This document shows, piece by piece, positions 1-64,000 of a stretch of DNA of 64,000 bases (positions are counted from its first letter, which is position 1; each line of letters opens with the position of its first letter). This stretch comes from an uncultured Pelagibacteraceae bacterium (lineage in GTDB: Bacteria; Pseudomonadota; Alphaproteobacteria; Pelagibacterales; Pelagibacteraceae). Below the pieces are notes generated by a model, which saw only the letters and a program-made list of their open reading frames with translations, made no database searches and was not told the origin of the DNA. The DNA is taken from assembly GCA_902526595.1 (NCBI GenBank), contig CABZLO010000001.1, forward strand, positions 1-64,000. Direction: 5' to 3'. The position numbers and the translations under genes were made by a program.

Positions 1-1
1 A

Positions 2-1807
2 TCACACGAGGAGAATATAAATAAAGCAAGTAGTATATCTTATGAAGTTAAAGAAGGTGACTACATCCAAGTGATAAGTCCAACTGGAAGACAATGTTCA
101 GACTTTGTAGCATTTGACACAAGGAAATTAGAAAAAGGAATTGAGAAAGGTTTGGATTGGCAAACAACTAGAACTTTCATGGGAAATACATTTCCAGGTC
201 CAGGATTATTTTCTAAATTTTATGATACTGACCATGAACCTTTGGTAGAAGTAATTAGAGATACCGTTGGTAAACATGATACTTTTAATCTTGCTTGTAC
301 TTCAAAGTACTATGAAGATGCTGGTTATTTTGGCCATGCAAATTGCTCTGATAATCTTACAGAAAGTATGTCAAAGTATGGTCTACAGAAACAAAAAGGC
401 TGGCACGCAATCAATTTATTTTTTAATACATCTGAAGGTGGATTAAACTCAGTCATATCCGATGAATCTTATTCTCGTCCTGGTGATTATGTCATGTTTA
501 GAGCCTTAAAAGATTTAACTATTGGAACAACAGCATGTCCTAGTGATATAGATCCTTGTAATTCGTGGAATCCAACTAATATTTTTGTTAGAACATATGA
601 CAAGAAAAAAGAATTTACTAAATCATTTGCATTCAGGATGAAAACAGACTCTGAAAAAAAACTAACAAGAAATTCTGGGTTTTATGAAAGAACTTCAAAA
701 CTAACAAGAAACTTTATAGATGCTAGAGGTTTTTGGCTTCCAAATGATTACACAAAACATGGGCTTGTTAATGAGTACAACGCTTGTAGAAATGATGCAG
801 TTTTAATTGATTTATCTTCATTACGAAAATTTGAAATTATTGGTCCTGATGCAGAAGAATTGTTAAATTATACACTTACTAGAAATGTTAAAAAACTGTC
901 TGTAGGTCAAGTTGTTTATTCTGCTATGTGCTACGAAAATGGAATGATGTTTGACGACGGCACACTTTTAAGATTAAGTGAAACTGGTTTTAGATGGATC
1001 TGTGGAGATGAATATGGGGGTGAATGGTTAAAAGAAATTGCAAAAAAGAAAAATTTTAACGCAAACATTAAAAATTCAACCAACCAAATAAGTAACGTTT
1101 CATTACAAGGTCCAAAAAGCAGAGAAATTTTAAAAAAGATAATTTTTACACCTCCCACTCAACCTTCTATAGATGAACTTGGATGGTTTAGATTTACCAT
1201 TTGCAGAATAGAAGATTTGCAAGGTATACCATTGATTGTTTCTAGAACTGGTTATACTGGTGAACTTGGATATGAAATTTGGTGTCACCCTAAACATGCT
1301 CCTGAAGTCTGGGATAAATTAACAGAGGCGGGAGAAAAAGATGGTTTGATCCCTGCAGGATTTGGAGCATTAGACAAACTTAGAATTGAGGCAGGATTAA
1401 TTTTATTTGGTAATGAATTTGATGGTCAACAAGATCCTTTTGAAGCAGGTATTGGTTTTGCAGTTCCGTTAAAAACAAAAATGGAAGATTTTGTAGGTAA
1501 AGATGAATTAATAAAAAGAAAAAATAATCCTCAAAAAAAACTTGTTGGGCTTGAGTTAGATGGCAAAGAGATTGCAGGTCATGGTGACTGTGTTCATATT
1601 GGCAGATCTCAAATTGGAGTAATTACAAGTGGATGTTTATCCTCAACATTAAATAAAAATATAGCTTTGTGTAGAATGGATGTTCAATATTCAGAAATTG
1701 GAACAGAAGTTGAAGTTGGAAAAATTGATGGTCACCAAAAAAGAATAAGCGCGAAAGTAGTTGGATTTCCTTTTTATGATCCTACTAAGTCCAGAGTAAA
1801 ATCGTAA
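2..1807 (+). CDS. DUF1989 (urea-carboxylase-associated family) domain fused to GcvT/aminomethyltransferase, 5' truncated by window edge
   Basis: The frame is open from base 2 with no stop (SHEENINKASSISYEVKEGDYIQVISPTGRQCSDF...), so GTG 71 is unlikely to be the true start. C-terminal half is GcvT-like (RTGYTGELGYEIW, GLIPAGFGALDKLRIEAGL). Confidence 0.85.
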   Translation, partial: SHEENINKASSISYEVKEGDYIQVISPTGRQCSDFVAFDTRKLEKGIEKGLDWQTTRTFMGNTFPGPGLFSKFYDTDHEPLVEVIRDTVGKHDTFNLACTSKYYEDAGYFGHANCSDNLTESMSKYGLQKQKGWHAINLFFNTSEGGLNSVISDESYSRPGDYVMFRALKDLTIGTTACPSDIDPCNSWNPTNIFVRTYDKKKEFTKSFAFRMKTDSEKKLTRNSGFYERTSKLTRNFIDARGFWLPNDYTKHGLVNEYNACRNDAVLIDLSSLRKFEIIGPDAEELLNYTLTRNVKKLSVGQVVYSAMCYENGMMFDDGTLLRLSETGFRWICGDEYGGEWLKEIAKKKNFNANIKNSTNQISNVSLQGPKSREILKKIIFTPPTQPSIDELGWFRFTICRIEDLQGIPLIVSRTGYTGELGYEIWCHPKHAPEVWDKLTEAGEKDGLIPAGFGALDKLRIEAGLILFGNEFDGQQDPFEAGIGFAVPLKTKMEDFVGKDELIKRKNNPQKKLVGLELDGKEIAGHGDCVHIGRSQIGVITSGCLSSTLNKNIALCRMDVQYSEIGTEVEVGKIDGHQKRISAKVVGFPFYDPTKSRVKS

Positions 1808-1812
1808 AGTAA

Positions 1813-2163
1813 ATGCCAAAAGATAAAAAAACTCTTTTAAATTTTTGGGAAGATCAAATGAGAGAATCTCATACTTCAAGTAATTATTTTTTTAGAAAAT
1901 CACCTTCTCATTATCATATGATGTTATTAGTAATGTCTGCCTACAAAGAAAATAAGAAATTATCTGTCGAACAGCTAAAAACTAAACTATTTAAAACATC
2001 TAGGCCAAAATCAGCTCTGATTATTAATGAAGCATGCGAAAAAGGATTCTTTCATTTGGAGAAAACTTCAAAAGATCAAAGAATTAAGAATATTAAGCCG
2101 AGCGACTCTTTTATTAGAGAGTTCAATGAATATTTAAATACACTTAAAAACATAAGCTATTAA
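1813..2163 (+). CDS. MarR-like winged-helix regulator (small)
   Basis: 116 aa; helix pattern and 'RPKSALIINEACEKGFFHLEKTSKDQRIKNIKPSD' resemble a MarR recognition helix plus wing. 5 nt after the GcvT stop. Confidence 0.55.
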   Translation: MPKDKKTLLNFWEDQMRESHTSSNYFFRKSPSHYHMMLLVMSAYKENKKLSVEQLKTKLFKTSRPKSALIINEACEKGFFHLEKTSKDQRIKNIKPSDSFIREFNEYLNTLKNISY

Positions 2164-2184
2164 GCACTTATTTCAGCTAAGTTT

Positions 2185-2213
2185 AAAGTGTATATATTAT
2201 ATATATACTTTTT
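2185..2213 (+). terminator. Candidate intrinsic terminator (AT-rich stem)
   Basis: AAAGTGTATATA-TTA-TATATATACTTT (12 bp with one G.U) running into TTT. Confidence 0.4.
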
Positions 2214-2265
2214 AGTTCTAAAAATAATTATATCAATTATGATTTGTAAAAAATAAGATTTTCAC

Positions 2266-3591
2266 ATGTCATTACCCACAAAAGCAAAAGTAGTCATTAT
2301 CGGTGGTGGTATACATGGTTTAAGTACTGCTTGGAAACTATCAGAAACTTATAAAAATCCAGGAGATATTGTTGTTTTAGAAAAAAAAGACACTGCTTCA
2401 GGTGCTAGTGGAATTGCATGTGGTGTTGTAAGAAATAATTATTTTCAGCCAGCAATGAGAGAACTGATGGCTCACTCTGTTTCAGTTTGGGAAAGCGATC
2501 CTAAGGCTTTTAAATATAATTCAGTTGGATATTTACAGATTTCACCTGAGGTTATGCATAAAGATGTTGCAAGTATTTATGAACAACAAAAAGCTATTGG
2601 TTACGACTCAGAATTTATTGAGGGTGAGAAAGATTGCATGAAATATATGAAAGGTATATTTGATGACTGGCAGGCCAAAGGTATTACTTCAGTTCTTCAC
2701 GAAAAAAAAGGTGGATATGCTTTTAATAAAGACTCTATTAAAGCTCTAGAAAATAAATCTACCAGCAATGGTGTACAGGTAATGAAAGGTGTTAAGGTAA
2801 CAGGTTTTAAAAGAGGTAGTAATAGTAAAGCAGTTACTGGGGTTGAGACCAATAATGGTACAATAGAATGTGAACAAGTAGTTGTTGGTGCAGGTCCATG
2901 GGCAAGAGATTTTTGGAATATGTTAGAGCTTCCTAAGATAGCAAAAATAAAAGGTAAGGATGGTAAGCTTCACGAAACCGATATGTGGAAATATTGGATG
3001 CTTCAAGAAGGGGTGATTGGAGTTGAGCCTGATTTTTTAAAAACAAATGACGGTAAGCAACCACCTGTAGTTCACGTAGACTCAACAGCACCATTATATT
3101 CAGATAATACAAAAAAATTATTAACAGATAAAATTTGGGGAATTTATTATAAACCAGATATTGAAGGTTTAGGAGTTCAAGGAGGAACTTCTCCTTATGT
3201 AGTAGATAAACATTTTGATGAGGTTAATGTAGATCCATATGGAATAGAGTCTCCCGAATACCAAACTACTGAGGCGTTTAATGAAATGTGGTGTTCGGCT
3301 TTAGCTCATTGTCAAAAAAGATTTGAGGGTAAATCTGACTTATATAGAAAAGGTCCATCAGGTGGGCTTGGATGTATGACACCAGACTCTTTCCCAATAT
3401 TTGATAGATTTTTAGAAAATGTTTATATGATAGCAGACGCTAATCACGGCTATAAAATGATTGGTGTAGGAGAGCTTGTTGCAAAAGAAATTCTTGGTAC
3501 TGAGAGTGATTTATTAAAACCGTTTAGATACAACCGATACGAGAAGGGAGAACTTCACCCTACTTCGAACAGTCCGTTCCCTTGGAGTTAA
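2266..3591 (+). CDS. FAD-dependent oxidoreductase, DAO family (sarcosine oxidase beta / N-methylglutamate dehydrogenase-like)
   Basis: N-terminal VVIIGGGIHGLSTAWKL dinucleotide-binding motif; SoxB-like length and C-terminus (DANHGYKMIGVGELVAKEI). Confidence 0.85.
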   Translation: MSLPTKAKVVIIGGGIHGLSTAWKLSETYKNPGDIVVLEKKDTASGASGIACGVVRNNYFQPAMRELMAHSVSVWESDPKAFKYNSVGYLQISPEVMHKDVASIYEQQKAIGYDSEFIEGEKDCMKYMKGIFDDWQAKGITSVLHEKKGGYAFNKDSIKALENKSTSNGVQVMKGVKVTGFKRGSNSKAVTGVETNNGTIECEQVVVGAGPWARDFWNMLELPKIAKIKGKDGKLHETDMWKYWMLQEGVIGVEPDFLKTNDGKQPPVVHVDSTAPLYSDNTKKLLTDKIWGIYYKPDIEGLGVQGGTSPYVVDKHFDEVNVDPYGIESPEYQTTEAFNEMWCSALAHCQKRFEGKSDLYRKGPSGGLGCMTPDSFPIFDRFLENVYMIADANHGYKMIGVGELVAKEILGTESDLLKPFRYNRYEKGELHPTSNSPFPWS

Positions 3592-3661
3592 ACTTCAAGC
3601 CTAGACACAAATAAATTTTTCAGCTACGTTTTAGAAAATTTATAATTGATTAAGGGGAAAA

Positions 3662-5131
3662 ATGACTGATCTAGAAAAACATGTGAACCAGCCAGGTAGA
3701 GCAAAATTAGTTAAAAATGTAAGAGAAAAAATTAATGAATTAGGGATTACATATATTTATTATCAATTTATCTCTGTCACTGGAAGAGTTGTTGGAAAAG
3801 GTATACCTGCTGATCATTGGGAGAGGACTGCTGAAAAAGGTTTTCAATTAGTTTATGGAGCAACAGCAAATCTATTTTTAGATCGTCACAATAACTATAT
3901 TGGATATGGACCTGAAGCAATGGAGCTGGTTGGAATTCCTGATCCAGAAACTTTTGTTCAATTACCATGGGACAAGAGAGTTGGAAGAGTATTTGTTACT
4001 TGTTTTAGAAATAGAGAAGAAAGAAAAAATCCTGGAGGTCATTTAACTTCTGACTGTAGAGGAAATTTACGAATATTTGCTGATGAGTTTAAAAAGAAAC
4101 ATGGTCTTGAGTTAAGAGTCGGTACTGAACCAGAAATGATGTGGTTGACAAAAAATGAAGACGGCACACCTACAGGAAAAGGGTTTTCAAAACCTTTCTG
4201 CTACCACATTGATCAGTTTGAGTCTTTAAGACCTGTATTTATGAAAGTAATCGAATATGCTAAGGCTATGGGTCTTGATATGATTCAAGGTGACCATGAA
4301 GATGCACCAGGTCAATTAGAGCTTAATTGGACATATGATAACGTTTTAAGAAATGCTGACAGGTTATCCACCTACAGGCAAATTTGCGCACAAGTTGCAA
4401 GAGAACATGGTTTAATAGCTTGTTTTATGACCAAACCGTTTATGGGAGTATCAGCAAGCGGATGCCATACAAATATGTCTCTTTGGAAAGGTGGAAAGAT
4501 AAAGGTTAACAAACTTGGAAATAAAAATTTACCAGGTGTCGAAGAAGTTTTTAGCTATGTAGAAGGTGGGACCAACACTTTCATGCCTGATACTAAAGAT
4601 ATGCAACTGCCAGGAAAAGTGGGATTGCAATCGATTGCTGGAATTATGAAACATTTGCCTGCCTTGACCGCTTTAGGATCTTCAACAGTAAATTCTTATC
4701 GAAGACTTTGGGACCAGGGATTTTGGGCACCTGTTTATGCTGATTGGGGTTACCAAAACAGAACTTGTGGTTTAAGAGTTTCTGCGCCTGGAAGATTTGA
4801 ATATAGATCTGTTGACTCAATGCATAATCCTTACTTACTAGGAGCAGCATTATTGAAAGCTTGTGATGAGGGTATATCAAAAAAAATGAAGCCAGCTGCT
4901 CCAGAATCTAGAAACATTTACGAAGCACAAAAAGCTGGTAAAGATGTTAAAAAACTTCCTTTAAGTTTAGGAGAAGCTTTGGATAGATTGGCAGAGGATG
5001 AAGTAATTAAATCTGCAATGCCAGATGAAATGTATAAAGTTTTCTATTGGTATAAAAATGATGAATGGGAAAGATTTTTAGGTGCAACAACTCAATGGGA
5101 TCTGGATACTTATCTTGATTGTCTTCCATAG
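3662..5131 (+). CDS. Glutamine synthetase-like ligase (GlnT / gamma-glutamylmethylamide synthetase-like)
   Basis: GS catalytic motifs (GTEPEMMW, NRTCGLRVSAPGRFEYRSVDSMHNPYL); adjacent to split glutamate-synthase domains. Confidence 0.8.
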   Translation: MTDLEKHVNQPGRAKLVKNVREKINELGITYIYYQFISVTGRVVGKGIPADHWERTAEKGFQLVYGATANLFLDRHNNYIGYGPEAMELVGIPDPETFVQLPWDKRVGRVFVTCFRNREERKNPGGHLTSDCRGNLRIFADEFKKKHGLELRVGTEPEMMWLTKNEDGTPTGKGFSKPFCYHIDQFESLRPVFMKVIEYAKAMGLDMIQGDHEDAPGQLELNWTYDNVLRNADRLSTYRQICAQVAREHGLIACFMTKPFMGVSASGCHTNMSLWKGGKIKVNKLGNKNLPGVEEVFSYVEGGTNTFMPDTKDMQLPGKVGLQSIAGIMKHLPALTALGSSTVNSYRRLWDQGFWAPVYADWGYQNRTCGLRVSAPGRFEYRSVDSMHNPYLLGAALLKACDEGISKKMKPAAPESRNIYEAQKAGKDVKKLPLSLGEALDRLAEDEVIKSAMPDEMYKVFYWYKNDEWERFLGATTQWDLDTYLDCLP

Positions 5132-5156
5132 GTCATAAATAAAAGAAGGGTAAAAT

Positions 5157-6101
5157 ATGTGTGGTATAGCAGGTTTAATTCATAGAGGTAAATCCTCAAA
5201 TGTTGGAAGTGAGCTCCAAGGCATGCTCCAAGCATTAAAACACAGAGGTGAAGACTCAACAGGTTATGCTTTATACGGAGATACAGATGGTAAAAATTTT
5301 ATCATGCGTTTTAAAGTTGGAGAAAATGTTGGAGAAGGTAGTTCTTCAGTTATGGAAGATGTTTCTGTCTACGATGAAAGAAAAAAAATTGTTGATCAAA
5401 CTTTAGCCGAGATGGGTGCAAAAATTGTCAAAGAAGAAAGAACTCTCCCTTACTCATTAAGATATGAAATTGATTTTGAAACAAAAGATTTATTGGATTT
5501 TTCTCAAAGAATTGAAAGTATTCCTGGAGTTGAAATATTATCAATGGGAAAATCTTTAGAAGTAATTAAAGATTTGGGAAACGCAAAAATGGTATGTGAC
5601 AGATACAGTTTAGATAAACTTGTTGGAACACATGCTATTGGCCATGCAAGAATGGCAACAGAGTCCGGTGTAGATATTAAATCAGCCCACCCATTCTGGG
5701 GTTATCCTTTTAGTGATGTATCAGTTGTGCATAACGGACAACTTACAAATTATTGGAATAACAGAAGAGTTCTTGAAAATAAAGGAATGAGATTTATGTC
5801 AGAATGCGACTCAGAATTGATTGCGGTTTATATAGCACAAAAAATGAGAGAAGGAGCAAGTCTTGAGGAAGGAATGAAAGACTCTCTATCTGGGCTTGAT
5901 GGTGTTTTTACTTATTTTGTTGCAACCAAAGACTCTTTAGGTATGGCAAAAGATACAATGGCAGCAAAACCATTAGTGCTTTATGAGTCAGATGATTTAG
6001 TTGCAATGGGATCAGAGGAGATAGCGATAAGATCAGTATTACCACATGAAATTGACACTTATGATCCTTTTGATGGAGAGGTAAAAGTATGGCAAATATA
6101 A
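5157..6101 (+). CDS. mgsA: Class II glutamine amidotransferase domain, GltB domain-1/MgsA-like
   Basis: Starts MCGIAGLIHRG (N-terminal Cys nucleophile) and has HARMATES / VVHNGQLTNYW. Confidence 0.75.
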   Translation: MCGIAGLIHRGKSSNVGSELQGMLQALKHRGEDSTGYALYGDTDGKNFIMRFKVGENVGEGSSSVMEDVSVYDERKKIVDQTLAEMGAKIVKEERTLPYSLRYEIDFETKDLLDFSQRIESIPGVEILSMGKSLEVIKDLGNAKMVCDRYSLDKLVGTHAIGHARMATESGVDIKSAHPFWGYPFSDVSVVHNGQLTNYWNNRRVLENKGMRFMSECDSELIAVYIAQKMREGASLEEGMKDSLSGLDGVFTYFVATKDSLGMAKDTMAAKPLVLYESDDLVAMGSEEIAIRSVLPHEIDTYDPFDGEVKVWQI

Positions 6102-6943
6102 AAACTATCGATAAAAAGTCCAAAGCCCAATCGATGGGTATGCATACTGAGGTTCTTACAGGAAGAACTCAGCAAAAGTTTTTTAATCCAGACGAGGCTG
6201 AAAACTTTTATTACTTTGGAACATACGATGTTGATTTTAATAAAAGAACAGACTTAGATGTAATGAATATGTCTGCGCCTGAAGCTAATAAGGAAATAGA
6301 TAACCTAATGAGCCAAGGATATGGAACAATTGTAATTAAAAATCCACAAGGGAAACATAGTTTAGGTGTTGGTATTTTAAATAAACTAAACTTAATTTTT
6401 GAGGGTAGTTTAGGGTATTTTGGAATGGGATCTTGTGATGGTCCAATTGTTAGAATTAATGGAAGAGTTGGTTGGTCATGTGCGGAAAATTTGATGGCTG
6501 GAAAAGTTGTTATTGAAAAAAATGCAGGTTCTTGTTTTGGAGCTGCTATTAGAGGTGGAGATTTAATCTGTAAGGGTAGTGTTGGTGCAAGAACCGGCAT
6601 AGATATGAAAGGTGGCACTATTATAATTGGTGGTGATGCTGGTGCATTTACAGGCTTTATGATGCAAAGAGGTCGAATAATAATTCTTGGAGATGTTGGA
6701 ATAAATTTAGGAGACTCTATGTATGATGGGACAATTTTCGTAGGTGGAGAAATTGGATCTTATGGTAGTGATGCTGTAGACTCAGAATTAACAATTAGTG
6801 ACCAAGATTGGTTAAAAAGAAAACTCAAGGTTGCAGAAATAGGTGAAGATTTTGATGTTAGTAAAATGAAAAAAATTGTGGCTGGTAAAAAACTTTGGAA
6901 TTATGACAATTTAGAACCTACAGAGAAGAAGGGAGCAATTTAA
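6089..6943 (+). CDS. mgsB: GXGXG-domain protein, GltB domain-3/MgsB-like
   Basis: Repeated GxxxGGxxxxxG beta-helix pattern (GGTIIIGGDAGAFTGFMMQRGRIIILGDVG). Overlaps the upstream gene by 13 nt. Confidence 0.75.
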   Translation: MANIKTIDKKSKAQSMGMHTEVLTGRTQQKFFNPDEAENFYYFGTYDVDFNKRTDLDVMNMSAPEANKEIDNLMSQGYGTIVIKNPQGKHSLGVGILNKLNLIFEGSLGYFGMGSCDGPIVRINGRVGWSCAENLMAGKVVIEKNAGSCFGAAIRGGDLICKGSVGARTGIDMKGGTIIIGGDAGAFTGFMMQRGRIIILGDVGINLGDSMYDGTIFVGGEIGSYGSDAVDSELTISDQDWLKRKLKVAEIGEDFDVSKMKKIVAGKKLWNYDNLEPTEKKGAI

Positions 6944-8355
6944 TGCCTAAGAAAAAAAGTAAAAAAGTTAAAAAGAACGGAATAGGTGTTGGTGGAAAAG
7001 CTGATGTCCATGCACACGAAGAAGGAAAAAGAAATAAAAGTTTATTAGGACATAACGCAATTTTTACTCCTGAAGTAATAGACGACATTCATATAAAAGC
7101 TCAGTTAGGAAGATACAGAATGCGTGGAATGGCATTAATGAAAAAAATTCCAACATTCGATGATTTAGTTTTTCTACCAGGAACATTAACTAGATTCGTA
7201 ATAGAAGGTTACAGAGAAAAGTGTGAGACTAAAACAGTTATTGGTCCAAGATGTGAAAACCCAATTGAATTAGATATTCCAGTTTATATCACTGGAATGA
7301 GTTTTGGTGCACTTTCTTATGAAGCAAAAACTGCTTTAGCAAGAGGAGCAACCATGGCTGGTAGTGCTACCTGCTCAGGTGAAGGTGGAATGATACCAGA
7401 TGAAAGAAGATATTCAGAAAAATGGTACTATCAATGTATTCAATCAAGATATGGATTTAATCCTCACCATGCACAATTAGCTGATGGGATAGAAGTTTTT
7501 ATTGGACAAGGTCAAAAAGTTGGAATGGGTGGTCACCTTATGGGGCAGAAAGTAACTGACCAAGTTGCTGAAATGAGATCATTACCCTCTGGTATTGACC
7601 AAAGATCTCCTGCGAGACATCCTGACTGGTTAGGTCCGGACGATTTAGCTTTGAAGGTTGAAGAATTAAGACAACTCACAAAAAATAAAGTTCCAATTCA
7701 ATTAAAATTAGGAGCTTCGAAAGTTTACGATGATGTGCGTATGGCTGCAAAATGTGACCCTGACTCAATTTATTTAGATGGAATGGAAGGATCTACTGGA
7801 GCTGGTCCACATATCGCTGCTGCAAACACTGGAATACCTGGAATTGCCGCTATTAGAGAAGCAAGAAGAGCAATAGATGACGTTGGAAAAACTGGAAAAG
7901 TTACTCTGATTTATGCTGGTGGAGTAAGAGATGGTGCAGATATGGCAAAAGCTTTAGCTTTAGGAGCTGACGCGATTGCTATTGGTACTGGATCAATGAT
8001 TGCATTAAATTGTAATAAAGACATACCTGAGGCTAATTTTGAAAAAGAAATTGGTGTAAAAGCAGGAGAATGCTACCACTGTCATACAGGTCGTTGCCCA
8101 GTTGGAGTTGCCACGCAAGATCCAAAACTAAGAGCAAGATTAAATCCTGATGATGCTGCTTTAAGAGTTTATAATTATTTACATTCAATGACTTTAGAAG
8201 CTCAATTATTGGCTAGAGCTTGTGGTAAAACAAATATTCACTCACTAGAGCCAGAAGATTTAGCTGCACTAACATCTGAGGCATCTGCTTTGGCAAAAGT
8301 TCCTTTAGCTGGAACTAATTATACAGTTGGAGTTGACAATTATCATAAAATCTAA
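6943..8355 (+). CDS. mgsC: FMN-binding glutamate synthase domain, GltB domain-2/MgsC-like
   Basis: TIM-barrel motifs YITGMSFGALSYEAKTAL, YLDGMEGSTGAGP and the Cys cluster ECYHCHTGRCPVGVATQDP. Confidence 0.85.
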   Translation: MPKKKSKKVKKNGIGVGGKADVHAHEEGKRNKSLLGHNAIFTPEVIDDIHIKAQLGRYRMRGMALMKKIPTFDDLVFLPGTLTRFVIEGYREKCETKTVIGPRCENPIELDIPVYITGMSFGALSYEAKTALARGATMAGSATCSGEGGMIPDERRYSEKWYYQCIQSRYGFNPHHAQLADGIEVFIGQGQKVGMGGHLMGQKVTDQVAEMRSLPSGIDQRSPARHPDWLGPDDLALKVEELRQLTKNKVPIQLKLGASKVYDDVRMAAKCDPDSIYLDGMEGSTGAGPHIAAANTGIPGIAAIREARRAIDDVGKTGKVTLIYAGGVRDGADMAKALALGADAIAIGTGSMIALNCNKDIPEANFEKEIGVKAGECYHCHTGRCPVGVATQDPKLRARLNPDDAALRVYNYLHSMTLEAQLLARACGKTNIHSLEPEDLAALTSEASALAKVPLAGTNYTVGVDNYHKI

Positions 8356-8363
8356 TTGTAGAT

Positions 8364-8774
8364 ATGGCTAAGAAAAAAGTAAAAAAAACACCAAAAAAAA
8401 AACAAATAGTTAGTCAGTTAGGTAAGAAAAAAGAAACTGCAAGAGAAAAGATGATTGGCCAAACAATTGGTTATCGATATGACGTTAATCTTTTGCCTGA
8501 TTATTCAAAGATTACTCCTTTTTTAAAAAAATATATTGAAGCTATGGGATGGGATGATTTAAATTGGCTTGAGGATGTTCATATGGGTTATGAAGATGAT
8601 AGACCTGCCGTATTTTGTAGGAATGCTAACGGATGGGTTACTATTCCAAAATCCATTAAACTACCTAATAACCAACAAGATCGAGATATGATAGCTAGAG
8701 AGCTCTTAGTTAAGTTTCAAATGTCTCCTAAACATCCATTAGTTGATCTTAAAAAAGCCTATTTAAAATTTTAA
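8364..8774 (+). CDS. Conserved-looking protein of unknown function with Lys-rich N-terminus
   Basis: 136 aa ORF, 8 nt after mgsC-like, good coding character (…MGWDDLNWLEDVHMGYEDDRPAVF…). Confidence 0.7.
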   Translation: MAKKKVKKTPKKKQIVSQLGKKKETAREKMIGQTIGYRYDVNLLPDYSKITPFLKKYIEAMGWDDLNWLEDVHMGYEDDRPAVFCRNANGWVTIPKSIKLPNNQQDRDMIARELLVKFQMSPKHPLVDLKKAYLKF

Positions 8775-8898
8775 GATCTCAATCAAGAGTTGATTTTATT
8801 TTAAAATCTATTGTCCAGAGTAGGTTTTTGAATATTGTTTTATTTGTAACACCTTTAAAAATTTCATAAGATTTCTTAAACAAATATGGGGGTAAAAA

Positions 8899-10299
8899 AT
8901 GACTGATCAGTTAGGTGCTCTTACAACTATATTTACAGAATTTTACTACTGGGTAACAGTAGTACTGATGTTTTTAATTCACGTCGGTTTCTGTATGTAC
9001 GAAGTTGGAGCATCAAGATACAAACACCACCAACATACCTTAATGAAAAACACAATGCTTATACCTTTGGTAACAGTAACATGGTTTTTATTTGGTTGGT
9101 GGATTTATTGGGCTTTTCCAACTGGACCTGGACTAGCTCCATCAATAATGACAGAAAGCACCGGACTCGTTTTAAGTGGTGGATTTGGAGGAAATGATCT
9201 TGCTAATCCAACTAATGCTCTTATGGCAGTAAATCTAAACGATCATATTATGGGCGTTTTCTGGGCGGCGTTCTTATTATTTTCATGGACTGCTGCTTCT
9301 ATAGTTTCTGGGGCTATCATTGAAAGGATAACAACTTTTGCTTTCGGAGTTTTAGCAATCGCAATTGGATCTGTTTTCTGGTCGATAGATGCTTCATGGG
9401 GATGGCACTTTGATGGGTGGATGTTAAAACTTTTAGGATATCATGATGCTTATGCGTCAGGTGTTATTCATGCTATAGCAGGTGGATTTGCACTGGGTGT
9501 TCTAATGGTTCTAGGACCAAGAATTGGAAAGTTCTCATCAAGTGGTGAACCAAGAAACATAGGACCTAGAAATCCTTGGCTGGTTACTATTGGATTATTT
9601 CTAATTTATACTGGTTTCTGGGGATTTTATGCAGCATGTAATGTTCCAATTTATGACCTTGGGCCAGAGTATGGAATGGAAGGAGTAACATTCTGGACTG
9701 CAACTAACATCTATTTAACGCCTACTACATTAAGTGGAATAACTATGAACTTCTTAATGTCGTTATCAGGTGGATTGTTAGCTGGATATGTTATTGCAAA
9801 AGGTGATCCTTTCTGGACTTACTCAAGTGGACTAGCAGGTATAATATGTGCATCAGCTGGAAACGACTTATATCATCCAATTCAAGCTTTAATTATTGGT
9901 ATGATTGGTGTTGTAATTTCCTACAAACTTCATTATTGGGTTGAGCGAAAGTTCAAAATTGATGATGCAGTTGGAGCAGTAGCTGTACATGGTTATGCAG
10001 GCTTTATCGGGCTTGTAATCTGTGGATTTGTTTTGAATGGTTATCCTTCATCTGGATATAGTGTTGGAGCTATGTTTGATGGATCAACTTACGCAACAAT
10101 TAATCCATTAGGTCAATTTATAGGAGCAATAATAATGTTCGTAGTTCTTGGACTTATACCAGGATATATAATTGCTAGAGTTCTTAACGGAATGGGTAAA
10201 TTAAGAATCCCACGTGAAGTTGAGATAGCAGGACTAGACTATGAAATGATGGAGACTGCAAAAGATGACGAAAAAGCAGTCGTATCGGCAATCAGGTAA
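8899..10299 (+). CDS. amt: Ammonium transporter (Amt family)
   Basis: Multi-TM protein; HAIAGGFALGVLMVLGPRIGKF and VGAVAVHGYAGFIGLVICGFVLNGY are Amt-like; SD-like GGGGG upstream. Confidence 0.85.
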   Translation: MTDQLGALTTIFTEFYYWVTVVLMFLIHVGFCMYEVGASRYKHHQHTLMKNTMLIPLVTVTWFLFGWWIYWAFPTGPGLAPSIMTESTGLVLSGGFGGNDLANPTNALMAVNLNDHIMGVFWAAFLLFSWTAASIVSGAIIERITTFAFGVLAIAIGSVFWSIDASWGWHFDGWMLKLLGYHDAYASGVIHAIAGGFALGVLMVLGPRIGKFSSSGEPRNIGPRNPWLVTIGLFLIYTGFWGFYAACNVPIYDLGPEYGMEGVTFWTATNIYLTPTTLSGITMNFLMSLSGGLLAGYVIAKGDPFWTYSSGLAGIICASAGNDLYHPIQALIIGMIGVVISYKLHYWVERKFKIDDAVGAVAVHGYAGFIGLVICGFVLNGYPSSGYSVGAMFDGSTYATINPLGQFIGAIIMFVVLGLIPGYIIARVLNGMGKLRIPREVEIAGLDYEMMETAKDDEKAVVSAIR

Positions 10300-10310
10300 A
10301 GGAGAAAAAT

Positions 10311-10541
10311 ATGGCTACAGTATCAAACTGGATAGATCATCTAAATAAACCTGCAGAAGAGGTTGCTGGATCGGTTTATCCTGGAGCAGGATCTAGTGAA
10401 TTTATACTAGTCCTATTGTTAATTGCTGTATGGATTGGATGGAGTGTCATCACAGATAAATCTGAGAGGGAAGAACTTGATAGGTTATCTAGAAAAAGAC
10501 ACGGTGCAAACGATCATAAAAGCAATATTACCGATTGGTAA
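10311..10541 (+). CDS. Small single-pass membrane protein linked to amt
   Basis: 76 aa, one TM (FILVLLLIAVWIGWSVI), RBS AAAGGAGAAA, directly after amt and before the terminator. Confidence 0.65.
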   Translation: MATVSNWIDHLNKPAEEVAGSVYPGAGSSEFILVLLLIAVWIGWSVITDKSEREELDRLSRKRHGANDHKSNITDW

Positions 10542-10555
10542 TTAAAAGAAAATTT

Positions 10556-10586
10556 GGGCGCTACTTGAATGTAGCGCCCTTTTTTT
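10556..10586 (+). terminator. Rho-independent terminator
   Basis: GGGCGCTAC-TTGAAT-GTAGCGCCC + T7: perfect 9-bp stem. Confidence 0.92.
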
Positions 10587-10600
10587 ATAATCTTATTATA

Positions 10601-10753
10601 ATGAGTGAAGATAAAAACGATGAGCTAAGACCAACTAAAATGAGAGGGGTTGCTTTCCCAAAAGCAAAGTATGGTGTAATTCTCGCAATTATCTTAATAG
10701 TTGTTGTAAATTTTATTTTATATAAGGAAACTATCTTTTCATTTTTTAAATAA
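10601..10753 (+). CDS. Small one-TM protein (start corrected)
   Basis: The 10535 start lies upstream of/in the terminator stem; in-frame ATG 10601 gives MSEDKNDELRPTKMRGVAFPKAKYGVILAIILIVVVNFILYKETIFSFFK. Confidence 0.55.
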   Translation: MSEDKNDELRPTKMRGVAFPKAKYGVILAIILIVVVNFILYKETIFSFFK

Positions 10754-10770
10754 TTGTGGTAGCCTAGGTA

Positions 10771-12096
10771 ATGGCTAAAAACTTATTCAAAATAGCAAAG
10801 CAAAAAAAAATAAAATATTTCTTAATAAGCTTTGTTGATCTTTTTGGCGTACTCAGATCAAAACTAGTTCCAGCGCATGCTATTAAAGAAATGCAGACTG
10901 CAGGAGCAGGATTTGCTGGTTTTGCAGCTTGGCTAGATATGTCTCCCGCAGATAGCGATATGTTTGGTATTCCAGATCCTGACAGTCTTATTCAATTACC
11001 TTGGAATAAAGAGGTGGGATGGCTTGCATCAGACTTATGGATGAATGGTAAACCTGTAGAAGCCTCTCCAAGAGTAATGTTAAAGAATCAAATTAAGAAA
11101 TTAAAAAAACAAAATTTAACAATGAAATCAGGTGTAGAGTGCGAATACTTTTTAATTTCACCTGATGGAAATTCTATTGCTGATGTAAGAGACACTCAAT
11201 CTAAACCTTGTTATGACCAATCAGCGTTAATGAGGAGGTATGATTTAATTAAAGAAATTTGTGATTGCATGATTGAGATGGGATGGGGTCCTTATCAAAA
11301 TGATCATGAAGACGCCAATGGACAATTTGAAATGAATTGGGACTATGATGATTGTCTAAAAACAGCTGATAGACACACATTTTTCAAATATATGGTAAAA
11401 ACCATAGCTGAAAAACATGGTTTGAGAGCAACCTTTATGCCTAAACCGTTTGAAAAACTCACAGGTAATGGCTGTCATGCCCACGTATCAGTTTGGGATG
11501 GAAAGAAAAATAAATTTTTAGATAAATCTGACAAGTTTGGACTTAGTAAAATGGCTTATAATTTTTTAGGTGGAGTAATTAAAAACGCCTCATCCCTATC
11601 TGCTTTCTTTAATCCAACAATAAATAGCTATAGAAGAATTAATGCACCTCCAACAAAATCTGGAGCATCATGGTCACCAAGCAGCATATCTTATACAGGC
11701 AATAACAGAACACATATGATAAGAATTCCAGATCCTGGTAGATTTGAATTAAGATTGATGGATGGATCTGCAAATCCATATTTATTACAAGCAAGTGTAT
11801 TAGCTGCTGGGCTGTATGGACTAAAAAATAAAATTGATCCAGGAGAGCCTCTTAATTGTAATATGTACACAAATTACAAAAAATATCCTAATTTACCTAA
11901 ATTACCAAATGAACTTCAAGACTCGCTTGAACTTTTAAAAAATAATAAGGAAATGAATGAGGCTTTTGGAAAAGAAACAATTAATAGTTATATAAAACTT
12001 AGAAAATCTGAAATTAATGAATTTGATAATAAAGAAAACTTCGATAAGTCCAAACCTGTAACGCAATGGGAAAGACAAAATACTTTAGACTGTTAA
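10771..12096 (+). CDS. Second glutamine synthetase-family protein
   Basis: GS-like motifs (VECEYFLISPDG, PGRFELRLMDGSANPYLLQASVLA). Confidence 0.8.
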   Translation: MAKNLFKIAKQKKIKYFLISFVDLFGVLRSKLVPAHAIKEMQTAGAGFAGFAAWLDMSPADSDMFGIPDPDSLIQLPWNKEVGWLASDLWMNGKPVEASPRVMLKNQIKKLKKQNLTMKSGVECEYFLISPDGNSIADVRDTQSKPCYDQSALMRRYDLIKEICDCMIEMGWGPYQNDHEDANGQFEMNWDYDDCLKTADRHTFFKYMVKTIAEKHGLRATFMPKPFEKLTGNGCHAHVSVWDGKKNKFLDKSDKFGLSKMAYNFLGGVIKNASSLSAFFNPTINSYRRINAPPTKSGASWSPSSISYTGNNRTHMIRIPDPGRFELRLMDGSANPYLLQASVLAAGLYGLKNKIDPGEPLNCNMYTNYKKYPNLPKLPNELQDSLELLKNNKEMNEAFGKETINSYIKLRKSEINEFDNKENFDKSKPVTQWERQNTLDC

Positions 12097-12097
12097 A

Positions 12098-13231
12098 GTG
12101 AAGAGTTTAAAAAGTATTAAAAACTGGACGCTAACAAAATCTTTAAAAAATAATAATTTCAGTTTTAAAAGAAATTATGTTTTAAAATTTGTCCCTTCTT
12201 TGCTGTTAACAAATGCTTTTAAAACAATTTCTAGATGGAAAAATTATAAGGCTACACCCTTAATTAAACTTGATAAATTACAAAAAAATTTAAAAGTTAA
12301 TAATCTTTTTTATAAAGATGAGTCCAAAAGATTTCATTTAAAATCCTTTAAAGCTTTAGGAGGAGCGTATGCTGTTGAAAGAATATCTAAAGGAAAAAAA
12401 AATATAATTATTTCCTCAGCGACTGCTGGAAACCATGGAAGATCTGTTGCATGGGGTGCAGAAAGATTAGGTTTAAAATGTAAAATCTTCGTAAGTCAAT
12501 ACGTAAGTGATTCAAGAGTTAATGAAATTAAAAAATTTGGAGCTGAAGTTATAAGAGTTAAAGGAGATTACGAAAACTCCCTTAATGAATGTAAAAAGTT
12601 ATCGAAAAAAAATAATTGGAAAATTGTGCAAGATGTTGCGACAAGAGATTACAAATTGGTCCCTCAACTTACAATGGCAGGATATTCCATAATGATAAGA
12701 GAAATATCTAAACAAACTAATCAATATATAACACATATTTTTTTGCAAGCTGGTGTCGGGGGCATGGCTGCCGGTGTTGTTGCTGGTGTAGCAAAATATT
12801 TTAAAAGAATTCCAAAAATTATAATTGTTGAGCCCGATAGAGCTGATTGTGTACTTCAGAGCATTAAAATTAATAGACTTAAAAAAATTAAGATTAAAAA
12901 AGAAAGTATCATGGGCGGTATGTCATGCAATGAAATGTCATATATTCCTTGGCAAATACTAAAAAAAGCAAGCAATTGTTGCGTATCTGTAAGTGATCGG
13001 AATGTTGCCAAAACTGTAGCTATGCTTAAAGACAAAAAGCTTGGCAAAAATTCTATAATTGGTGGAGAGTGCTCTACACCTGGAATTATAAGCCTAATTG
13101 GTGTTTGTAATAATTATAAGACTAAAAAACTCATTGAACTAAACGAAAAATCTAACGTTTTAGTAATAGGATGCGAAGGTAATGCAGATGTTAAACTTTA
13201 CAAACAACTGCTATTTAGAGGAAGAAAATAA
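12098..13231 (+). CDS. PLP-dependent diaminopropionate ammonia-lyase-like / threonine dehydratase fold
   Basis: KDESKRFHLKSFKALGGAYA (PLP lysine region), SATAGNHGRSVAWGAERLG, QAGVGGMAAGV; GTG start. Confidence 0.75.
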   Translation: MKSLKSIKNWTLTKSLKNNNFSFKRNYVLKFVPSLLLTNAFKTISRWKNYKATPLIKLDKLQKNLKVNNLFYKDESKRFHLKSFKALGGAYAVERISKGKKNIIISSATAGNHGRSVAWGAERLGLKCKIFVSQYVSDSRVNEIKKFGAEVIRVKGDYENSLNECKKLSKKNNWKIVQDVATRDYKLVPQLTMAGYSIMIREISKQTNQYITHIFLQAGVGGMAAGVVAGVAKYFKRIPKIIIVEPDRADCVLQSIKINRLKKIKIKKESIMGGMSCNEMSYIPWQILKKASNCCVSVSDRNVAKTVAMLKDKKLGKNSIIGGECSTPGIISLIGVCNNYKTKKLIELNEKSNVLVIGCEGNADVKLYKQLLFRGRK

Positions 13232-13237
13232 ATTCAA

Positions 13238-14656
13238 ATGACAAAAAATGCAATATTTTGGATCAGGGAAGATTTTAGAATTGAACATAATCCAGCACTT
13301 TCTTTTGCTAGTCAAAATCATGATAATGTTATTGGATTATTTATTTATAATAAAGCTGATTTTGATAAAAAACGAGAAGCACAAAAATGGTGGCTTTATA
13401 AATCTTTAGAAGAATTTAAATCTGAATTATCTAAATATAAAATAAATCTTCAAATATTAGAGGGAAATGAGATAGATGTGTTATCAAAGATAAAAAAAAA
13501 AGACAACATTTCAGTTTATTGGAATAAAATATATGAACCAGATGTAATTGCTAAAGGTAAAAAAATTAGAGATGCTTTTTTAAAAAATGAAGTTCAGTTT
13601 AAATATTTTAAAGGAAATATTTTAAATGAATTTCAAGAAGTAACTAAAAATGATGGAACACCCTTTAAAGTATTCAGTCCATTTTGGAGAAATGCTGAAC
13701 AAAAATATTTAAGCTTACCTCCAAGTAAAAATTATATTGTAAAAAAAAAGACAAAGTCAATCACAGTTTTCAAGAATTGTATTGAGCCTAAAGATATTTT
13801 GCCTAAAAAGAATTGGTATAAAAAATTTGAACAATATTGGAAAGTTTCAGAAAGCGATTCAAAAAAAGTTCTTATTAATTTAATTGAAAAAAGGATTAAA
13901 GATTATGGAACGGCTAGAGATTATCCATCGATTGAAGGCACATCAAAATTATCTCCCTATATTAAACATGGTCAAATTCATGTAAGCACTATTTGGCAAA
14001 AGTGTAATGAAATTAAATCTAAAGGAATTGGCTACAGAAAATATATCAATGAATTAGGTTGGCGTGAGTTTTCACATAGTTTAATTAATTATTTTCCAGA
14101 ATTTTTAAAAGGTAATTATAGAAAAGAATTTGATCGATTTCCTTGGGTAAAAAACGAAAAGTTTCTAAAAGCATGGAAATTAGGAATGACAGGCTATCCT
14201 ATTGTAGATGCTGGAATGAGAGAGTTATACGAAACCGGATGGATGCATAACAGAATTAGAATGGTAGTTGGTTCTTTTTTGGTTAAGCATTTGAGAATTA
14301 ATTGGACTGAGGGTGAAAAACATTTCAGAAATTGTTTATTAGATTTTAATAAAGCAAATAACGTAGCTCAATGGCAATGGGTTGCTGGTTGCGGAGCTGA
14401 TGCTGCGCCTTACTTTAGAATATTTAATCCAATTTTGCAGGGTGAAAAATTTGATAAAGAAGGTTTGTATGTAAAGAAATGGGTTCCAGAATTAAATAAA
14501 GTGCCTAATAAATTCATCCACAAACCTTGGGAAATGGAACACAAATATCAAGAAGCAATAAAGACTATAATAGGGAAAGATTATCCTAAACCTATTGTAA
14601 TCCACGAAAAAGCAAGAGCTTCTGCTCTGGAGGCTTTTCAATCACTCAAGAAATAA
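13238..14656 (+). CDS. phrB: Deoxyribodipyrimidine photolyase (cryptochrome/photolyase family)
   Basis: FWIREDFRIEHNPAL N-term; GWREFSHSLINYFPEFLKGNYR; RMVVGSFLVKHLRINW; NNVAQWQWVAGCGADAAPYFRIFNP. Confidence 0.92.
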   Translation: MTKNAIFWIREDFRIEHNPALSFASQNHDNVIGLFIYNKADFDKKREAQKWWLYKSLEEFKSELSKYKINLQILEGNEIDVLSKIKKKDNISVYWNKIYEPDVIAKGKKIRDAFLKNEVQFKYFKGNILNEFQEVTKNDGTPFKVFSPFWRNAEQKYLSLPPSKNYIVKKKTKSITVFKNCIEPKDILPKKNWYKKFEQYWKVSESDSKKVLINLIEKRIKDYGTARDYPSIEGTSKLSPYIKHGQIHVSTIWQKCNEIKSKGIGYRKYINELGWREFSHSLINYFPEFLKGNYRKEFDRFPWVKNEKFLKAWKLGMTGYPIVDAGMRELYETGWMHNRIRMVVGSFLVKHLRINWTEGEKHFRNCLLDFNKANNVAQWQWVAGCGADAAPYFRIFNPILQGEKFDKEGLYVKKWVPELNKVPNKFIHKPWEMEHKYQEAIKTIIGKDYPKPIVIHEKARASALEAFQSLKK

Positions 14657-14661
14657 ATGCT

Positions 14662-15081
14662 TTATTCTCCAATAAAATGGTGAATAATTGTTCTATTTTG
14701 TGGCTCTAAACGATGTTCAAATAAATATAAACCCTGCCAAGTTCCAAGCAATAATTCAGTATCTTTAATACTAAGAGAAATTTGATTGTTTGTTAATGCA
14801 GATTTTATATGTGCAGGCATATCATCTTTACCCTCAGTGGTGTGAATGTACAATTTATTGTTCATAGGTACTAGTTTGTCAAAATAATTTATTAAATCTG
14901 TTTGAACATCTGGATCAGCATTTTCTTGAACAATTAGGGATGCACTAGTATGTTGAATGCTTAAATTAAGCATCCCATCTTTAAACTTATTATTGTTAAT
15001 CCACTGAATTGTCTGATCAGTGAATTCATACAACCTTTGACCACTAGTACTTATTTTAAGATTAAAGAACTCTTGCTTCAT
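14662..15081 (-). CDS. YjbQ family protein (UPF0047)
   Basis: LNLSIQHTSASLIVQENADPDVQTDL and LLLGTWQGLYLFEHR. Confidence 0.85.
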   Translation of the reverse strand: MKQEFFNLKISTSGQRLYEFTDQTIQWINNNKFKDGMLNLSIQHTSASLIVQENADPDVQTDLINYFDKLVPMNNKLYIHTTEGKDDMPAHIKSALTNNQISLSIKDTELLLGTWQGLYLFEHRLEPQNRTIIHHFIGE

Positions 15082-16133
15082 TAATTTTTTTTCACAGATG
15101 TTAATTCATATAATCGACTAATAGTTCGTTTGAATGAGTTTTCTAATAATCTTGATGAAGTAAATTGATCTATATTTTGATCAGCAGTAACAGCTAAAGG
15201 AATATTTTTGTCATATATGACATCTATTAAAGTTATAAATCGTTGTTGTTGATTGGAATTAATATCATTAAATTGTGGAATATTATCAAGAGTAACAAAT
15301 TTGCAATTTTTAATTATCTCCAAATAATCTTCAGCACCAAGGTTTCGATTACATAGATCATCAAAATTAAATCTAGCTACTCCTTCATAAAAATGTTCTA
15401 TTTTAAAATCTCTTCCCTTTACGCTAATTATTTTTGCTAAATGATTTTTATCTTTTGTGATAGTTCTAAAAAATTTATTTATTTTAAAATTAGTCTCTTG
15501 ATTGAGAGGATAAAAATATCTTTGTTTTTGATTTTCATTTGATTTTCTATAATCGTCTTCTATTTTAAGCTCAAGTTCAACAGAATGTTTCTCCATAATT
15601 TTTATAAAAGGTTTAAACTGATCTCTTTGAAGTCCATCTTTATAAAGTTCAGAAATTTTTGTATTAGACGTTAAAATAATTTTAATATTTTCTTTAAATA
15701 TTTGCTCAAATAATTTTCCTAAAATCATCGCATCAACAATATTGGTTACTTGAAACTCATCAAAATAAATTAATTTAGTTTTAAATTTTAAATCTTTTAC
15801 AAATTGGTTGATTATGTTTTCTTCATTATTTTCCTTTCTTTCATGTGCAAAATCATGAAATCTCAGCATAAACTCATTGAAGTGCTGTCTTAATTTTTTT
15901 TCTTCTACTAAATCAAAAAAAAAATTTAAGATCATTGTTTTTCCAACACCAACTCCTCCATGTAAATAAAAAGCTAGTCTTGAATTATTTTTTGAAAAAA
16001 ATTTATTTAAAATTGATTTATTAAAATTTAAATTATAATAACTTTTTAATTCGTCAATAATAGTTAATTGAGAAGAATTAATTTCTAAATTATTTTTTTT
16101 ACAAAAATTTTGGAAAAGATTGTCTAAATTCAT
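15081..16133 (-). CDS. zapE: AFG1/ZapE family ATPase
   Basis: Walker A LHGGVGVGKTMIL, RLHDFAHERK-like FHDFAHE, LIYFDEFQVTNIVDAMILGKLF. Confidence 0.9.
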   Translation of the reverse strand: MNLDNLFQNFCKKNNLEINSSQLTIIDELKSYYNLNFNKSILNKFFSKNNSRLAFYLHGGVGVGKTMILNFFFDLVEEKKLRQHFNEFMLRFHDFAHERKENNEENIINQFVKDLKFKTKLIYFDEFQVTNIVDAMILGKLFEQIFKENIKIILTSNTKISELYKDGLQRDQFKPFIKIMEKHSVELELKIEDDYRKSNENQKQRYFYPLNQETNFKINKFFRTITKDKNHLAKIISVKGRDFKIEHFYEGVARFNFDDLCNRNLGAEDYLEIIKNCKFVTLDNIPQFNDINSNQQQRFITLIDVIYDKNIPLAVTADQNIDQFTSSRLLENSFKRTISRLYELTSVKKN

Positions 16134-16564
16134 TTTTTGGTTTTAAAGTCAATACCATATTCTGATCTTGGTCCTTTACGTAATCCAAATGGACCAGAAA
16201 TAAATATAGTCAATGGTCTTGTTCCTGGCTTAAGGTCCACTCTATGCAAATTATTTGCTGATCTAAAGCCAATATAACCAGGTGGTCTCCAGAATTTTCC
16301 TGTACTCAAAGTCTCCCAATAACCATCTCTTAAAACTATTGTTATATAAGGAAAAGTGTGATTATGCACACCTTCACCATGATCATCAGCCAGCATCTCA
16401 TGTATTAATATATTGAATGGAAACCACTTTGGTCGATGTCGCATTAAAACATAATACCGATTCATCCATGGCTTGGCTTCATCAAATTTAGGATGAGAAG
16501 GACCTCTGTCTAATACAACTTTTTTTCTACCGATCTTCTCTAAAAATTTTAAGATCATATTCAA
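16130..16564 (-). CDS. Cupin-like protein of unknown function
   Basis: HNHTFPYITIVLRDGYWE … NNLHRVDLKPGTRPLTIFISGPF. Confidence 0.6.
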   Translation of the reverse strand: MNMILKFLEKIGRKKVVLDRGPSHPKFDEAKPWMNRYYVLMRHRPKWFPFNILIHEMLADDHGEGVHNHTFPYITIVLRDGYWETLSTGKFWRPPGYIGFRSANNLHRVDLKPGTRPLTIFISGPFGLRKGPRSEYGIDFKTKK

Positions 16565-17859
16565 TTATAGCGGACAATAGATCCATTTCTTATTAAAAAT
16601 AAATTATTATTATATATAAATGGCTTTGAAACAAGATTAGAAGAAACTTTTTCTGTTTTAATAATACTAGCATTTTGTAAATCAACTACAATCAGTTTGC
16701 CATCAGAATTAGTTAGATATAAATTTTTATTACCTATCACAAATCCTATTGGGTAAATATTTTTTCTTTTTTTTTGTTTGTAAATTTTAAAAAGATCAGT
16801 CACTCTGATTATATTTCCTTTATTCTTTTCTATTGCATACAAATAGCCTTCATTAGAAACTGTGAATATTAAATTTCCAGTTATCACAGGTGTAATATTA
16901 GATTTAATATCACTTATCCAGTTTGTAGTACCTGTTTTTACATCAATTGAATAAAACTCATTTTTGTTATTTGACATAAAAATAGAGTTACCATCTGAAA
17001 CTAATTGTGAAGTTTTAAAATTATAAGTTTCATTTATAATACTGCTACTTTGCGTCGGTAATTGCCAAATAATCAGACCACTCTCAATATCAACTGCAGT
17101 TATATCCCCAATAGAATTACTAAATACCACCATATCACTAATTATAATTAATGAATATTTAGAATTTGATATTGTAAAAGAGTCTTCTGTTTGTAGGTTC
17201 CAACATTCCGACCCATCCTCTATTTTATAACATCTGAGTGTATTTTTATAATCTATGACAAAAAATTTATTTTTATGTTTTTTAATTTCTGAATTAAAAG
17301 GATAGGTATTATTTTTAGACCAATTTAGCTCACCAGTATTACTGTTTATAGAATAGTATTTCGCTATGCTATCACTAATCAAAATACTTTCTTCGTGTGA
17401 AATGAAATTTAATTTTGGATATAATTTTTTCTCACCTTTGTTATAATAATTTTTTTTCCATATAACTTTTTGGTTTTTATCATATTTTATAATTGAACCT
17501 TTTTTATCAAAAAATACAATATCATTTCCAAGAAATAGTGGTTTGAAATTTATTTGATTTAATTCCTCTAGTTTAGAAAATTTATAACTTCCAATTTTAT
17601 AAAGTTCTCCTTTGTAACTTTGCGAGCCAAAATTATTTTGATAATCGACAAATTTATTATTTGTTACAATATTTGAAAGATCTATTTTTAAAAGTTGATT
17701 AAATTCTTGAACTTCTATATTTTTTTCTTCAAATACTTTTTTTAACTTTGATTGAGTTGATAAATCTTTATCTTTATCTTTCCATATTCTTGAATTTTCG
17801 TTTAATGAACAATTGTTTATGAAAATAAGTGCTATTAATAAGATAACTGATCTATTCAC
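16561..17859 (-). CDS. PQQ-like beta-propeller lipoprotein, BamB-like
   Basis: Lipobox-like LIFINNCSLNE; repeated W-G blade pattern (DIESGLIIWQLPT, DVKTGTTNWISDI). Confidence 0.75.
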   Translation of the reverse strand: MNRSVILLIALIFINNCSLNENSRIWKDKDKDLSTQSKLKKVFEEKNIEVQEFNQLLKIDLSNIVTNNKFVDYQNNFGSQSYKGELYKIGSYKFSKLEELNQINFKPLFLGNDIVFFDKKGSIIKYDKNQKVIWKKNYYNKGEKKLYPKLNFISHEESILISDSIAKYYSINSNTGELNWSKNNTYPFNSEIKKHKNKFFVIDYKNTLRCYKIEDGSECWNLQTEDSFTISNSKYSLIIISDMVVFSNSIGDITAVDIESGLIIWQLPTQSSSIINETYNFKTSQLVSDGNSIFMSNNKNEFYSIDVKTGTTNWISDIKSNITPVITGNLIFTVSNEGYLYAIEKNKGNIIRVTDLFKIYKQKKRKNIYPIGFVIGNKNLYLTNSDGKLIVVDLQNASIIKTEKVSSNLVSKPFIYNNNLFLIRNGSIVRYN

Positions 17860-18492
17860 TCAAATCTCTATTCAATCTTTTGTCTGCTTGTAACCTTATA
17901 TCTGGATTAGGGTTTTCTAAACCGATTATTTGATTGAAAAACTCTTTTGCCTTCTGATTTTGATCCTTAGCATAAAAATACTCAGCCATTAGGTATAAAG
18001 CATGTGATTTCCAAACACTTTTTGAGTTAATTAATGGATTTAGTAAATTTAATAGATCACCCTCTGATGATTGATCGGCATTAAAAAGAGCTTTTTTGTA
18101 AATGACTAAATTTTTGATTTCATCATCTAAATATGTTTGGGTAATCAAAATATCAAATAACTCATTTATCTGTTTTTGATCTGAAATAAGTTCATTATCA
18201 ATTATAAAATAAAGTGACAAAGGAGAATAAGTGGGATCCTTTTCATTTATTATTTCAATTAGATTAGTGATAGTTTTTTCTTTATTATTTTCTGAATATT
18301 CAATTGTTAATAAATTAAAAGTATCTGAAACTTTTTGCTTTTTATTTATTTGATATTTATCAAAACTATAAACACCAATAATTCCTACCAACAAAATTAT
18401 AATTCCAAAAATTAATTTTTATTATTTATAAAAAAATTTTTAATTTTTTCATTTCTAGTTTTCGTATTTATAATTGATACGTCTTCATCCAT
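17852..18492 (-). pseudogene. TPR/YfgM-like membrane-anchored protein with apparent -1 nt frameshift at 18416-18420
   Basis: ATG 18492, 2 nt after the acnA stop, reads MDEDVSIINTKTRNEKIKNFFINNKN*. Adding one A to the minus-strand A5 gives ...FFINNKKLIFGIIILLVGIIGVYSFDKY in frame with the 180-aa ORF, whose own start is only a TTG. Confidence 0.75.
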
Positions 18493-18494
18493 AA

Positions 18495-21164
18495 TTAAAT
18501 CATGTTTCTTAACACATATTGTAATATTCCACCATTTTTATAATACTCAAGCTCATTTTTAGTATCTATTCTACACAAAGTTTTAACTTTCTTCATTTCT
18601 CCAGATGCATATTTAATTTCTACCATTACTTCATCAGATGGATTAATTCCTTTTTCAATATCAATAATACTAATTAATTCTGAACCTATTAAATTTAGAT
18701 TTTTTCTATTAACTTCATTTATAAATTGTAAGGGTAAAACACCCATTCCAATTAAATTAGATCTATGAATTCTCTCAAAACTTTCAGCTAATACTGCTTT
18801 AACTCCTAATAATTTTGTTCCTTTAGCAGCCCAATCTCTTGAGGAACCAGTTCCATATTCTTTACCACCTATTACTATTAAATCAGTACCTCTCTTTTTA
18901 TATTCCTCTACCGCATCATAAACAGATAAAACTTTTCCTTCAGGATATAATTTTGTAAACCCACCTTCAGTTCCTGGAGCCATTTCATTTCTTATTCTGA
19001 TATTAGCAAAAGTTCCTCTCATCATTACTTCATGGTTTCCTCTTCTTGATCCATATGAATTATAATCTTTTGGTAAAATCTGATGCTTCATGAAGTACTC
19101 ACCTGTTGGGCTATCTTTTTGAATACTTCCTGCTGGAGAAATATGATCTGTTGTAACCATATCACCTAATATCAACAAAGGTCTTGCATCTTTTATTTCT
19201 TTAAATCCCTCTGGCTCATCTGGCAAAGAGTCAAAAAATGGTGGTTTTTTTACATACGTTGAGCCTTTGTCCCAATTGTAAATACTGCTGTGATCAGTTT
19301 TAATTTTTTGCCACTGACTTGGTCCTTCAGAAACATTTGAATATCTATTAATAAACATCTCTGGGTTTAAAGATTGTTTTAAAGTATTTTCAATTTCATC
19401 ATTTGAAGGCCATATGTCTTTTAAATAAATGTCGTTGCCATCTTTACCTTTTCCTAACGAATCTTTGTATAAATCAAATTCCATATGACCAGCTAAGGCA
19501 TAGGCAACAACTAAAGGCGGTGATGCTAAATAATTACCTTTGATATGTGGAGAAATTCTTCCTTCAAAGTTTCTATTACCCGACAAAACTGAGACTGCAT
19601 AAATATTTTCTTTTTGAATAGCCTGAACAATATTATCTGCTAATGGACCTGAATTACCAATGCAAGTAGTGCATCCATAACCTACTAAATTAAAGCCTAA
19701 TTTATCAAGATAAGTATTTAGTCCAGCTTTAGCCAAGTAATCTGTGACGACCTGCGACCCTGGCGCTAATGAAGTTTTAACCCATGGCTTAACCTCCAAT
19801 CCAAACTCAACTGCTTTTTTAGCTAATAAACCTGCTCCAATTAAAACATTTGGGTTTGAAGTATTTGTACAAGAAGTTATTGCTGCAATAAGTATAGATC
19901 CATCTTTTATCTCAAAATCAGAATTTAAAACCTTTGCAACTGATTTTTCTTTTTTATTGGTTGCTTCCTCTAATACACTTTTAAATGATGTTGGCGCATC
20001 TGTTAATAAAACTTTATCTTGAGGTCTTTTAGGTCCTGAGATAGTTGGTACAATTGATGACATATCCAAGGTAAGTGTGTCTGTAAAAACAATATCATTA
20101 CTTGCCCATAGTCCCTGTTCTTTTGCGTACTTCTCGACAATATTGACTGTGTGCTGATCTCTTCCTGAAAATTTTAAGTATTTTAAAGTCTCATCATCTA
20201 TAGGGAAAAAACCACAAGTTGCTCCATATTCAGGCGCCATATTTGCTATAGTTGCTCTATCAGCAAGAGTTAAGTTTTTTAAACCTTCGCCATAAAATTC
20301 AACAAATTTTCCGACAACCCCTTTATCTCTCAACATCTTAACAACCGTTAAAACTAAGTCTGTTGCAGTAGTTCCTTCGGGCATTTTATTTTTAATTTCA
20401 AAACCTATTACTTCTGGAATTAACATTGATATAGGTTGGCCTAGCATTCCAGCTTCTGCCTCAATACCACCAACACCCCAACCTAAAACTGATAATCCGT
20501 TAACCATGGTTGTATGACTATCTGTACCAACTAATGTGTCAGGAAAAAGATAATTTTCACCTTTAAATGCCTCTGACCAAACTACTTTAGATAAATATTC
20601 TAAGTTTACTTGGTGACAAATTCCAGTTCCAGGAGGTACTATTCTAAAGTTATTAAAAGCTTGTTGTCCCCACTTTAAAAAAGAATACCTTTCTGCATTT
20701 CTTTCAAATTCGATATCAACATTTTTCTCAAAAGAGTCTGCTTTGGCAGACTGATCAACTTGAACTGAGTGATCAATTACGAGATCGACTGAAGATAGTG
20801 GATTAATTGTGTTGGGATCTTTATTTTTATCTTTAACTGCTTCTCTCATTGCAGCTAAGTCTGCAACCGCTGGAATTCCAGTGTAATCCTGAAGTAAAAC
20901 TCTTGCAGGTCGATAAGCAATTTCCGTATTTGATTTTTTTGTCTTTAACCAATTTTTAATAGAATCTATTTGATTTTTGTTAACTGATAAATCATCCTCA
21001 TATCTTAGTAGGTTCTCCAAGAGAACTTTTAAGGATTTCGGAAGTTTTGATATACCCTCAAGGCCGTTTTTTTCAGCCTCCATTAAAGAATAAAATTGGT
21101 AATTTTTGTTATTTATTGAAATTTTTTTAAGTGAATTATATGAATTTTTGTTTCCTGGGGTCAT
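18495..21164 (-). CDS. acnA: Aconitate hydratase
   Basis: LVGTDSHTTMVNGLSVLGWGVGGIEAEA, AAITSCTNTSNPNVLIGAGLLAKKA, YGCTTCIGNSGPL, GKEYGTGSSRDWAAKGT. Confidence 0.97.
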   Translation of the reverse strand: MTPGNKNSYNSLKKISINNKNYQFYSLMEAEKNGLEGISKLPKSLKVLLENLLRYEDDLSVNKNQIDSIKNWLKTKKSNTEIAYRPARVLLQDYTGIPAVADLAAMREAVKDKNKDPNTINPLSSVDLVIDHSVQVDQSAKADSFEKNVDIEFERNAERYSFLKWGQQAFNNFRIVPPGTGICHQVNLEYLSKVVWSEAFKGENYLFPDTLVGTDSHTTMVNGLSVLGWGVGGIEAEAGMLGQPISMLIPEVIGFEIKNKMPEGTTATDLVLTVVKMLRDKGVVGKFVEFYGEGLKNLTLADRATIANMAPEYGATCGFFPIDDETLKYLKFSGRDQHTVNIVEKYAKEQGLWASNDIVFTDTLTLDMSSIVPTISGPKRPQDKVLLTDAPTSFKSVLEEATNKKEKSVAKVLNSDFEIKDGSILIAAITSCTNTSNPNVLIGAGLLAKKAVEFGLEVKPWVKTSLAPGSQVVTDYLAKAGLNTYLDKLGFNLVGYGCTTCIGNSGPLADNIVQAIQKENIYAVSVLSGNRNFEGRISPHIKGNYLASPPLVVAYALAGHMEFDLYKDSLGKGKDGNDIYLKDIWPSNDEIENTLKQSLNPEMFINRYSNVSEGPSQWQKIKTDHSSIYNWDKGSTYVKKPPFFDSLPDEPEGFKEIKDARPLLILGDMVTTDHISPAGSIQKDSPTGEYFMKHQILPKDYNSYGSRRGNHEVMMRGTFANIRIRNEMAPGTEGGFTKLYPEGKVLSVYDAVEEYKKRGTDLIVIGGKEYGTGSSRDWAAKGTKLLGVKAVLAESFERIHRSNLIGMGVLPLQFINEVNRKNLNLIGSELISIIDIEKGINPSDEVMVEIKYASGEMKKVKTLCRIDTKNELEYYKNGGILQYVLRNMI

Positions 21165-21165
21165 G

Positions 21166-21759
21166 TTATAAATAAAAAGTTATTATGCTTATTAAAAGAA
21201 GCAGTGACATAACATAATTAAAATAATTAATATATTTCTGATTTGTCGCAAATTTCCTTATAAATTTACCCATAAATGTCCAAAGAGTAATACTGGTTAC
21301 TGAAACGATCAAAGCTAAAATAATAATTTGAGTCGTAAAATTTACAAAATTTTCACCAGGATCTAAATAAGTAGAAACAACGATAATTGATGCAATTACA
21401 CCCTTTGGATTTAAAAATTGAAAAACAAAAGTGTCTATAAATTTCACAGGATTTTTGTCTTTATTTTCCACATTTGTAGATTTTGAAAATGAAATTTTAT
21501 AAGCCAAATAAATTAAAAATAGCGTTCCTAAATATTTCAATATTTCTTGAATTAATGGATACAGTTTAAATATGTTGATTAACCCTAATGCAACGCACAA
21601 TAAAAGAAAAGGGAAACCCAAAGTAACACCGATTATAAGAGGAATAGTTCTTTTTATTCCAAAATTAAATCCAGAGTAAAATGCTATAAAATTATTTGGT
21701 CCAGGAGTAAATGCAGCTACAATTCCAAATAGAGTGATGGATAAAATTTCTGGATGCAT
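21166..21759 (-). CDS. LysE family translocator
   Basis: AAFTPGPNNFIAFYSGFNFGIKRTIPLIIGVTLG; multi-TM. Confidence 0.85.
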   Translation of the reverse strand: MHPEILSITLFGIVAAFTPGPNNFIAFYSGFNFGIKRTIPLIIGVTLGFPFLLLCVALGLINIFKLYPLIQEILKYLGTLFLIYLAYKISFSKSTNVENKDKNPVKFIDTFVFQFLNPKGVIASIIVVSTYLDPGENFVNFTTQIIILALIVSVTSITLWTFMGKFIRKFATNQKYINYFNYVMSLLLLISIITFYL

Positions 21760-21762
21760 TTT

Positions 21763-22104
21763 CTATGCTATAGGAAGTCCATTCTCAGATTTTTGAGATG
21801 GGTGGACTAATATTACTTTTCCTTCTTTATCGATTGATCCAAGAATTAGTACTTGAGAGACTACTCCAGCAATATTTTTTTCTGGAAAATTACAAACTCC
21901 AATAACTTGTTTTCCTTTTAAATTTTCCTCATTATAATAATGAGTTATCTGAGCTGAGGATTGTTTAATTCCAATCTCATCACCAAAATCAACCTTAACA
22001 ACTAATGATGGTTTTCTTGCTTTTTCATTTTTTTGAACTGAAATTACTGTTCCAACTCTAATATCAACTTTATCAAAAGTATCGTAGGTTATTTGTTCTT
22101 TCAT
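21763..22104 (-). CDS. tRNA-binding domain protein (CsaA-like)
   Basis: DIRVGTVISVQKNEKARKPSLVVKVDFGDEIGIKQSSAQIT, QVIGVCNFPEKNIAGVVSQVLILG. Confidence 0.85.
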   Translation of the reverse strand: MKEQITYDTFDKVDIRVGTVISVQKNEKARKPSLVVKVDFGDEIGIKQSSAQITHYYNEENLKGKQVIGVCNFPEKNIAGVVSQVLILGSIDKEGKVILVHPSQKSENGLPIA

Positions 22105-22131
22105 ATAATTAATATATAATGAAATCTAAAT

Positions 22132-23322
22132 ATGAGTACAGAAAATAATTTAAATGTTTTGTTTGATAACTCAGTAAAGATTTTAACTGACTTAATAGCC
22201 TTTAAAACAATTTCAGGAGAAGACAATAATTCTCTAATTGATTACTGTGATAATATATTAAAAAAACTTGGTGCCACTTCTTTTAGAACCTTTGATGAAG
22301 ATAAAAAAAGAGTTAATTTATTTGCAACAATAAAATCTAAAAAAACTAGTAATAAAAAACCTATAATTTTATCTGGGCATACAGATGTTGTGCCCGTTTC
22401 CAAAGGTTGGTCAACAGATCCGTTTAAGGCAACAATAAAAGGAGACAAACTTTATGGGAGAGGGTCATGTGACATGAAAGGGTTTATTGCGTGCACATTA
22501 GCTTTTGCACCAATTTATTCAAAAGCTAACCTTGATAGAGATATTCATTTTTCTTTCACTTTTGATGAGGAAACTGCATGCCAAGGAGCCCCCATACTCA
22601 TAAAGGAATTAAAAAAAAGAGAAATTAAAGATGGAATTTGCATTGTTGGTGAGCCCACAAATATGAAAATTATTGATGCTCACAAAGGATGCTACGAATA
22701 CACCACTTATTTTAAAGGTTTAGCAGGTCATAGTTCAACTCCACATAAAGGTGTGAGTGCTGTTGAATATGCTTCAAGATACGTAAATAAATTAATTGAA
22801 TTAAGGGGTAAACTAAAAGATAGAGCCCCAAAAGACTCAATATTTGATCCTCCTCATTCAACTCTCTCAATAGGGGGAATTTTTGGTGGAATTGCTCACA
22901 ACGTGATTGCAGATAAATGTCATGTAAATTGGGAAACAAGACCAGTGGTTAAAGAAGATGCAGTATTTTTAAACCAAGAATTAGATAAATATGCAACTGA
23001 AGTTTTATTACCAGAAATGAAAAAAGTTTTTTCTAACTCTTCTATTGAAAAAAAAGTTATCGGAGAAATAATTGGGTTTGATCGTAAAGACAAATCTGAT
23101 GCTTGTGAATTAATTTCAAGTTTAACAGGCGATAACTCAAGACAGGTTGTTTCTTTTGGAACTGAGGCAGGTTTGTTTCAAGAAATAGGAATTAGTACAG
23201 TTGTTTGTGGACCAGGCTCTATTGAACAAGCACACAAAATTGATGAATTTATAATATTGGATGAATTAAAAAAGTGTTTGAAATTACTTGAAGGAATTAA
23301 AGAAAAATCTTCTATAAATTAA
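22132..23322 (+). CDS. argE: Acetylornithine deacetylase-family M20 peptidase
   Basis: LSGHTDVVPVSKGWSTDPF, LYGRGSCDMKGFIAC, FGTEAGLFQEIGISTVVCGPGSIEQAHKIDEF. Confidence 0.85.
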   Translation: MSTENNLNVLFDNSVKILTDLIAFKTISGEDNNSLIDYCDNILKKLGATSFRTFDEDKKRVNLFATIKSKKTSNKKPIILSGHTDVVPVSKGWSTDPFKATIKGDKLYGRGSCDMKGFIACTLAFAPIYSKANLDRDIHFSFTFDEETACQGAPILIKELKKREIKDGICIVGEPTNMKIIDAHKGCYEYTTYFKGLAGHSSTPHKGVSAVEYASRYVNKLIELRGKLKDRAPKDSIFDPPHSTLSIGGIFGGIAHNVIADKCHVNWETRPVVKEDAVFLNQELDKYATEVLLPEMKKVFSNSSIEKKVIGEIIGFDRKDKSDACELISSLTGDNSRQVVSFGTEAGLFQEIGISTVVCGPGSIEQAHKIDEFIILDELKKCLKLLEGIKEKSSIN

Positions 23323-24752
23323 CTCCAACCACCAACTGATTTTACCTCTAAAAACTCTAGCAAACCCTCTTTACCAGCTTCTCTTCCAATACCAGAATGC
23401 TTAAAACCACCAAAGGGTGCGTCTACTGCAATACCCGCACCATTTACATCAACCATTCCAGATCTTAATTTTCTGGCAAGTCTTCTAATTTTTTCAGAGT
23501 CTTTACTTTGAATATAATTTGTTAAACCATAATCAGTATCATTAGCAATTTCTATTGCTTCTTCTTCAGTTTCAAATGGTATTACTGACAAAACTGGCCC
23601 AAATATTTCTGTCCGTGCTATTTCCATTTGATTATTGACATCTGCAAATACAGTAGGTTTAACATAATAACCCTCATTCATACCATCTGGTTTTCCTGGT
23701 CCACCAGCAACTAATTTTGCACCTTCGTCTATTCCTTTTTGGATTAAGGTTTGAATTTTATTAAATTGTGTTTCAGAAATTACAGGTCCAATATGTTCAC
23801 CTTTTTTTTTTGGATCATCCACTTTAAATTCATTTGTGTATTTTTTTAGTCTTTCTATTGCTTCATCATACATCGATTTTTCTACCAACATCCTTGTTGG
23901 AGCATTGCAAGATTGACCTGAGTTTCTAAAACATCTTAAAGCACCTCTTTCAATGGCCTCTGGATCTGCATCTTTAAAGATTATATTTGCTCCCTTGCCA
24001 CCTAATTCTAAACTAACTCTTTTAAAATCTTTTGCTGCATTTTGGGATATTAATGCACCTGCTCTAGTTGATCCTGTAAATGAGATCATATTTACATCTG
24101 GATGACTAGTTAAGGCGTCACCAGTTGTTGCACCATCTCCATTTACTAAGTTAAACACTCCTTTTGGAAATTTTGCTTCATCGATTAGTTCCGCAAGTAT
24201 CATAGCTGAAAGTGGTGCTAATTCTGAAGGTTTTAAAATCATAGTACAGCCAGATGCTAAAGCTGGAATTACTTTTAATGTGACCTGATTCATAGGCCAG
24301 TTCCAAGGAGTAATTAAAGCACAAATTCCTTTCGGCTCATATATTAATCTTTGATTTTTCGCGTGCTCCCCTAATGGTTTTTCAAATTCAAACTGTTTTA
24401 GATATCTTATAAAAGATTTAGTATGACTTGCGCCCGTTCCTGTTTGAAGTTTTGACGCAAAATCCCTAGGTGCGCCCATTTCCTGAATAATAGCATCCGT
24501 TATATCGTTCCATCTTTTCTTATATAAAGTATAAAATGTTTCTAATAGAGCAATTCTGTCATCTCTAGTTGAATATCCCCAAGTTTTAAAAGCTTCTTTA
24601 GCAGAGAGCACTGCATCATTGATATCATCTTTACTTCCAAGTGAAATTACTGCACAGGCTTTTTCTGACGCTGGATTAATTACTTCAATATCGCTTGGTT
24701 TTTTTGGTGCAACCCATGAACCATTTATATAAAAATTTCTTTTTTCTAACAT
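23319..24752 (-). CDS. Aldehyde dehydrogenase family protein
   Basis: PWNWPMNQVTLKVIPALASGCTMILKPSELAP; SLELGGKGANIIF; NSGQSCNAPTRMLV. Confidence 0.92.
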   Translation of the reverse strand: MLEKRNFYINGSWVAPKKPSDIEVINPASEKACAVISLGSKDDINDAVLSAKEAFKTWGYSTRDDRIALLETFYTLYKKRWNDITDAIIQEMGAPRDFASKLQTGTGASHTKSFIRYLKQFEFEKPLGEHAKNQRLIYEPKGICALITPWNWPMNQVTLKVIPALASGCTMILKPSELAPLSAMILAELIDEAKFPKGVFNLVNGDGATTGDALTSHPDVNMISFTGSTRAGALISQNAAKDFKRVSLELGGKGANIIFKDADPEAIERGALRCFRNSGQSCNAPTRMLVEKSMYDEAIERLKKYTNEFKVDDPKKKGEHIGPVISETQFNKIQTLIQKGIDEGAKLVAGGPGKPDGMNEGYYVKPTVFADVNNQMEIARTEIFGPVLSVIPFETEEEAIEIANDTDYGLTNYIQSKDSEKIRRLARKLRSGMVDVNGAGIAVDAPFGGFKHSGIGREAGKEGLLEFLEVKSVGGWS

Positions 24753-24772
24753 GTGAGAAAACTATCCTCTCT

Positions 24773-25732
24773 TTATGTTTTTGCAAACAAATTAGTTAAT
24801 TCATATACTATTGTTGCTGCCGCTAGAGAAGTAACTTCTGCATGGTCATAAGCTGGAGAAACCTCTACAACATCAGCTGATACAAGATTCAAACCTGATA
24901 AGCCTCTTAAAACATTTACCATCTCTCTAGTTGTCATTCCTGCGATTTCAGGTGTACCTGTTCCAGGAGCGAAAGCAGGATCTAGCACATCAATATCAAT
25001 TGAAAGGTATAATGGATTATCTCCAACTCTTTTTCTGATTCTTTCAGCTATTTTATCTGTTCCATCAGTTTGAAATTCATCACAATGAATTATTTTAAAA
25101 CCAAAACTTTCATCATTTTTTATATCATCTCTGCTATAGAGTGGCCCTCGAATACCAACATGCATTGAGGCATCATCTAAAAATAATCCCTCTTCTCTGG
25201 CTCTTCTAAAAGGAGTTCCATGTGTATAAGGTGCACCAAAGTAAGTATCCCATGTGTCTAGATGAGCATCAAAATGTACTAAAGAGACTGGACCATTATT
25301 TTTTTTATTTATTGCTCTTAACAAAGGTACAGCAATTGTGTGATCTCCACCTAGACTAATTATACTACCTACTTTTTTTAATAAATCTGTAGCTCCTACT
25401 TCAATTTGTTTGATGGCTTCATCGATACTAAATGGATTACATGCTATATCACCTGCGTCAGCCACTTGTTGAATTTTAAAGGGCTCGACATCATAACTTG
25501 GATGATAATTTGTTCTTAAATGTCTAGAGGCTTGGCGAATACTTTGTGGTCCAAATCTTGCTCCAGGTCTATAACTAGTTCCTGCATCAAAGGGTACACC
25601 TACTATTGCTACATCGCAGCTTTCAACGTCTCTTAACTCAGGCAATCTAGCAAATGTAGACGGGCCTGCATATCTTGGAACTTTTGTCCCACTTACTGGC
25701 TGAATTGGATTTTTATTTTTTTCTTTTTTCAT
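24773..25732 (-). CDS. Agmatinase/ureohydrolase (arginase superfamily)
   Basis: SLGGDHTIAVPLL, LVHFDAHLDTWDTYFGAPYTHGTPFRRAREEGL, LSIDIDVLDPAFAPGTGTPEIAGM. Confidence 0.88.
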   Translation of the reverse strand: MKKEKNKNPIQPVSGTKVPRYAGPSTFARLPELRDVESCDVAIVGVPFDAGTSYRPGARFGPQSIRQASRHLRTNYHPSYDVEPFKIQQVADAGDIACNPFSIDEAIKQIEVGATDLLKKVGSIISLGGDHTIAVPLLRAINKKNNGPVSLVHFDAHLDTWDTYFGAPYTHGTPFRRAREEGLFLDDASMHVGIRGPLYSRDDIKNDESFGFKIIHCDEFQTDGTDKIAERIRKRVGDNPLYLSIDIDVLDPAFAPGTGTPEIAGMTTREMVNVLRGLSGLNLVSADVVEVSPAYDHAEVTSLAAATIVYELTNLFAKT

Positions 25733-25786
25733 ATTATTTTAAAACTAAGTTAATATTATCTAGCTTTATTCGTCTATAATAATCTA

Positions 25787-26518
25787 ATGAAATATATAAT
25801 TTCTATAATACTAATATTTAATATTTCAGTAGTAAATGCTAATGAAATTTTTAATCTGTTAAAAATTCCTAATTTAGAAATCTATAATACAAACAGTTTA
25901 AATGGATTGAAATATTTATACGCTGAGAATAACTTTAAAATAGGGTTAAAAAAAAATATTTCTTGTAATAAATCAAAAAAAAATGAATTAGAAAAAAAAT
26001 ATCCAATTGTTGAAAAAAATTTAAACAAATATAAAGCAGATTTTTTGATTAAGAATAATCTCAAATTCATTATTTTATGTGAAAATCTTACTGTTTCTTC
26101 AATTAACACTGGAGGAATACCAAATATTCTTAAAAGGTCATTAATCTTAGATATTAACTTCAATCAAAAACACTTTGAAAGAATGATCCACCATGAATTC
26201 TTTCATATGATACAAGCAAAGCACAACATGATATTTGATGAAGCATTGTGGTCTAAATTTAATAGAACATCTTTTAAATATGCAGAATGTTCAACTTGTT
26301 CAGATCGTACTGATCTTAGTATCTATAAAAATACAAATGGATTTTTAACAGAATATTCAAAATCTATTCCTTCAGAGGATATGGCTGAAATTTTTTCCTT
26401 TCTTATGACCAATAAAGAATTAGTAGAAAAAAAAATTGAGAAGGATTTAATTTTAAAAAATAAAGTCAAATATTTAGAAAAAAATTTAAAATTGATTGAT
26501 AATAATTTCATGTTTTAA
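25787..26518 (+). CDS. Secreted/exported HExxH putative zinc metalloprotein, unknown family
   Basis: Signal peptide-like N-term; FERMIHHEFFHMIQAKHN with downstream acidic/Cys region; AEIFSFLM. Confidence 0.6.
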   Translation: MKYIISIILIFNISVVNANEIFNLLKIPNLEIYNTNSLNGLKYLYAENNFKIGLKKNISCNKSKKNELEKKYPIVEKNLNKYKADFLIKNNLKFIILCENLTVSSINTGGIPNILKRSLILDINFNQKHFERMIHHEFFHMIQAKHNMIFDEALWSKFNRTSFKYAECSTCSDRTDLSIYKNTNGFLTEYSKSIPSEDMAEIFSFLMTNKELVEKKIEKDLILKNKVKYLEKNLKLIDNNFMF

Positions 26519-27162
26519 TGATTAAAAAAATTAAATCATCATTATCAGAAAAAATATTATTTACCTTTCTAATTTTATTAGCAGTTTTTACTTTTAGTTC
26601 TTTTTATTTGATTAAAAATAAATGTTTTTTTGTAAAAGAACTTGATTTAAATGAACTTAAGATTAGTGATCCAAAAAATTTAGCTATTATGGATGTTGAG
26701 TGTGGAAAAGTTGCAATTGAACTTTATCCTCAAGTTTCACCTAAATCGGTTGAAAGATTTAAATATTTTGTTAATTCAGGTTTGTATAATAATTCAGCAT
26801 TTTATCGTGTTATAGAAAATACTTTGGTTCAAGCAGGTGATCTTGAGTTTGGTTATCATGATAATATAAATTATTTTAAAGTTGGAAGCGGTAAATCTAA
26901 GCTTGGTAAATTAAAATCAGAATTAAGTAATGATTACGAATTTAAAGCAGGAACTGTTGCTATGGCCAGGGGGGAATTTGATACTGAGGATAGTGAATTC
27001 TTTATTATCTTAAAAGATATTCCTTTATACCAAGGAGAATATACACCAGTTGGTAAAGTAATCTTTGGCTTGGACGCTTTAAAAAAGATTAAAGTTGGTA
27101 ATAAAACAGATTATGTATTACGACCTGATTATATTAAAGAATTTCAATTATTAGAAAACTAA
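26518..27162 (+). CDS. Peptidyl-prolyl cis-trans isomerase, cyclophilin type, membrane anchored
   Basis: VAIELYPQVSPKSVERFKYFVNSGLYNNSAFYRVIENTLVQAGD, AMARGEFDTEDSEFFIIL. Confidence 0.85.
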   Translation: MIKKIKSSLSEKILFTFLILLAVFTFSSFYLIKNKCFFVKELDLNELKISDPKNLAIMDVECGKVAIELYPQVSPKSVERFKYFVNSGLYNNSAFYRVIENTLVQAGDLEFGYHDNINYFKVGSGKSKLGKLKSELSNDYEFKAGTVAMARGEFDTEDSEFFIILKDIPLYQGEYTPVGKVIFGLDALKKIKVGNKTDYVLRPDYIKEFQLLEN

Positions 27163-29381
27163 TTAACTAAAGGCTTTCCAGTCGCAAGAGTATGCTTTAT
27201 TCTTTCCTGAGTTTTAGGGGTTTCAATAAGCTTCATAAAAGCATCTAGCTCTAATTTAAACAAATCTTCTTCTGAAAGTTGTTTCTCTAATGATGTATCA
27301 CCACCACTTAATACATACGCTAACTCTTTAGCAACAACCATGCCGTGATCTAGTATAACTTTATTATTGTAAAGTTTATCTAAAACTTTGTGCATTTTGC
27401 CTCTAACGCTCTCACCTGGCAAATTGAATACTAATTCAGATGGTGATTTAAAATCACGGTTTTCATCTAAAATTTGTTTTGATGCTTCAAGTAAACTATT
27501 TCTATTCATTATTTTTTTGTCTTCTGGCTTAAGGTATTTCAAAGGTTCTGCCTCCACCGTTGAAGTTGCTGTCTTACCATAACCAATAATGTCAAAAACT
27601 TTTAATGGAGCAAAATGAGGATCATTTTTACTTTCTTCAGTATTCTGCCATCTCGCTAGCATTTCTTTGCAACCACCACCAGCTGGTATCAATCCTACTA
27701 TTGTCTCAACTAGACCAATTACAATATTCGTATGCGATGCAACAAAATTACTTTGCACAAGAACTTCAAAGCCTCCTCCCAAAGTTAAACCAGAAGGTGC
27801 AGATATTACAGGATATTTTGAATACTTAAGTTCTTTACAAGTTTCTTGAAAATATTTAATGAATTTTTCAATAGATTTAAAATCTCTTTTATTTGCAAAA
27901 TCCATCGTATAGGTTAGATTTACTCCTGCAGAGAATTGCATACTTTCATTAATAATAATTAAAGGTTTATCAGTTGCTTTTTTTAGAGCATCCATTGAAT
28001 CATAATCTAGTGCGTTTGCCTTAGTAGTAAACTCAACAATGTTATAATCTGGAAATTTATAAATATTAGCAGAGCTATTTCCATCAATACTTTGAGCCTT
28101 CCTCTTAACCTTTCCTAATGTTTCAATTTTAGTATATTTTTGCCTTTCTCCATAAAAATTTTCATTTTTCGATTTTGCAAGATTTTCTAAAAATTTATTT
28201 CCCTCGTAATTGTCTATTTTATGAAAAAAATTTTCTACTCCAATTTCCTCTAGCATCTCGAATGGTCCTTTAGACCAGTTAAAACCAAGTCTCATCGCTT
28301 CATCAATATCATTAAACTCATCTGTAATCTCAGGAACTAATGAAGATGAGTACTTAATTATTTTTGAAATCACTGACCAAGCATATTTTCCATACTTGTC
28401 ATCTCGATTAATTAATTTTTTAAGATCAACTTTATCAGACTTAATATCAATTTTTTTAATTGGCGAGTAATCACCTGTTTCTAGATTTAGTGCTTCTAAA
28501 ATTTTTTCACCTCCTACTTTATTTATTCTAAAAAAACCTCCTTTCCCTTTTCGACCGGTATAACCAGTTTCAATTAATTTTTTAATTAAAGGAATTTCTT
28601 GTGCAACCTCATAGAATTTATCAGTTTTAGGTAATTCTTTAATAAAACTTTTTAATACATCAGCCATTAAATCAATACCGATTAGATCATATAAACCAAA
28701 TACTCCTGTTTTAGGAATTCCCATTGGTCTTCCAAAAATTGCGTCAGCTTCTTCAACAGTTAATTTCATTTTGAAGGCCTCAGTCATTGCTATTTGCATA
28801 GCATATACACCAACCCTATTTCCTAAAAAACCTGGAGTATCATTACAGACTATGGCCCCTTTACCAAGCTCAATCTCACAAAATTTTTTAAGTGAATTTA
28901 TTTTTTCTAAATCATTATTTTCATTTTTAACAATTTCTAATAATCCCATATATCGAACTGGATTAAAGAAGTGTGTAATACAGAAGTCTTTTTTTTGTTC
29001 GTTAGTTAAATTCTGTGAAAGTACTTTTATTGGAATTGAGGATGTGTTTGAGGAGACTATAGCACCATCTTTTCTAAACTTAAATATTTTATCATATATC
29101 TGATGCTTAATATCTATACGTTCAACAACTGCTTCAACTATCCAATCAGCTTCTTTAACGATATCAAAATCATCAGTGATATTTCCTACTTTAATGTTAT
29201 TAATTTGAGATTTGTCTATCAGTAATGGTGGTCTTGATTTAAAAATTTTATCTCTAGCATTTGTACTTATTTCAGTAGTCAAATCTAGTAAAGTTACAGG
29301 AACATTTGCATTACATAAATGAGCAGCAATCCCACTACCCATAGTGCCTGATCCAATAATAACTACTTTTTTGATTTCCAC
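27159..29381 (-). CDS. 3-hydroxyacyl-CoA dehydrogenase / enoyl-CoA hydratase bifunctional (FadN-type order)
   Basis: N-terminal VVIIGSGTMGSGIAAHL; C-terminal crotonase region APSGLTLGGGFEVLVQSNFVASH…GLIPAGGGCKEML. Confidence 0.9.
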   Translation of the reverse strand: MEIKKVVIIGSGTMGSGIAAHLCNANVPVTLLDLTTEISTNARDKIFKSRPPLLIDKSQINNIKVGNITDDFDIVKEADWIVEAVVERIDIKHQIYDKIFKFRKDGAIVSSNTSSIPIKVLSQNLTNEQKKDFCITHFFNPVRYMGLLEIVKNENNDLEKINSLKKFCEIELGKGAIVCNDTPGFLGNRVGVYAMQIAMTEAFKMKLTVEEADAIFGRPMGIPKTGVFGLYDLIGIDLMADVLKSFIKELPKTDKFYEVAQEIPLIKKLIETGYTGRKGKGGFFRINKVGGEKILEALNLETGDYSPIKKIDIKSDKVDLKKLINRDDKYGKYAWSVISKIIKYSSSLVPEITDEFNDIDEAMRLGFNWSKGPFEMLEEIGVENFFHKIDNYEGNKFLENLAKSKNENFYGERQKYTKIETLGKVKRKAQSIDGNSSANIYKFPDYNIVEFTTKANALDYDSMDALKKATDKPLIIINESMQFSAGVNLTYTMDFANKRDFKSIEKFIKYFQETCKELKYSKYPVISAPSGLTLGGGFEVLVQSNFVASHTNIVIGLVETIVGLIPAGGGCKEMLARWQNTEESKNDPHFAPLKVFDIIGYGKTATSTVEAEPLKYLKPEDKKIMNRNSLLEASKQILDENRDFKSPSELVFNLPGESVRGKMHKVLDKLYNNKVILDHGMVVAKELAYVLSGGDTSLEKQLSEEDLFKLELDAFMKLIETPKTQERIKHTLATGKPLVN

Positions 29382-29417
29382 ACTAAGTTCTATATATGAA
29401 AAGTTTATTTAGGTAAA

Positions 29418-30272
29418 TTATCTATTTATTCCTCTTAATCTCTCAGATCTTCTTCTTAATAATTCTGCTGTGACTAAAATTAAAGTAGATAAAATAATTA
29501 AACATGTTGCAACTGCGAGAATAGTTGGACTTAGCTGCTCTCTTAATCCTGTCCACATTTGAACTGGAATAGTTGTATTCTCCAATCCTGCCAAAAACAA
29601 TACAACAACAACTTCATCAAATGACGTAACAAAGGCAAACAAACCACCTGAAATTACACCTGGAAGTATTAGAGGTAATGTAATTTTCATAAATGTATTA
29701 AATGGGTTGCTCCCTAAACTTGAAGCTGCTCGAGTTACACTATGATCAAAACCTGAAAGCGTTGCAGTAACGGTTATTACAACAAATGGAGTTCCTAATA
29801 TAATATGTGCCATAACTATTCCTGTGTGTGTTGCAGCTAAACCAACTTTTGCCATAAAAAAGAAAATAGCCACACCAGATATAATTAATGGAACAATCAT
29901 TGGTGAGATTAAAACTGCCATAATCAAACCTTTATATGGCATATGTCTACTGCTTAGCCCTAAAGCAGCAAGTGTACCTAAAATAATTGATCCAATGGTT
30001 GCAAATATTGCAATTATAAAACTATTCTTAGCAGCTAGCCCCCATGGATTTTTTGTACCATAAACCATTTCGTGGTACCATCTAAATGAGAAAGCTTCAG
30101 GATCAAGTCTTTTCATTCCTTCAGAAAAAACCAAAAACTCTTCTGCATTAAATGATAAAGGAAAAATTACAAATAAAGGTGCAATTAAAAAGAAAAACAC
30201 AAAGGTGCAAATAGCAATATAAAAATAATGCCAAATTCTATATCGTGTTTCAGTATAACTTGGTAATGCCAT
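29418..30272 (-). CDS. potC: Pot-type ABC transporter permease (PotC-like)
   Basis: AASSLGSNPFNTFMKITLPLILPGVISGGLFAFVTSFDEVVVVLFL (EAA loop). Confidence 0.85.
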   Translation of the reverse strand: MALPSYTETRYRIWHYFYIAICTFVFFFLIAPLFVIFPLSFNAEEFLVFSEGMKRLDPEAFSFRWYHEMVYGTKNPWGLAAKNSFIIAIFATIGSIILGTLAALGLSSRHMPYKGLIMAVLISPMIVPLIISGVAIFFFMAKVGLAATHTGIVMAHIILGTPFVVITVTATLSGFDHSVTRAASSLGSNPFNTFMKITLPLILPGVISGGLFAFVTSFDEVVVVLFLAGLENTTIPVQMWTGLREQLSPTILAVATCLIILSTLILVTAELLRRRSERLRGINR

Positions 30273-30274
30273 AA

Positions 30275-31537
30275 TTAACCTAACTTAATATTATCAACTC
30301 CTACTAATTTGTTATAAATCCAATAAATTACTAAAACTCCTGATAACAACATTAAACCCATTGCAGATGCAAAACTCCAATCCAATGTGGTTTTCATATG
30401 ATACGCAATTTGATTACTAATTAAAGTGCCTGAAGCTCCTCCGACTAATGCTGGAGTGATATAATAACCAATTGCTAAAATAAATACTAATAAACATCCC
30501 GCACCAATACCTGGGATTGTTAATGGAAAGTATACTTTCCAAAATGCGACAAATGGAGTTCCACCTAAGGATTTACCTGCTCTCATTAAACTTGGGGATA
30601 TTGTTTTCATAACACTGTAAAGTGGAAGAACCATAAATGGCAATAATATTTGTGTCATTGCAACATAGGTTCCAACTTTATTGTACATCATTTCTGGTCT
30701 GTTATCGTCTGCAACAATACCAATCATTACAAAGAAATCATTTACCACTCCTTGTTGTTGTAGCAAAATCATCCAACTAGCAGTTCTAACCAATAAAGAC
30801 GTCCAGAAAGGTAATAGAACACATATCATTAAGAGATTACTGTACTTCATGGGTAATGTTGCAAGTAGGTGAGCTATTGGATAACCCATCAAAAAACAAA
30901 AAATAGTTACAAACAATGCTATTTCTAAGGTCCTTAGCCAAAGTATTCTATGTATTCGTCTATCTTCATCTACTTGTGCAATACTACCGTCCGCTGCAAA
31001 ATACATATCCATACCTTTTAAATATTTTGCCATAGTGTATGGAGGAGCCGTTCGTTTAATCGCTTGCCAATATTCAACATCTCTCCATCTTTTATGAACC
31101 TTCATTATTTGTTCTTTGATGCTTTGATTCTCATCAATTTTATTTCTTTTAATTTGTCTCATTAATTTTTTAGTAATGGAATTAAAACCATTTTTTTCTT
31201 TATTTAATCTTTGACCAAGTTTTCCTTGTGTTTGGTTTTCAATCAAAACTTTATAGTCTGAATAAAAACCAGCAAAAACTTCTTCTGAAGGTAATTCTTT
31301 GCCGTCCCATTTTTCCATTGCTTGAAAAGTTTTAGGAAGCATATTAGTAATCATTTTATCGTCTACACTTCTTGTAAACATCTCTCCAATCGGAAATACA
31401 TATGTAATGAATAAGAATAACAGTAATGGAGCAACTAGAAGAAAGGCTCTAATTTTATTCTTCTTTTCCGCTTTTTTTAGACTGACCTCTAGTGGAATTC
31501 CGTCGGTTGTTAAAATTTGTTTTGTTTCTGAGCTCAT
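30275..31537 (-). CDS. potB: Pot-type ABC transporter permease (PotB-like) with large TM1-TM2 insertion
   Basis: AGKSLGGTPFVAFWKVYFPLTIPGIGAGCLLVFILAIGYYITPALVGG. Confidence 0.85.
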   Translation of the reverse strand: MSSETKQILTTDGIPLEVSLKKAEKKNKIRAFLLVAPLLLFLFITYVFPIGEMFTRSVDDKMITNMLPKTFQAMEKWDGKELPSEEVFAGFYSDYKVLIENQTQGKLGQRLNKEKNGFNSITKKLMRQIKRNKIDENQSIKEQIMKVHKRWRDVEYWQAIKRTAPPYTMAKYLKGMDMYFAADGSIAQVDEDRRIHRILWLRTLEIALFVTIFCFLMGYPIAHLLATLPMKYSNLLMICVLLPFWTSLLVRTASWMILLQQQGVVNDFFVMIGIVADDNRPEMMYNKVGTYVAMTQILLPFMVLPLYSVMKTISPSLMRAGKSLGGTPFVAFWKVYFPLTIPGIGAGCLLVFILAIGYYITPALVGGASGTLISNQIAYHMKTTLDWSFASAMGLMLLSGVLVIYWIYNKLVGVDNIKLG

Positions 31538-31567
31538 AAAAAAAGGGCGGTTAGTTAATAACCGCCC
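31538..31567 (-). terminator. Rho-independent terminator between binding protein and permease
   Basis: Minus strand GGGCGGTTA-TTAAC-TAACCGCCC followed by T7, directly abutting the potB-like ATG. Confidence 0.9.
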
Positions 31568-31604
31568 TAAATATATTATATTAATTCAGTGTTTAAAACT
31601 GAAA

Positions 31605-32723
31605 TTATAGGCCTGCTTTCATAGCTTCCCATTTTTCACCAATCTCTGTTCCGTTGTCAGCCCAGTAGAAAGGATCAACTAAGAAATATTTCTTAGTATT
31701 TTGAGGAGATGTAGGCATTTGTGGCATCATTTCAGTTTTACCATCTTTGTACCAAGGCTCATTAGCTTTGATAATATCTAAAGATGATAATCTGTACGGA
31801 GCATATGCAATATACTTCGCACTACCAGCTAACATCTCAGTGTTAGTCATCATAGCTAAAGCTTTTTTAGCATTTGCTTCATCTGGTCCACCCTTAACTA
31901 ATGCAAAATACTCATAGTCAAGACCTTGACCATGCCATACTTGCTTAATTGGAGCGCCTTCACCAACTTCAGCGTTAAAGAATCTTCCGTTCCAACCAGT
32001 TGCCATAACAACTTCACCAGCAACTAATAGTTCTGGTGGTTGAGCACCTGCAGACCAGAATACACATCCACCATTTGGATCTGTACAAAGTTCTTTAATT
32101 TTATTCATTGCTCTATCAACACCGCCTTCTTCTTCAAGCTTTCTGTAAAGTAATTCTCCACCTTTACCCATATTTACGCCATCAGCAGCTAAAGCAATTT
32201 CTAGATTTGTGAGAGCACTTTTGTAGATTGCTCTTTTACCTGGAAATTTTTTAGTGTTAAAAAAGTCTTTGATAGTTTTTGGTTCTTTACCATCAAAAGC
32301 TCTTGTATCAAAAGCATAGTTCCAAGAGTACAGAATGTTTCCTACTGCACATTCACTTGGCATTGGAGCGAAGAAGTCTTCGCTTGCAGGTGTTCCATCT
32401 GGAGCTGCTGGGAAGTCTTTGTCAAAATCAAATTTAACAAACAAACCTTCATCACAACCATTAATAGTATCAAATGCAAATACATCGATAATATCCCAAG
32501 TTATAGCACCCGCCTCTTTTTGTGCTTTAATCTCTGATAATCCTCCAGAATAGTCAACCCAGTTGATATCAACTCCTAGAGCTGCTGCTGTTGGATCACC
32601 ATACCCTTGTTTTTGAGAGTCTGTATAAGCTCCACCCCAAGATGCTACGGTAACAGCAAAGGCTGAAGAAGTTACAGATACAACAAAAGAAAGAGCAAGT
32701 ATCAATTTACTTAATTTTCTCAT
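31605..32723 (-). CDS. potD: Extracellular solute-binding protein, PotD-like (start corrected from 32798)
   Basis: ATG at 32723 preceded by GGAGGAAT and followed by signal peptide MRKLSKLILALSFVVSVTSSAFA; the extension to 32798 lies in the promoter. Confidence 0.88.
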   Translation of the reverse strand: MRKLSKLILALSFVVSVTSSAFAVTVASWGGAYTDSQKQGYGDPTAAALGVDINWVDYSGGLSEIKAQKEAGAITWDIIDVFAFDTINGCDEGLFVKFDFDKDFPAAPDGTPASEDFFAPMPSECAVGNILYSWNYAFDTRAFDGKEPKTIKDFFNTKKFPGKRAIYKSALTNLEIALAADGVNMGKGGELLYRKLEEEGGVDRAMNKIKELCTDPNGGCVFWSAGAQPPELLVAGEVVMATGWNGRFFNAEVGEGAPIKQVWHGQGLDYEYFALVKGGPDEANAKKALAMMTNTEMLAGSAKYIAYAPYRLSSLDIIKANEPWYKDGKTEMMPQMPTSPQNTKKYFLVDPFYWADNGTEIGEKWEAMKAGL

Positions 32724-32769
32724 TATTCCTCCGTTTAAACGTTTAATATAAATTAATTTATATAAGCAA

Positions 32770-32798
32770 ATTACACCAAAATGACTATTAAGAGTCAA
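32770..32798 (-). promoter_or_regulatory. Sigma70-like promoter for the binding protein gene
   Basis: Minus strand TTGACT-N17-TGTAAT, about 50 nt upstream of the corrected start. Confidence 0.7.
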
Positions 32799-32845
32799 CA
32801 GCTTATAATGTTCTTATTCTTGCTTATACTTTGAGAATTAATTGT

Positions 32846-33931
32846 TTATTTTGGGTCTAAAGCTCTAGCGTCATAACTATTCCAGCCAATTTTTATTTCT
32901 TGGCTAACCTTAAGCTCTAAATTAGATGTGGAGTTTGGTACTTTTAAAATAAATTCTGGGTTACCTAATAAATTTACTCTTACCCTCGTATGATCTCCAT
33001 GATAAATTACCTCTTCTATTTTACCACTAAACATATTATCCATTTTTTCACTTGGTTCGATTAAAGCTCTCTCTGGCCTTAGAGATACAGTTGTTTTCTC
33101 TCCTTTGGATTTTACAGAAATAGCATTAGATAATATTTCAGCATTTGATAATTTTACTTTACATTTATCACCTGAAATATCTGATACTTCACCATTAAAT
33201 GTATTATTTTCACCTATAAATTCTGCTACAAACGAATTTACTGGTTTTTCATATAGCTCTGCTGGATTAGATAGTTGTTGAACTTTTCCATCATTAAACA
33301 CAGCAATTCTATTAGACATTGTTAATGCCTCACTCTGATCGTGTGTAACATAAACTACGGTTACCCCAATACTTTCATGAATATGTTTAATTTCATATTG
33401 CATACTCTCTCTTAAATTTTTATCCAAAGCACCTAAAGGTTCGTCCATCAAAACTACCGCTGGATCAAAAACTAAAGCTCTAGCTACAGCTACCCTTTGT
33501 TGTTGTCCTCCTGATAATTGTCCTGGCATTCTTGTTTCAAATCCATTAAGTGAGACCATAGATAAAGCTTTATCAACTTTTTTATCAATTTCATCTTTTT
33601 CAATTTTTCTTACTCTTAAAGGGAAAGCTAGATTTTCATAAACAGTCATATGTGGAAATAGTGCATAATTTTGGAAGACCATTCCAATCCCTCTTTTGTG
33701 AGGTGGTATGTTAGAAATTATATTTCCATCTAATAAGATCTCTCCATTTGTAGGGGTTTCAAAACCAGCGAGCATCATCAGACAAGTTGTTTTACCAGAT
33801 CCAGATGGACCAAGCATGGTAATGAATTCACCTTCAGCAATATCTAATTGAAGATCTTTAACAACTAAAACTTTACCATCATAGCTTTTATCAACTTTAT
33901 CAAATTTAACGAATTCTGGATTTTTAGACAT
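32846..33931 (-). CDS. potA: Pot-type ABC transporter ATPase
   Basis: MLGPSGSGKTTCLMMLAGF, MPGQLSGGQQQRVAVARALV, LMDEPLGALDKNLRE, TOBE-like C-term. Confidence 0.93.
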   Translation of the reverse strand: MSKNPEFVKFDKVDKSYDGKVLVVKDLQLDIAEGEFITMLGPSGSGKTTCLMMLAGFETPTNGEILLDGNIISNIPPHKRGIGMVFQNYALFPHMTVYENLAFPLRVRKIEKDEIDKKVDKALSMVSLNGFETRMPGQLSGGQQQRVAVARALVFDPAVVLMDEPLGALDKNLRESMQYEIKHIHESIGVTVVYVTHDQSEALTMSNRIAVFNDGKVQQLSNPAELYEKPVNSFVAEFIGENNTFNGEVSDISGDKCKVKLSNAEILSNAISVKSKGEKTTVSLRPERALIEPSEKMDNMFSGKIEEVIYHGDHTRVRVNLLGNPEFILKVPNSTSNLELKVSQEIKIGWNSYDARALDPK

Positions 33932-33976
33932 AAAGGTAAATATAAAACATTTGTGGTAATAGAATTCAATAGCTAA

Positions 33977-35149
33977 TTAACTCTTAATATGAAGTTCTTT
34001 TGGGAAATTACAGAATAATTCAGAACCATCCTCAGTTACTCTAATTGCTTCAGAGGCTTCTACGCCCCAGTCACCAAATTGCATCACTGCTATCATATGA
34101 AAACAGACATTAGGCTCTAGAACGGTCATATCACCTTTGTATATATTTAGAGTATGTTCGCCCCAATCTGGAGGATAGCCAATTCCAATTGAATATCCTG
34201 TTCTAGATTTTTTTTCTATTCCATATTTATCTAAAATTTTCCAAAATGCCTGGGCAACATCATCAGCAGTATTTCCAGGTTTGATAGCACTAATGCCAGA
34301 GTTCAAAGCCTCAATAGTTTTATTCATAGTATCTATTTTTGTTTGGTCAGGTTTTCCTAATAAAACTGTTCGAGCCATTGGAGCATGATATCTTTTATAA
34401 GTTCCTGATAACTCAATTATTGTAGCTTCCCCTTCAACAAATTTATCTTGGGATGCGGTCAAGTGAGATGCTGAAGTTCCTTTTCCTGTTGGTACTAAAG
34501 TTGCAATACTTGCATATTCTCCCCCAAATTCCTCAGTTCCATAAAATAATGATTTTTGAATTTCTCCAACTGCATCACACTGCCTTACACCAGGATTAAT
34601 TACTTCCATTGCAGTTTTCATTCCTTTTTCAGAAATTTTTGCAGCAGATTTCATATAAGTTATTTCAGCGTCTGATTTTACCAGTCTTGCCCAATTGACC
34701 AAACGATCACTGTCTTTTATTTTTGCGTTAGGAAGACCTAATTTAATTTTTTCATAACAAAATGCTGTGAAATAATGTGCATCCATCTCTACACCAATTG
34801 ATAGTTTGTCCCACTTTCTCTCTTTAATAATGTTAACTAAGTAATCATAAGGATGTTTTGGCCAGGTATGAATATAAGACTCATCGTAAGCTATTATGTT
34901 CTCATTTTTTAGATAAGTTTTTAAGTAAGCTCCGCCTGCATCTTGAGCTCTTACAAAGCACAGTGGTTCTTCTGCATTAACATGTACAATAGCGCACTGT
35001 GCATAATAAAAAGACCATGCATCATAACCTGTTAAATAATTTAGGTTATTAGTGTCATGGGAGATTAAAAGTTCAATGCCTTTGTCTTGCATCATAGATT
35101 GAACTTTCTTTAGTCTCTGTTTGTATTCTTCTTTTGTAAAATACATCAA
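33977..35149 (-). CDS. doeA: M24 family hydrolase, ectoine hydrolase (DoeA/EutD)-like
   Basis: NLNYLTGYDAWSFYYAQ; creatinase/prolidase fold; neighbour is EutA-like. Confidence 0.7.
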   Translation of the reverse strand: MMYFTKEEYKQRLKKVQSMMQDKGIELLISHDTNNLNYLTGYDAWSFYYAQCAIVHVNAEEPLCFVRAQDAGGAYLKTYLKNENIIAYDESYIHTWPKHPYDYLVNIIKERKWDKLSIGVEMDAHYFTAFCYEKIKLGLPNAKIKDSDRLVNWARLVKSDAEITYMKSAAKISEKGMKTAMEVINPGVRQCDAVGEIQKSLFYGTEEFGGEYASIATLVPTGKGTSASHLTASQDKFVEGEATIIELSGTYKRYHAPMARTVLLGKPDQTKIDTMNKTIEALNSGISAIKPGNTADDVAQAFWKILDKYGIEKKSRTGYSIGIGYPPDWGEHTLNIYKGDMTVLEPNVCFHMIAVMQFGDWGVEASEAIRVTEDGSELFCNFPKELHIKS

Positions 35150-35892
35150 TTTATTTGGAATAATTTACCAAATCCCCTTACTGAATTATTTTTATTTATT
35201 TTAACAAGGGTATCCCAAATCAATGCCTGGTTACTAGATAAAACCGTAGTATTTAATTTTTTTTCTAATTTATCTATGATGGTTAAAACTGGAAGAGCTG
35301 TACATGAAACAAACAGAGCATCTGCATTATTTAAATCAATGTTAGATAATACTTCATACAAATAATTTTGATCAACTTTACCAATATCAAGATCAGACTC
35401 GATATCAAAATATGCATTAGATGTAATATCAAAACCCTCACTTTTAAAATACTCCAAAACTTCATCATTTAATTTCTTACTATAAGGTGTAAATAAACAT
35501 ATTTTATTAATGTTCATTTTTTTAAGTGCTGTAATTGCAGCTGTACTTGGTGTGGTTACATCTGCTTTTGGTTTTGCTGCCTTTACTTTTTTTTCAATTG
35601 ATGTATGTCCAGCAGCAATAGTTCCAGAGGTACAGCCATAAACTACACAATCTAGATCCTGATCTGGTAAAATATCTTTTGTAACCTCTGTAACTTTTTC
35701 TGACATTTTGATTAGGTTTTCCTTTGTTAATGGATTGTAACTTTCAATTCGATTTACAAAAAAATCAATATCTTTATCTTTAATTACGTTTATAAAATCC
35801 TTTTCAATCATAAAGTCGCTTGCAAGTGCTATCAGGCCGACTCTTGGATTTGATTTACTTACAAATTTAGGATCTATTTTTGTTGAATTCAT
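35146..35892 (-). CDS. Asp/Glu racemase / maleate isomerase superfamily, EutA-like
   Basis: VVYGCTSGTIAAG and LFVSCTALPVL paired catalytic Cys motifs. Confidence 0.75.
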   Translation of the reverse strand: MNSTKIDPKFVSKSNPRVGLIALASDFMIEKDFINVIKDKDIDFFVNRIESYNPLTKENLIKMSEKVTEVTKDILPDQDLDCVVYGCTSGTIAAGHTSIEKKVKAAKPKADVTTPSTAAITALKKMNINKICLFTPYSKKLNDEVLEYFKSEGFDITSNAYFDIESDLDIGKVDQNYLYEVLSNIDLNNADALFVSCTALPVLTIIDKLEKKLNTTVLSSNQALIWDTLVKINKNNSVRGFGKLFQIN

Positions 35893-35953
35893 TTTTTAAA
35901 AGTTGAATATATCAGAAGTTCTTTAATAATCATTAATATTAAAAAATAACGGC

Positions 35954-36820
35954 ATGAACATAAAAGACACCTTTGTTGCATCTTTAGTTCCTATCTTTTT
36001 AGGTTTTGGTTTCGTTATTGCAAAGCCTGCATTTGAATCTTTTCCACCAGTTTTATTGATGGGATTACGATTTATGTTTGCTGCATCTATTTTGATTTGG
36101 TGGTTTCCAATACCTAGAGGCTATTTAAAAAAAATATTTATAGCATCATTCATAGCAAATACTTTGCAATATAGTATTACCTACTCTGGATTAAATTTAA
36201 TTGATGCCTCTGCTGCTGTTCTTCTTGTTCAAACAGAAGTTCCTTTTGGAGTTATATTTGCTTATTTTATGCTTAGAGAAAAGCCGACAGTAAGAGCTTT
36301 AATTGGTATAAGTATTGCTTTTGTAGGTGTTTATATTTTAACAGGATCTCCTAATTTAGATGGAAAGTTTATTGGTATTGGTCTTACTATCATAGGTTCA
36401 GCAACTTGGGCGCTTGGTCAAGTATTGGTTAAACCATTGAGTAAAGAAATTAATCCATTGGCTTTGGTTGCATGGTTAGCATTATTTTCAGCACCTATTT
36501 TAATAGTTTTTTCCTCAATATTTGACGGAAATACAATTAATTATTTAAGCAATGCTAAATTTGAACATTGGATTATTGCAATTTATATTGGTTTTATAAT
36601 GCAGCCAATTACTTATGGTTGCTTCTATTATGTTTTAAAAAATAATCCTTTATACAAAGTACTTCCAATTGTAACTATGGGTATTCCACCAACAGGATTG
36701 TTGGCAGCTATTTTTCTACTTGGAGAAAAACCAACTCAAGAATTATTTATCGGTGGAGCAATAATTATAATTGGGGTAATTTTAATTGTTTTTACAAAAA
36801 ATAAAAAAGAAGAGAATTAA
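35954..36820 (+). CDS. EamA/DMT superfamily transporter
   Basis: Ten-TM DMT pattern; VLLVQTEVPFGVIFAYFMLREKPTVRALIGISIAFVGVYIL. Confidence 0.88.
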   Translation: MNIKDTFVASLVPIFLGFGFVIAKPAFESFPPVLLMGLRFMFAASILIWWFPIPRGYLKKIFIASFIANTLQYSITYSGLNLIDASAAVLLVQTEVPFGVIFAYFMLREKPTVRALIGISIAFVGVYILTGSPNLDGKFIGIGLTIIGSATWALGQVLVKPLSKEINPLALVAWLALFSAPILIVFSSIFDGNTINYLSNAKFEHWIIAIYIGFIMQPITYGCFYYVLKNNPLYKVLPIVTMGIPPTGLLAAIFLLGEKPTQELFIGGAIIIIGVILIVFTKNKKEEN

Positions 36821-36836
36821 TTTAAAGTATTTTTAA

Positions 36837-37298
36837 ATGTTATTAAAAAGTTTTTCAGTTAAACAAGAGTGGGTTGACTATAACAATCATATGAATATGG
36901 CTTACTATGTTCTAATATTTGATCAAGCCTTAGAAGTTGTACTTGAAGAATTTAAAATGGGAGAAAGTGCAGCAAAAGATTTAAATAGAAGTACTATGGT
37001 AGTTGAAACAAACACTAAATATTTACGAGAAGTAAAGCAAGGTGATGAAATAGATATTCATATGACTTATTTTGATCATGACAAGAAAAGGCTTCATATA
37101 AAAATGGAGATGATTGAAAAAAGTGAAAAAAAAATATCAGCAAACATAGAGTGGATATCTTTATATATAGATTTAAACCAGAGAAAAGTAACCGAATTTG
37201 AAGAAGAAAAGTTAAAATTAATGGATAAGTTTATTGAGGATAATAAAACTAAATTTGTATCTAATGATCTTCTTTTTTCCTCAAAATTAAAGAAATAA
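36837..37298 (+). CDS. 4HBT-family acyl-CoA thioesterase-like
   Basis: VKQEWVDYNNHMNMAYYVLIFDQALEVVL; TKYLREVKQGDEIDIHM hot-dog motif. Confidence 0.75.
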   Translation: MLLKSFSVKQEWVDYNNHMNMAYYVLIFDQALEVVLEEFKMGESAAKDLNRSTMVVETNTKYLREVKQGDEIDIHMTYFDHDKKRLHIKMEMIEKSEKKISANIEWISLYIDLNQRKVTEFEEEKLKLMDKFIEDNKTKFVSNDLLFSSKLKK

Positions 37299-37338
37299 TT
37301 AAATATTACAAATTCTAATAATTTGATATAGGTGCCCA

Positions 37339-38294
37339 ATGAGCACCAATAATAATCCTAAAGGTATTATTTTAATTGTTACTGCAATGACATTTTTTTC
37401 AATGCAGGATGCATTGATTAAATTTATTTATGAACAAGCAGCACTTTATGAAATTTTTTTTGGAAGATATTTTGTTGCAGCCATTTTACTGTTTGGATAT
37501 ATAAAATTTAGAAATCAGAAAGTTTCACTAAAAACTTACTATCCTTCTTTAACAGTATTAAGAGTTTTACTACACTTTATTGCTTTTTCTGCTTTTTTAT
37601 CTCATTAACATATATGCCACTAGCAACTGCTAATGCACTTTTTTTTTCCTCTCCATTTTTTGTGTCAATTTTTGCAAAAGTATTTTTGAAAGAATTTATT
37701 GGAATTAGAAGATGGTCTGCAATTATATTTGGCTTTATTGGAGTTTATATAGTTTTAAATCCTGATTTTTCTAACTTTGAATATAAAAATTTATTACCAG
37801 TTTTCTCTGCTTTTTTTTATGCAGCTTCTATGACTATTACAAAATATACCTCTGATAAAGATGATGTTAATACACAATTATTTTATTTTTATCTTATTGC
37901 TATAGCCTTGTGTGTAATAATTTTTATTTTTATGGGGAATGGCCAATTTAATAATTCGAATTTTGATTCAACAACTCAGTTTATTTTTAGAGAATGGTTT
38001 TCAAATATTGAGTATACTTGGAAGTTTATTTTATTTTTTGGTTTTGTTGCTTCTATTGCATTTGTATGCATTTTTTCTGCTTATATTGTTGCATCTCCAT
38101 CTGTGGTATCACTTTTTGAATATTCTTTAATTATTATGTCTATGATACCTGGGTTTTTATTATTCAATGAAATTCCATCTTTACGAACATTTTTAGGTGT
38201 TGCTTGTATTATTGCTGCTGGAATTTATATCTATGTAAGGGAAAAAGCTAGAGATCAATACATTGCTACAAAAACACCTTTGAGAAGATCGTAA
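37339..38294 (+). pseudogene. EamA/DMT transporter split by apparent -1 nt frameshift at T6 37593-37598
   Basis: 89-aa and 226-aa ORFs join when T6 becomes T7: ...HFIAFSAFFISLTYMPLATANALFFSSPFFVSI. Confidence 0.85.
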
Positions 38295-38422
38295 AATTAT
38301 ATTGAAACTCTACTTCACTAATAATAAGGTTCAAGTATAGAACGATACATAACTCGTCGTTAAATTCATATTTACGAAAGTGGGATCAATCGTCTTAGAT
38401 TTAATTATTTAAGGAGGTTCGA

Positions 38423-39589
38423 ATGAAGTTTGGATATTTTTGTAACACAACTAACTGGGATCAAAAACCCTATAAACAGTTACTAGATGAAACAAAAGAG
38501 ATAACAACTTATTGTGATAAAAATAATTGGGACTCTATTTGGTATACCGAGCATCATTTTAATCACGAAGGTATGGAGTCGTGCACTAATCCATTAATGA
38601 TGGGTGTTGATGCAGCTGCTAGAACTAAACAAATAAAAATTGGACAAGCATGCAATGTTATTACTTTTCATAACCCTTTAAGACTGGCTGAAGACATTGC
38701 TTTATTAGATCAATTATCAAATGGAAGAGCTCTAGTTGGTATTGGAAGAGGAATTTATGGAAGAGAGGCAATGAATTTAAATAAAGAAGCCGATCTAAAG
38801 GACCAAGCAAAAAATTTTAGACTGTTTGAAGAGTCTCTTACAATAATGAAAAAAGCATGGACAGAGGAATTTTTTAGTCATAAAGGTGAATTCTATACTT
38901 ATCCATCACCAAATTTTGTTTGGCAACACGACATGAGTCCTCCAAACAAAGAATTTGTAGACATTGAAACAAATGAGATGAAAAAAATAAGTGTGGTTCC
39001 AAAACCTAAACAAAACCCACACCCACCAATTTGGCAAGTAGTAGATGGTGCAAGATCAATTGAATGGGCTGCACAAAATGGTTTGAACACTATTATGTGG
39101 ATACCTACTGTTAAAGCTCTTAAAAAAAGATTTGAGATATTCAGAGATGCAAAGTCAAAAGCAGAGAACAGAGAAGTTCCTTTAGGTGAAGGTATATCTT
39201 TAGTTAGAGATATGTTTGTTGCAGAAACAATGGAAGAAGCAGAAAAATTAGCAGGTGAACATATTATAAATTATATGAGATGGGTCTGTCATTGGCGAGG
39301 GTTGGGCAATCATATGGACCCAGGTGAAGAATTGCCAGAAACAAAACATAAATTAGATTTATTAAATTATGAATTTTTACATAAAAGAAATTTATTGTTT
39401 GGTACTCCAGAGTATGTTGTTAATAAAATTAATGAACTAAAATCAGAGTTGAATTTACAAAATCTACAAGTTTGGTCTAACTTTCCTGGAATAGACCATG
39501 AAGCTTGTATGAGAAGCATTAAATTATTTAATGATGAAGTAATTCCAAAAATAAATTTAGACAGTTCTAATATAGAAAAAGCAAGTTAA
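38423..39589 (+). CDS. LLM-class (bacterial luciferase-like) flavin-dependent oxidoreductase
   Basis: SIWYTEHHFNHEGMESCTNPLMMGVDAAARTKQIKIGQACNVITFHNPLRLAEDIALLDQLSNGRALVGIGRG; SD AAGGAGG. Confidence 0.9.
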   Translation: MKFGYFCNTTNWDQKPYKQLLDETKEITTYCDKNNWDSIWYTEHHFNHEGMESCTNPLMMGVDAAARTKQIKIGQACNVITFHNPLRLAEDIALLDQLSNGRALVGIGRGIYGREAMNLNKEADLKDQAKNFRLFEESLTIMKKAWTEEFFSHKGEFYTYPSPNFVWQHDMSPPNKEFVDIETNEMKKISVVPKPKQNPHPPIWQVVDGARSIEWAAQNGLNTIMWIPTVKALKKRFEIFRDAKSKAENREVPLGEGISLVRDMFVAETMEEAEKLAGEHIINYMRWVCHWRGLGNHMDPGEELPETKHKLDLLNYEFLHKRNLLFGTPEYVVNKINELKSELNLQNLQVWSNFPGIDHEACMRSIKLFNDEVIPKINLDSSNIEKAS

Positions 39590-40173
39590 TGAATTTAGAA
39601 ATAAGAAAGTTTACTAAATTTGTAGACAAAACTTTAATTGAGGGTGGAAAAAAAGCTAAGGAGCCAGTTTTATTAGTTTCTGTAGCTGCAGTATTTAAAA
39701 ATCCATGGCACGGGCAAGGATTTGTTGAAGACCTTAGACCAACTATTTTAGATTTAGCTCCTAAACTTGGAGATATGCTTGTGCCTGAATTGATTAAAGA
39801 GATGGGTTCACCTGATAAAATTCTTGCATATGGAAAAGCTGGAATTGTTGGATTAAATGGAGAGATAGAGCACGCATCAGCATTTATACACACTTTAAGA
39901 TTTGGGAATAAATTTAGAGATGCTGTAGGTGGTACATCTTATTTAAGTTTTACAAATACGAGAGGGCCAGCAGGCTCAAAAATATTAATTCCAATGATGC
40001 ACAAAACAGACTCTGGTTTAAGACCATACTATTTAACTCATGAGTTCACAATTCATGATGCACCATTTGATGACGAAGTTGTAATAGCTATAGGAGGTGC
40101 TTCAAGTGGAAGAGCTCATGCAAGAACAGGTGATAGATATCAAGATATGAAAGAGATGGGCATTAAAAATTAA
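39589..40173 (+). CDS. Amino acid synthesis (AA_synth, PF06684-like) family protein
   Basis: EIRKFTKFVDKTLIEGGKKA…VAAVFKNPWHGQGFVEDL…YGKAGIVGLNGEIEHASAFIHT. Confidence 0.75.
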   Translation: MNLEIRKFTKFVDKTLIEGGKKAKEPVLLVSVAAVFKNPWHGQGFVEDLRPTILDLAPKLGDMLVPELIKEMGSPDKILAYGKAGIVGLNGEIEHASAFIHTLRFGNKFRDAVGGTSYLSFTNTRGPAGSKILIPMMHKTDSGLRPYYLTHEFTIHDAPFDDEVVIAIGGASSGRAHARTGDRYQDMKEMGIKN

Positions 40174-40176
40174 AAA

Positions 40177-40962
40177 ATGCTTTATAATTTTGATAGAAAT
40201 CAAAATCATTATTATTTTAATAATAAAAATTCAGTTCCAATAATTTTTATACACGGACTTGGATTAAATCAATCAATGTGGAAACCCCAAATTGATTTTT
40301 TTAAAAATAAATCTTTTGTAACATATGATCTTTTAGGGCATGGCAAGACACCTTTTAGTGAAAATATACTAACAATGAAAAAACTTGCTGGCCAATTATT
40401 AGTTTTGATTGAGAATTTGAAAATAGATAAATTTCATTTAATTGGTTTTTCTATCGGAGCATTAGTTTCAATTGAGTTTGCTACAAACTATGAAAAATAT
40501 TTAAACTCTTTGACTTTAATTTCTACAACTTATAAAAGGTCAAACGATGAAAGGCAAAAAGTAATTGATAGGGTAAATTTAGTAAAAAAAAATATGCCTA
40601 TTTCCCAAATGGCTATGAAAAGATGGTTCTCTGATGACTATATTAAAAAAAATCCTGATCTATATGAAGAATTCCTAATAACTCTCAACAAAGAGGGAGT
40701 TGACCAAGAGAATTTTATTAAAGCTTACGAATTATTTGCAAATTATCAAGATAGCCCAGAAAAAATAAAAAAAATAAAAACTAATACCTTAATAATTGCA
40801 GGTTCAGAAGATACAGGGTCTACTCCAAATATGTCTAAAAATTTAAATAAAGATATTCAAAATTCACAATATTTAGAAATTAAAAATGGGAAACACTTCA
40901 CTACTATTGAATATGCCGACGAAGTAAATAATGCAATAATGGAACATTTAAATGATGCCTGA
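40177..40962 (+). CDS. Alpha/beta hydrolase
   Basis: IIFIHGLGLNQSMW, nucleophile elbow LIGFSIGALVS, C-terminal GKHFTTIEYADEV. Confidence 0.85.
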   Translation: MLYNFDRNQNHYYFNNKNSVPIIFIHGLGLNQSMWKPQIDFFKNKSFVTYDLLGHGKTPFSENILTMKKLAGQLLVLIENLKIDKFHLIGFSIGALVSIEFATNYEKYLNSLTLISTTYKRSNDERQKVIDRVNLVKKNMPISQMAMKRWFSDDYIKKNPDLYEEFLITLNKEGVDQENFIKAYELFANYQDSPEKIKKIKTNTLIIAGSEDTGSTPNMSKNLNKDIQNSQYLEIKNGKHFTTIEYADEVNNAIMEHLNDA

Positions 40963-42436
40963 ACTTAAAAAATATAAAATGTTTATTGATGGAGAGTGGG
41001 TAGACTCTGAAAGTAAAAAAACTTTTGAGACTTTAAACCCTGAAAACAATGAACCATGGGCAGTTGCGCCTGAAGCAAGCGCAAAGGATGTTGACAGAGC
41101 TGTTAAAGCTGCACAAAAAGCTTTTGAAGGTGAATGGCCAAAATTGCTTCCAAGAGATAGAGCTAAATTTTTAAGAGCAATTGCTGATCAGTTAAGAAAA
41201 AATGCAGAGATGCTGGGTGAAATAGAAACAATTGATACAGGAAAACTTTTTAGGGAAACAAAACAGCAAGCAACTTACATTGCAGAGTACTATGATTATT
41301 ATGCAGGATTAGCTGATAAAGTTGAAGGTTCAGTTCTTCCAATAGATAAACCCAATGTGCAAGCGATAACAACAAGAATACCTATTGGAGTTGTTGCCGC
41401 AATTATTCCGTGGAACTCTCAAATGTTTTTAACAGCAACTAAATTAGCACCAGCTCTAGCAATGGGAAATACTGTAGTTATAAAATCTTCAGAGCTAGCG
41501 CCTGCAGTCTTATTTGAATTTGCGAAGCTTGTAGAGAAAACTGGAATACCTAAAGGAGTAGTTAATGTCATTACAGGTTTTGGTGATCCATGTGGTAAAA
41601 CTTTAACAACACATAATCTTGTAGAGAAAATTGCTTTTACAGGAGGACCCGAAACTGCGAGACGTATAATTAAAAATTCAGCTGAAAATCTCTCAGAAGT
41701 AAGTTTAGAGCTTGGAGGAAAAAGTCCAGTTGCTGTATTTGATGATGCTGAACAAGAAAATGCAATTAATGGAATTACTGCTGGAATATTTGGTGCGAGT
41801 GGACAAAGTTGCATTGCAGGTTCAAGACTTTATATCCAAAAAGGAATTTATAATGAATTTCTAGATAAACTTTCTAGCAGAGCCTCCAAAATAAAAATAG
41901 GGGCTCCAATGGATCTAGATACAGAGATGGGTCCTTTAAGTAGTTTTAAACAATTAGAAACAATTGAAAAAAATATAAAAGATACAATTGATCAAGGTGG
42001 AAAGATTAAATGTGGTGGTAAAAGAGACTCATTTTCTAACAAAGGATATTACTTCCCACCAACAATTATTGAATGTGATAATCATAATCTGCCTACTGCA
42101 GAAAATGAATTATTTGGGCCTGTATTGTCAGTAATGAAATTTGATACTGAGGATGAAGTAATTAGTAAAATGAACGATAATCAATATGGTTTATCATCTG
42201 GCGTTTACACAAGTAATTTATCCAGAGGCATGCGAGTTTCCAAAGCAATAAGAGCTGGAATTACTTTTGTAAATACTTATAGACTAATTTCACCTTCGGC
42301 TCCATTTGGAGGTATCAAAGATAGTGGCTACGGCAAAGAAGCTGGGGTAGATTCTATTAAAGATTATACAAGAGTAAAAACAACCTGGTTTTATACATCT
42401 GATGAACCTTCATTAGATCCATTCTCAATTAGATAA
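40952..42436 (+). CDS. Aldehyde dehydrogenase family protein
   Basis: IPWNSQMFLTATKLAPALAMGNTVVIKSSELAP; SLELGGKSPVAVF; GASGQSCIAGSRLYI. Confidence 0.92.
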   Translation: MMPELKKYKMFIDGEWVDSESKKTFETLNPENNEPWAVAPEASAKDVDRAVKAAQKAFEGEWPKLLPRDRAKFLRAIADQLRKNAEMLGEIETIDTGKLFRETKQQATYIAEYYDYYAGLADKVEGSVLPIDKPNVQAITTRIPIGVVAAIIPWNSQMFLTATKLAPALAMGNTVVIKSSELAPAVLFEFAKLVEKTGIPKGVVNVITGFGDPCGKTLTTHNLVEKIAFTGGPETARRIIKNSAENLSEVSLELGGKSPVAVFDDAEQENAINGITAGIFGASGQSCIAGSRLYIQKGIYNEFLDKLSSRASKIKIGAPMDLDTEMGPLSSFKQLETIEKNIKDTIDQGGKIKCGGKRDSFSNKGYYFPPTIIECDNHNLPTAENELFGPVLSVMKFDTEDEVISKMNDNQYGLSSGVYTSNLSRGMRVSKAIRAGITFVNTYRLISPSAPFGGIKDSGYGKEAGVDSIKDYTRVKTTWFYTSDEPSLDPFSIR

Positions 42437-42548
42437 ATCATTTTCCTGCGATAAACTGCTTTAAAATATGATAATTTAGTCATTGAATATTCAAATTATT
42501 CATAATTAAATTAGTTTTTATAAATTGTTAACAATATAGAGGAAGATA

Positions 42549-43739
42549 ATGAGAAAACTATTTATCGCTGTATTTATGTTTGTTTCAAGTTTTGGTTCAA
42601 ATGTAATGGCAGACGGACATGCTATCAAGATGGGGATTATCTTAGGATTCACAGGTCCTATTGAGTCTCTTACACCAGCAATGGCAGCATCAGCAGAGCT
42701 TGCATTCAAAGAAGCTTCTGACTCGGGTTCGCTATTAGGTGGAAAAAAAATTGATCCTGTAAGAGCAGATTCAACTTGTGTAGACTCAGCGGCAGCAACA
42801 GCAGCAGCTGAAGGAATTATTTCACAAGGTGTAGCAGCTATTATGGGAGCTGATTGTTCAGGTGTAACAGGTGCTATTGCATCAAACGTTGCTGTACCAA
42901 ACGGTGTAGTAATGATTTCACCTTCAGCAACATCTCCAGGATTAACAACTCTAGATGACAATGGATACTTCTTTAGAACTGCTCCATCTGATGCTAGAGG
43001 TGGTCAAATCCTTGCAGATATCACAAAAGATAGAAAAGTTAAAAGTGTAGCTATTACATATACAAATAATGACTATGGAAAAGGCTTGGCTGATGTATAC
43101 GAAGCAGCGGTAAAAGCTCATGGTATTAAAGTAACAACGGTAACTGCACACGAAGACGGTAAAGCTGACTATTCATCAGAAGTTGCAACACTTGCTTCAG
43201 CTGGTGGAGATGCTGTAGCTGTAATTGGATATCTTGACCAAGGTGGAAAAGGAATTATCCAAGCGTCTCTAGACTCTGGTGCATTTGATAAATTTATTTT
43301 ATCTGATGGTATGATCGGTCAATCTTTGGTTGATGCATTTGGAAAAGATTTAAGTAAATCATTTGGATCTATGCCTGGTTCTACTGGAAAAGGTGCTGGT
43401 GTTTTTGCTGATGTCGCAAAAGCAAGTGGTATAGACTCTTCTGGACCTTACACAGGTGAGTCATACGATGCAGCAGCTTTAATCGTTTTAGCTATGCAAG
43501 CTGGAAATTCAGCTGACAGAGGTTCTATTGCAAAAAATGTAATGGACGTAGCTAATGCACCAGGAACTAAAATTTATCCAGGTGAGCTAAAAAAAGGTTT
43601 AGATTTACTTGCTAAAGGTAAAAAGATTAATTACGAAGGTGCAACCGGAGTAACTTTTACTGCAGTTGGTGAAGCTGAAGGTTCTTTTTTAGAACAAGAA
43701 ATTAAAGGTGGAAAATTTAAAACTAAAAAACAAAGATAA
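42549..43739 (+). CDS. LIV-type (periplasmic-binding fold I) substrate-binding protein
   Basis: Signal peptide; IKMGIILGFTGPIESLTPAMAASAELAFKEA; IMGADCSGVTGAIASNVAVPNGVVMISPSATSPGLT. Confidence 0.85.
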   Translation: MRKLFIAVFMFVSSFGSNVMADGHAIKMGIILGFTGPIESLTPAMAASAELAFKEASDSGSLLGGKKIDPVRADSTCVDSAAATAAAEGIISQGVAAIMGADCSGVTGAIASNVAVPNGVVMISPSATSPGLTTLDDNGYFFRTAPSDARGGQILADITKDRKVKSVAITYTNNDYGKGLADVYEAAVKAHGIKVTTVTAHEDGKADYSSEVATLASAGGDAVAVIGYLDQGGKGIIQASLDSGAFDKFILSDGMIGQSLVDAFGKDLSKSFGSMPGSTGKGAGVFADVAKASGIDSSGPYTGESYDAAALIVLAMQAGNSADRGSIAKNVMDVANAPGTKIYPGELKKGLDLLAKGKKINYEGATGVTFTAVGEAEGSFLEQEIKGGKFKTKKQR

Positions 43740-43756
43740 TTTTTACCAACATAAAA

Positions 43757-43787
43757 CCCCAGTAGCGAGAGTTATTGGGGTTTTTTT
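43757..43787 (+). terminator. Rho-independent terminator, probably bidirectional
   Basis: CCCCAGTA-GCGAGAGT-TATTGGGG + T7; the opposite strand has CCCCAATA...TGGGG + T4. Confidence 0.85.
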
Positions 43788-43789
43788 AT

Positions 43790-43858
43790 TTAAAACATAT
43801 ACTTGTCTGCCATGTACATGGCCCAAGCAATTGCAGCACCTAATATAATATATTTCAT
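43790..43858 (-). CDS. Candidate 22-aa membrane micro-ORF
   Basis: ATG 7 nt after the livM stop: MKYIILGAAIAWAMYMADKYMF*, ending just before the terminator. Confidence 0.4.
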   Translation of the reverse strand: MKYIILGAAIAWAMYMADKYMF

Positions 43859-43864
43859 AATAAC

Positions 43865-45235
43865 TTATTTTATTTCTATTTTTTCAGGAAGTATACCCTT
43901 TGGTCTATACCTCATTATCAACAACAAGCCTAATCCCATCATTAAAAATCTAAAGTAAGGTACACTCTCTATTAAGTGAAGTTTTAGAGAATGAGTTTCT
44001 GGCATTCCTGCAGTAAAAAAGTTTATTAAAAATAATGCAATTGGAGCAGCCTCTATCCATAAGAACCAAACTGCAAAACCACCCAATATAGCTCCAAAAT
44101 TATTTCCACTTCCTCCTACAATTACCATAACCCAAATTAAAAAAGTATATCTCATAGGTCTATAACTTCCTGGGGTAAACAACCCATCTTGAGTAACTAA
44201 CATTGCTCCAGCAATTCCAACAATTGCTGAACCTAAAATAAAAATTAATAAATGCTGTTTAACAACATTTTTTCCCATAGCATTTGCTGCCTCCTCATTA
44301 TCTCTTATAGCTCTCATCATTCTTCCCCATGGAGAGTAAAGAGCTTTTTGTGTAAGGATTAATAAAATAATTACTACTGTCAAAAATAATCCTGAATAAC
44401 AAAGTTTTACAAAGATAGACGAGCCTTCAATTACGAGTTGATTTAATGCAGCTTGTCGATCAGATAAATTAGAAATTAATTCTAATTTTCCAGAATTAAA
44501 TTTTTCTACCAAATTTATAAACCAATCTGTTGACTGAAGATCTACCTCATAAGGAGCCGGCCTTTTAAGTCCAATTACATTTTTAACACCTCTAGTTAAC
44601 CAGTCCTCATGTTTTATAATTGCTATGACAATTTCTGATATTAAAAGAGTAGCAATCGCTAAATAGTCTGCTCTTAAGCCTAAGGCTACTTTTCCAATAA
44701 TAAATGCCAAACCTCCTGCAAAAAAAGCACCAACAATCCATGAAAAAATAATTGGTAATCCAAAACCTCCTAAAAAACCAGTCTTGGCTGGGTTAACTGC
44801 TTCAATAGCTTCTATACCTGGCTCTGCTGAAAATCTTATTAATAAAATTCCTGAGATAATTATTACACCAATACTGTATGTTCTTATTTTGGATTTATTA
44901 AATCTTTTTAAAATAAATCTTATTATTAATACCATCGCTATAATAAGCCATAGAGACATCAGTATATCAAACCCTCCAGCGCTCCATGCTTCTTGAACTG
45001 GATCAACAGAAATTAAGACTGCAGCTAGTCCTCCTAAAGCTGTGTATCCCATAATTCCGAAATTTATTAATCCTGCATATCCCCATTGAATATTAGCACC
45101 CATAGTCATAACAGCAGAGATTAAACAGAGGTTAAATATAGATAATGCAATATTCCAAGATTGAAAAATTCCAACCAATATTATTAAGGCCATCATAATA
45201 CTGTATGCTGCAATTACATTTAAATTTTTTCTCAC
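43865..45235 (-). CDS. livM: LIV-type ABC permease LivM
   Basis: GLRADYLAIATLLISEIVIAIIKHEDWLTRG; RAIRDNEEAANAMGKNVVKQ; VIVGGSGNNFGAILGG. Confidence 0.85.
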   Translation of the reverse strand: MRKNLNVIAAYSIMMALIILVGIFQSWNIALSIFNLCLISAVMTMGANIQWGYAGLINFGIMGYTALGGLAAVLISVDPVQEAWSAGGFDILMSLWLIIAMVLIIRFILKRFNKSKIRTYSIGVIIISGILLIRFSAEPGIEAIEAVNPAKTGFLGGFGLPIIFSWIVGAFFAGGLAFIIGKVALGLRADYLAIATLLISEIVIAIIKHEDWLTRGVKNVIGLKRPAPYEVDLQSTDWFINLVEKFNSGKLELISNLSDRQAALNQLVIEGSSIFVKLCYSGLFLTVVIILLILTQKALYSPWGRMMRAIRDNEEAANAMGKNVVKQHLLIFILGSAIVGIAGAMLVTQDGLFTPGSYRPMRYTFLIWVMVIVGGSGNNFGAILGGFAVWFLWIEAAPIALFLINFFTAGMPETHSLKLHLIESVPYFRFLMMGLGLLLIMRYRPKGILPEKIEIK

Positions 45236-46242
45236 AATACTTTTCCTTTGAATATTCCTGATGGTCTATAAAGCAATACTATTACAAGTATTGAAAATGA
45301 AACCGCAAATTTATAATCTGTTGATAAAAGCTGTACTAAACTCTCAGGTTCCATGCTTTCAGGCAGTATGTACATAAAAAACTTTTTATATGCATATGTT
45401 AAAAATATTTCAGAAAAAGCAATTACATATCCCCCTAAAAATGCACCAAATGGATTTCCAATTCCACCTACAATAGCAGCTGCGAATATAGGAAGCATGT
45501 TATTAAAATAAGTGAACGGTTTGAAGCTTTTATCTAAACCGTATAACGCCCCTCCAATAGTTGCTAATATTCCAGCGATTATCCAAGTTATTATTACAAT
45601 TTTTTTAGGGTCTATTCCTGAAAGTAAAGCTAAGTCCTCATTATCTGAATAGGCTTTCATACTTTTACCTGTTTTAGTTTTATTTAAAAACCAAAACAGC
45701 AAAGATACTAATATAATTGTAACTAGCACTGTGATTACCTGTGTTGATTTCAAAGCAAGCCCCTCATTAAATCCAGTCATCTCTTTAAACTCTCTAGCTT
45801 TAATTATAAATTTTTCGCCATCAAAAAATCTTTGATCTGAAGGACCAATAATAATTCTAACCACTGCTTGGGTAACAAACATTACTCCAATACTAACCAT
45901 AGCCAATTGAACAGGAGGACTTTTGTTTGCTCTATAATATTTGAAAACAAACTTATCTATACTTAGCATGTAAAGGATCATAAAAAAAATTGCAAATGGA
46001 ATTGCTAATAAAGCTGTAGGCAAAACTCCTAAAGAAATCCCAAGTGATTGAAAATACCAAGTAAATAGAATTGTAACCATTGTTCCAAAAGACATCATGT
46101 CTCCAGTTGCAAAATTAGCAAATCTCAAAATTCCATAAATTAGTGTAACAAATATTGCCCCTAAAGCTAATTGTGAACCATATGTTAAGGCTGGAATAAA
46201 AATATAATTTAGTAAAAGAATTAACGCATTAAGAAAGTCCAT
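45232..46242 (-). CDS. livH: LIV-type ABC permease LivH
   Basis: LALGAIFVTLIYGILRFANFATGDMM; AIVGGIGNPFGAFLGGYVIA. Confidence 0.88.
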   Translation of the reverse strand: MDFLNALILLLNYIFIPALTYGSQLALGAIFVTLIYGILRFANFATGDMMSFGTMVTILFTWYFQSLGISLGVLPTALLAIPFAIFFMILYMLSIDKFVFKYYRANKSPPVQLAMVSIGVMFVTQAVVRIIIGPSDQRFFDGEKFIIKAREFKEMTGFNEGLALKSTQVITVLVTIILVSLLFWFLNKTKTGKSMKAYSDNEDLALLSGIDPKKIVIITWIIAGILATIGGALYGLDKSFKPFTYFNNMLPIFAAAIVGGIGNPFGAFLGGYVIAFSEIFLTYAYKKFFMYILPESMEPESLVQLLSTDYKFAVSFSILVIVLLYRPSGIFKGKVL

Positions 46243-46243
46243 A

Positions 46244-46951
46244 TCAACCTCCTAAAAAAGAGCTTCTAACTCTTTTGTCGTTTAATAATTCTTTTCCAGT
46301 TCCTGAATAACGATTTTCTCCAGTTACTAAAATATATCCCCTATCAGATATACTCAAAGCTTGTTTAGCATTTTGCTCAACCATTAAGATTGCAACATTG
46401 GTTTTTTTAACTTTAACAATATGATCAAAAAGCTCATCCATAACTATAGGTGAAACACCTGCAGTTGGTTCATCTAACATCAAAACTGTTGGTTTGATCA
46501 TTAAGGCTCTTCCTAATGCAACTTGTTGTCTTTGTCCGCCAGATAGTTCTCCAACCATTTGATCTCTTTTTTCTCTTAAAACAGGAAACAATTCATAAAT
46601 TTCATTAATTATATTTTTTATTTCATTACTTAAAAGAAAAGCTCCCATTTCTAAATTTTCTTCAACAGTCATACCTGAGAAAACGTTTTTTGTTTGTGGT
46701 ACAAAAGATATTCCCTCTTTAACTCTATCTTGTGGAGAAAGGTTTGATATATCTTTACCATCTATTTTTACTGCTCCAGATTTTAGATTTAGTAAACCAA
46801 GCATCGCTTTCATAGCTGTGGACTTTCCAGCTCCATTTGGACCTAGAATAGATACTATTTCTCCTTTATTTACTTCTACTGAACAAGAATTAATAATATC
46901 TGGACCATTTCCATAGCCTCCAGTCATTTTTAATCCCTCAAAGTAAGCCAT
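46244..46951 (-). CDS. livF: LIV-type ABC ATPase LivF
   Basis: ILGPNGAGKSTAMKAMLGL; GELSGGQRQQVALGRALM; LMLDEPTAGVSP. Confidence 0.92.
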   Translation of the reverse strand: MAYFEGLKMTGGYGNGPDIINSCSVEVNKGEIVSILGPNGAGKSTAMKAMLGLLNLKSGAVKIDGKDISNLSPQDRVKEGISFVPQTKNVFSGMTVEENLEMGAFLLSNEIKNIINEIYELFPVLREKRDQMVGELSGGQRQQVALGRALMIKPTVLMLDEPTAGVSPIVMDELFDHIVKVKKTNVAILMVEQNAKQALSISDRGYILVTGENRYSGTGKELLNDKRVRSSFLGG

Positions 46952-47739
46952 TAATTATTTTCCCTTAATTTTGATCCTCTACCAAGATAACTCTCAATCA
47001 CTTTTTCATCTTTTTTTGCTTCCTCAACTGAACCTTCAAATAGAACAGATCCCTCAGCCATTACTATTACTGGATCACATAATCTTCCAATAAAGTCCAT
47101 ATCGTGCTCTATCATACAAAATGTATAACCTTTTTCTTTATTCAACTTTTCAATAGCTGTACCTAAATCTTTAAGCAAAGTTCTGTTGACGCCAGCTCCA
47201 ACTTCATCCAATAAAACTAATTTTGCATCAACCATCATAGTTCTTCCAAGTTCAAGTAATTTTTTCTGTCCCCCAGAAAGATTTCCAGCAAGTTCATTGG
47301 ATAAATGTTCAAGATTTAAAAATTCAACCACTTCTTTTGCTTTTTCCTTGATTATACTCTCTTCTTTAGCTACCAAACCTGGTTTAAATAATGCTGTCGT
47401 TAACTTTTCACCTGATTGATTACCAGGTACCATCATTAAATTTTCTAAAACAGATAAGTTAGAAAATTCATGTGCAATTTGGAATGTTCTGAGTAATCCT
47501 TTTGAAAATAATTCAAATGAAGGTACATTTGTTATATTTTCGCTATCAAAAATTACTTCACCACCTGAGGACTTTAAATTTCCTGCAATCAGATTAAACA
47601 ATGTTGTCTTACCAGATCCATTGGGTCCAATAATTCCTGTTATAGTACCTCTTGAAACTTTTAATGAGCAATCTGAAACAGCAGCTAATCCACCAAAGTA
47701 TTTTGATAAATTTTTGATTTCTAGAATATTTTCTGACAT
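46951..47739 (-). CDS. livG: LIV-type ABC ATPase LivG
   Basis: IIGPNGSGKTTLFNLIAGN; GNLSGGQKKLLELGRTM; LLDEVGAGVNR. Confidence 0.92.
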   Translation of the reverse strand: MSENILEIKNLSKYFGGLAAVSDCSLKVSRGTITGIIGPNGSGKTTLFNLIAGNLKSSGGEVIFDSENITNVPSFELFSKGLLRTFQIAHEFSNLSVLENLMMVPGNQSGEKLTTALFKPGLVAKEESIIKEKAKEVVEFLNLEHLSNELAGNLSGGQKKLLELGRTMMVDAKLVLLDEVGAGVNRTLLKDLGTAIEKLNKEKGYTFCMIEHDMDFIGRLCDPVIVMAEGSVLFEGSVEEAKKDEKVIESYLGRGSKLRENN

Positions 47740-47744
47740 TCAGT

Positions 47745-48512
47745 CTATTTACTTAGTCTTCGATGAATGTTATTTAAAGTTTTTTCAAGTGATTTATAAA
47801 ATCCAGCTTTTGATAACTCTTTAACACCTTGCTCGTTTAAACCTTTTGGAGTTTGAGACTCTTTTACCAAAAACTTTAAATTTTCTTTTGAATTTTTAAC
47901 TGCATCTTCAGATAAGGCTAAGAATAACGACGTAATATATTTTTGAGCATTATCTCTCTTTACACCTTTTTTAACTAACCAATCAGTCATTACTCTCAAT
48001 AATTCGTAAAATGGAGCCATCATGCCAGAAGTTGTCCAAAAGTTAATTGAAGATTTTTCTTTTTTAATTTCAACAGTGGTTCCTAAATGATTAAAAAACT
48101 TCTTAACTTTAACATTTGGAGGACAAATAGGCACTGGTCCTCTTTTTAACGAGATTGGTGGCAGAGGTATTGCTCTAACTATTTTCGCTTTAACTTTTAT
48201 CACTTTTTTTAATCGTGATAATGTAATCGTAGAAATAAAACTTATAATCGTCTGTTTGGATTTGAATTTTAAGTTTTTAATAATTTTTTCACCCACGCTT
48301 GGCGTTACTGATAGGAAAACCCAATCTGATTGATCGACAATTTGCTGATTGGTTTTAGCAATTGTAATTTTCTTAAATTTTGCCTTTAAAGCGTTAGCTA
48401 TTTTTGTATTTCTTGGAGAAATTATTATTTTCTTATAGGAGATTTTAGAAGAACAAATTCCAGTAATTACTGAAGATGCTATTTTGCCGGTGCCAATAAA
48501 TCCTAAATTCAT
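47745..48512 (-). CDS. proC: Pyrroline-5-carboxylate reductase-like
   Basis: MNLGFIGTGKIASSVITGI; VRAIPLPPISLKRGPVPICPP. Confidence 0.8.
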   Translation of the reverse strand: MNLGFIGTGKIASSVITGICSSKISYKKIIISPRNTKIANALKAKFKKITIAKTNQQIVDQSDWVFLSVTPSVGEKIIKNLKFKSKQTIISFISTITLSRLKKVIKVKAKIVRAIPLPPISLKRGPVPICPPNVKVKKFFNHLGTTVEIKKEKSSINFWTTSGMMAPFYELLRVMTDWLVKKGVKRDNAQKYITSLFLALSEDAVKNSKENLKFLVKESQTPKGLNEQGVKELSKAGFYKSLEKTLNNIHRRLSK

Positions 48513-48546
48513 AAAGTTTTGATTACTTTATATTGATTATATTGAA

Positions 48547-49458
48547 TTAATTAACAAAAAAAGAGCCTCTAATTCTCAACAATTCCCTACTTAATTCTTT
48601 ATTTTCTTTAAATGGTTTTCTCCCATGAAGCCAGAAATAATTATTAGCTATAACAGAATGACCGACTGGTAATTTAGTAATTACTTTATTTTTACTTTCC
48701 TCTAATGCGTCTGATAATTTTTGTAAAAAATTTCCCTGTTCCATATTTTTAGGTTCTGGAAACTGGTCTATATATGAGATTTTAGCTCTTCCTTCTTTAT
48801 CAAACGAAAAAACAGGATGTTCTACTTTATAATCAATATTTTTACTTTTAGGAGATCCCCAAATAAAATCTTGTTGTCCAACAGGATCATTAGATAAATC
48901 ATCACAATGCTCCCAATCATCTAAATGCAACATTGCAGTTTCACCACCCTGTACATTTTGTTCTTCTAATTTAGTCATAACTAACCAATCGGTAACTTCC
49001 TTTACATATGTCCCGTCCGTGTGCAAATCCATATTTCTGTAAGCTTTTCTCAAATAAGAGTCACTAGCATCTTCATGCTTTACATGGAATCTAGCATAAT
49101 ATTTTCCTGCCATTGAGTCATGATTTGGAATTCCAATTAAGTGAGCAATAGCAGTTGCCAATTTAACTAAAAATTTATCATTAGTTTTTGACGAAATATT
49201 TTTAGGACCAATAATAAAACAACCGGTTGATCTATCTCGGATTATAGAATTTACTAACTTGCTTAGTTTATTGTTAGTTAAATCGTCAAGACTTTTCGCA
49301 ATTGTAAATCTAGTAAATGGTTTAAGTTCTAGTGCAGTAAGATCAAATTTATTAAAAGGAAAAATTAATTTTTTTACGATTTCATCATCTAATTGAATAT
49401 TTAATATTCTACTAGAGTCTTTGTGATTGTGAACTTCTATACCCTCAATTTTTTCCAT
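48547..49458 (-). CDS. glaH: Glutarate 2-hydroxylase (CsiD/GlaH), Fe(II)/2OG-dependent
   Basis: LRKAYRNMDLHTDGTYVKEVTDWLVMTKLEEQNVQGGETAMLHLDDWEHC; HGRKPF with terminal RELLRIRGSF. Confidence 0.88.
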   Translation of the reverse strand: MEKIEGIEVHNHKDSSRILNIQLDDEIVKKLIFPFNKFDLTALELKPFTRFTIAKSLDDLTNNKLSKLVNSIIRDRSTGCFIIGPKNISSKTNDKFLVKLATAIAHLIGIPNHDSMAGKYYARFHVKHEDASDSYLRKAYRNMDLHTDGTYVKEVTDWLVMTKLEEQNVQGGETAMLHLDDWEHCDDLSNDPVGQQDFIWGSPKSKNIDYKVEHPVFSFDKEGRAKISYIDQFPEPKNMEQGNFLQKLSDALEESKNKVITKLPVGHSVIANNYFWLHGRKPFKENKELSRELLRIRGSFFVN

Positions 49459-49498
49459 ACTAAATTTTAAATTAACTTAAATAATAAATCAATTTGAA

Positions 49499-49822
49499 TT
49501 AAAAATAATTGTTAATTGCTGCCATACATAAGGCAGAAAAAACTGTGGGATAAACATAATTTTGTTTAGACACAAAAAAAACAACTAATGACAATACGAC
49601 AACAATTATTCTACTTAAATAACTTGCGTCAATAAGAACACCAGCAGGAAAGATAATTGTTCTCGCTATTAGTGCTGCTAAAGTTGCATAGGCTAAACAA
49701 TTAAACCATTTAAATAATTTTGAAGTTTCTTTAATTCCCTGTGAGCTTACAGCCCCAAGAAATCTTGAAATAAAAGTAGCTAATGAAGTAACTAAGATTG
49801 CATAAAAAATACTAACCGACAT
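49499..49822 (-). CDS. azlD: AzlD-family branched-chain amino acid exporter subunit
   Basis: About 107 aa with several TM; RFLG-like TFISRFLGAV; coupled to AzlC. Confidence 0.75.
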   Translation of the reverse strand: MSVSIFYAILVTSLATFISRFLGAVSSQGIKETSKLFKWFNCLAYATLAALIARTIIFPAGVLIDASYLSRIIVVVLSLVVFFVSKQNYVYPTVFSALCMAAINNYF

Positions 49823-50516
49823 TTAGCTCTCCTATTATGTAAGCTATTGTTCCACCAATTATACCTCCCAGTAAAATCGACCATTCTGGTGATAAAAAAT
49901 AAAAGATAGGTCCTAATATTGTTCCAAGTATAACTGACAATGTAATTTGAATTGTTTTTGAGGCCCCCACCATCATGCATAAAAAATACACTGGATTTAG
50001 AATAGCTAATCCCATCATCATATCTTTATTTAAATACTCTGAAAAATAAAAGCCTAAAAAAGTACCTAAAACTGCGACACTCCAAGTTGCGCTACCTATC
50101 CCAATCCAAAAATCAATTCTTTGTTCTTTGGGAACTGTCTTGTAGTTACTTTTCATTATCAGCCAAGCAGATACAGCAATGAAGTGACATGAAAAGTAGT
50201 ATTTCCATTTAGGTTGATTTTTATGCATCATTAGTGGAAACAAAGAAACTGCCATTGGGTAAAGTCTCGCATTAACAAACCAAACTGCTAAAAAAATATT
50301 TAGTAATGACGCTCCGACTAATAATGACTCCGCCATTACTAATGAACCTGGCAAAGCATAAGTTAACATTGTAGAAAAAATACTTTCTTGAATGTTAAAA
50401 CCTAAATTTTTAAGTAAAGCTCCTATAGCAATGAAACAACAACCTAAAGCAATTGCAGGACTGTCAGGTGCGAGAATTGATTTATATCCCTTGAAGAAAA
50501 ACTGCTTGTTAATCAT
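49812..50516 (-). CDS. azlC: AzlC-family exporter subunit
   Basis: GYKSILAPDSPAIALGCCFIAIGALLKNLGF…STMLTYALPGSLVMAESLL; multi-TM. Confidence 0.78.
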   Translation of the reverse strand: MINKQFFFKGYKSILAPDSPAIALGCCFIAIGALLKNLGFNIQESIFSTMLTYALPGSLVMAESLLVGASLLNIFLAVWFVNARLYPMAVSLFPLMMHKNQPKWKYYFSCHFIAVSAWLIMKSNYKTVPKEQRIDFWIGIGSATWSVAVLGTFLGFYFSEYLNKDMMMGLAILNPVYFLCMMVGASKTIQITLSVILGTILGPIFYFLSPEWSILLGGIIGGTIAYIIGELNVG

Positions 50517-51301
50517 TATCCGCCAAGGAATAGTCGACCAACATCAGGATTTTTAAGTAAATCATCTCCTTTGCCGGCGATAGCAGTTTCACCAGAAACT
50601 AAGACGTATCCTATATCTGCAAATTCTAATCCTTTTTTAGCATTTTGTTCAACAAGAATGATTGTTTTTTTTTCATTTTCCTGAAGATCTCTTAAAATTT
50701 CAAAAACCATATCGATGTATCTTGGTTCTAATCCAATCGATGGTTCGTCAACTAATAAAACTGATGGTTTCATAACAAGAGCTCTAGAAATTTCTAACAA
50801 TCTTCTCTCTCCTCCTGATAAAACTTTTGCTGGCTGATTTCTTCTATTTCTTAATCTTTCATATTTCTCAAAAATTCTTTCGGCTTCTTGATAAGACTCA
50901 TCTGAATTTTCTTTAATATATCCGCCCATTAATAAATTTTCCTCTACGGTCATGTCAGGAAATACTGAATTGTCTTGAAGTATATAAGCTATTCCTACAG
51001 ACTTTAATTTTTCTGCTGGTGTTAAATTTGTAATTTCTTTGCCATCAATTTCAATTTGACCTGAAAAAATATTAGTAAATCCATAAATAGAATGAAGTAT
51101 TGTAGATTTTCCTGCACCGTTTGGACCTATTAAACATAAAGACTGTGCCTTGTTCACAAATAAATCAAAATTATGCAAAATTTCCATTTTTCCATAACCA
51201 GCATTTAAACCTTTAATAGTCAAATGTATTTCACTTGGTGATAATTTTTTTAAATCCTCTGGACCAGGAGCTTTTCCTAATACTTCATATTGATTAGACA
51301 T
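50516..51301 (-). CDS. livF: LIV-type ABC ATPase LivF (second system)
   Basis: LIGPNGAGKSTILHSIYGF; VLSGGERRLLEISRALVM; LLVDEPSIGLEPRYID. Confidence 0.9.
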   Translation of the reverse strand: MSNQYEVLGKAPGPEDLKKLSPSEIHLTIKGLNAGYGKMEILHNFDLFVNKAQSLCLIGPNGAGKSTILHSIYGFTNIFSGQIEIDGKEITNLTPAEKLKSVGIAYILQDNSVFPDMTVEENLLMGGYIKENSDESYQEAERIFEKYERLRNRRNQPAKVLSGGERRLLEISRALVMKPSVLLVDEPSIGLEPRYIDMVFEILRDLQENEKKTIILVEQNAKKGLEFADIGYVLVSGETAIAGKGDDLLKNPDVGRLFLGG

Positions 51302-52041
51302 TATTGAGCTCCTAAATACGCGTCTATCACTCGCTTATCATTTTTAATTTCTTCAGGTGACCCATTGGCCAACATTTTACCATGTGCTAAACAGAAAATA
51401 TTTTCAGCAAGTTGCATAATTACTCTCATATTATGTTCGATAACTAAAAGAGTAATCCCAAAATCTTGGTTTACTTTAATTAGCCTATCTATAATTCCAT
51501 TAATCAATGTTGGATTAATCCCAGCTGTTGGCTCATCTAATAAAAGCATTTCTGGCTCATTCATTAGTGCCATAGCTAATTCTAATAATTTTTGTTGTCC
51601 AAAGGATAAATCCCCTGCTCTTAAATTTCTTTTTTGGTATAAACCCACAAAATTTAATAAATTTTCTGCCTTTTCTGTGAGTTCTTTAGGAATAGTTGAA
51701 AAGATCTTCATTAAACTCTCATCACTGCCTTTATGACTAATGAGCATATTTTCTACACAATTTAGCTTTCCATAAATTCTGGTTTGTTGAAAAGTTCTTA
51801 ACAATCCAAGTTTTGCAATAACTGGTACAGGTAGTTCTGAGACCTCTTTATCATTAAACTTAATTGAACCATTATCAATTGGGTATGTTCCAACTATTGA
51901 ATTAAATAATGTTGTTTTACCTGATCCATTAGGACCAATTAATCCAACTATTCTCCCTTTTTCAACATTCATTGAAATATCAACGTTAGCTTTAACACCA
52001 CCAAATGATTTACTTACGTTGCTTACTTCCAAAATACTCAT
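51301..52041 (-). CDS. livG: LIV-type ABC ATPase LivG (second system)
   Basis: LIGPNGSGKTTLFNSIVG; GDLSFGQQKLLELAMALM; LLLDEPTAGINP. Confidence 0.9.
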   Translation of the reverse strand: MSILEVSNVSKSFGGVKANVDISMNVEKGRIVGLIGPNGSGKTTLFNSIVGTYPIDNGSIKFNDKEVSELPVPVIAKLGLLRTFQQTRIYGKLNCVENMLISHKGSDESLMKIFSTIPKELTEKAENLLNFVGLYQKRNLRAGDLSFGQQKLLELAMALMNEPEMLLLDEPTAGINPTLINGIIDRLIKVNQDFGITLLVIEHNMRVIMQLAENIFCLAHGKMLANGSPEEIKNDKRVIDAYLGAQ

Positions 52042-53090
52042 TTAAGCTCCACCTGTGCCTTACGATCTTTTTCATCTACAACCTCGCCAAATCTTTCAGG
52101 GTATTTTTCTCTTAACCATCCCATTATCCCCTCTGGGAAATAAATAACGATAACTACAATTAAAACTCCAAGCGCAACATATTGCCAACCTAAAAAGAAT
52201 GTCCAAAAACCTTCTTTAAAAATATGAAACACTGTTGCACCAATTATTGGTCCCCAAAGAGTTCCTTTCCCTCCTAAGATTGCCATTAAAACCATGAAAA
52301 CTCCCATCTCTCTTCCATCAAAAGCAACATCAGTTGAATCAATATATCCAACTAGGCCACCCATAATTCCTCCAGCAAGACCACAAAAGAAAGCTGATAT
52401 CATCCAACCAACTATTTTATATTTCATTGTTTGAATTCCCATGGCCTCAGCCTTATCTTCATTATCCCTAATTGCATTTAATATTAATTTAAATCTAGTT
52501 GTGTAAATTCCTCTGACAGCTATGAAAGTAAGTATTAAAACAAAAAAGCTTAGAAAATAAAAAAATTCACCTCGTGATTCTAAACTTCCTACATCAGGAA
52601 AAGGTGGAGTTGTGAAACCTTGTCCAGCTCCAATGATTTCAATTCCTCCAGAAATCTCACCTGCTGCAACACCCAAACCTAATGTACAAATGGCAAAATA
52701 ATGCCCTCTAAGTCCTAAAATAGAATATCCAATTAAACCTGCTACAATTGTTGGTACCACTGCAGCAACTATTAGCCCAACAGCCATCCCTTGAAAAAAT
52801 TGTGCTGGAGTATGTACAAATGTTTTTTCACCACCACTTTCAGTCCATTCAGCTAGTGGGAAAAACATACCAACCTGGACAGAGGCACATAAATACATAC
52901 CGAGGCCATAAAAGAGTATATTTCCAAATGAGTTATACCCCATTTCACCACCTTGAATATTCCATGTAGTTGCTAAAACTATTAATACACAAAGGATAGA
53001 TAACTGTACTTTGAAAGCTGGAAACAAGAATGGAGCGGCTATACCAAAAATTAAAATTCCACTATATAAGAGTATATTATTTTTGTTCAT
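52038..53090 (-). CDS. livM: LIV-type ABC permease LivM (second system)
   Basis: LGLRGHYFAICTLGLGVAAGEI; AIRDNEDKAEAMGIQTMKYKIVGW. Confidence 0.88.
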   Translation of the reverse strand: MNKNNILLYSGILIFGIAAPFLFPAFKVQLSILCVLIVLATTWNIQGGEMGYNSFGNILFYGLGMYLCASVQVGMFFPLAEWTESGGEKTFVHTPAQFFQGMAVGLIVAAVVPTIVAGLIGYSILGLRGHYFAICTLGLGVAAGEISGGIEIIGAGQGFTTPPFPDVGSLESRGEFFYFLSFFVLILTFIAVRGIYTTRFKLILNAIRDNEDKAEAMGIQTMKYKIVGWMISAFFCGLAGGIMGGLVGYIDSTDVAFDGREMGVFMVLMAILGGKGTLWGPIIGATVFHIFKEGFWTFFLGWQYVALGVLIVVIVIYFPEGIMGWLREKYPERFGEVVDEKDRKAQVELK

Positions 53091-53259
53091 AAAGATTTAA
53101 TATTTTGTTTCTAAAATTTTGGTTTATAGTAAAATAATGTCCATCTTCCTCATGAACACTTGAGCCATTTGAATGATATTCATCTAAATGTTTCTTAAAT
53201 TTAACTATATCTACTTCTATTAATTTACCTTGGTTGTCTTTAATTTTTACCTTTCTCAT
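53077..53259 (-). CDS. 60-aa soluble protein of unknown function between livH and livM
   Basis: Starts in a 4-nt overlap with the livH stop and ends 14 nt inside livM: MRKVKIKDNQGKLIEVDIVKFKKHLDEYHSNGSSVHEEDGHYFTINQNFRNKILNLYEQK. Confidence 0.6.
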   Translation of the reverse strand: MRKVKIKDNQGKLIEVDIVKFKKHLDEYHSNGSSVHEEDGHYFTINQNFRNKILNLYEQK

Positions 53260-54149
53260 TTCAAGTACTCTCTTTTTCTAGAAAGTTTAAATCTTCTATA
53301 TACTAGAATTAGCACTAATAATAAAAATACTGATCCAATTCTAAATTCGGTACCAAGTATATAATCTGCAAATTCTTCAAATACGCCTAAACCCATACCT
53401 GACATTGCAACGCCAGGTAAATTTCCTAATCCTGCAATAATAACAATCATAAAAGATCTTATTGTATAAGGAAGTCCCATATAAGGGTGAATTGTAAAAG
53501 TAATTGAAATTAGTGCTCCAGCAACACCACAAAGAGCTGCATTAATTCCAAAAGTTGCTGCATAAACTTTTTCTGTATCAACACCTAAAATCTTTGCTGC
53601 TCTTGCATTTTGGGCTGTAGCTCTAATTGCACGACCAAGCTTAGATTTTTTCATGTAAATTACTAAACAAATTGCGAATAAAATGCTTATAAAAGCTGAA
53701 AATATTTTTGAATTTGGTAGCACTACATTACTGTTAAATAACATAGTTGTTCCATAATCTGAATTTGCGAGAACAACGTCTGCTCCAAATGCAAAGTTCA
53801 TTAATTGCATGAACAGAATACTTATTCCAAATGTTGCTAAGATAGATATAAACAAATCTCTATCGACGACTTTATTAATTACAAGTTTGTAAATTGCAAT
53901 ACCTACAAAAAACATTATTATTGGTGACACAATCACTCCCCATGCAGGGTGGATACCGTAAAGATACATAAAATAAGCAATGTATCCTCCTAAAATAACA
54001 AGATCTCCTTGAGCAATATTGATTATATTCATTACTCCCCATTGAAGTGCCATACCATATGCAATCAATGCAAATAAAATTCCAAGTAAAATTCCGTCCA
54101 AGCATGCTTGAACAGAAATCATTGGATATTGGAAGACCATGAAATCCAT
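53256..54149 (-). CDS. livH: LIV-type ABC permease LivH (second system)
   Basis: LDGILLGILFALIAYGMALQWGVMNIINIAQGDLVILGGYIAYF. Confidence 0.9.
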   Translation of the reverse strand: MDFMVFQYPMISVQACLDGILLGILFALIAYGMALQWGVMNIINIAQGDLVILGGYIAYFMYLYGIHPAWGVIVSPIIMFFVGIAIYKLVINKVVDRDLFISILATFGISILFMQLMNFAFGADVVLANSDYGTTMLFNSNVVLPNSKIFSAFISILFAICLVIYMKKSKLGRAIRATAQNARAAKILGVDTEKVYAATFGINAALCGVAGALISITFTIHPYMGLPYTIRSFMIVIIAGLGNLPGVAMSGMGLGVFEEFADYILGTEFRIGSVFLLLVLILVYRRFKLSRKREYLK

Positions 54150-54161
54150 AATGAATCCTAT

Positions 54162-54200
54162 AAAAAATACCCCCTATATATATTATATTAGGGGGTATTT
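54162..54200 (-). terminator. Rho-independent terminator between binding protein and permeases
   Basis: AAATACCCCCTA / TAGGGGGTATTT 12-bp stem, minus-strand U-tract at 54162-54167. Confidence 0.88.
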
Positions 54201-54211
54201 ATAGATTTGTT

Positions 54212-55450
54212 TTATCTTTGAGACCAAGAAGGAATGGGGTGAATCAATTTAGCTGAAGCCCATTTTGTTGGAGCAACAACTTTGTTTTCACATTTTCCAC
54301 CATCGTCACACATAACTTGGAAAAGTACCATTGGCTTATCAACATTCTGACCACCTGATGCAAATTTTATATTTCCATAAAAAGTTTGCATATTAGTAGC
54401 TGCAAGAGCATCCCTTACTTTCTTTTGATCAAAAGAATTTGCTCTTTCAAATGCATCTTTAAATACCAATAGAGCAGCTGATGATTCTGCTGCTTGATAT
54501 GGAGGCGCATAACCAAACTCTTTAGTAAAGTCTGCGTCATAAGTCATACCATCTTTAAAGAAGTCATCTTTATAAGTTAGTGTTTTGTGCCACTGAGAAG
54601 CACATAAAGCATATTGTGAGTTTTTACCATGTTGCTTTGATAATTTAGCAGCATCACAGTGAGTCATAGCTAACATTGGAACATCTACTTTCATCTCAGA
54701 AATTTGTCTGATAGCAGTTAGAGCGCCTTTTGTATGACCTGAAACAACTAAAACATCTGGTTTCATTTGCTTCACTTTTACTAAAGTAGCTGCCATATCA
54801 TTAAGCTCTTTTGGCAATTTATCATCAATTACCTTTTTAGAGCCAGTTCTTTTAATTGCATCTAAAACTCCAAGTCTTACGTCTTGAGAAAACGCATCTT
54901 GCTCAAATGCCATTGCAACAGTTACTGGTTTTCCGTTATTCTTTTCAACTGCTAAATCAATAGCAACATCAAGATATAAATTAGCTGGAGCTAAAACTGC
55001 AAATAGATATTTGTAACCTTTTGTAAACAAAGATCTAGACGCGCCGTTTGCTTCTACCATTGGAACACCATACTTTTCTGTAACTGGAGCTATTGCTTTA
55101 GTTAATCCTGAACTGTATGGACCAAGCATAAACTCAACACCATCTTGTGAAATTAATCTTTCAGCAAGTTGAGCTGCTCTTTTTGGGTTTGATTCATCAT
55201 CATAATAAATAATGTCAAACTTATAAGTTTTACCACCAACTTTAACACCACCCATGCTGTTAATTCTATCAACGGCCATGTTGTAACCATTTTGAGTATG
55301 AACACCATTTGAAGAGTATTTTCCAGTTAATGAAATTGCTGCACCTAAAACAATTTTATCTCCTACAACTTTCGCAAATGATACGACTGATGTTGATAAT
55401 AAAATTACAGCTGCAGAAATAAAACTTATGATTATTTTATTTATTTTCAT
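54212..55450 (-). CDS. LIV-type amino-acid/amide substrate-binding protein
   Basis: Signal peptide; IVLGAAISLTGKYSSNGVHTQNGYNMAVDRINSMGGVKVGGKTYKFDIIYYDDESNPKRAAQLAERLI. Confidence 0.9.
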   Translation of the reverse strand: MKINKIIISFISAAVILLSTSVVSFAKVVGDKIVLGAAISLTGKYSSNGVHTQNGYNMAVDRINSMGGVKVGGKTYKFDIIYYDDESNPKRAAQLAERLISQDGVEFMLGPYSSGLTKAIAPVTEKYGVPMVEANGASRSLFTKGYKYLFAVLAPANLYLDVAIDLAVEKNNGKPVTVAMAFEQDAFSQDVRLGVLDAIKRTGSKKVIDDKLPKELNDMAATLVKVKQMKPDVLVVSGHTKGALTAIRQISEMKVDVPMLAMTHCDAAKLSKQHGKNSQYALCASQWHKTLTYKDDFFKDGMTYDADFTKEFGYAPPYQAAESSAALLVFKDAFERANSFDQKKVRDALAATNMQTFYGNIKFASGGQNVDKPMVLFQVMCDDGGKCENKVVAPTKWASAKLIHPIPSWSQR

Positions 55451-55540
55451 TTTTATTTCCTCTTGTTATTAATTAATTAATAATTAATTTAATAAACAAA
55501 TCTCTCTAATTGCAAGTGGCAATAAAGACCTCTGAATTAG

Positions 55541-56155
55541 TTAGTATTGTTGCGTTACAACGATAATTACTGCAATAATTACCAACACACTCGCTGAAAT
55601 TGTATTAATTGTTCTTGGTTTGGTATTGATCCAAGTAATTAGCTTTTGTGCAAGTAAAGCATAACCAATTAGCGATAAAAAATCTAAAACAACATAAGTT
55701 GTAATTAAAATTAAAAATTGAATCAAATAATTACCATTAAAATCTATAAACTGTGGAAAAATTAGTGGAAAGAACATCCAAGCTTTTGGACTAGTTCCAG
55801 CAACTAGAAAGCCATCTTTAAAAAAAGAAAAGAAACTTTTTGAGAAATCTTTATTAGTATTAATTTTTTTAGGTCGAGAATTATAAATATCAAATGCTAA
55901 ATATAAAATATAAACAACACCAATCCATTTAAATATATTTAAAAAATTTGAATTTTCTGAAAAGAAAGATCCAATCACAAAAATTACTAAAGTGGCTTGA
56001 ATGATATTAGCAGTAATATCTCCCAACGCAGTCCAAACACATTTTTGAACTCCATAATTCATAGAATATGAAACAATTACAATTCGTGGTGGCCCTGGAG
56101 TAATAAATAAAAATAGAATTATTTGTAAAAATAAAAAGTAATTAAGGGGAAGCAT
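55541..56155 (-). CDS. LysE family translocator
   Basis: LFITPGPPRIVIVSYSMNYGVQKCVWTALGDITANI; multi-TM. Confidence 0.8.
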   Translation of the reverse strand: MLPLNYFLFLQIILFLFITPGPPRIVIVSYSMNYGVQKCVWTALGDITANIIQATLVIFVIGSFFSENSNFLNIFKWIGVVYILYLAFDIYNSRPKKINTNKDFSKSFFSFFKDGFLVAGTSPKAWMFFPLIFPQFIDFNGNYLIQFLILITTYVVLDFLSLIGYALLAQKLITWINTKPRTINTISASVLVIIAVIIVVTQQY

Positions 56156-56207
56156 TTAAGGATAGTCCTTAAAAACCGGGAGCTAAAGATGGCTAAGAAG
56201 GACTATC
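56156..56207. promoter_or_regulatory. Candidate leader RNA of lysE or paired operator in divergent intergenic region
   Basis: 10-mer GATAGTCCTT (56161-56170) inverted as AAGGACTATC (56198-56207), plus the perfect palindrome TTAAGGA-TAG-TCCTTAA (56156-56172) that covers the lysE SD (minus AAGGA). Confidence 0.5.
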
Positions 56208-56270
56208 TTTTACATAATATCAGAGGCCAAAAAAAATGCATTAAATTTTTATTTCAATTATAAAGGGTTT

Positions 56271-56567
56271 ATGAAAAAAAAAGGTCGCATTCCTGTCACT
56301 CGAGTCAAAAATCCTGAACCAGAAATAACTGACCCAGATTGGGTCATTTGGGCAGCTTGGGCAGATCGGATTACTTTTGAAGAAATAGAAAAAAAAACTG
56401 GAAAAACAGAGTCTGAAGTAATCAGGATTATGAGAAGATCTATTAAACCAGCTTCTTTTAGATTATGGAGAAAAAGAGTTAACCAAAAAAGTATAAAACA
56501 CAGAAAAAAGTTTGAATACTCTAGAAAAGAAATTACTAGTAAAATAAAAAAAGGTGACTATTTATAA
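56271..56567 (+). CDS. TIGR03643-like small protein
   Basis: TDPDWVIWAAWADRITFEEIEKKTGKTESEVIRIMRRSIKPASFRLWRKRV. Confidence 0.75.
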   Translation: MKKKGRIPVTRVKNPEPEITDPDWVIWAAWADRITFEEIEKKTGKTESEVIRIMRRSIKPASFRLWRKRVNQKSIKHRKKFEYSRKEITSKIKKGDYL

Positions 56568-56570
56568 ATA

Positions 56571-56828
56571 ATGAAAAAAATTACAATATACACAGGTCCA
56601 TTTTGTAATTACTGCGATGCAGCAAAAAGATTGCTTGCTAGAAATAATGCACCTTATAATGAAATAGATATTTCAAAAGTTGACGGTGCTATGGATGAAA
56701 TGATTAAAAAAGCTAATGGCAAAAGAACAATTCCTCAAATTTTTTTTGATGACGAGCATATAGGAGGTTATGATGAAACAAGAGCCTTGGAAAAAGAAAA
56801 TAAACTTTTAGAAAAATTAAATAATTAA
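56571..56828 (+). CDS. grxC: Glutaredoxin (GrxC-like)
   Basis: ITIYTGPFCNYCDAAKRLLARNNAPYNEIDI; CNYC active site; TIPQIFFDDEHIGGYDE. Confidence 0.9.
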   Translation: MKKITIYTGPFCNYCDAAKRLLARNNAPYNEIDISKVDGAMDEMIKKANGKRTIPQIFFDDEHIGGYDETRALEKENKLLEKLNN

Positions 56829-56830
56829 TT

Positions 56831-58057
56831 CTATTCTTCAATAGCTAGTTGTTTTTTAGCTAATGGAGTTAAATTTTCAATTTTAATTCTACCTTTGTAA
56901 TTAGTTTCAAAATCCTCTGCTGCAAAATCTGGTGGGCTTTCGCCTTTTAAGAATTTTTTTGCTTGTTTTTGCACATAATTAAGATTTTTTTTACAATAAG
57001 GAGTTGATCCTACATAAACTACATTTGAATAATTTTTTCCTAAATGTTTGTCCTCAACTGCATGAACAACATCTGGATGCCACCAAACTGTATCACCTGG
57101 TTTCATAATTGGAATTGAAATCAGTCCTTCTAACAGTAAAGAGTGATATTGTTTGTTTACCGACAAAGCTTTTCCTAATTTAGATCCACATAATTCATCT
57201 TTTGGAACGTCATCAAGTAAAGCTCTAGTTAAAATATAAGCCATAGCTTTAGCAATTGGAATTAGTTGCAAAGTTCCATCATTAGGTCCCTGTTCTGTTA
57301 AAGCAGTCCATCCTTGAAAAGTTCTAAAAACATGTGCAACTGCTGGTGACTCAAATTCAGTTGTCTTATCTCTATATTTTGCATCAAATGGATTAAATTT
57401 TATAAAATTATCTGAAAAAATATCTTTATATATTTTTTGGTAATAATCATCTGACCATCTTTCAACTGATCCTGCATCACAATGAGGTGATAAACCCAAT
57501 GTATTATCCCCTGGTTCTCTTCTTCTCACTCTATCTGCATAAGATAATGCTTTGCTTGGATCGAAAACCTCATACTCATCATTTTTATATATCCACAGAT
57601 TATTGAGCCAATTTTTAACTTTTAACATATTTTCGGAATGTCTGATCTCCATTTGAGCTTTAGACCAATAAAGGCCCATAATCTGAGGTTTACTAGATTT
57701 TAAATCACTAAAATAATTATCAAGACCAGATTTCTTTTTTTGATCGTCATAATAATTATTTTCTTCAATATATTTTTCCAAATCATTATTTAATTTTTCG
57801 ATAGTCATATTCTCAAATACGTCTCTAATTATGACACATCCTCTTTTTTTTATACTCTCTACAATTTCGGTATTTCTTTGGTTGATCTGTTTGAAAGATA
57901 TTTCAGGTATAATTGATTTTTTTGAGTCTTTTAATTTTAAAATTTCGTCTATTTCGGATTTTATATATTTTTCAATTTTATTAAAATTTTCTTTATAATT
58001 TTTTGAAGAATTCTTTAATTTACATTTAAGTTTCTTAATATCAATTTCTTTAAACAT
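56831..58057 (-). CDS. DUF1479 (YbiU-like) protein
   Basis: RVRRREPGDNTLGLSPHCDAGSVERW; PGDTVWWHPDVVHAVED (2OG-Fe-like His motifs). Confidence 0.75.
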   Translation of the reverse strand: MFKEIDIKKLKCKLKNSSKNYKENFNKIEKYIKSEIDEILKLKDSKKSIIPEISFKQINQRNTEIVESIKKRGCVIIRDVFENMTIEKLNNDLEKYIEENNYYDDQKKKSGLDNYFSDLKSSKPQIMGLYWSKAQMEIRHSENMLKVKNWLNNLWIYKNDEYEVFDPSKALSYADRVRRREPGDNTLGLSPHCDAGSVERWSDDYYQKIYKDIFSDNFIKFNPFDAKYRDKTTEFESPAVAHVFRTFQGWTALTEQGPNDGTLQLIPIAKAMAYILTRALLDDVPKDELCGSKLGKALSVNKQYHSLLLEGLISIPIMKPGDTVWWHPDVVHAVEDKHLGKNYSNVVYVGSTPYCKKNLNYVQKQAKKFLKGESPPDFAAEDFETNYKGRIKIENLTPLAKKQLAIEE

Positions 58058-58062
58058 GCTAG

Positions 58063-58437
58063 TTAGCTTTTAGGTTTAAATATGAGACAAACACCATTGT
58101 TGCAGTATCTTTTACCGGTTGGTTGTGGTCCATCATCAAAAATATGTCCATGATGACCACCACAATTTTTACAATGATATTCTGTTCTGGCATAACCTAT
58201 ATGATGATCTGTTTTTGTTTCAAATGCATCAGGTAAAGACTCATAAAATGAAGGCCAACCAGAACCACTTTCATATTTTGTTTTAGATTCGAACAATTTA
58301 ACTCCACAATTTGCACAATGAAAACTTCCTTCTCTTTTTTCATGGTTAAGCTCACTTGTTCCTGCAAGCTCTGTGCCTTCTTCAAATAGAATTAATTTTT
58401 GTTCTGGAGTTAAGTTTTGGTTTATTTTTTTTACCAT
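58063..58437 (-). CDS. msrB: Peptide-methionine (R)-S-oxide reductase
   Basis: LFEEGTELAGTSELNHEKREGSFHCANCG; GSGWPSFYE; HHGHIFDDGPQPTGKRYCNNGV. Confidence 0.92.
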   Translation of the reverse strand: MVKKINQNLTPEQKLILFEEGTELAGTSELNHEKREGSFHCANCGVKLFESKTKYESGSGWPSFYESLPDAFETKTDHHIGYARTEYHCKNCGGHHGHIFDDGPQPTGKRYCNNGVCLIFKPKS

Positions 58438-58439
58438 GA

Positions 58440-59333
58440 TTAAATATATTTAGCACATGATTGATGTAACATTGAATGTAATTCTACTAATTTAGTAAAA
58501 TCTTTATTATATCCTCCTCCTAAGACACCACAAATTGGTATTCTTTTAGAGAAAAAATTCTCTACAACTAATTCATCTCTCATTCTTATTCCGTCATCCG
58601 AAATTTTTAATTTCCCTAATCTATCGTTAAAATGAATATCTACTCCTGCAATGTAAAAAACATAATCAAAATTCTCTTCATTTAACTCTGTTAAATAATG
58701 TTTTAATGTTTTTATATAACTTTGATCCTCCAAATTATCTTCTAGCTCAACATCTAAATCACTTATTGATTTTTTTGCTGGATAATTTGTCTTTGAATGC
58801 ATGCTAAACGTATATACATTTCTATTTTCTTTAAATATGTCTGAGTTACCATTACCTTGATGTACATCTAAATCGACTATAAGAATTTTATTAGCTAGAC
58901 CTCTATTAATCAAATAATGAGCTGCAACGGCAACATCATTAAATACACAATATCCAGCACCACCATTATAATTTGCATGATGACTACCTCCTGCAGTGTT
59001 ACAAGCTATTCCATAATTAATAGCAAGTTTTGAAGCAAGAACTGTACCACCAGTTGCAACAAGTGATCTTTGCACCACGCTATCTACTAATGGAAACCCT
59101 ATTTTCTTCACTGCATCTTTACTTAATGTTTTATTTTTAATATCTAAAATATATTCTTTAGAATGTGCGTAATTCAAAGTCTCAACGGAGCAAGCGTAAG
59201 GTTTATGAAACTTTCCAACTATTCTATTTTTAATTAAATAATTAGCTAATTCCCCAAACTTATTAATTGGAAATTTATGATCATCTCCAATTTTTGCAAA
59301 ATAATCCTCATGATTAACAACTGGAAGTTCCAT
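58440..59333 (-). CDS. Histone deacetylase-family amidohydrolase
   Basis: GGSHHANYNGGAGYCVFNDVAVAAHYL; LIVDLDVHQGNGNSDIF. Confidence 0.88.
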   Translation of the reverse strand: MELPVVNHEDYFAKIGDDHKFPINKFGELANYLIKNRIVGKFHKPYACSVETLNYAHSKEYILDIKNKTLSKDAVKKIGFPLVDSVVQRSLVATGGTVLASKLAINYGIACNTAGGSHHANYNGGAGYCVFNDVAVAAHYLINRGLANKILIVDLDVHQGNGNSDIFKENRNVYTFSMHSKTNYPAKKSISDLDVELEDNLEDQSYIKTLKHYLTELNEENFDYVFYIAGVDIHFNDRLGKLKISDDGIRMRDELVVENFFSKRIPICGVLGGGYNKDFTKLVELHSMLHQSCAKYI

Positions 59334-59335
59334 TT

Positions 59336-60286
59336 TTATTCTAGCACTCTTATTGGCTTACCATTAACACAGGCCTCTAAACCCTCAATCATTTGATTGT
59401 AAAAAATACTATAATTTTCAGCAGTAACATACCCTATATGTGGGGTTAACAATGCGTTAGGTAAAAATCTCAACTTATTATTTTCTGGTAATGGTTCTTT
59501 CTCATATACATCTATACCTGCACCAGCAATCACATTAGTTGATAATGCAATAATTAAATCATCTTCATTAATAATCTCCCCTCTAGAAGTATTAATAATA
59601 AATGAGTTCTTTTTCATGTTATCAAATTCTTTAATTGTAATGCAATCTTTATATCTTTCACCGCCTTGGACATGGATTGATAAAAAATCAGAATTTTTTA
59701 TTAAGTCGTCTTTGCTGCATGGAAGCACATCTAATTCCTTGCATGTATCAAGATTTAAATTTTCGCTCCAGGCCATAACTTGCATTCCAAAAGCTTTTGC
59801 AATTTTTGCAACCTGTGATCCTACTTTTCCTAAACCAATTAATCCTAAGATTTTTCCTTTTAGTTCAACACCAAGGGTTGTTTGCCAGTATCCTTGATAC
59901 ATATTGTCGAATTCCTCTTTAAAATTTCTAGCTAAGCCTAATATAAGCGCCCAGGTTAACTCAGGGGTTGGGTTTTTATTTATATCAGTACCACAGACAA
60001 TTATTTTTCTTTTTTTGGCAGCATCTAGATCAATTGATTTATTTCTTAATCCACTAGTGATAACAAATTTTAAACTATTTAAATTATCAATTAAATTTTT
60101 AGTAATTGGTGTTCTTTCCCTCATTATAAGCAATGCCTCAAAATCTAATAATTGCTCTAAAGCATCAGCCTCATCTACAAAAGGCTCACTAAAAACTTTA
60201 AATTCATATTTTCCAGATAGTTTTTCTAAATCTACAAATTGTTGTGCAACATTTTGATAATCATCTAAAATAGCAACTTTAAGCAT
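59336..60286 (-). CDS. D-2-hydroxyacid dehydrogenase
   Basis: GKILGLIGLGKVGSQVAKIAKAFGMQVMAW; INTSRGEIINEDDL; IDVYEKEPLP. Confidence 0.9.
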   Translation of the reverse strand: MLKVAILDDYQNVAQQFVDLEKLSGKYEFKVFSEPFVDEADALEQLLDFEALLIMRERTPITKNLIDNLNSLKFVITSGLRNKSIDLDAAKKRKIIVCGTDINKNPTPELTWALILGLARNFKEEFDNMYQGYWQTTLGVELKGKILGLIGLGKVGSQVAKIAKAFGMQVMAWSENLNLDTCKELDVLPCSKDDLIKNSDFLSIHVQGGERYKDCITIKEFDNMKKNSFIINTSRGEIINEDDLIIALSTNVIAGAGIDVYEKEPLPENNKLRFLPNALLTPHIGYVTAENYSIFYNQMIEGLEACVNGKPIRVLE

Positions 60287-61175
60287 TTATTTTTTTTTTG
60301 TTTGATAAAAACAAACCTAATATAATTAAAATGGTTCCAATTAAATGATAAAATAAAAATTTTTCATCAAAAAATATCATTGCAAAAATCGTACTAAATA
60401 AAGGGATTAATGATAAAAATATTCCTGATCTATTGGGCCCTATTATTGATACTGCTCCAGCCCAACAATAATAAGATCCAATGCTTGGAAAAATCGCAAC
60501 ATAAAGTAAAATATATATTAAGTTTAAATTTACATTTATTGAATTACCCTGATTTAATTCAAGAAAAAAAGCAGGTGTAAGCATTAGCAGTCCAAAAGTA
60601 CAAATAATTTGGACAAGTGCTAGCAGAGAGATTTCAAAATTTCTTTTTTTTAAAAAAGCAGAGTAAACTCCCCAGGAAATAATTGCAGCGACCATAAATA
60701 AATCTCCTGTATTAAAGTCTAGCGAAACCAATATGTCTAAATCAAGTTTAGTAATGATTACTAAAATTCCTAGTGTTGAAATTAACAGACCAGATAATTG
60801 AAAAATATTTGTTTTTTCTATTTTAAGTAAAAAACAAACCAAAATAATTGTAGCTGGTATTGCAGTGTTAAAAAGTGATGCATTTATTACTTGTGTATAA
60901 TTTAGTGCCTTGTAAGTAAGAGCAGTAAATAAAAACACACTAGTTACTCCTAATAAAAATAATAATTTAAAATTTTTAAATATTATTTTTTTTAAGCTTA
61001 AAATTTCTTTATAAGTAAAAGGCAATAATATTATCCAAACTAGAAGCCATCTTAAAAATGCGAGTGTAAATGGGGATATACTTTCTATAAATGCAAATTT
61101 TCCTATATTAAAATTGCCTGCCCAAAACAATGTGGCGCAAACCAACATAAAGTAAGCTTTAAAATTTTGGCTCAC
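60279..61175 (-). CDS. EamA/DMT superfamily transporter
   Basis: LVCATLFWAGNFNIGKFAF; ten hydrophobic segments. Confidence 0.88.
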   Translation of the reverse strand: MSQNFKAYFMLVCATLFWAGNFNIGKFAFIESISPFTLAFLRWLLVWIILLPFTYKEILSLKKIIFKNFKLLFLLGVTSVFLFTALTYKALNYTQVINASLFNTAIPATIILVCFLLKIEKTNIFQLSGLLISTLGILVIITKLDLDILVSLDFNTGDLFMVAAIISWGVYSAFLKKRNFEISLLALVQIICTFGLLMLTPAFFLELNQGNSINVNLNLIYILLYVAIFPSIGSYYCWAGAVSIIGPNRSGIFLSLIPLFSTIFAMIFFDEKFLFYHLIGTILIILGLFLSNKKKINA

Positions 61176-62420
61176 TTAATTAAATCTAAGAGAACTATAT
61201 GGTTTTAAATCTAAATTAGTATTTTCGTTTGCAATCATACCTGAAACAATCTTCCCAGATATTGGCCCTAAAGTCCATCCCAAATGATGGTGTCCAAAAC
61301 AATAATATATGTTTTTATAATTTTTAGATGGACCCATAACTGGTAAAAAATCAGGAAGAGTTGGTCTAAAACCTAACCACTCATCCTCATGTTCAGGTAA
61401 ATCTCCAAGTATATATTTTGCATTATTAATTAAATTTTTTATTCTTGATTTTGATAAAGGATTATCCAATCCACCAAACTCTACAGTACCTACTACTCTT
61501 AAACCCTGTTCCATTGGGGTTATACCAAATCCTCGATTTGAAAATATTACTGGTCTACTTAACAAATGATCACAATTTTTAAAATGAACATGATATCCTC
61601 TTTCGGTATCTAATGGTATTTTTTCACCAAAGTTATCAGTAAGTTTTTTTGAGAAGGCACCACATGCAATCACTGCTTTGTCGAAAATATAATTTTGAAT
61701 TTCAGTTTTAAAAATAGGTTTTTCCTCATCAAAATTAATTTCTTTGATATTAACCTTGTTAAATTTACCCCCTTTTTTTAAAAATAAATCAAATAACTTT
61801 AGAAGTATTTTTTTTGGATTACGAGCATGTCTTGCGTAAGGGTAATAAACTCCTGAATGATAAATTGGTTGTATATGTGGTTCTAGGTCATGGATTTCAG
61901 CTTTGTTAACTAATTGCTGCTTAACACCCAATTTCTCTCTTACATTAATTTCAAGTTCTCTGCTTTTTAAATTTTGATCATTCCAAATATATAGAATTCC
62001 CTTGTTCTCAACTAAACCTTCTAAATCTATTTCATCAAATAATTCATCATATGCTGGTAAGGCCAGATCTAAAATTTGATGCATATTTTTAGCTGTATGC
62101 ATCATTTTATTAGTTGTTGAGTTCATAATAAATTTTAAAAACCATGGAATCATTTTGGGTACATAGTTCCATTTTAATGCTAGTGGACCAGAGGAACTCA
62201 TGAGCATTGCAGGTACATCTGTTAACACATCTGGTCTGTTAATTGGAACAGAAGCATATGGAGAAAAATGTCCTGCATTTCCATAAGATGCAGCTTGAGC
62301 GCCTGGGTTATCTCTATCAAAAATAGTTACTTTAAAACCTTTTTTTTGTAAAAATAAAGCATTAGAAACACCTTGTATACCAGCACCAACTATTCCTATC
62401 TTAATATTTTTACTCATCAT
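61176..62420 (-). CDS. dadA: D-amino acid dehydrogenase-like DAO family protein
   Basis: IGIVGAGIQGVSNALFLQKKGFKVTIFDRDNPGAQAASYGNAGHFSPY; HHHLGWTLGPISGKIVSGMI. Confidence 0.8.
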   Translation of the reverse strand: MMSKNIKIGIVGAGIQGVSNALFLQKKGFKVTIFDRDNPGAQAASYGNAGHFSPYASVPINRPDVLTDVPAMLMSSSGPLALKWNYVPKMIPWFLKFIMNSTTNKMMHTAKNMHQILDLALPAYDELFDEIDLEGLVENKGILYIWNDQNLKSRELEINVREKLGVKQQLVNKAEIHDLEPHIQPIYHSGVYYPYARHARNPKKILLKLFDLFLKKGGKFNKVNIKEINFDEEKPIFKTEIQNYIFDKAVIACGAFSKKLTDNFGEKIPLDTERGYHVHFKNCDHLLSRPVIFSNRGFGITPMEQGLRVVGTVEFGGLDNPLSKSRIKNLINNAKYILGDLPEHEDEWLGFRPTLPDFLPVMGPSKNYKNIYYCFGHHHLGWTLGPISGKIVSGMIANENTNLDLKPYSSLRFN

Positions 62421-62483
62421 TTCTTATACAATCAAAAATTATATTTTTAGAGTGACAAATTATGCTTATTTAAAATACAGTCA

Positions 62484-63608
62484 TTAGGCAATTATTTGTT
62501 TGCGATTAATTTTGGCGCTCAAAACAATACCAAAACCTATCATGGTGGCTAACATTGAAGAACCACCATAAGACATAATAGGCAGAGGTGAACCAACAAT
62601 TGGAAGTAAGCCCAAAACCATTGACAAGTTTACCACGATATAAATAAAAATTGAAAAAGCAAAACTAAAGCAGAACAATTTAGAAAAATTACTTCTTGAT
62701 AGTGCTCCAATACGAATGATTCTGAATATAATTACTGTGTAAAGAATCAAAAGACCGACAGATCCTATAAATCCAAATTCCTCTGAAAATAAAGTAAAAA
62801 TAAAGTCAGTGTGTTTTTCTGGTAAAAAATCTAAATAACTTTGTGTACCTTTTAAGAATCCCTTGCCCTCTAACCCACCTGATCCTACAGCAATTTTGGA
62901 TTGAATAATTTGATAACCTGCTCCTAAAGGATCTCTGTCTGGATCTAAAAATGTTAATATTCTTAATTTTTGATAAGGTTTCAAAAAAGATATAATAAAA
63001 GGTAGAGATATTAAAAAAGTCAAAAATGAATAGACAAAGTATTTTACTTTTACTCCTCCCAACCACAAAACAATTAACCCACTCATAGCAATTAGCACTG
63101 ATGTTCCGAGATCTGGTTGAGATATTACAAATATAATTGGTATTATTATAATTGACAGTACTAAAATTATACTTGTCAGAGAATTTACACTCTCAACTTT
63201 AATACGATGATAGTATTTTGCAAGACATAAAATGATAGCAATTTTCATTAATTCTGAAGGCTGGAGAACAAATAAATATAAATCCATCCATCTTTGTGAG
63301 CCTGATGATTTAAGACCAAAAAATGAAACGTACAGTAACAAAAGAATGATTAAGAAGTAAAATAAATATGCAAAACTATGCCAATATCTAATATTAAAAA
63401 ATGCAATCAATATCATCATAGGGAAAAAAACTGCTAGTTTACTAAAATGGCTTTTGGTATGAAAAAGTATCTCTCCACCATCTGTTGAATACATCACCAG
63501 TAAACTTATTATTGATAAAAGAATAATACAAATCAACAATGTATAATCCATCTCTTTAATTTTTTGAAAAAATGAAAGTTCTGAATTTAATGTATCTCTT
63601 TGAAACAT
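62484..63608 (-). CDS. rodA: Rod shape-determining protein RodA (SEDS)
   Basis: SSGSQRWMDLYLFVLQPSELMKIAIIL; GSGGLEGKGFLKGTQSYLDFLPEKHTDFIFTLFSEEFGFIGS; PLPIMSYGGSSML. Confidence 0.93.
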   Translation of the reverse strand: MFQRDTLNSELSFFQKIKEMDYTLLICIILLSIISLLVMYSTDGGEILFHTKSHFSKLAVFFPMMILIAFFNIRYWHSFAYLFYFLIILLLLYVSFFGLKSSGSQRWMDLYLFVLQPSELMKIAIILCLAKYYHRIKVESVNSLTSIILVLSIIIIPIIFVISQPDLGTSVLIAMSGLIVLWLGGVKVKYFVYSFLTFLISLPFIISFLKPYQKLRILTFLDPDRDPLGAGYQIIQSKIAVGSGGLEGKGFLKGTQSYLDFLPEKHTDFIFTLFSEEFGFIGSVGLLILYTVIIFRIIRIGALSRSNFSKLFCFSFAFSIFIYIVVNLSMVLGLLPIVGSPLPIMSYGGSSMLATMIGFGIVLSAKINRKQIIA

Positions 63609-64000
63609 TAGATATTTATATTTTCGAAGTTAGATTGTTTGTTTCTAAGTTCATCTCTATCAATTATTAATTTAAACAATTCTTTTGCCATTGGAGCGGC
63701 AGCTTTACTGCCTGAACCACCGTGCTCTACAATTATACTTAATGCATATCTTGGGTTTTTATATGGGCCATAAGCAACATAAAGTGCATGATCTCTATCC
63801 TTATAAGGTATTTGTTCTAATTTTAGATCAAGTTCCCTTTCTCTTTTGCTTATTCTTTTTACTTGAGAAGTACCAGTTTTGCCTGCGAATTGATATTTTG
63901 GATCGTCAATTCTGGATCTGTAAGAAGTGCCAAATTGCTCATTTGTAGAACTAAACATTGCTTCTTGAATTATTTTAATATTTTTTGAATCATTAAATAA
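63608..64000 (-). CDS. mrdA: Penicillin-binding protein 2 (MrdA), N-terminus truncated by window edge
   Basis: Frame remains open to base 64000 (LFNDSKNIKIIQEAMFSSTNEQFG…); FAGKTGTSQV KTG motif; precedes rodA. Confidence 0.88.
   Translation of the reverse strand, partial: LFNDSKNIKIIQEAMFSSTNEQFGTSYRSRIDDPKYQFAGKTGTSQVKRISKRERELDLKLEQIPYKDRDHALYVAYGPYKNPRYALSIIVEHGGSGSKAAAPMAKELFKLIIDRDELRNKQSNFENINI

Follow-up and report, generated by a model that had tools for sequence, protein, structure and literature searches.

A four-gene operon of Pelagibacter (SAR11) as a probable counterpart of trigonelline- and homarine-type degradation operons

Introduction

Trigonelline and homarine are N-methylated pyridines and common plankton metabolites. 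A trigonelline degradation (tgn) operon was reportedly described in Acinetobacter baylyi by Perchat et al. 2018, and Ferrer-Gonzalez et al. 2026 are said to have described in Nat Microbiol an operon for homarine catabolism, homABCDER, in Rhodobacterales and SAR11. Pyridine degradation in Arthrobacter relies on an LLM (PyrA), a reductase (PyrE), an amidohydrolase and an SSADH; to our knowledge, this pathway includes no AA_synth protein. PcaD-like alpha/beta hydrolases, such as NicD, the vitamin B6 pathway hydrolase and TgnD, can act on formamides or enamides. The flavin-dependent monooxygenase that acts on trigonelline, TgnB, belongs to the luciferase-like class (PMC11354265), and TgnF of the Acinetobacter trigonelline pathway is a homologue of an AA_synth (DUF1185) protein (PMC7913881). 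The homABCDER paper (Ferrer-Gonzalez et al. 2026) is cited in PMC13390433. Here, we analyzed a 64,000-nucleotide stretch of a Pelagibacter (SAR11) genome (hereafter, the window) and compared one of its operons with these systems.

Results

A conserved four-gene operon

Our analysis identified an operon of four genes at positions 38423-42436, running from an LLM-class flavin monooxygenase to an aldehyde dehydrogenase (ALDH). The operon and the features that follow it are:

38411..38417, plus strand, Shine-Dalgarno motif AAGGAGG of the LLM gene (read from the sequence)
38423..39589, plus strand, LLM-class flavin monooxygenase, 388 aa, proposed ring-opening oxygenase, outside the TgnB clade (Bac_luciferase PF00296, E 5e-43)
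39589..40173, plus strand, AA_synth / DUF1185 protein, 194 aa, TgnF-like, putative accessory role (PF06684, E 4e-64)
40177..40962, plus strand, alpha/beta hydrolase, 261 aa, PcaD-like, proposed enamide/formamide hydrolase (Abhydrolase_1, E 6e-20)
40952..42436, plus strand, ALDH, 494 aa, TgnC-like, C-terminus ...DEPSLDPFSIR (Aldedh PF00171, E 3e-160)
42549..43739, plus strand, Liv/HAAT-type periplasmic binding protein, a neighbor outside the operon (Peripla_BP_6, E 3e-31)
43753..43784, no strand assigned, terminator-like hairpin that separates the binding-protein gene from the convergent Liv genes (from the sequence)
43865-47739, Liv-type ABC genes, convergent to the binding-protein gene

The initial annotation had described a five-gene operon that included the binding protein. 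All five ORFs are present on the plus strand and belong to the families it named (Pfam), and its spacing of 0-3 nt among the first four genes is correct for the LLM and AA_synth genes (1-nt overlap) and for the AA_synth and hydrolase genes (3-nt gap), but not for the hydrolase and ALDH genes, which overlap by 11 nt. The order LLM-AA_synth-hydrolase-ALDH is contiguous in 69 of the 70 Pelagibacter loci with enough sequence, which is far from chance, and the expected co-conservation of components is thus borne out for these four genes, the binding protein being separate. The genes flanking the operon on both sides differ from genome to genome, which points to an accessory unit, and AA_synth was found in 19 of the 61 relatives searched. 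The best 80 matches of the LLM protein in the genome collection are all assigned to Pelagibacteraceae, Pelagibacterales or Candidatus Pelagibacter, with identities of up to 99%. Just upstream of the LLM gene, an EamA-type transporter gene (37252-38294, plus strand) is interrupted by a frameshift close to 37590 and encodes 226 aa, compared with 317-318 aa in at least 14 near-identical loci, and is either a real pseudogene or the product of a sequencing error.

The binding protein lies outside the operon, as its gene starts after a 112-nt gap from the ALDH gene and has its own hairpin, it is found within 2 kb of the ALDH gene in only 40 of 61 loci, and it is present in 49 of the 61 relatives, compared with 19 for AA_synth. 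It occurs in all 18 near-complete relatives, with or without the operon, and in one genome (G022) AA_synth and the binding protein are on separate contigs. Together with the convergent Liv-type ABC genes, it forms a common transporter next door to the operon, and the proposed pathway "with its own binding protein" is not supported by these counts. We considered P5C reductase and CsiD (47745-49458) as an imine reductase and product enzyme and set them aside: other SAR11 keep both next to the binding protein where the Liv genes are missing, so that they look like chromosomal neighbors.

Three further observations concern the surroundings of the operon. The CsiD/GlaH glutarate dioxygenase (48547-49458, minus strand; 459 bits, NCBIfam cut-off 333), adjoins the P5C-reductase-like gene. 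A pair of ectoine hydrolase-like DoeA and EutA-like genes (33977-35892, minus strand) scores below both NCBIfam cut-offs (456 vs 613 and 204 vs 318 bits, respectively), and its position near the operon is kept in many SAR11 loci. An rhtB sRNA motif (RF01814, 79 bits) is located at 56143-56225 on the minus strand.

AA_synth and ALDH form a core shared with tgn-like operons

The window AA_synth is 52-59% identical to the AA_synth proteins of tgn-like operons (52-57% for L001, L002, L006 and L184-L203), and its match to either of the two AA_synth proteins of solved structure is far weaker (91 bits at best). Likewise, the window ALDH is 50-54% identical to most ALDHs of tgn-like operons; the other ALDHs of those loci reach 33-39%. 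A C-terminal DPF.[MI]R end is common to the operon ALDHs and is missing from SSADH and from the second Leisingera ALDH. The SAR11 operon therefore contains both a TgnF-type AA_synth and a TgnC-type ALDH. The AA_synth family had been annotated as having no clear biochemical role, a statement superseded by its being the family of TgnF, a protein of the trigonelline pathway (PMC7913881). In the AA_synth tree, the SAR11 sequences join those of G271, a non-SAR11 alphaproteobacterium, with support of 88/79, and the same grouping is found in the LLM tree.

The LLM belongs to a separate clade and lacks the usual reductase

The window LLM is only 27-32% identical to the TgnB-type LLMs of tgn-like operons, and in the LLM tree it forms, with its G271 relative, a separate and fully supported clade on a very long branch from the TgnB type; it is thus not a TgnB orthologue. 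Since this is the enzyme that sets the substrate, the substrate of TgnB cannot be transferred to it. Sequence comparison placed it close to no characterized enzyme, so that the case that would have refuted the initial annotation, an LLM closest to a characterized enzyme of another pathway with different partners, does not arise. When 297 Pelagibacterales genomes were searched with a Leisingera TgnB-type LLM, none of the near-full-length hits among the matches listed exceeded 29% identity; the search brought up the window-type LLM and another family of LLMs, about 344-349 aa long, at 25-29% identity. This second family was set aside; AA_synth is not among its immediate neighbors in the loci read. 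In SAR11, the second LLM (344 aa) is paired with an alpha/beta hydrolase (L234:5478-9157 and L235:4109-5923), and in L234 the pair adjoins carnitine-dehydrogenase-like and BKACE genes near a glycine-betaine-type ABC protein. LLM relatives at 31-46% identity in other alphaproteobacteria mostly have no AA_synth nearby (L150-L157) and give no substrate clue.

The Flavin_Reduct family (PF01613), to which TgnA belongs, is absent from the window genome (84% complete) and from 49 near-complete Pelagibacter genomes, about half of which carry the window-type LLM. Two PF03358 proteins of the window genome (contig C3) are possible substitute flavin reductases, judging by family. The structure that AlphaFold predicted for the LLM was of poor quality (mean pLDDT 40, from an alignment with 15 close relatives), and nothing here rests on it.

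The hydrolase and a thiamine-diphosphate enzyme vary between operons

The hydrolase is of the same superfamily as those of tgn-like operons outside SAR11 and has a similar gene neighborhood, with 21-32% identity to them and long branches in the tree, and its presumed triad (S92, D212 and H240) is invariant in all 12 hydrolases compared. It scores 120-145 bits with PcaD models. Compared with the window proteins, those of locus L021 are 95-97% identical for LLM, AA_synth and ALDH and 45% identical for the hydrolase, and DNA identity to L021 and L022 is about 90%, drops to 62-67% within the hydrolase gene and then recovers. The hydrolases of both loci group with those of operons of the type described below, which carry a thiamine-diphosphate (TPP) enzyme. 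We note this as a block exchange of the hydrolase gene (40177-40962 vs L021:9761-10549) between operons otherwise 95-97% identical in protein, which makes the operon a mosaic.

Further Pelagibacter genomes and members of a second SAR11 family likewise have a contiguous block, but with a gene for a TPP enzyme of 565-567 aa inserted between LLM and AA_synth. This gene is present in about half of the Pelagibacterales operons (e.g., L106:7613-9316 and L110:8259-9956), and its product is acetolactate synthase/Xsc-like, the best NCBIfam model being the Xsc-type PRK07525 (395 bits). It is absent from the window operon, the L007-L086 loci and the G271 operon, and the best match to the enzyme in the window genome (29%) lies beside ilvH/ilvC-like genes. 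The TPP enzyme does not fit into the tgn scheme and counts against a tgn/hom-type reading. L106 and L234 also have an isopenicillin-N-synthase-like 2OG-Fe(II) oxygenase gene ahead of the LLM gene.

Related operons across Pseudomonadota

A distant DNA match led to an Acinetobacter baumannii locus (L001) with the order GntR | AA_synth-hydrolase-flavin reductase-LLM-ALDH-NCS1 transporter-porin-SSADH, a gene content that we take to be that of the tgn cluster. The set AA_synth-hydrolase-flavin reductase-LLM-ALDH was also found in Leisingera and Ensifer. A survey seeded from AA_synth alone gave 20 neighborhoods from 399 genomes across the phylum, with ALDH in all of them, the hydrolase together with either a flavin reductase or an LLM in nearly all, and the five-gene set in most. 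A GntR regulator accompanies the AA_synth-hydrolase-reductase-LLM-ALDH set in Leisingera (L002) and in the f24 loci L185, L186, L188 and L192, sets that would presumably fit the name homABCDER; the five-gene content is probably that of the homarine operon as well. In the L190 cluster, a BCCT betaine/carnitine/choline transporter adjoins the LLM, which fits a betaine substrate.

The G271 operon has the order flavin reductase-LLM-AA_synth-hydrolase-ALDH, the reductase-LLM arrangement expected of a two-component LLM, and its LLM is 55% identical to that of the window. G286 has more distant LLM relatives, which are clustered there with AA_synth, hydrolase and ALDH genes. In G271, a Rieske oxygenase, a LysR regulator and a pipecolate-oxidase-like flavoprotein precede the LLM operon (L148:11774-15519). 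The Rieske oxygenase is nearest to glycine-betaine/carnitine monooxygenases and, by this similarity, could point to another betaine; a search for Rieske-linked versions in the order of G271 found G271 only, the 43 other genomes having no close LLM.

The initial annotation had read the co-directional genes as one catabolic pathway of oxygenation, hydrolysis and aldehyde oxidation, a reasonable reading, its components being co-conserved. Its description of an undescribed pathway does not stand, as operons of AA_synth, hydrolase, flavin reductase, LLM and ALDH recur widely and the pathway type is known.

Discussion

From the observed gene content, order and conservation, the AA_synth and ALDH homology, the LLM clade and the absence of Flavin_Reduct, we infer the reactions and substrate that follow. 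The operon is probably, although by no means certainly, the SAR11 version of a tgn/hom-type operon that opens N-methylated pyridine carboxylates (homarine or trigonelline). The LLM, with reduced flavin from a reductase encoded elsewhere, would oxygenate and open the N-methylpyridinium ring, giving an N-formyl-N-methyl enamide with an aldehyde end. The TgnC-like ALDH would oxidize the aldehyde to a carboxylate, the alpha/beta hydrolase would cleave the formamide/enamide to formate and the rest of the molecule, and AA_synth would assist, as reported for TgnF. With homarine, the hydrolase product would be an N-methylimino/2-oxo-glutarate equivalent, leading on towards N-methylglutamate/2-oxoglutarate; with trigonelline, methylamine, CO2 and succinic semialdehyde would be formed. 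If a ring is opened, homarine would be the substrate with slightly better than even probability, trigonelline is a rather less probable choice and another N-heterocycle a little less so again. Homarine is favored because homABCDER reportedly occurs in SAR11 and Rhodobacterales. The window genome carries two Sox-type (sarcosine-oxidase) sets (L249:2496-7587 and L250:103-4337), one with its first gene cut by a contig end, and one of the two could be an N-methylglutamate dehydrogenase (Mgd). Mgd was discarded as a homarine marker, as the models used cannot separate it from Sox and most Pelagibacter have two sets, with or without the operon.

The LLM clade, unlike that of TgnB, would also suit another betaine or N-methyl amino acid (stachydrine, a carnitine-like compound or another quaternary ammonium compound), in which case the tgn-derived AA_synth, hydrolase and ALDH would have been recruited to serve a new LLM, one that breaks a C-N bond and leaves no aromatic ring opened. 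The GbcA/CntA-like Rieske oxygenase and pipecolate-oxidase-like flavoprotein beside the G271 operon agree with such a substrate, as does the richness of the SAR11 region in osmolyte/carnitine-type genes (DoeA/EutA-like genes and a carnitine-dehydrogenase-type thioesterase; BKACE and carnitine-dehydrogenase-like genes in relatives). We nevertheless consider this unlikely, given that ALDH and AA_synth are 50-60% identical to their tgn-type partners, that a clearly different use of the AA_synth/hydrolase/ALDH trio was not seen, and that the Rieske link occurs in a single genome and is absent from SAR11 operons. A further reading, put forward tentatively and rather improbable, is that in SAR11 the oxygenase of a pyridinium-betaine pathway was replaced by an LLM of another clade served by a non-standard flavin reductase, and that the operon evolves as a mosaic, with AA_synth and ALDH fixed while the hydrolase module and the LLM or LLM+TPP module are exchanged, so that SAR11 lineages would open different N-heterocycles and share the same downstream core.

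The TPP gene between LLM and AA_synth raises the idea of a sulfonate or C-C-cleaving route, in which an SsuD-like LLM would be followed by the TPP enzyme (sulfoacetaldehyde acetyltransferase/acetolactate synthase-like) and ALDH, the window operon being a TPP-less remnant. This is quite improbable: the TPP enzyme scores far under the Xsc cut-offs (395 vs 620 and 380 vs 676 bits), the LLM is a weak SsuD match (35 bits, cut-off 518), and the window operon, the L007-L086 loci and G271 do without the enzyme. By family name, the flavin oxygenase and RutD-like hydrolase also recall Rut-like uracil/pyrimidine degradation, which the initial annotation had rightly doubted and to which we give next to no weight. 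The hydrolase scores 82 bits against a RutD cut-off of 238.5, below its PcaD scores, no RutA model is among the best 25 LLM matches, RutB, C, E, F and G are missing from the operon, and the RutF family is PF01613, which the genome lacks.

The operon probably allows an abundant ocean microbe to feed on compounds of a known class, and if it opens the ring of pyridinium betaines, its genes would be a marker for consumers of these compounds. The modules (LLM or LLM+TPP, swapped hydrolase) would suggest substrate niches within Pelagibacter, the poorly understood AA_synth family would be tied to a definite pathway, and the question would arise of how reduced flavin is supplied to the LLM in cells that lack the usual family of reductases. 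Should the SAR11 hom genes in the literature prove to be those of the window operon, the pathway would be one already known.

Among the described systems, Rut shares with the SAR11 operon a flavin oxygenase and an alpha/beta hydrolase, but its other components are missing and scores are far below its cut-offs. The Arthrobacter pyridine pathway has, by description, the same order of chemistry (ring opening by an LLM, formamide hydrolysis and aldehyde oxidation) with another hydrolase family, and AA_synth is present in the SAR11 operon. Compared with the hom-like loci, the window LLM is 27-28% identical to those of L002 and L188, and the SAR11 operon has no adjoining reductase or regulator. With respect to tgn (counterpart L001), the SAR11 operon has an LLM of another clade (30% identity), a hydrolase of 23% identity and another gene order, and no flavin reductase, GntR regulator, NCS1 transporter or SSADH adjoins it; the two share, in one operon, AA_synth (55%), ALDH with the DPF.[MI]R end (52%), an alpha/beta hydrolase and an LLM.
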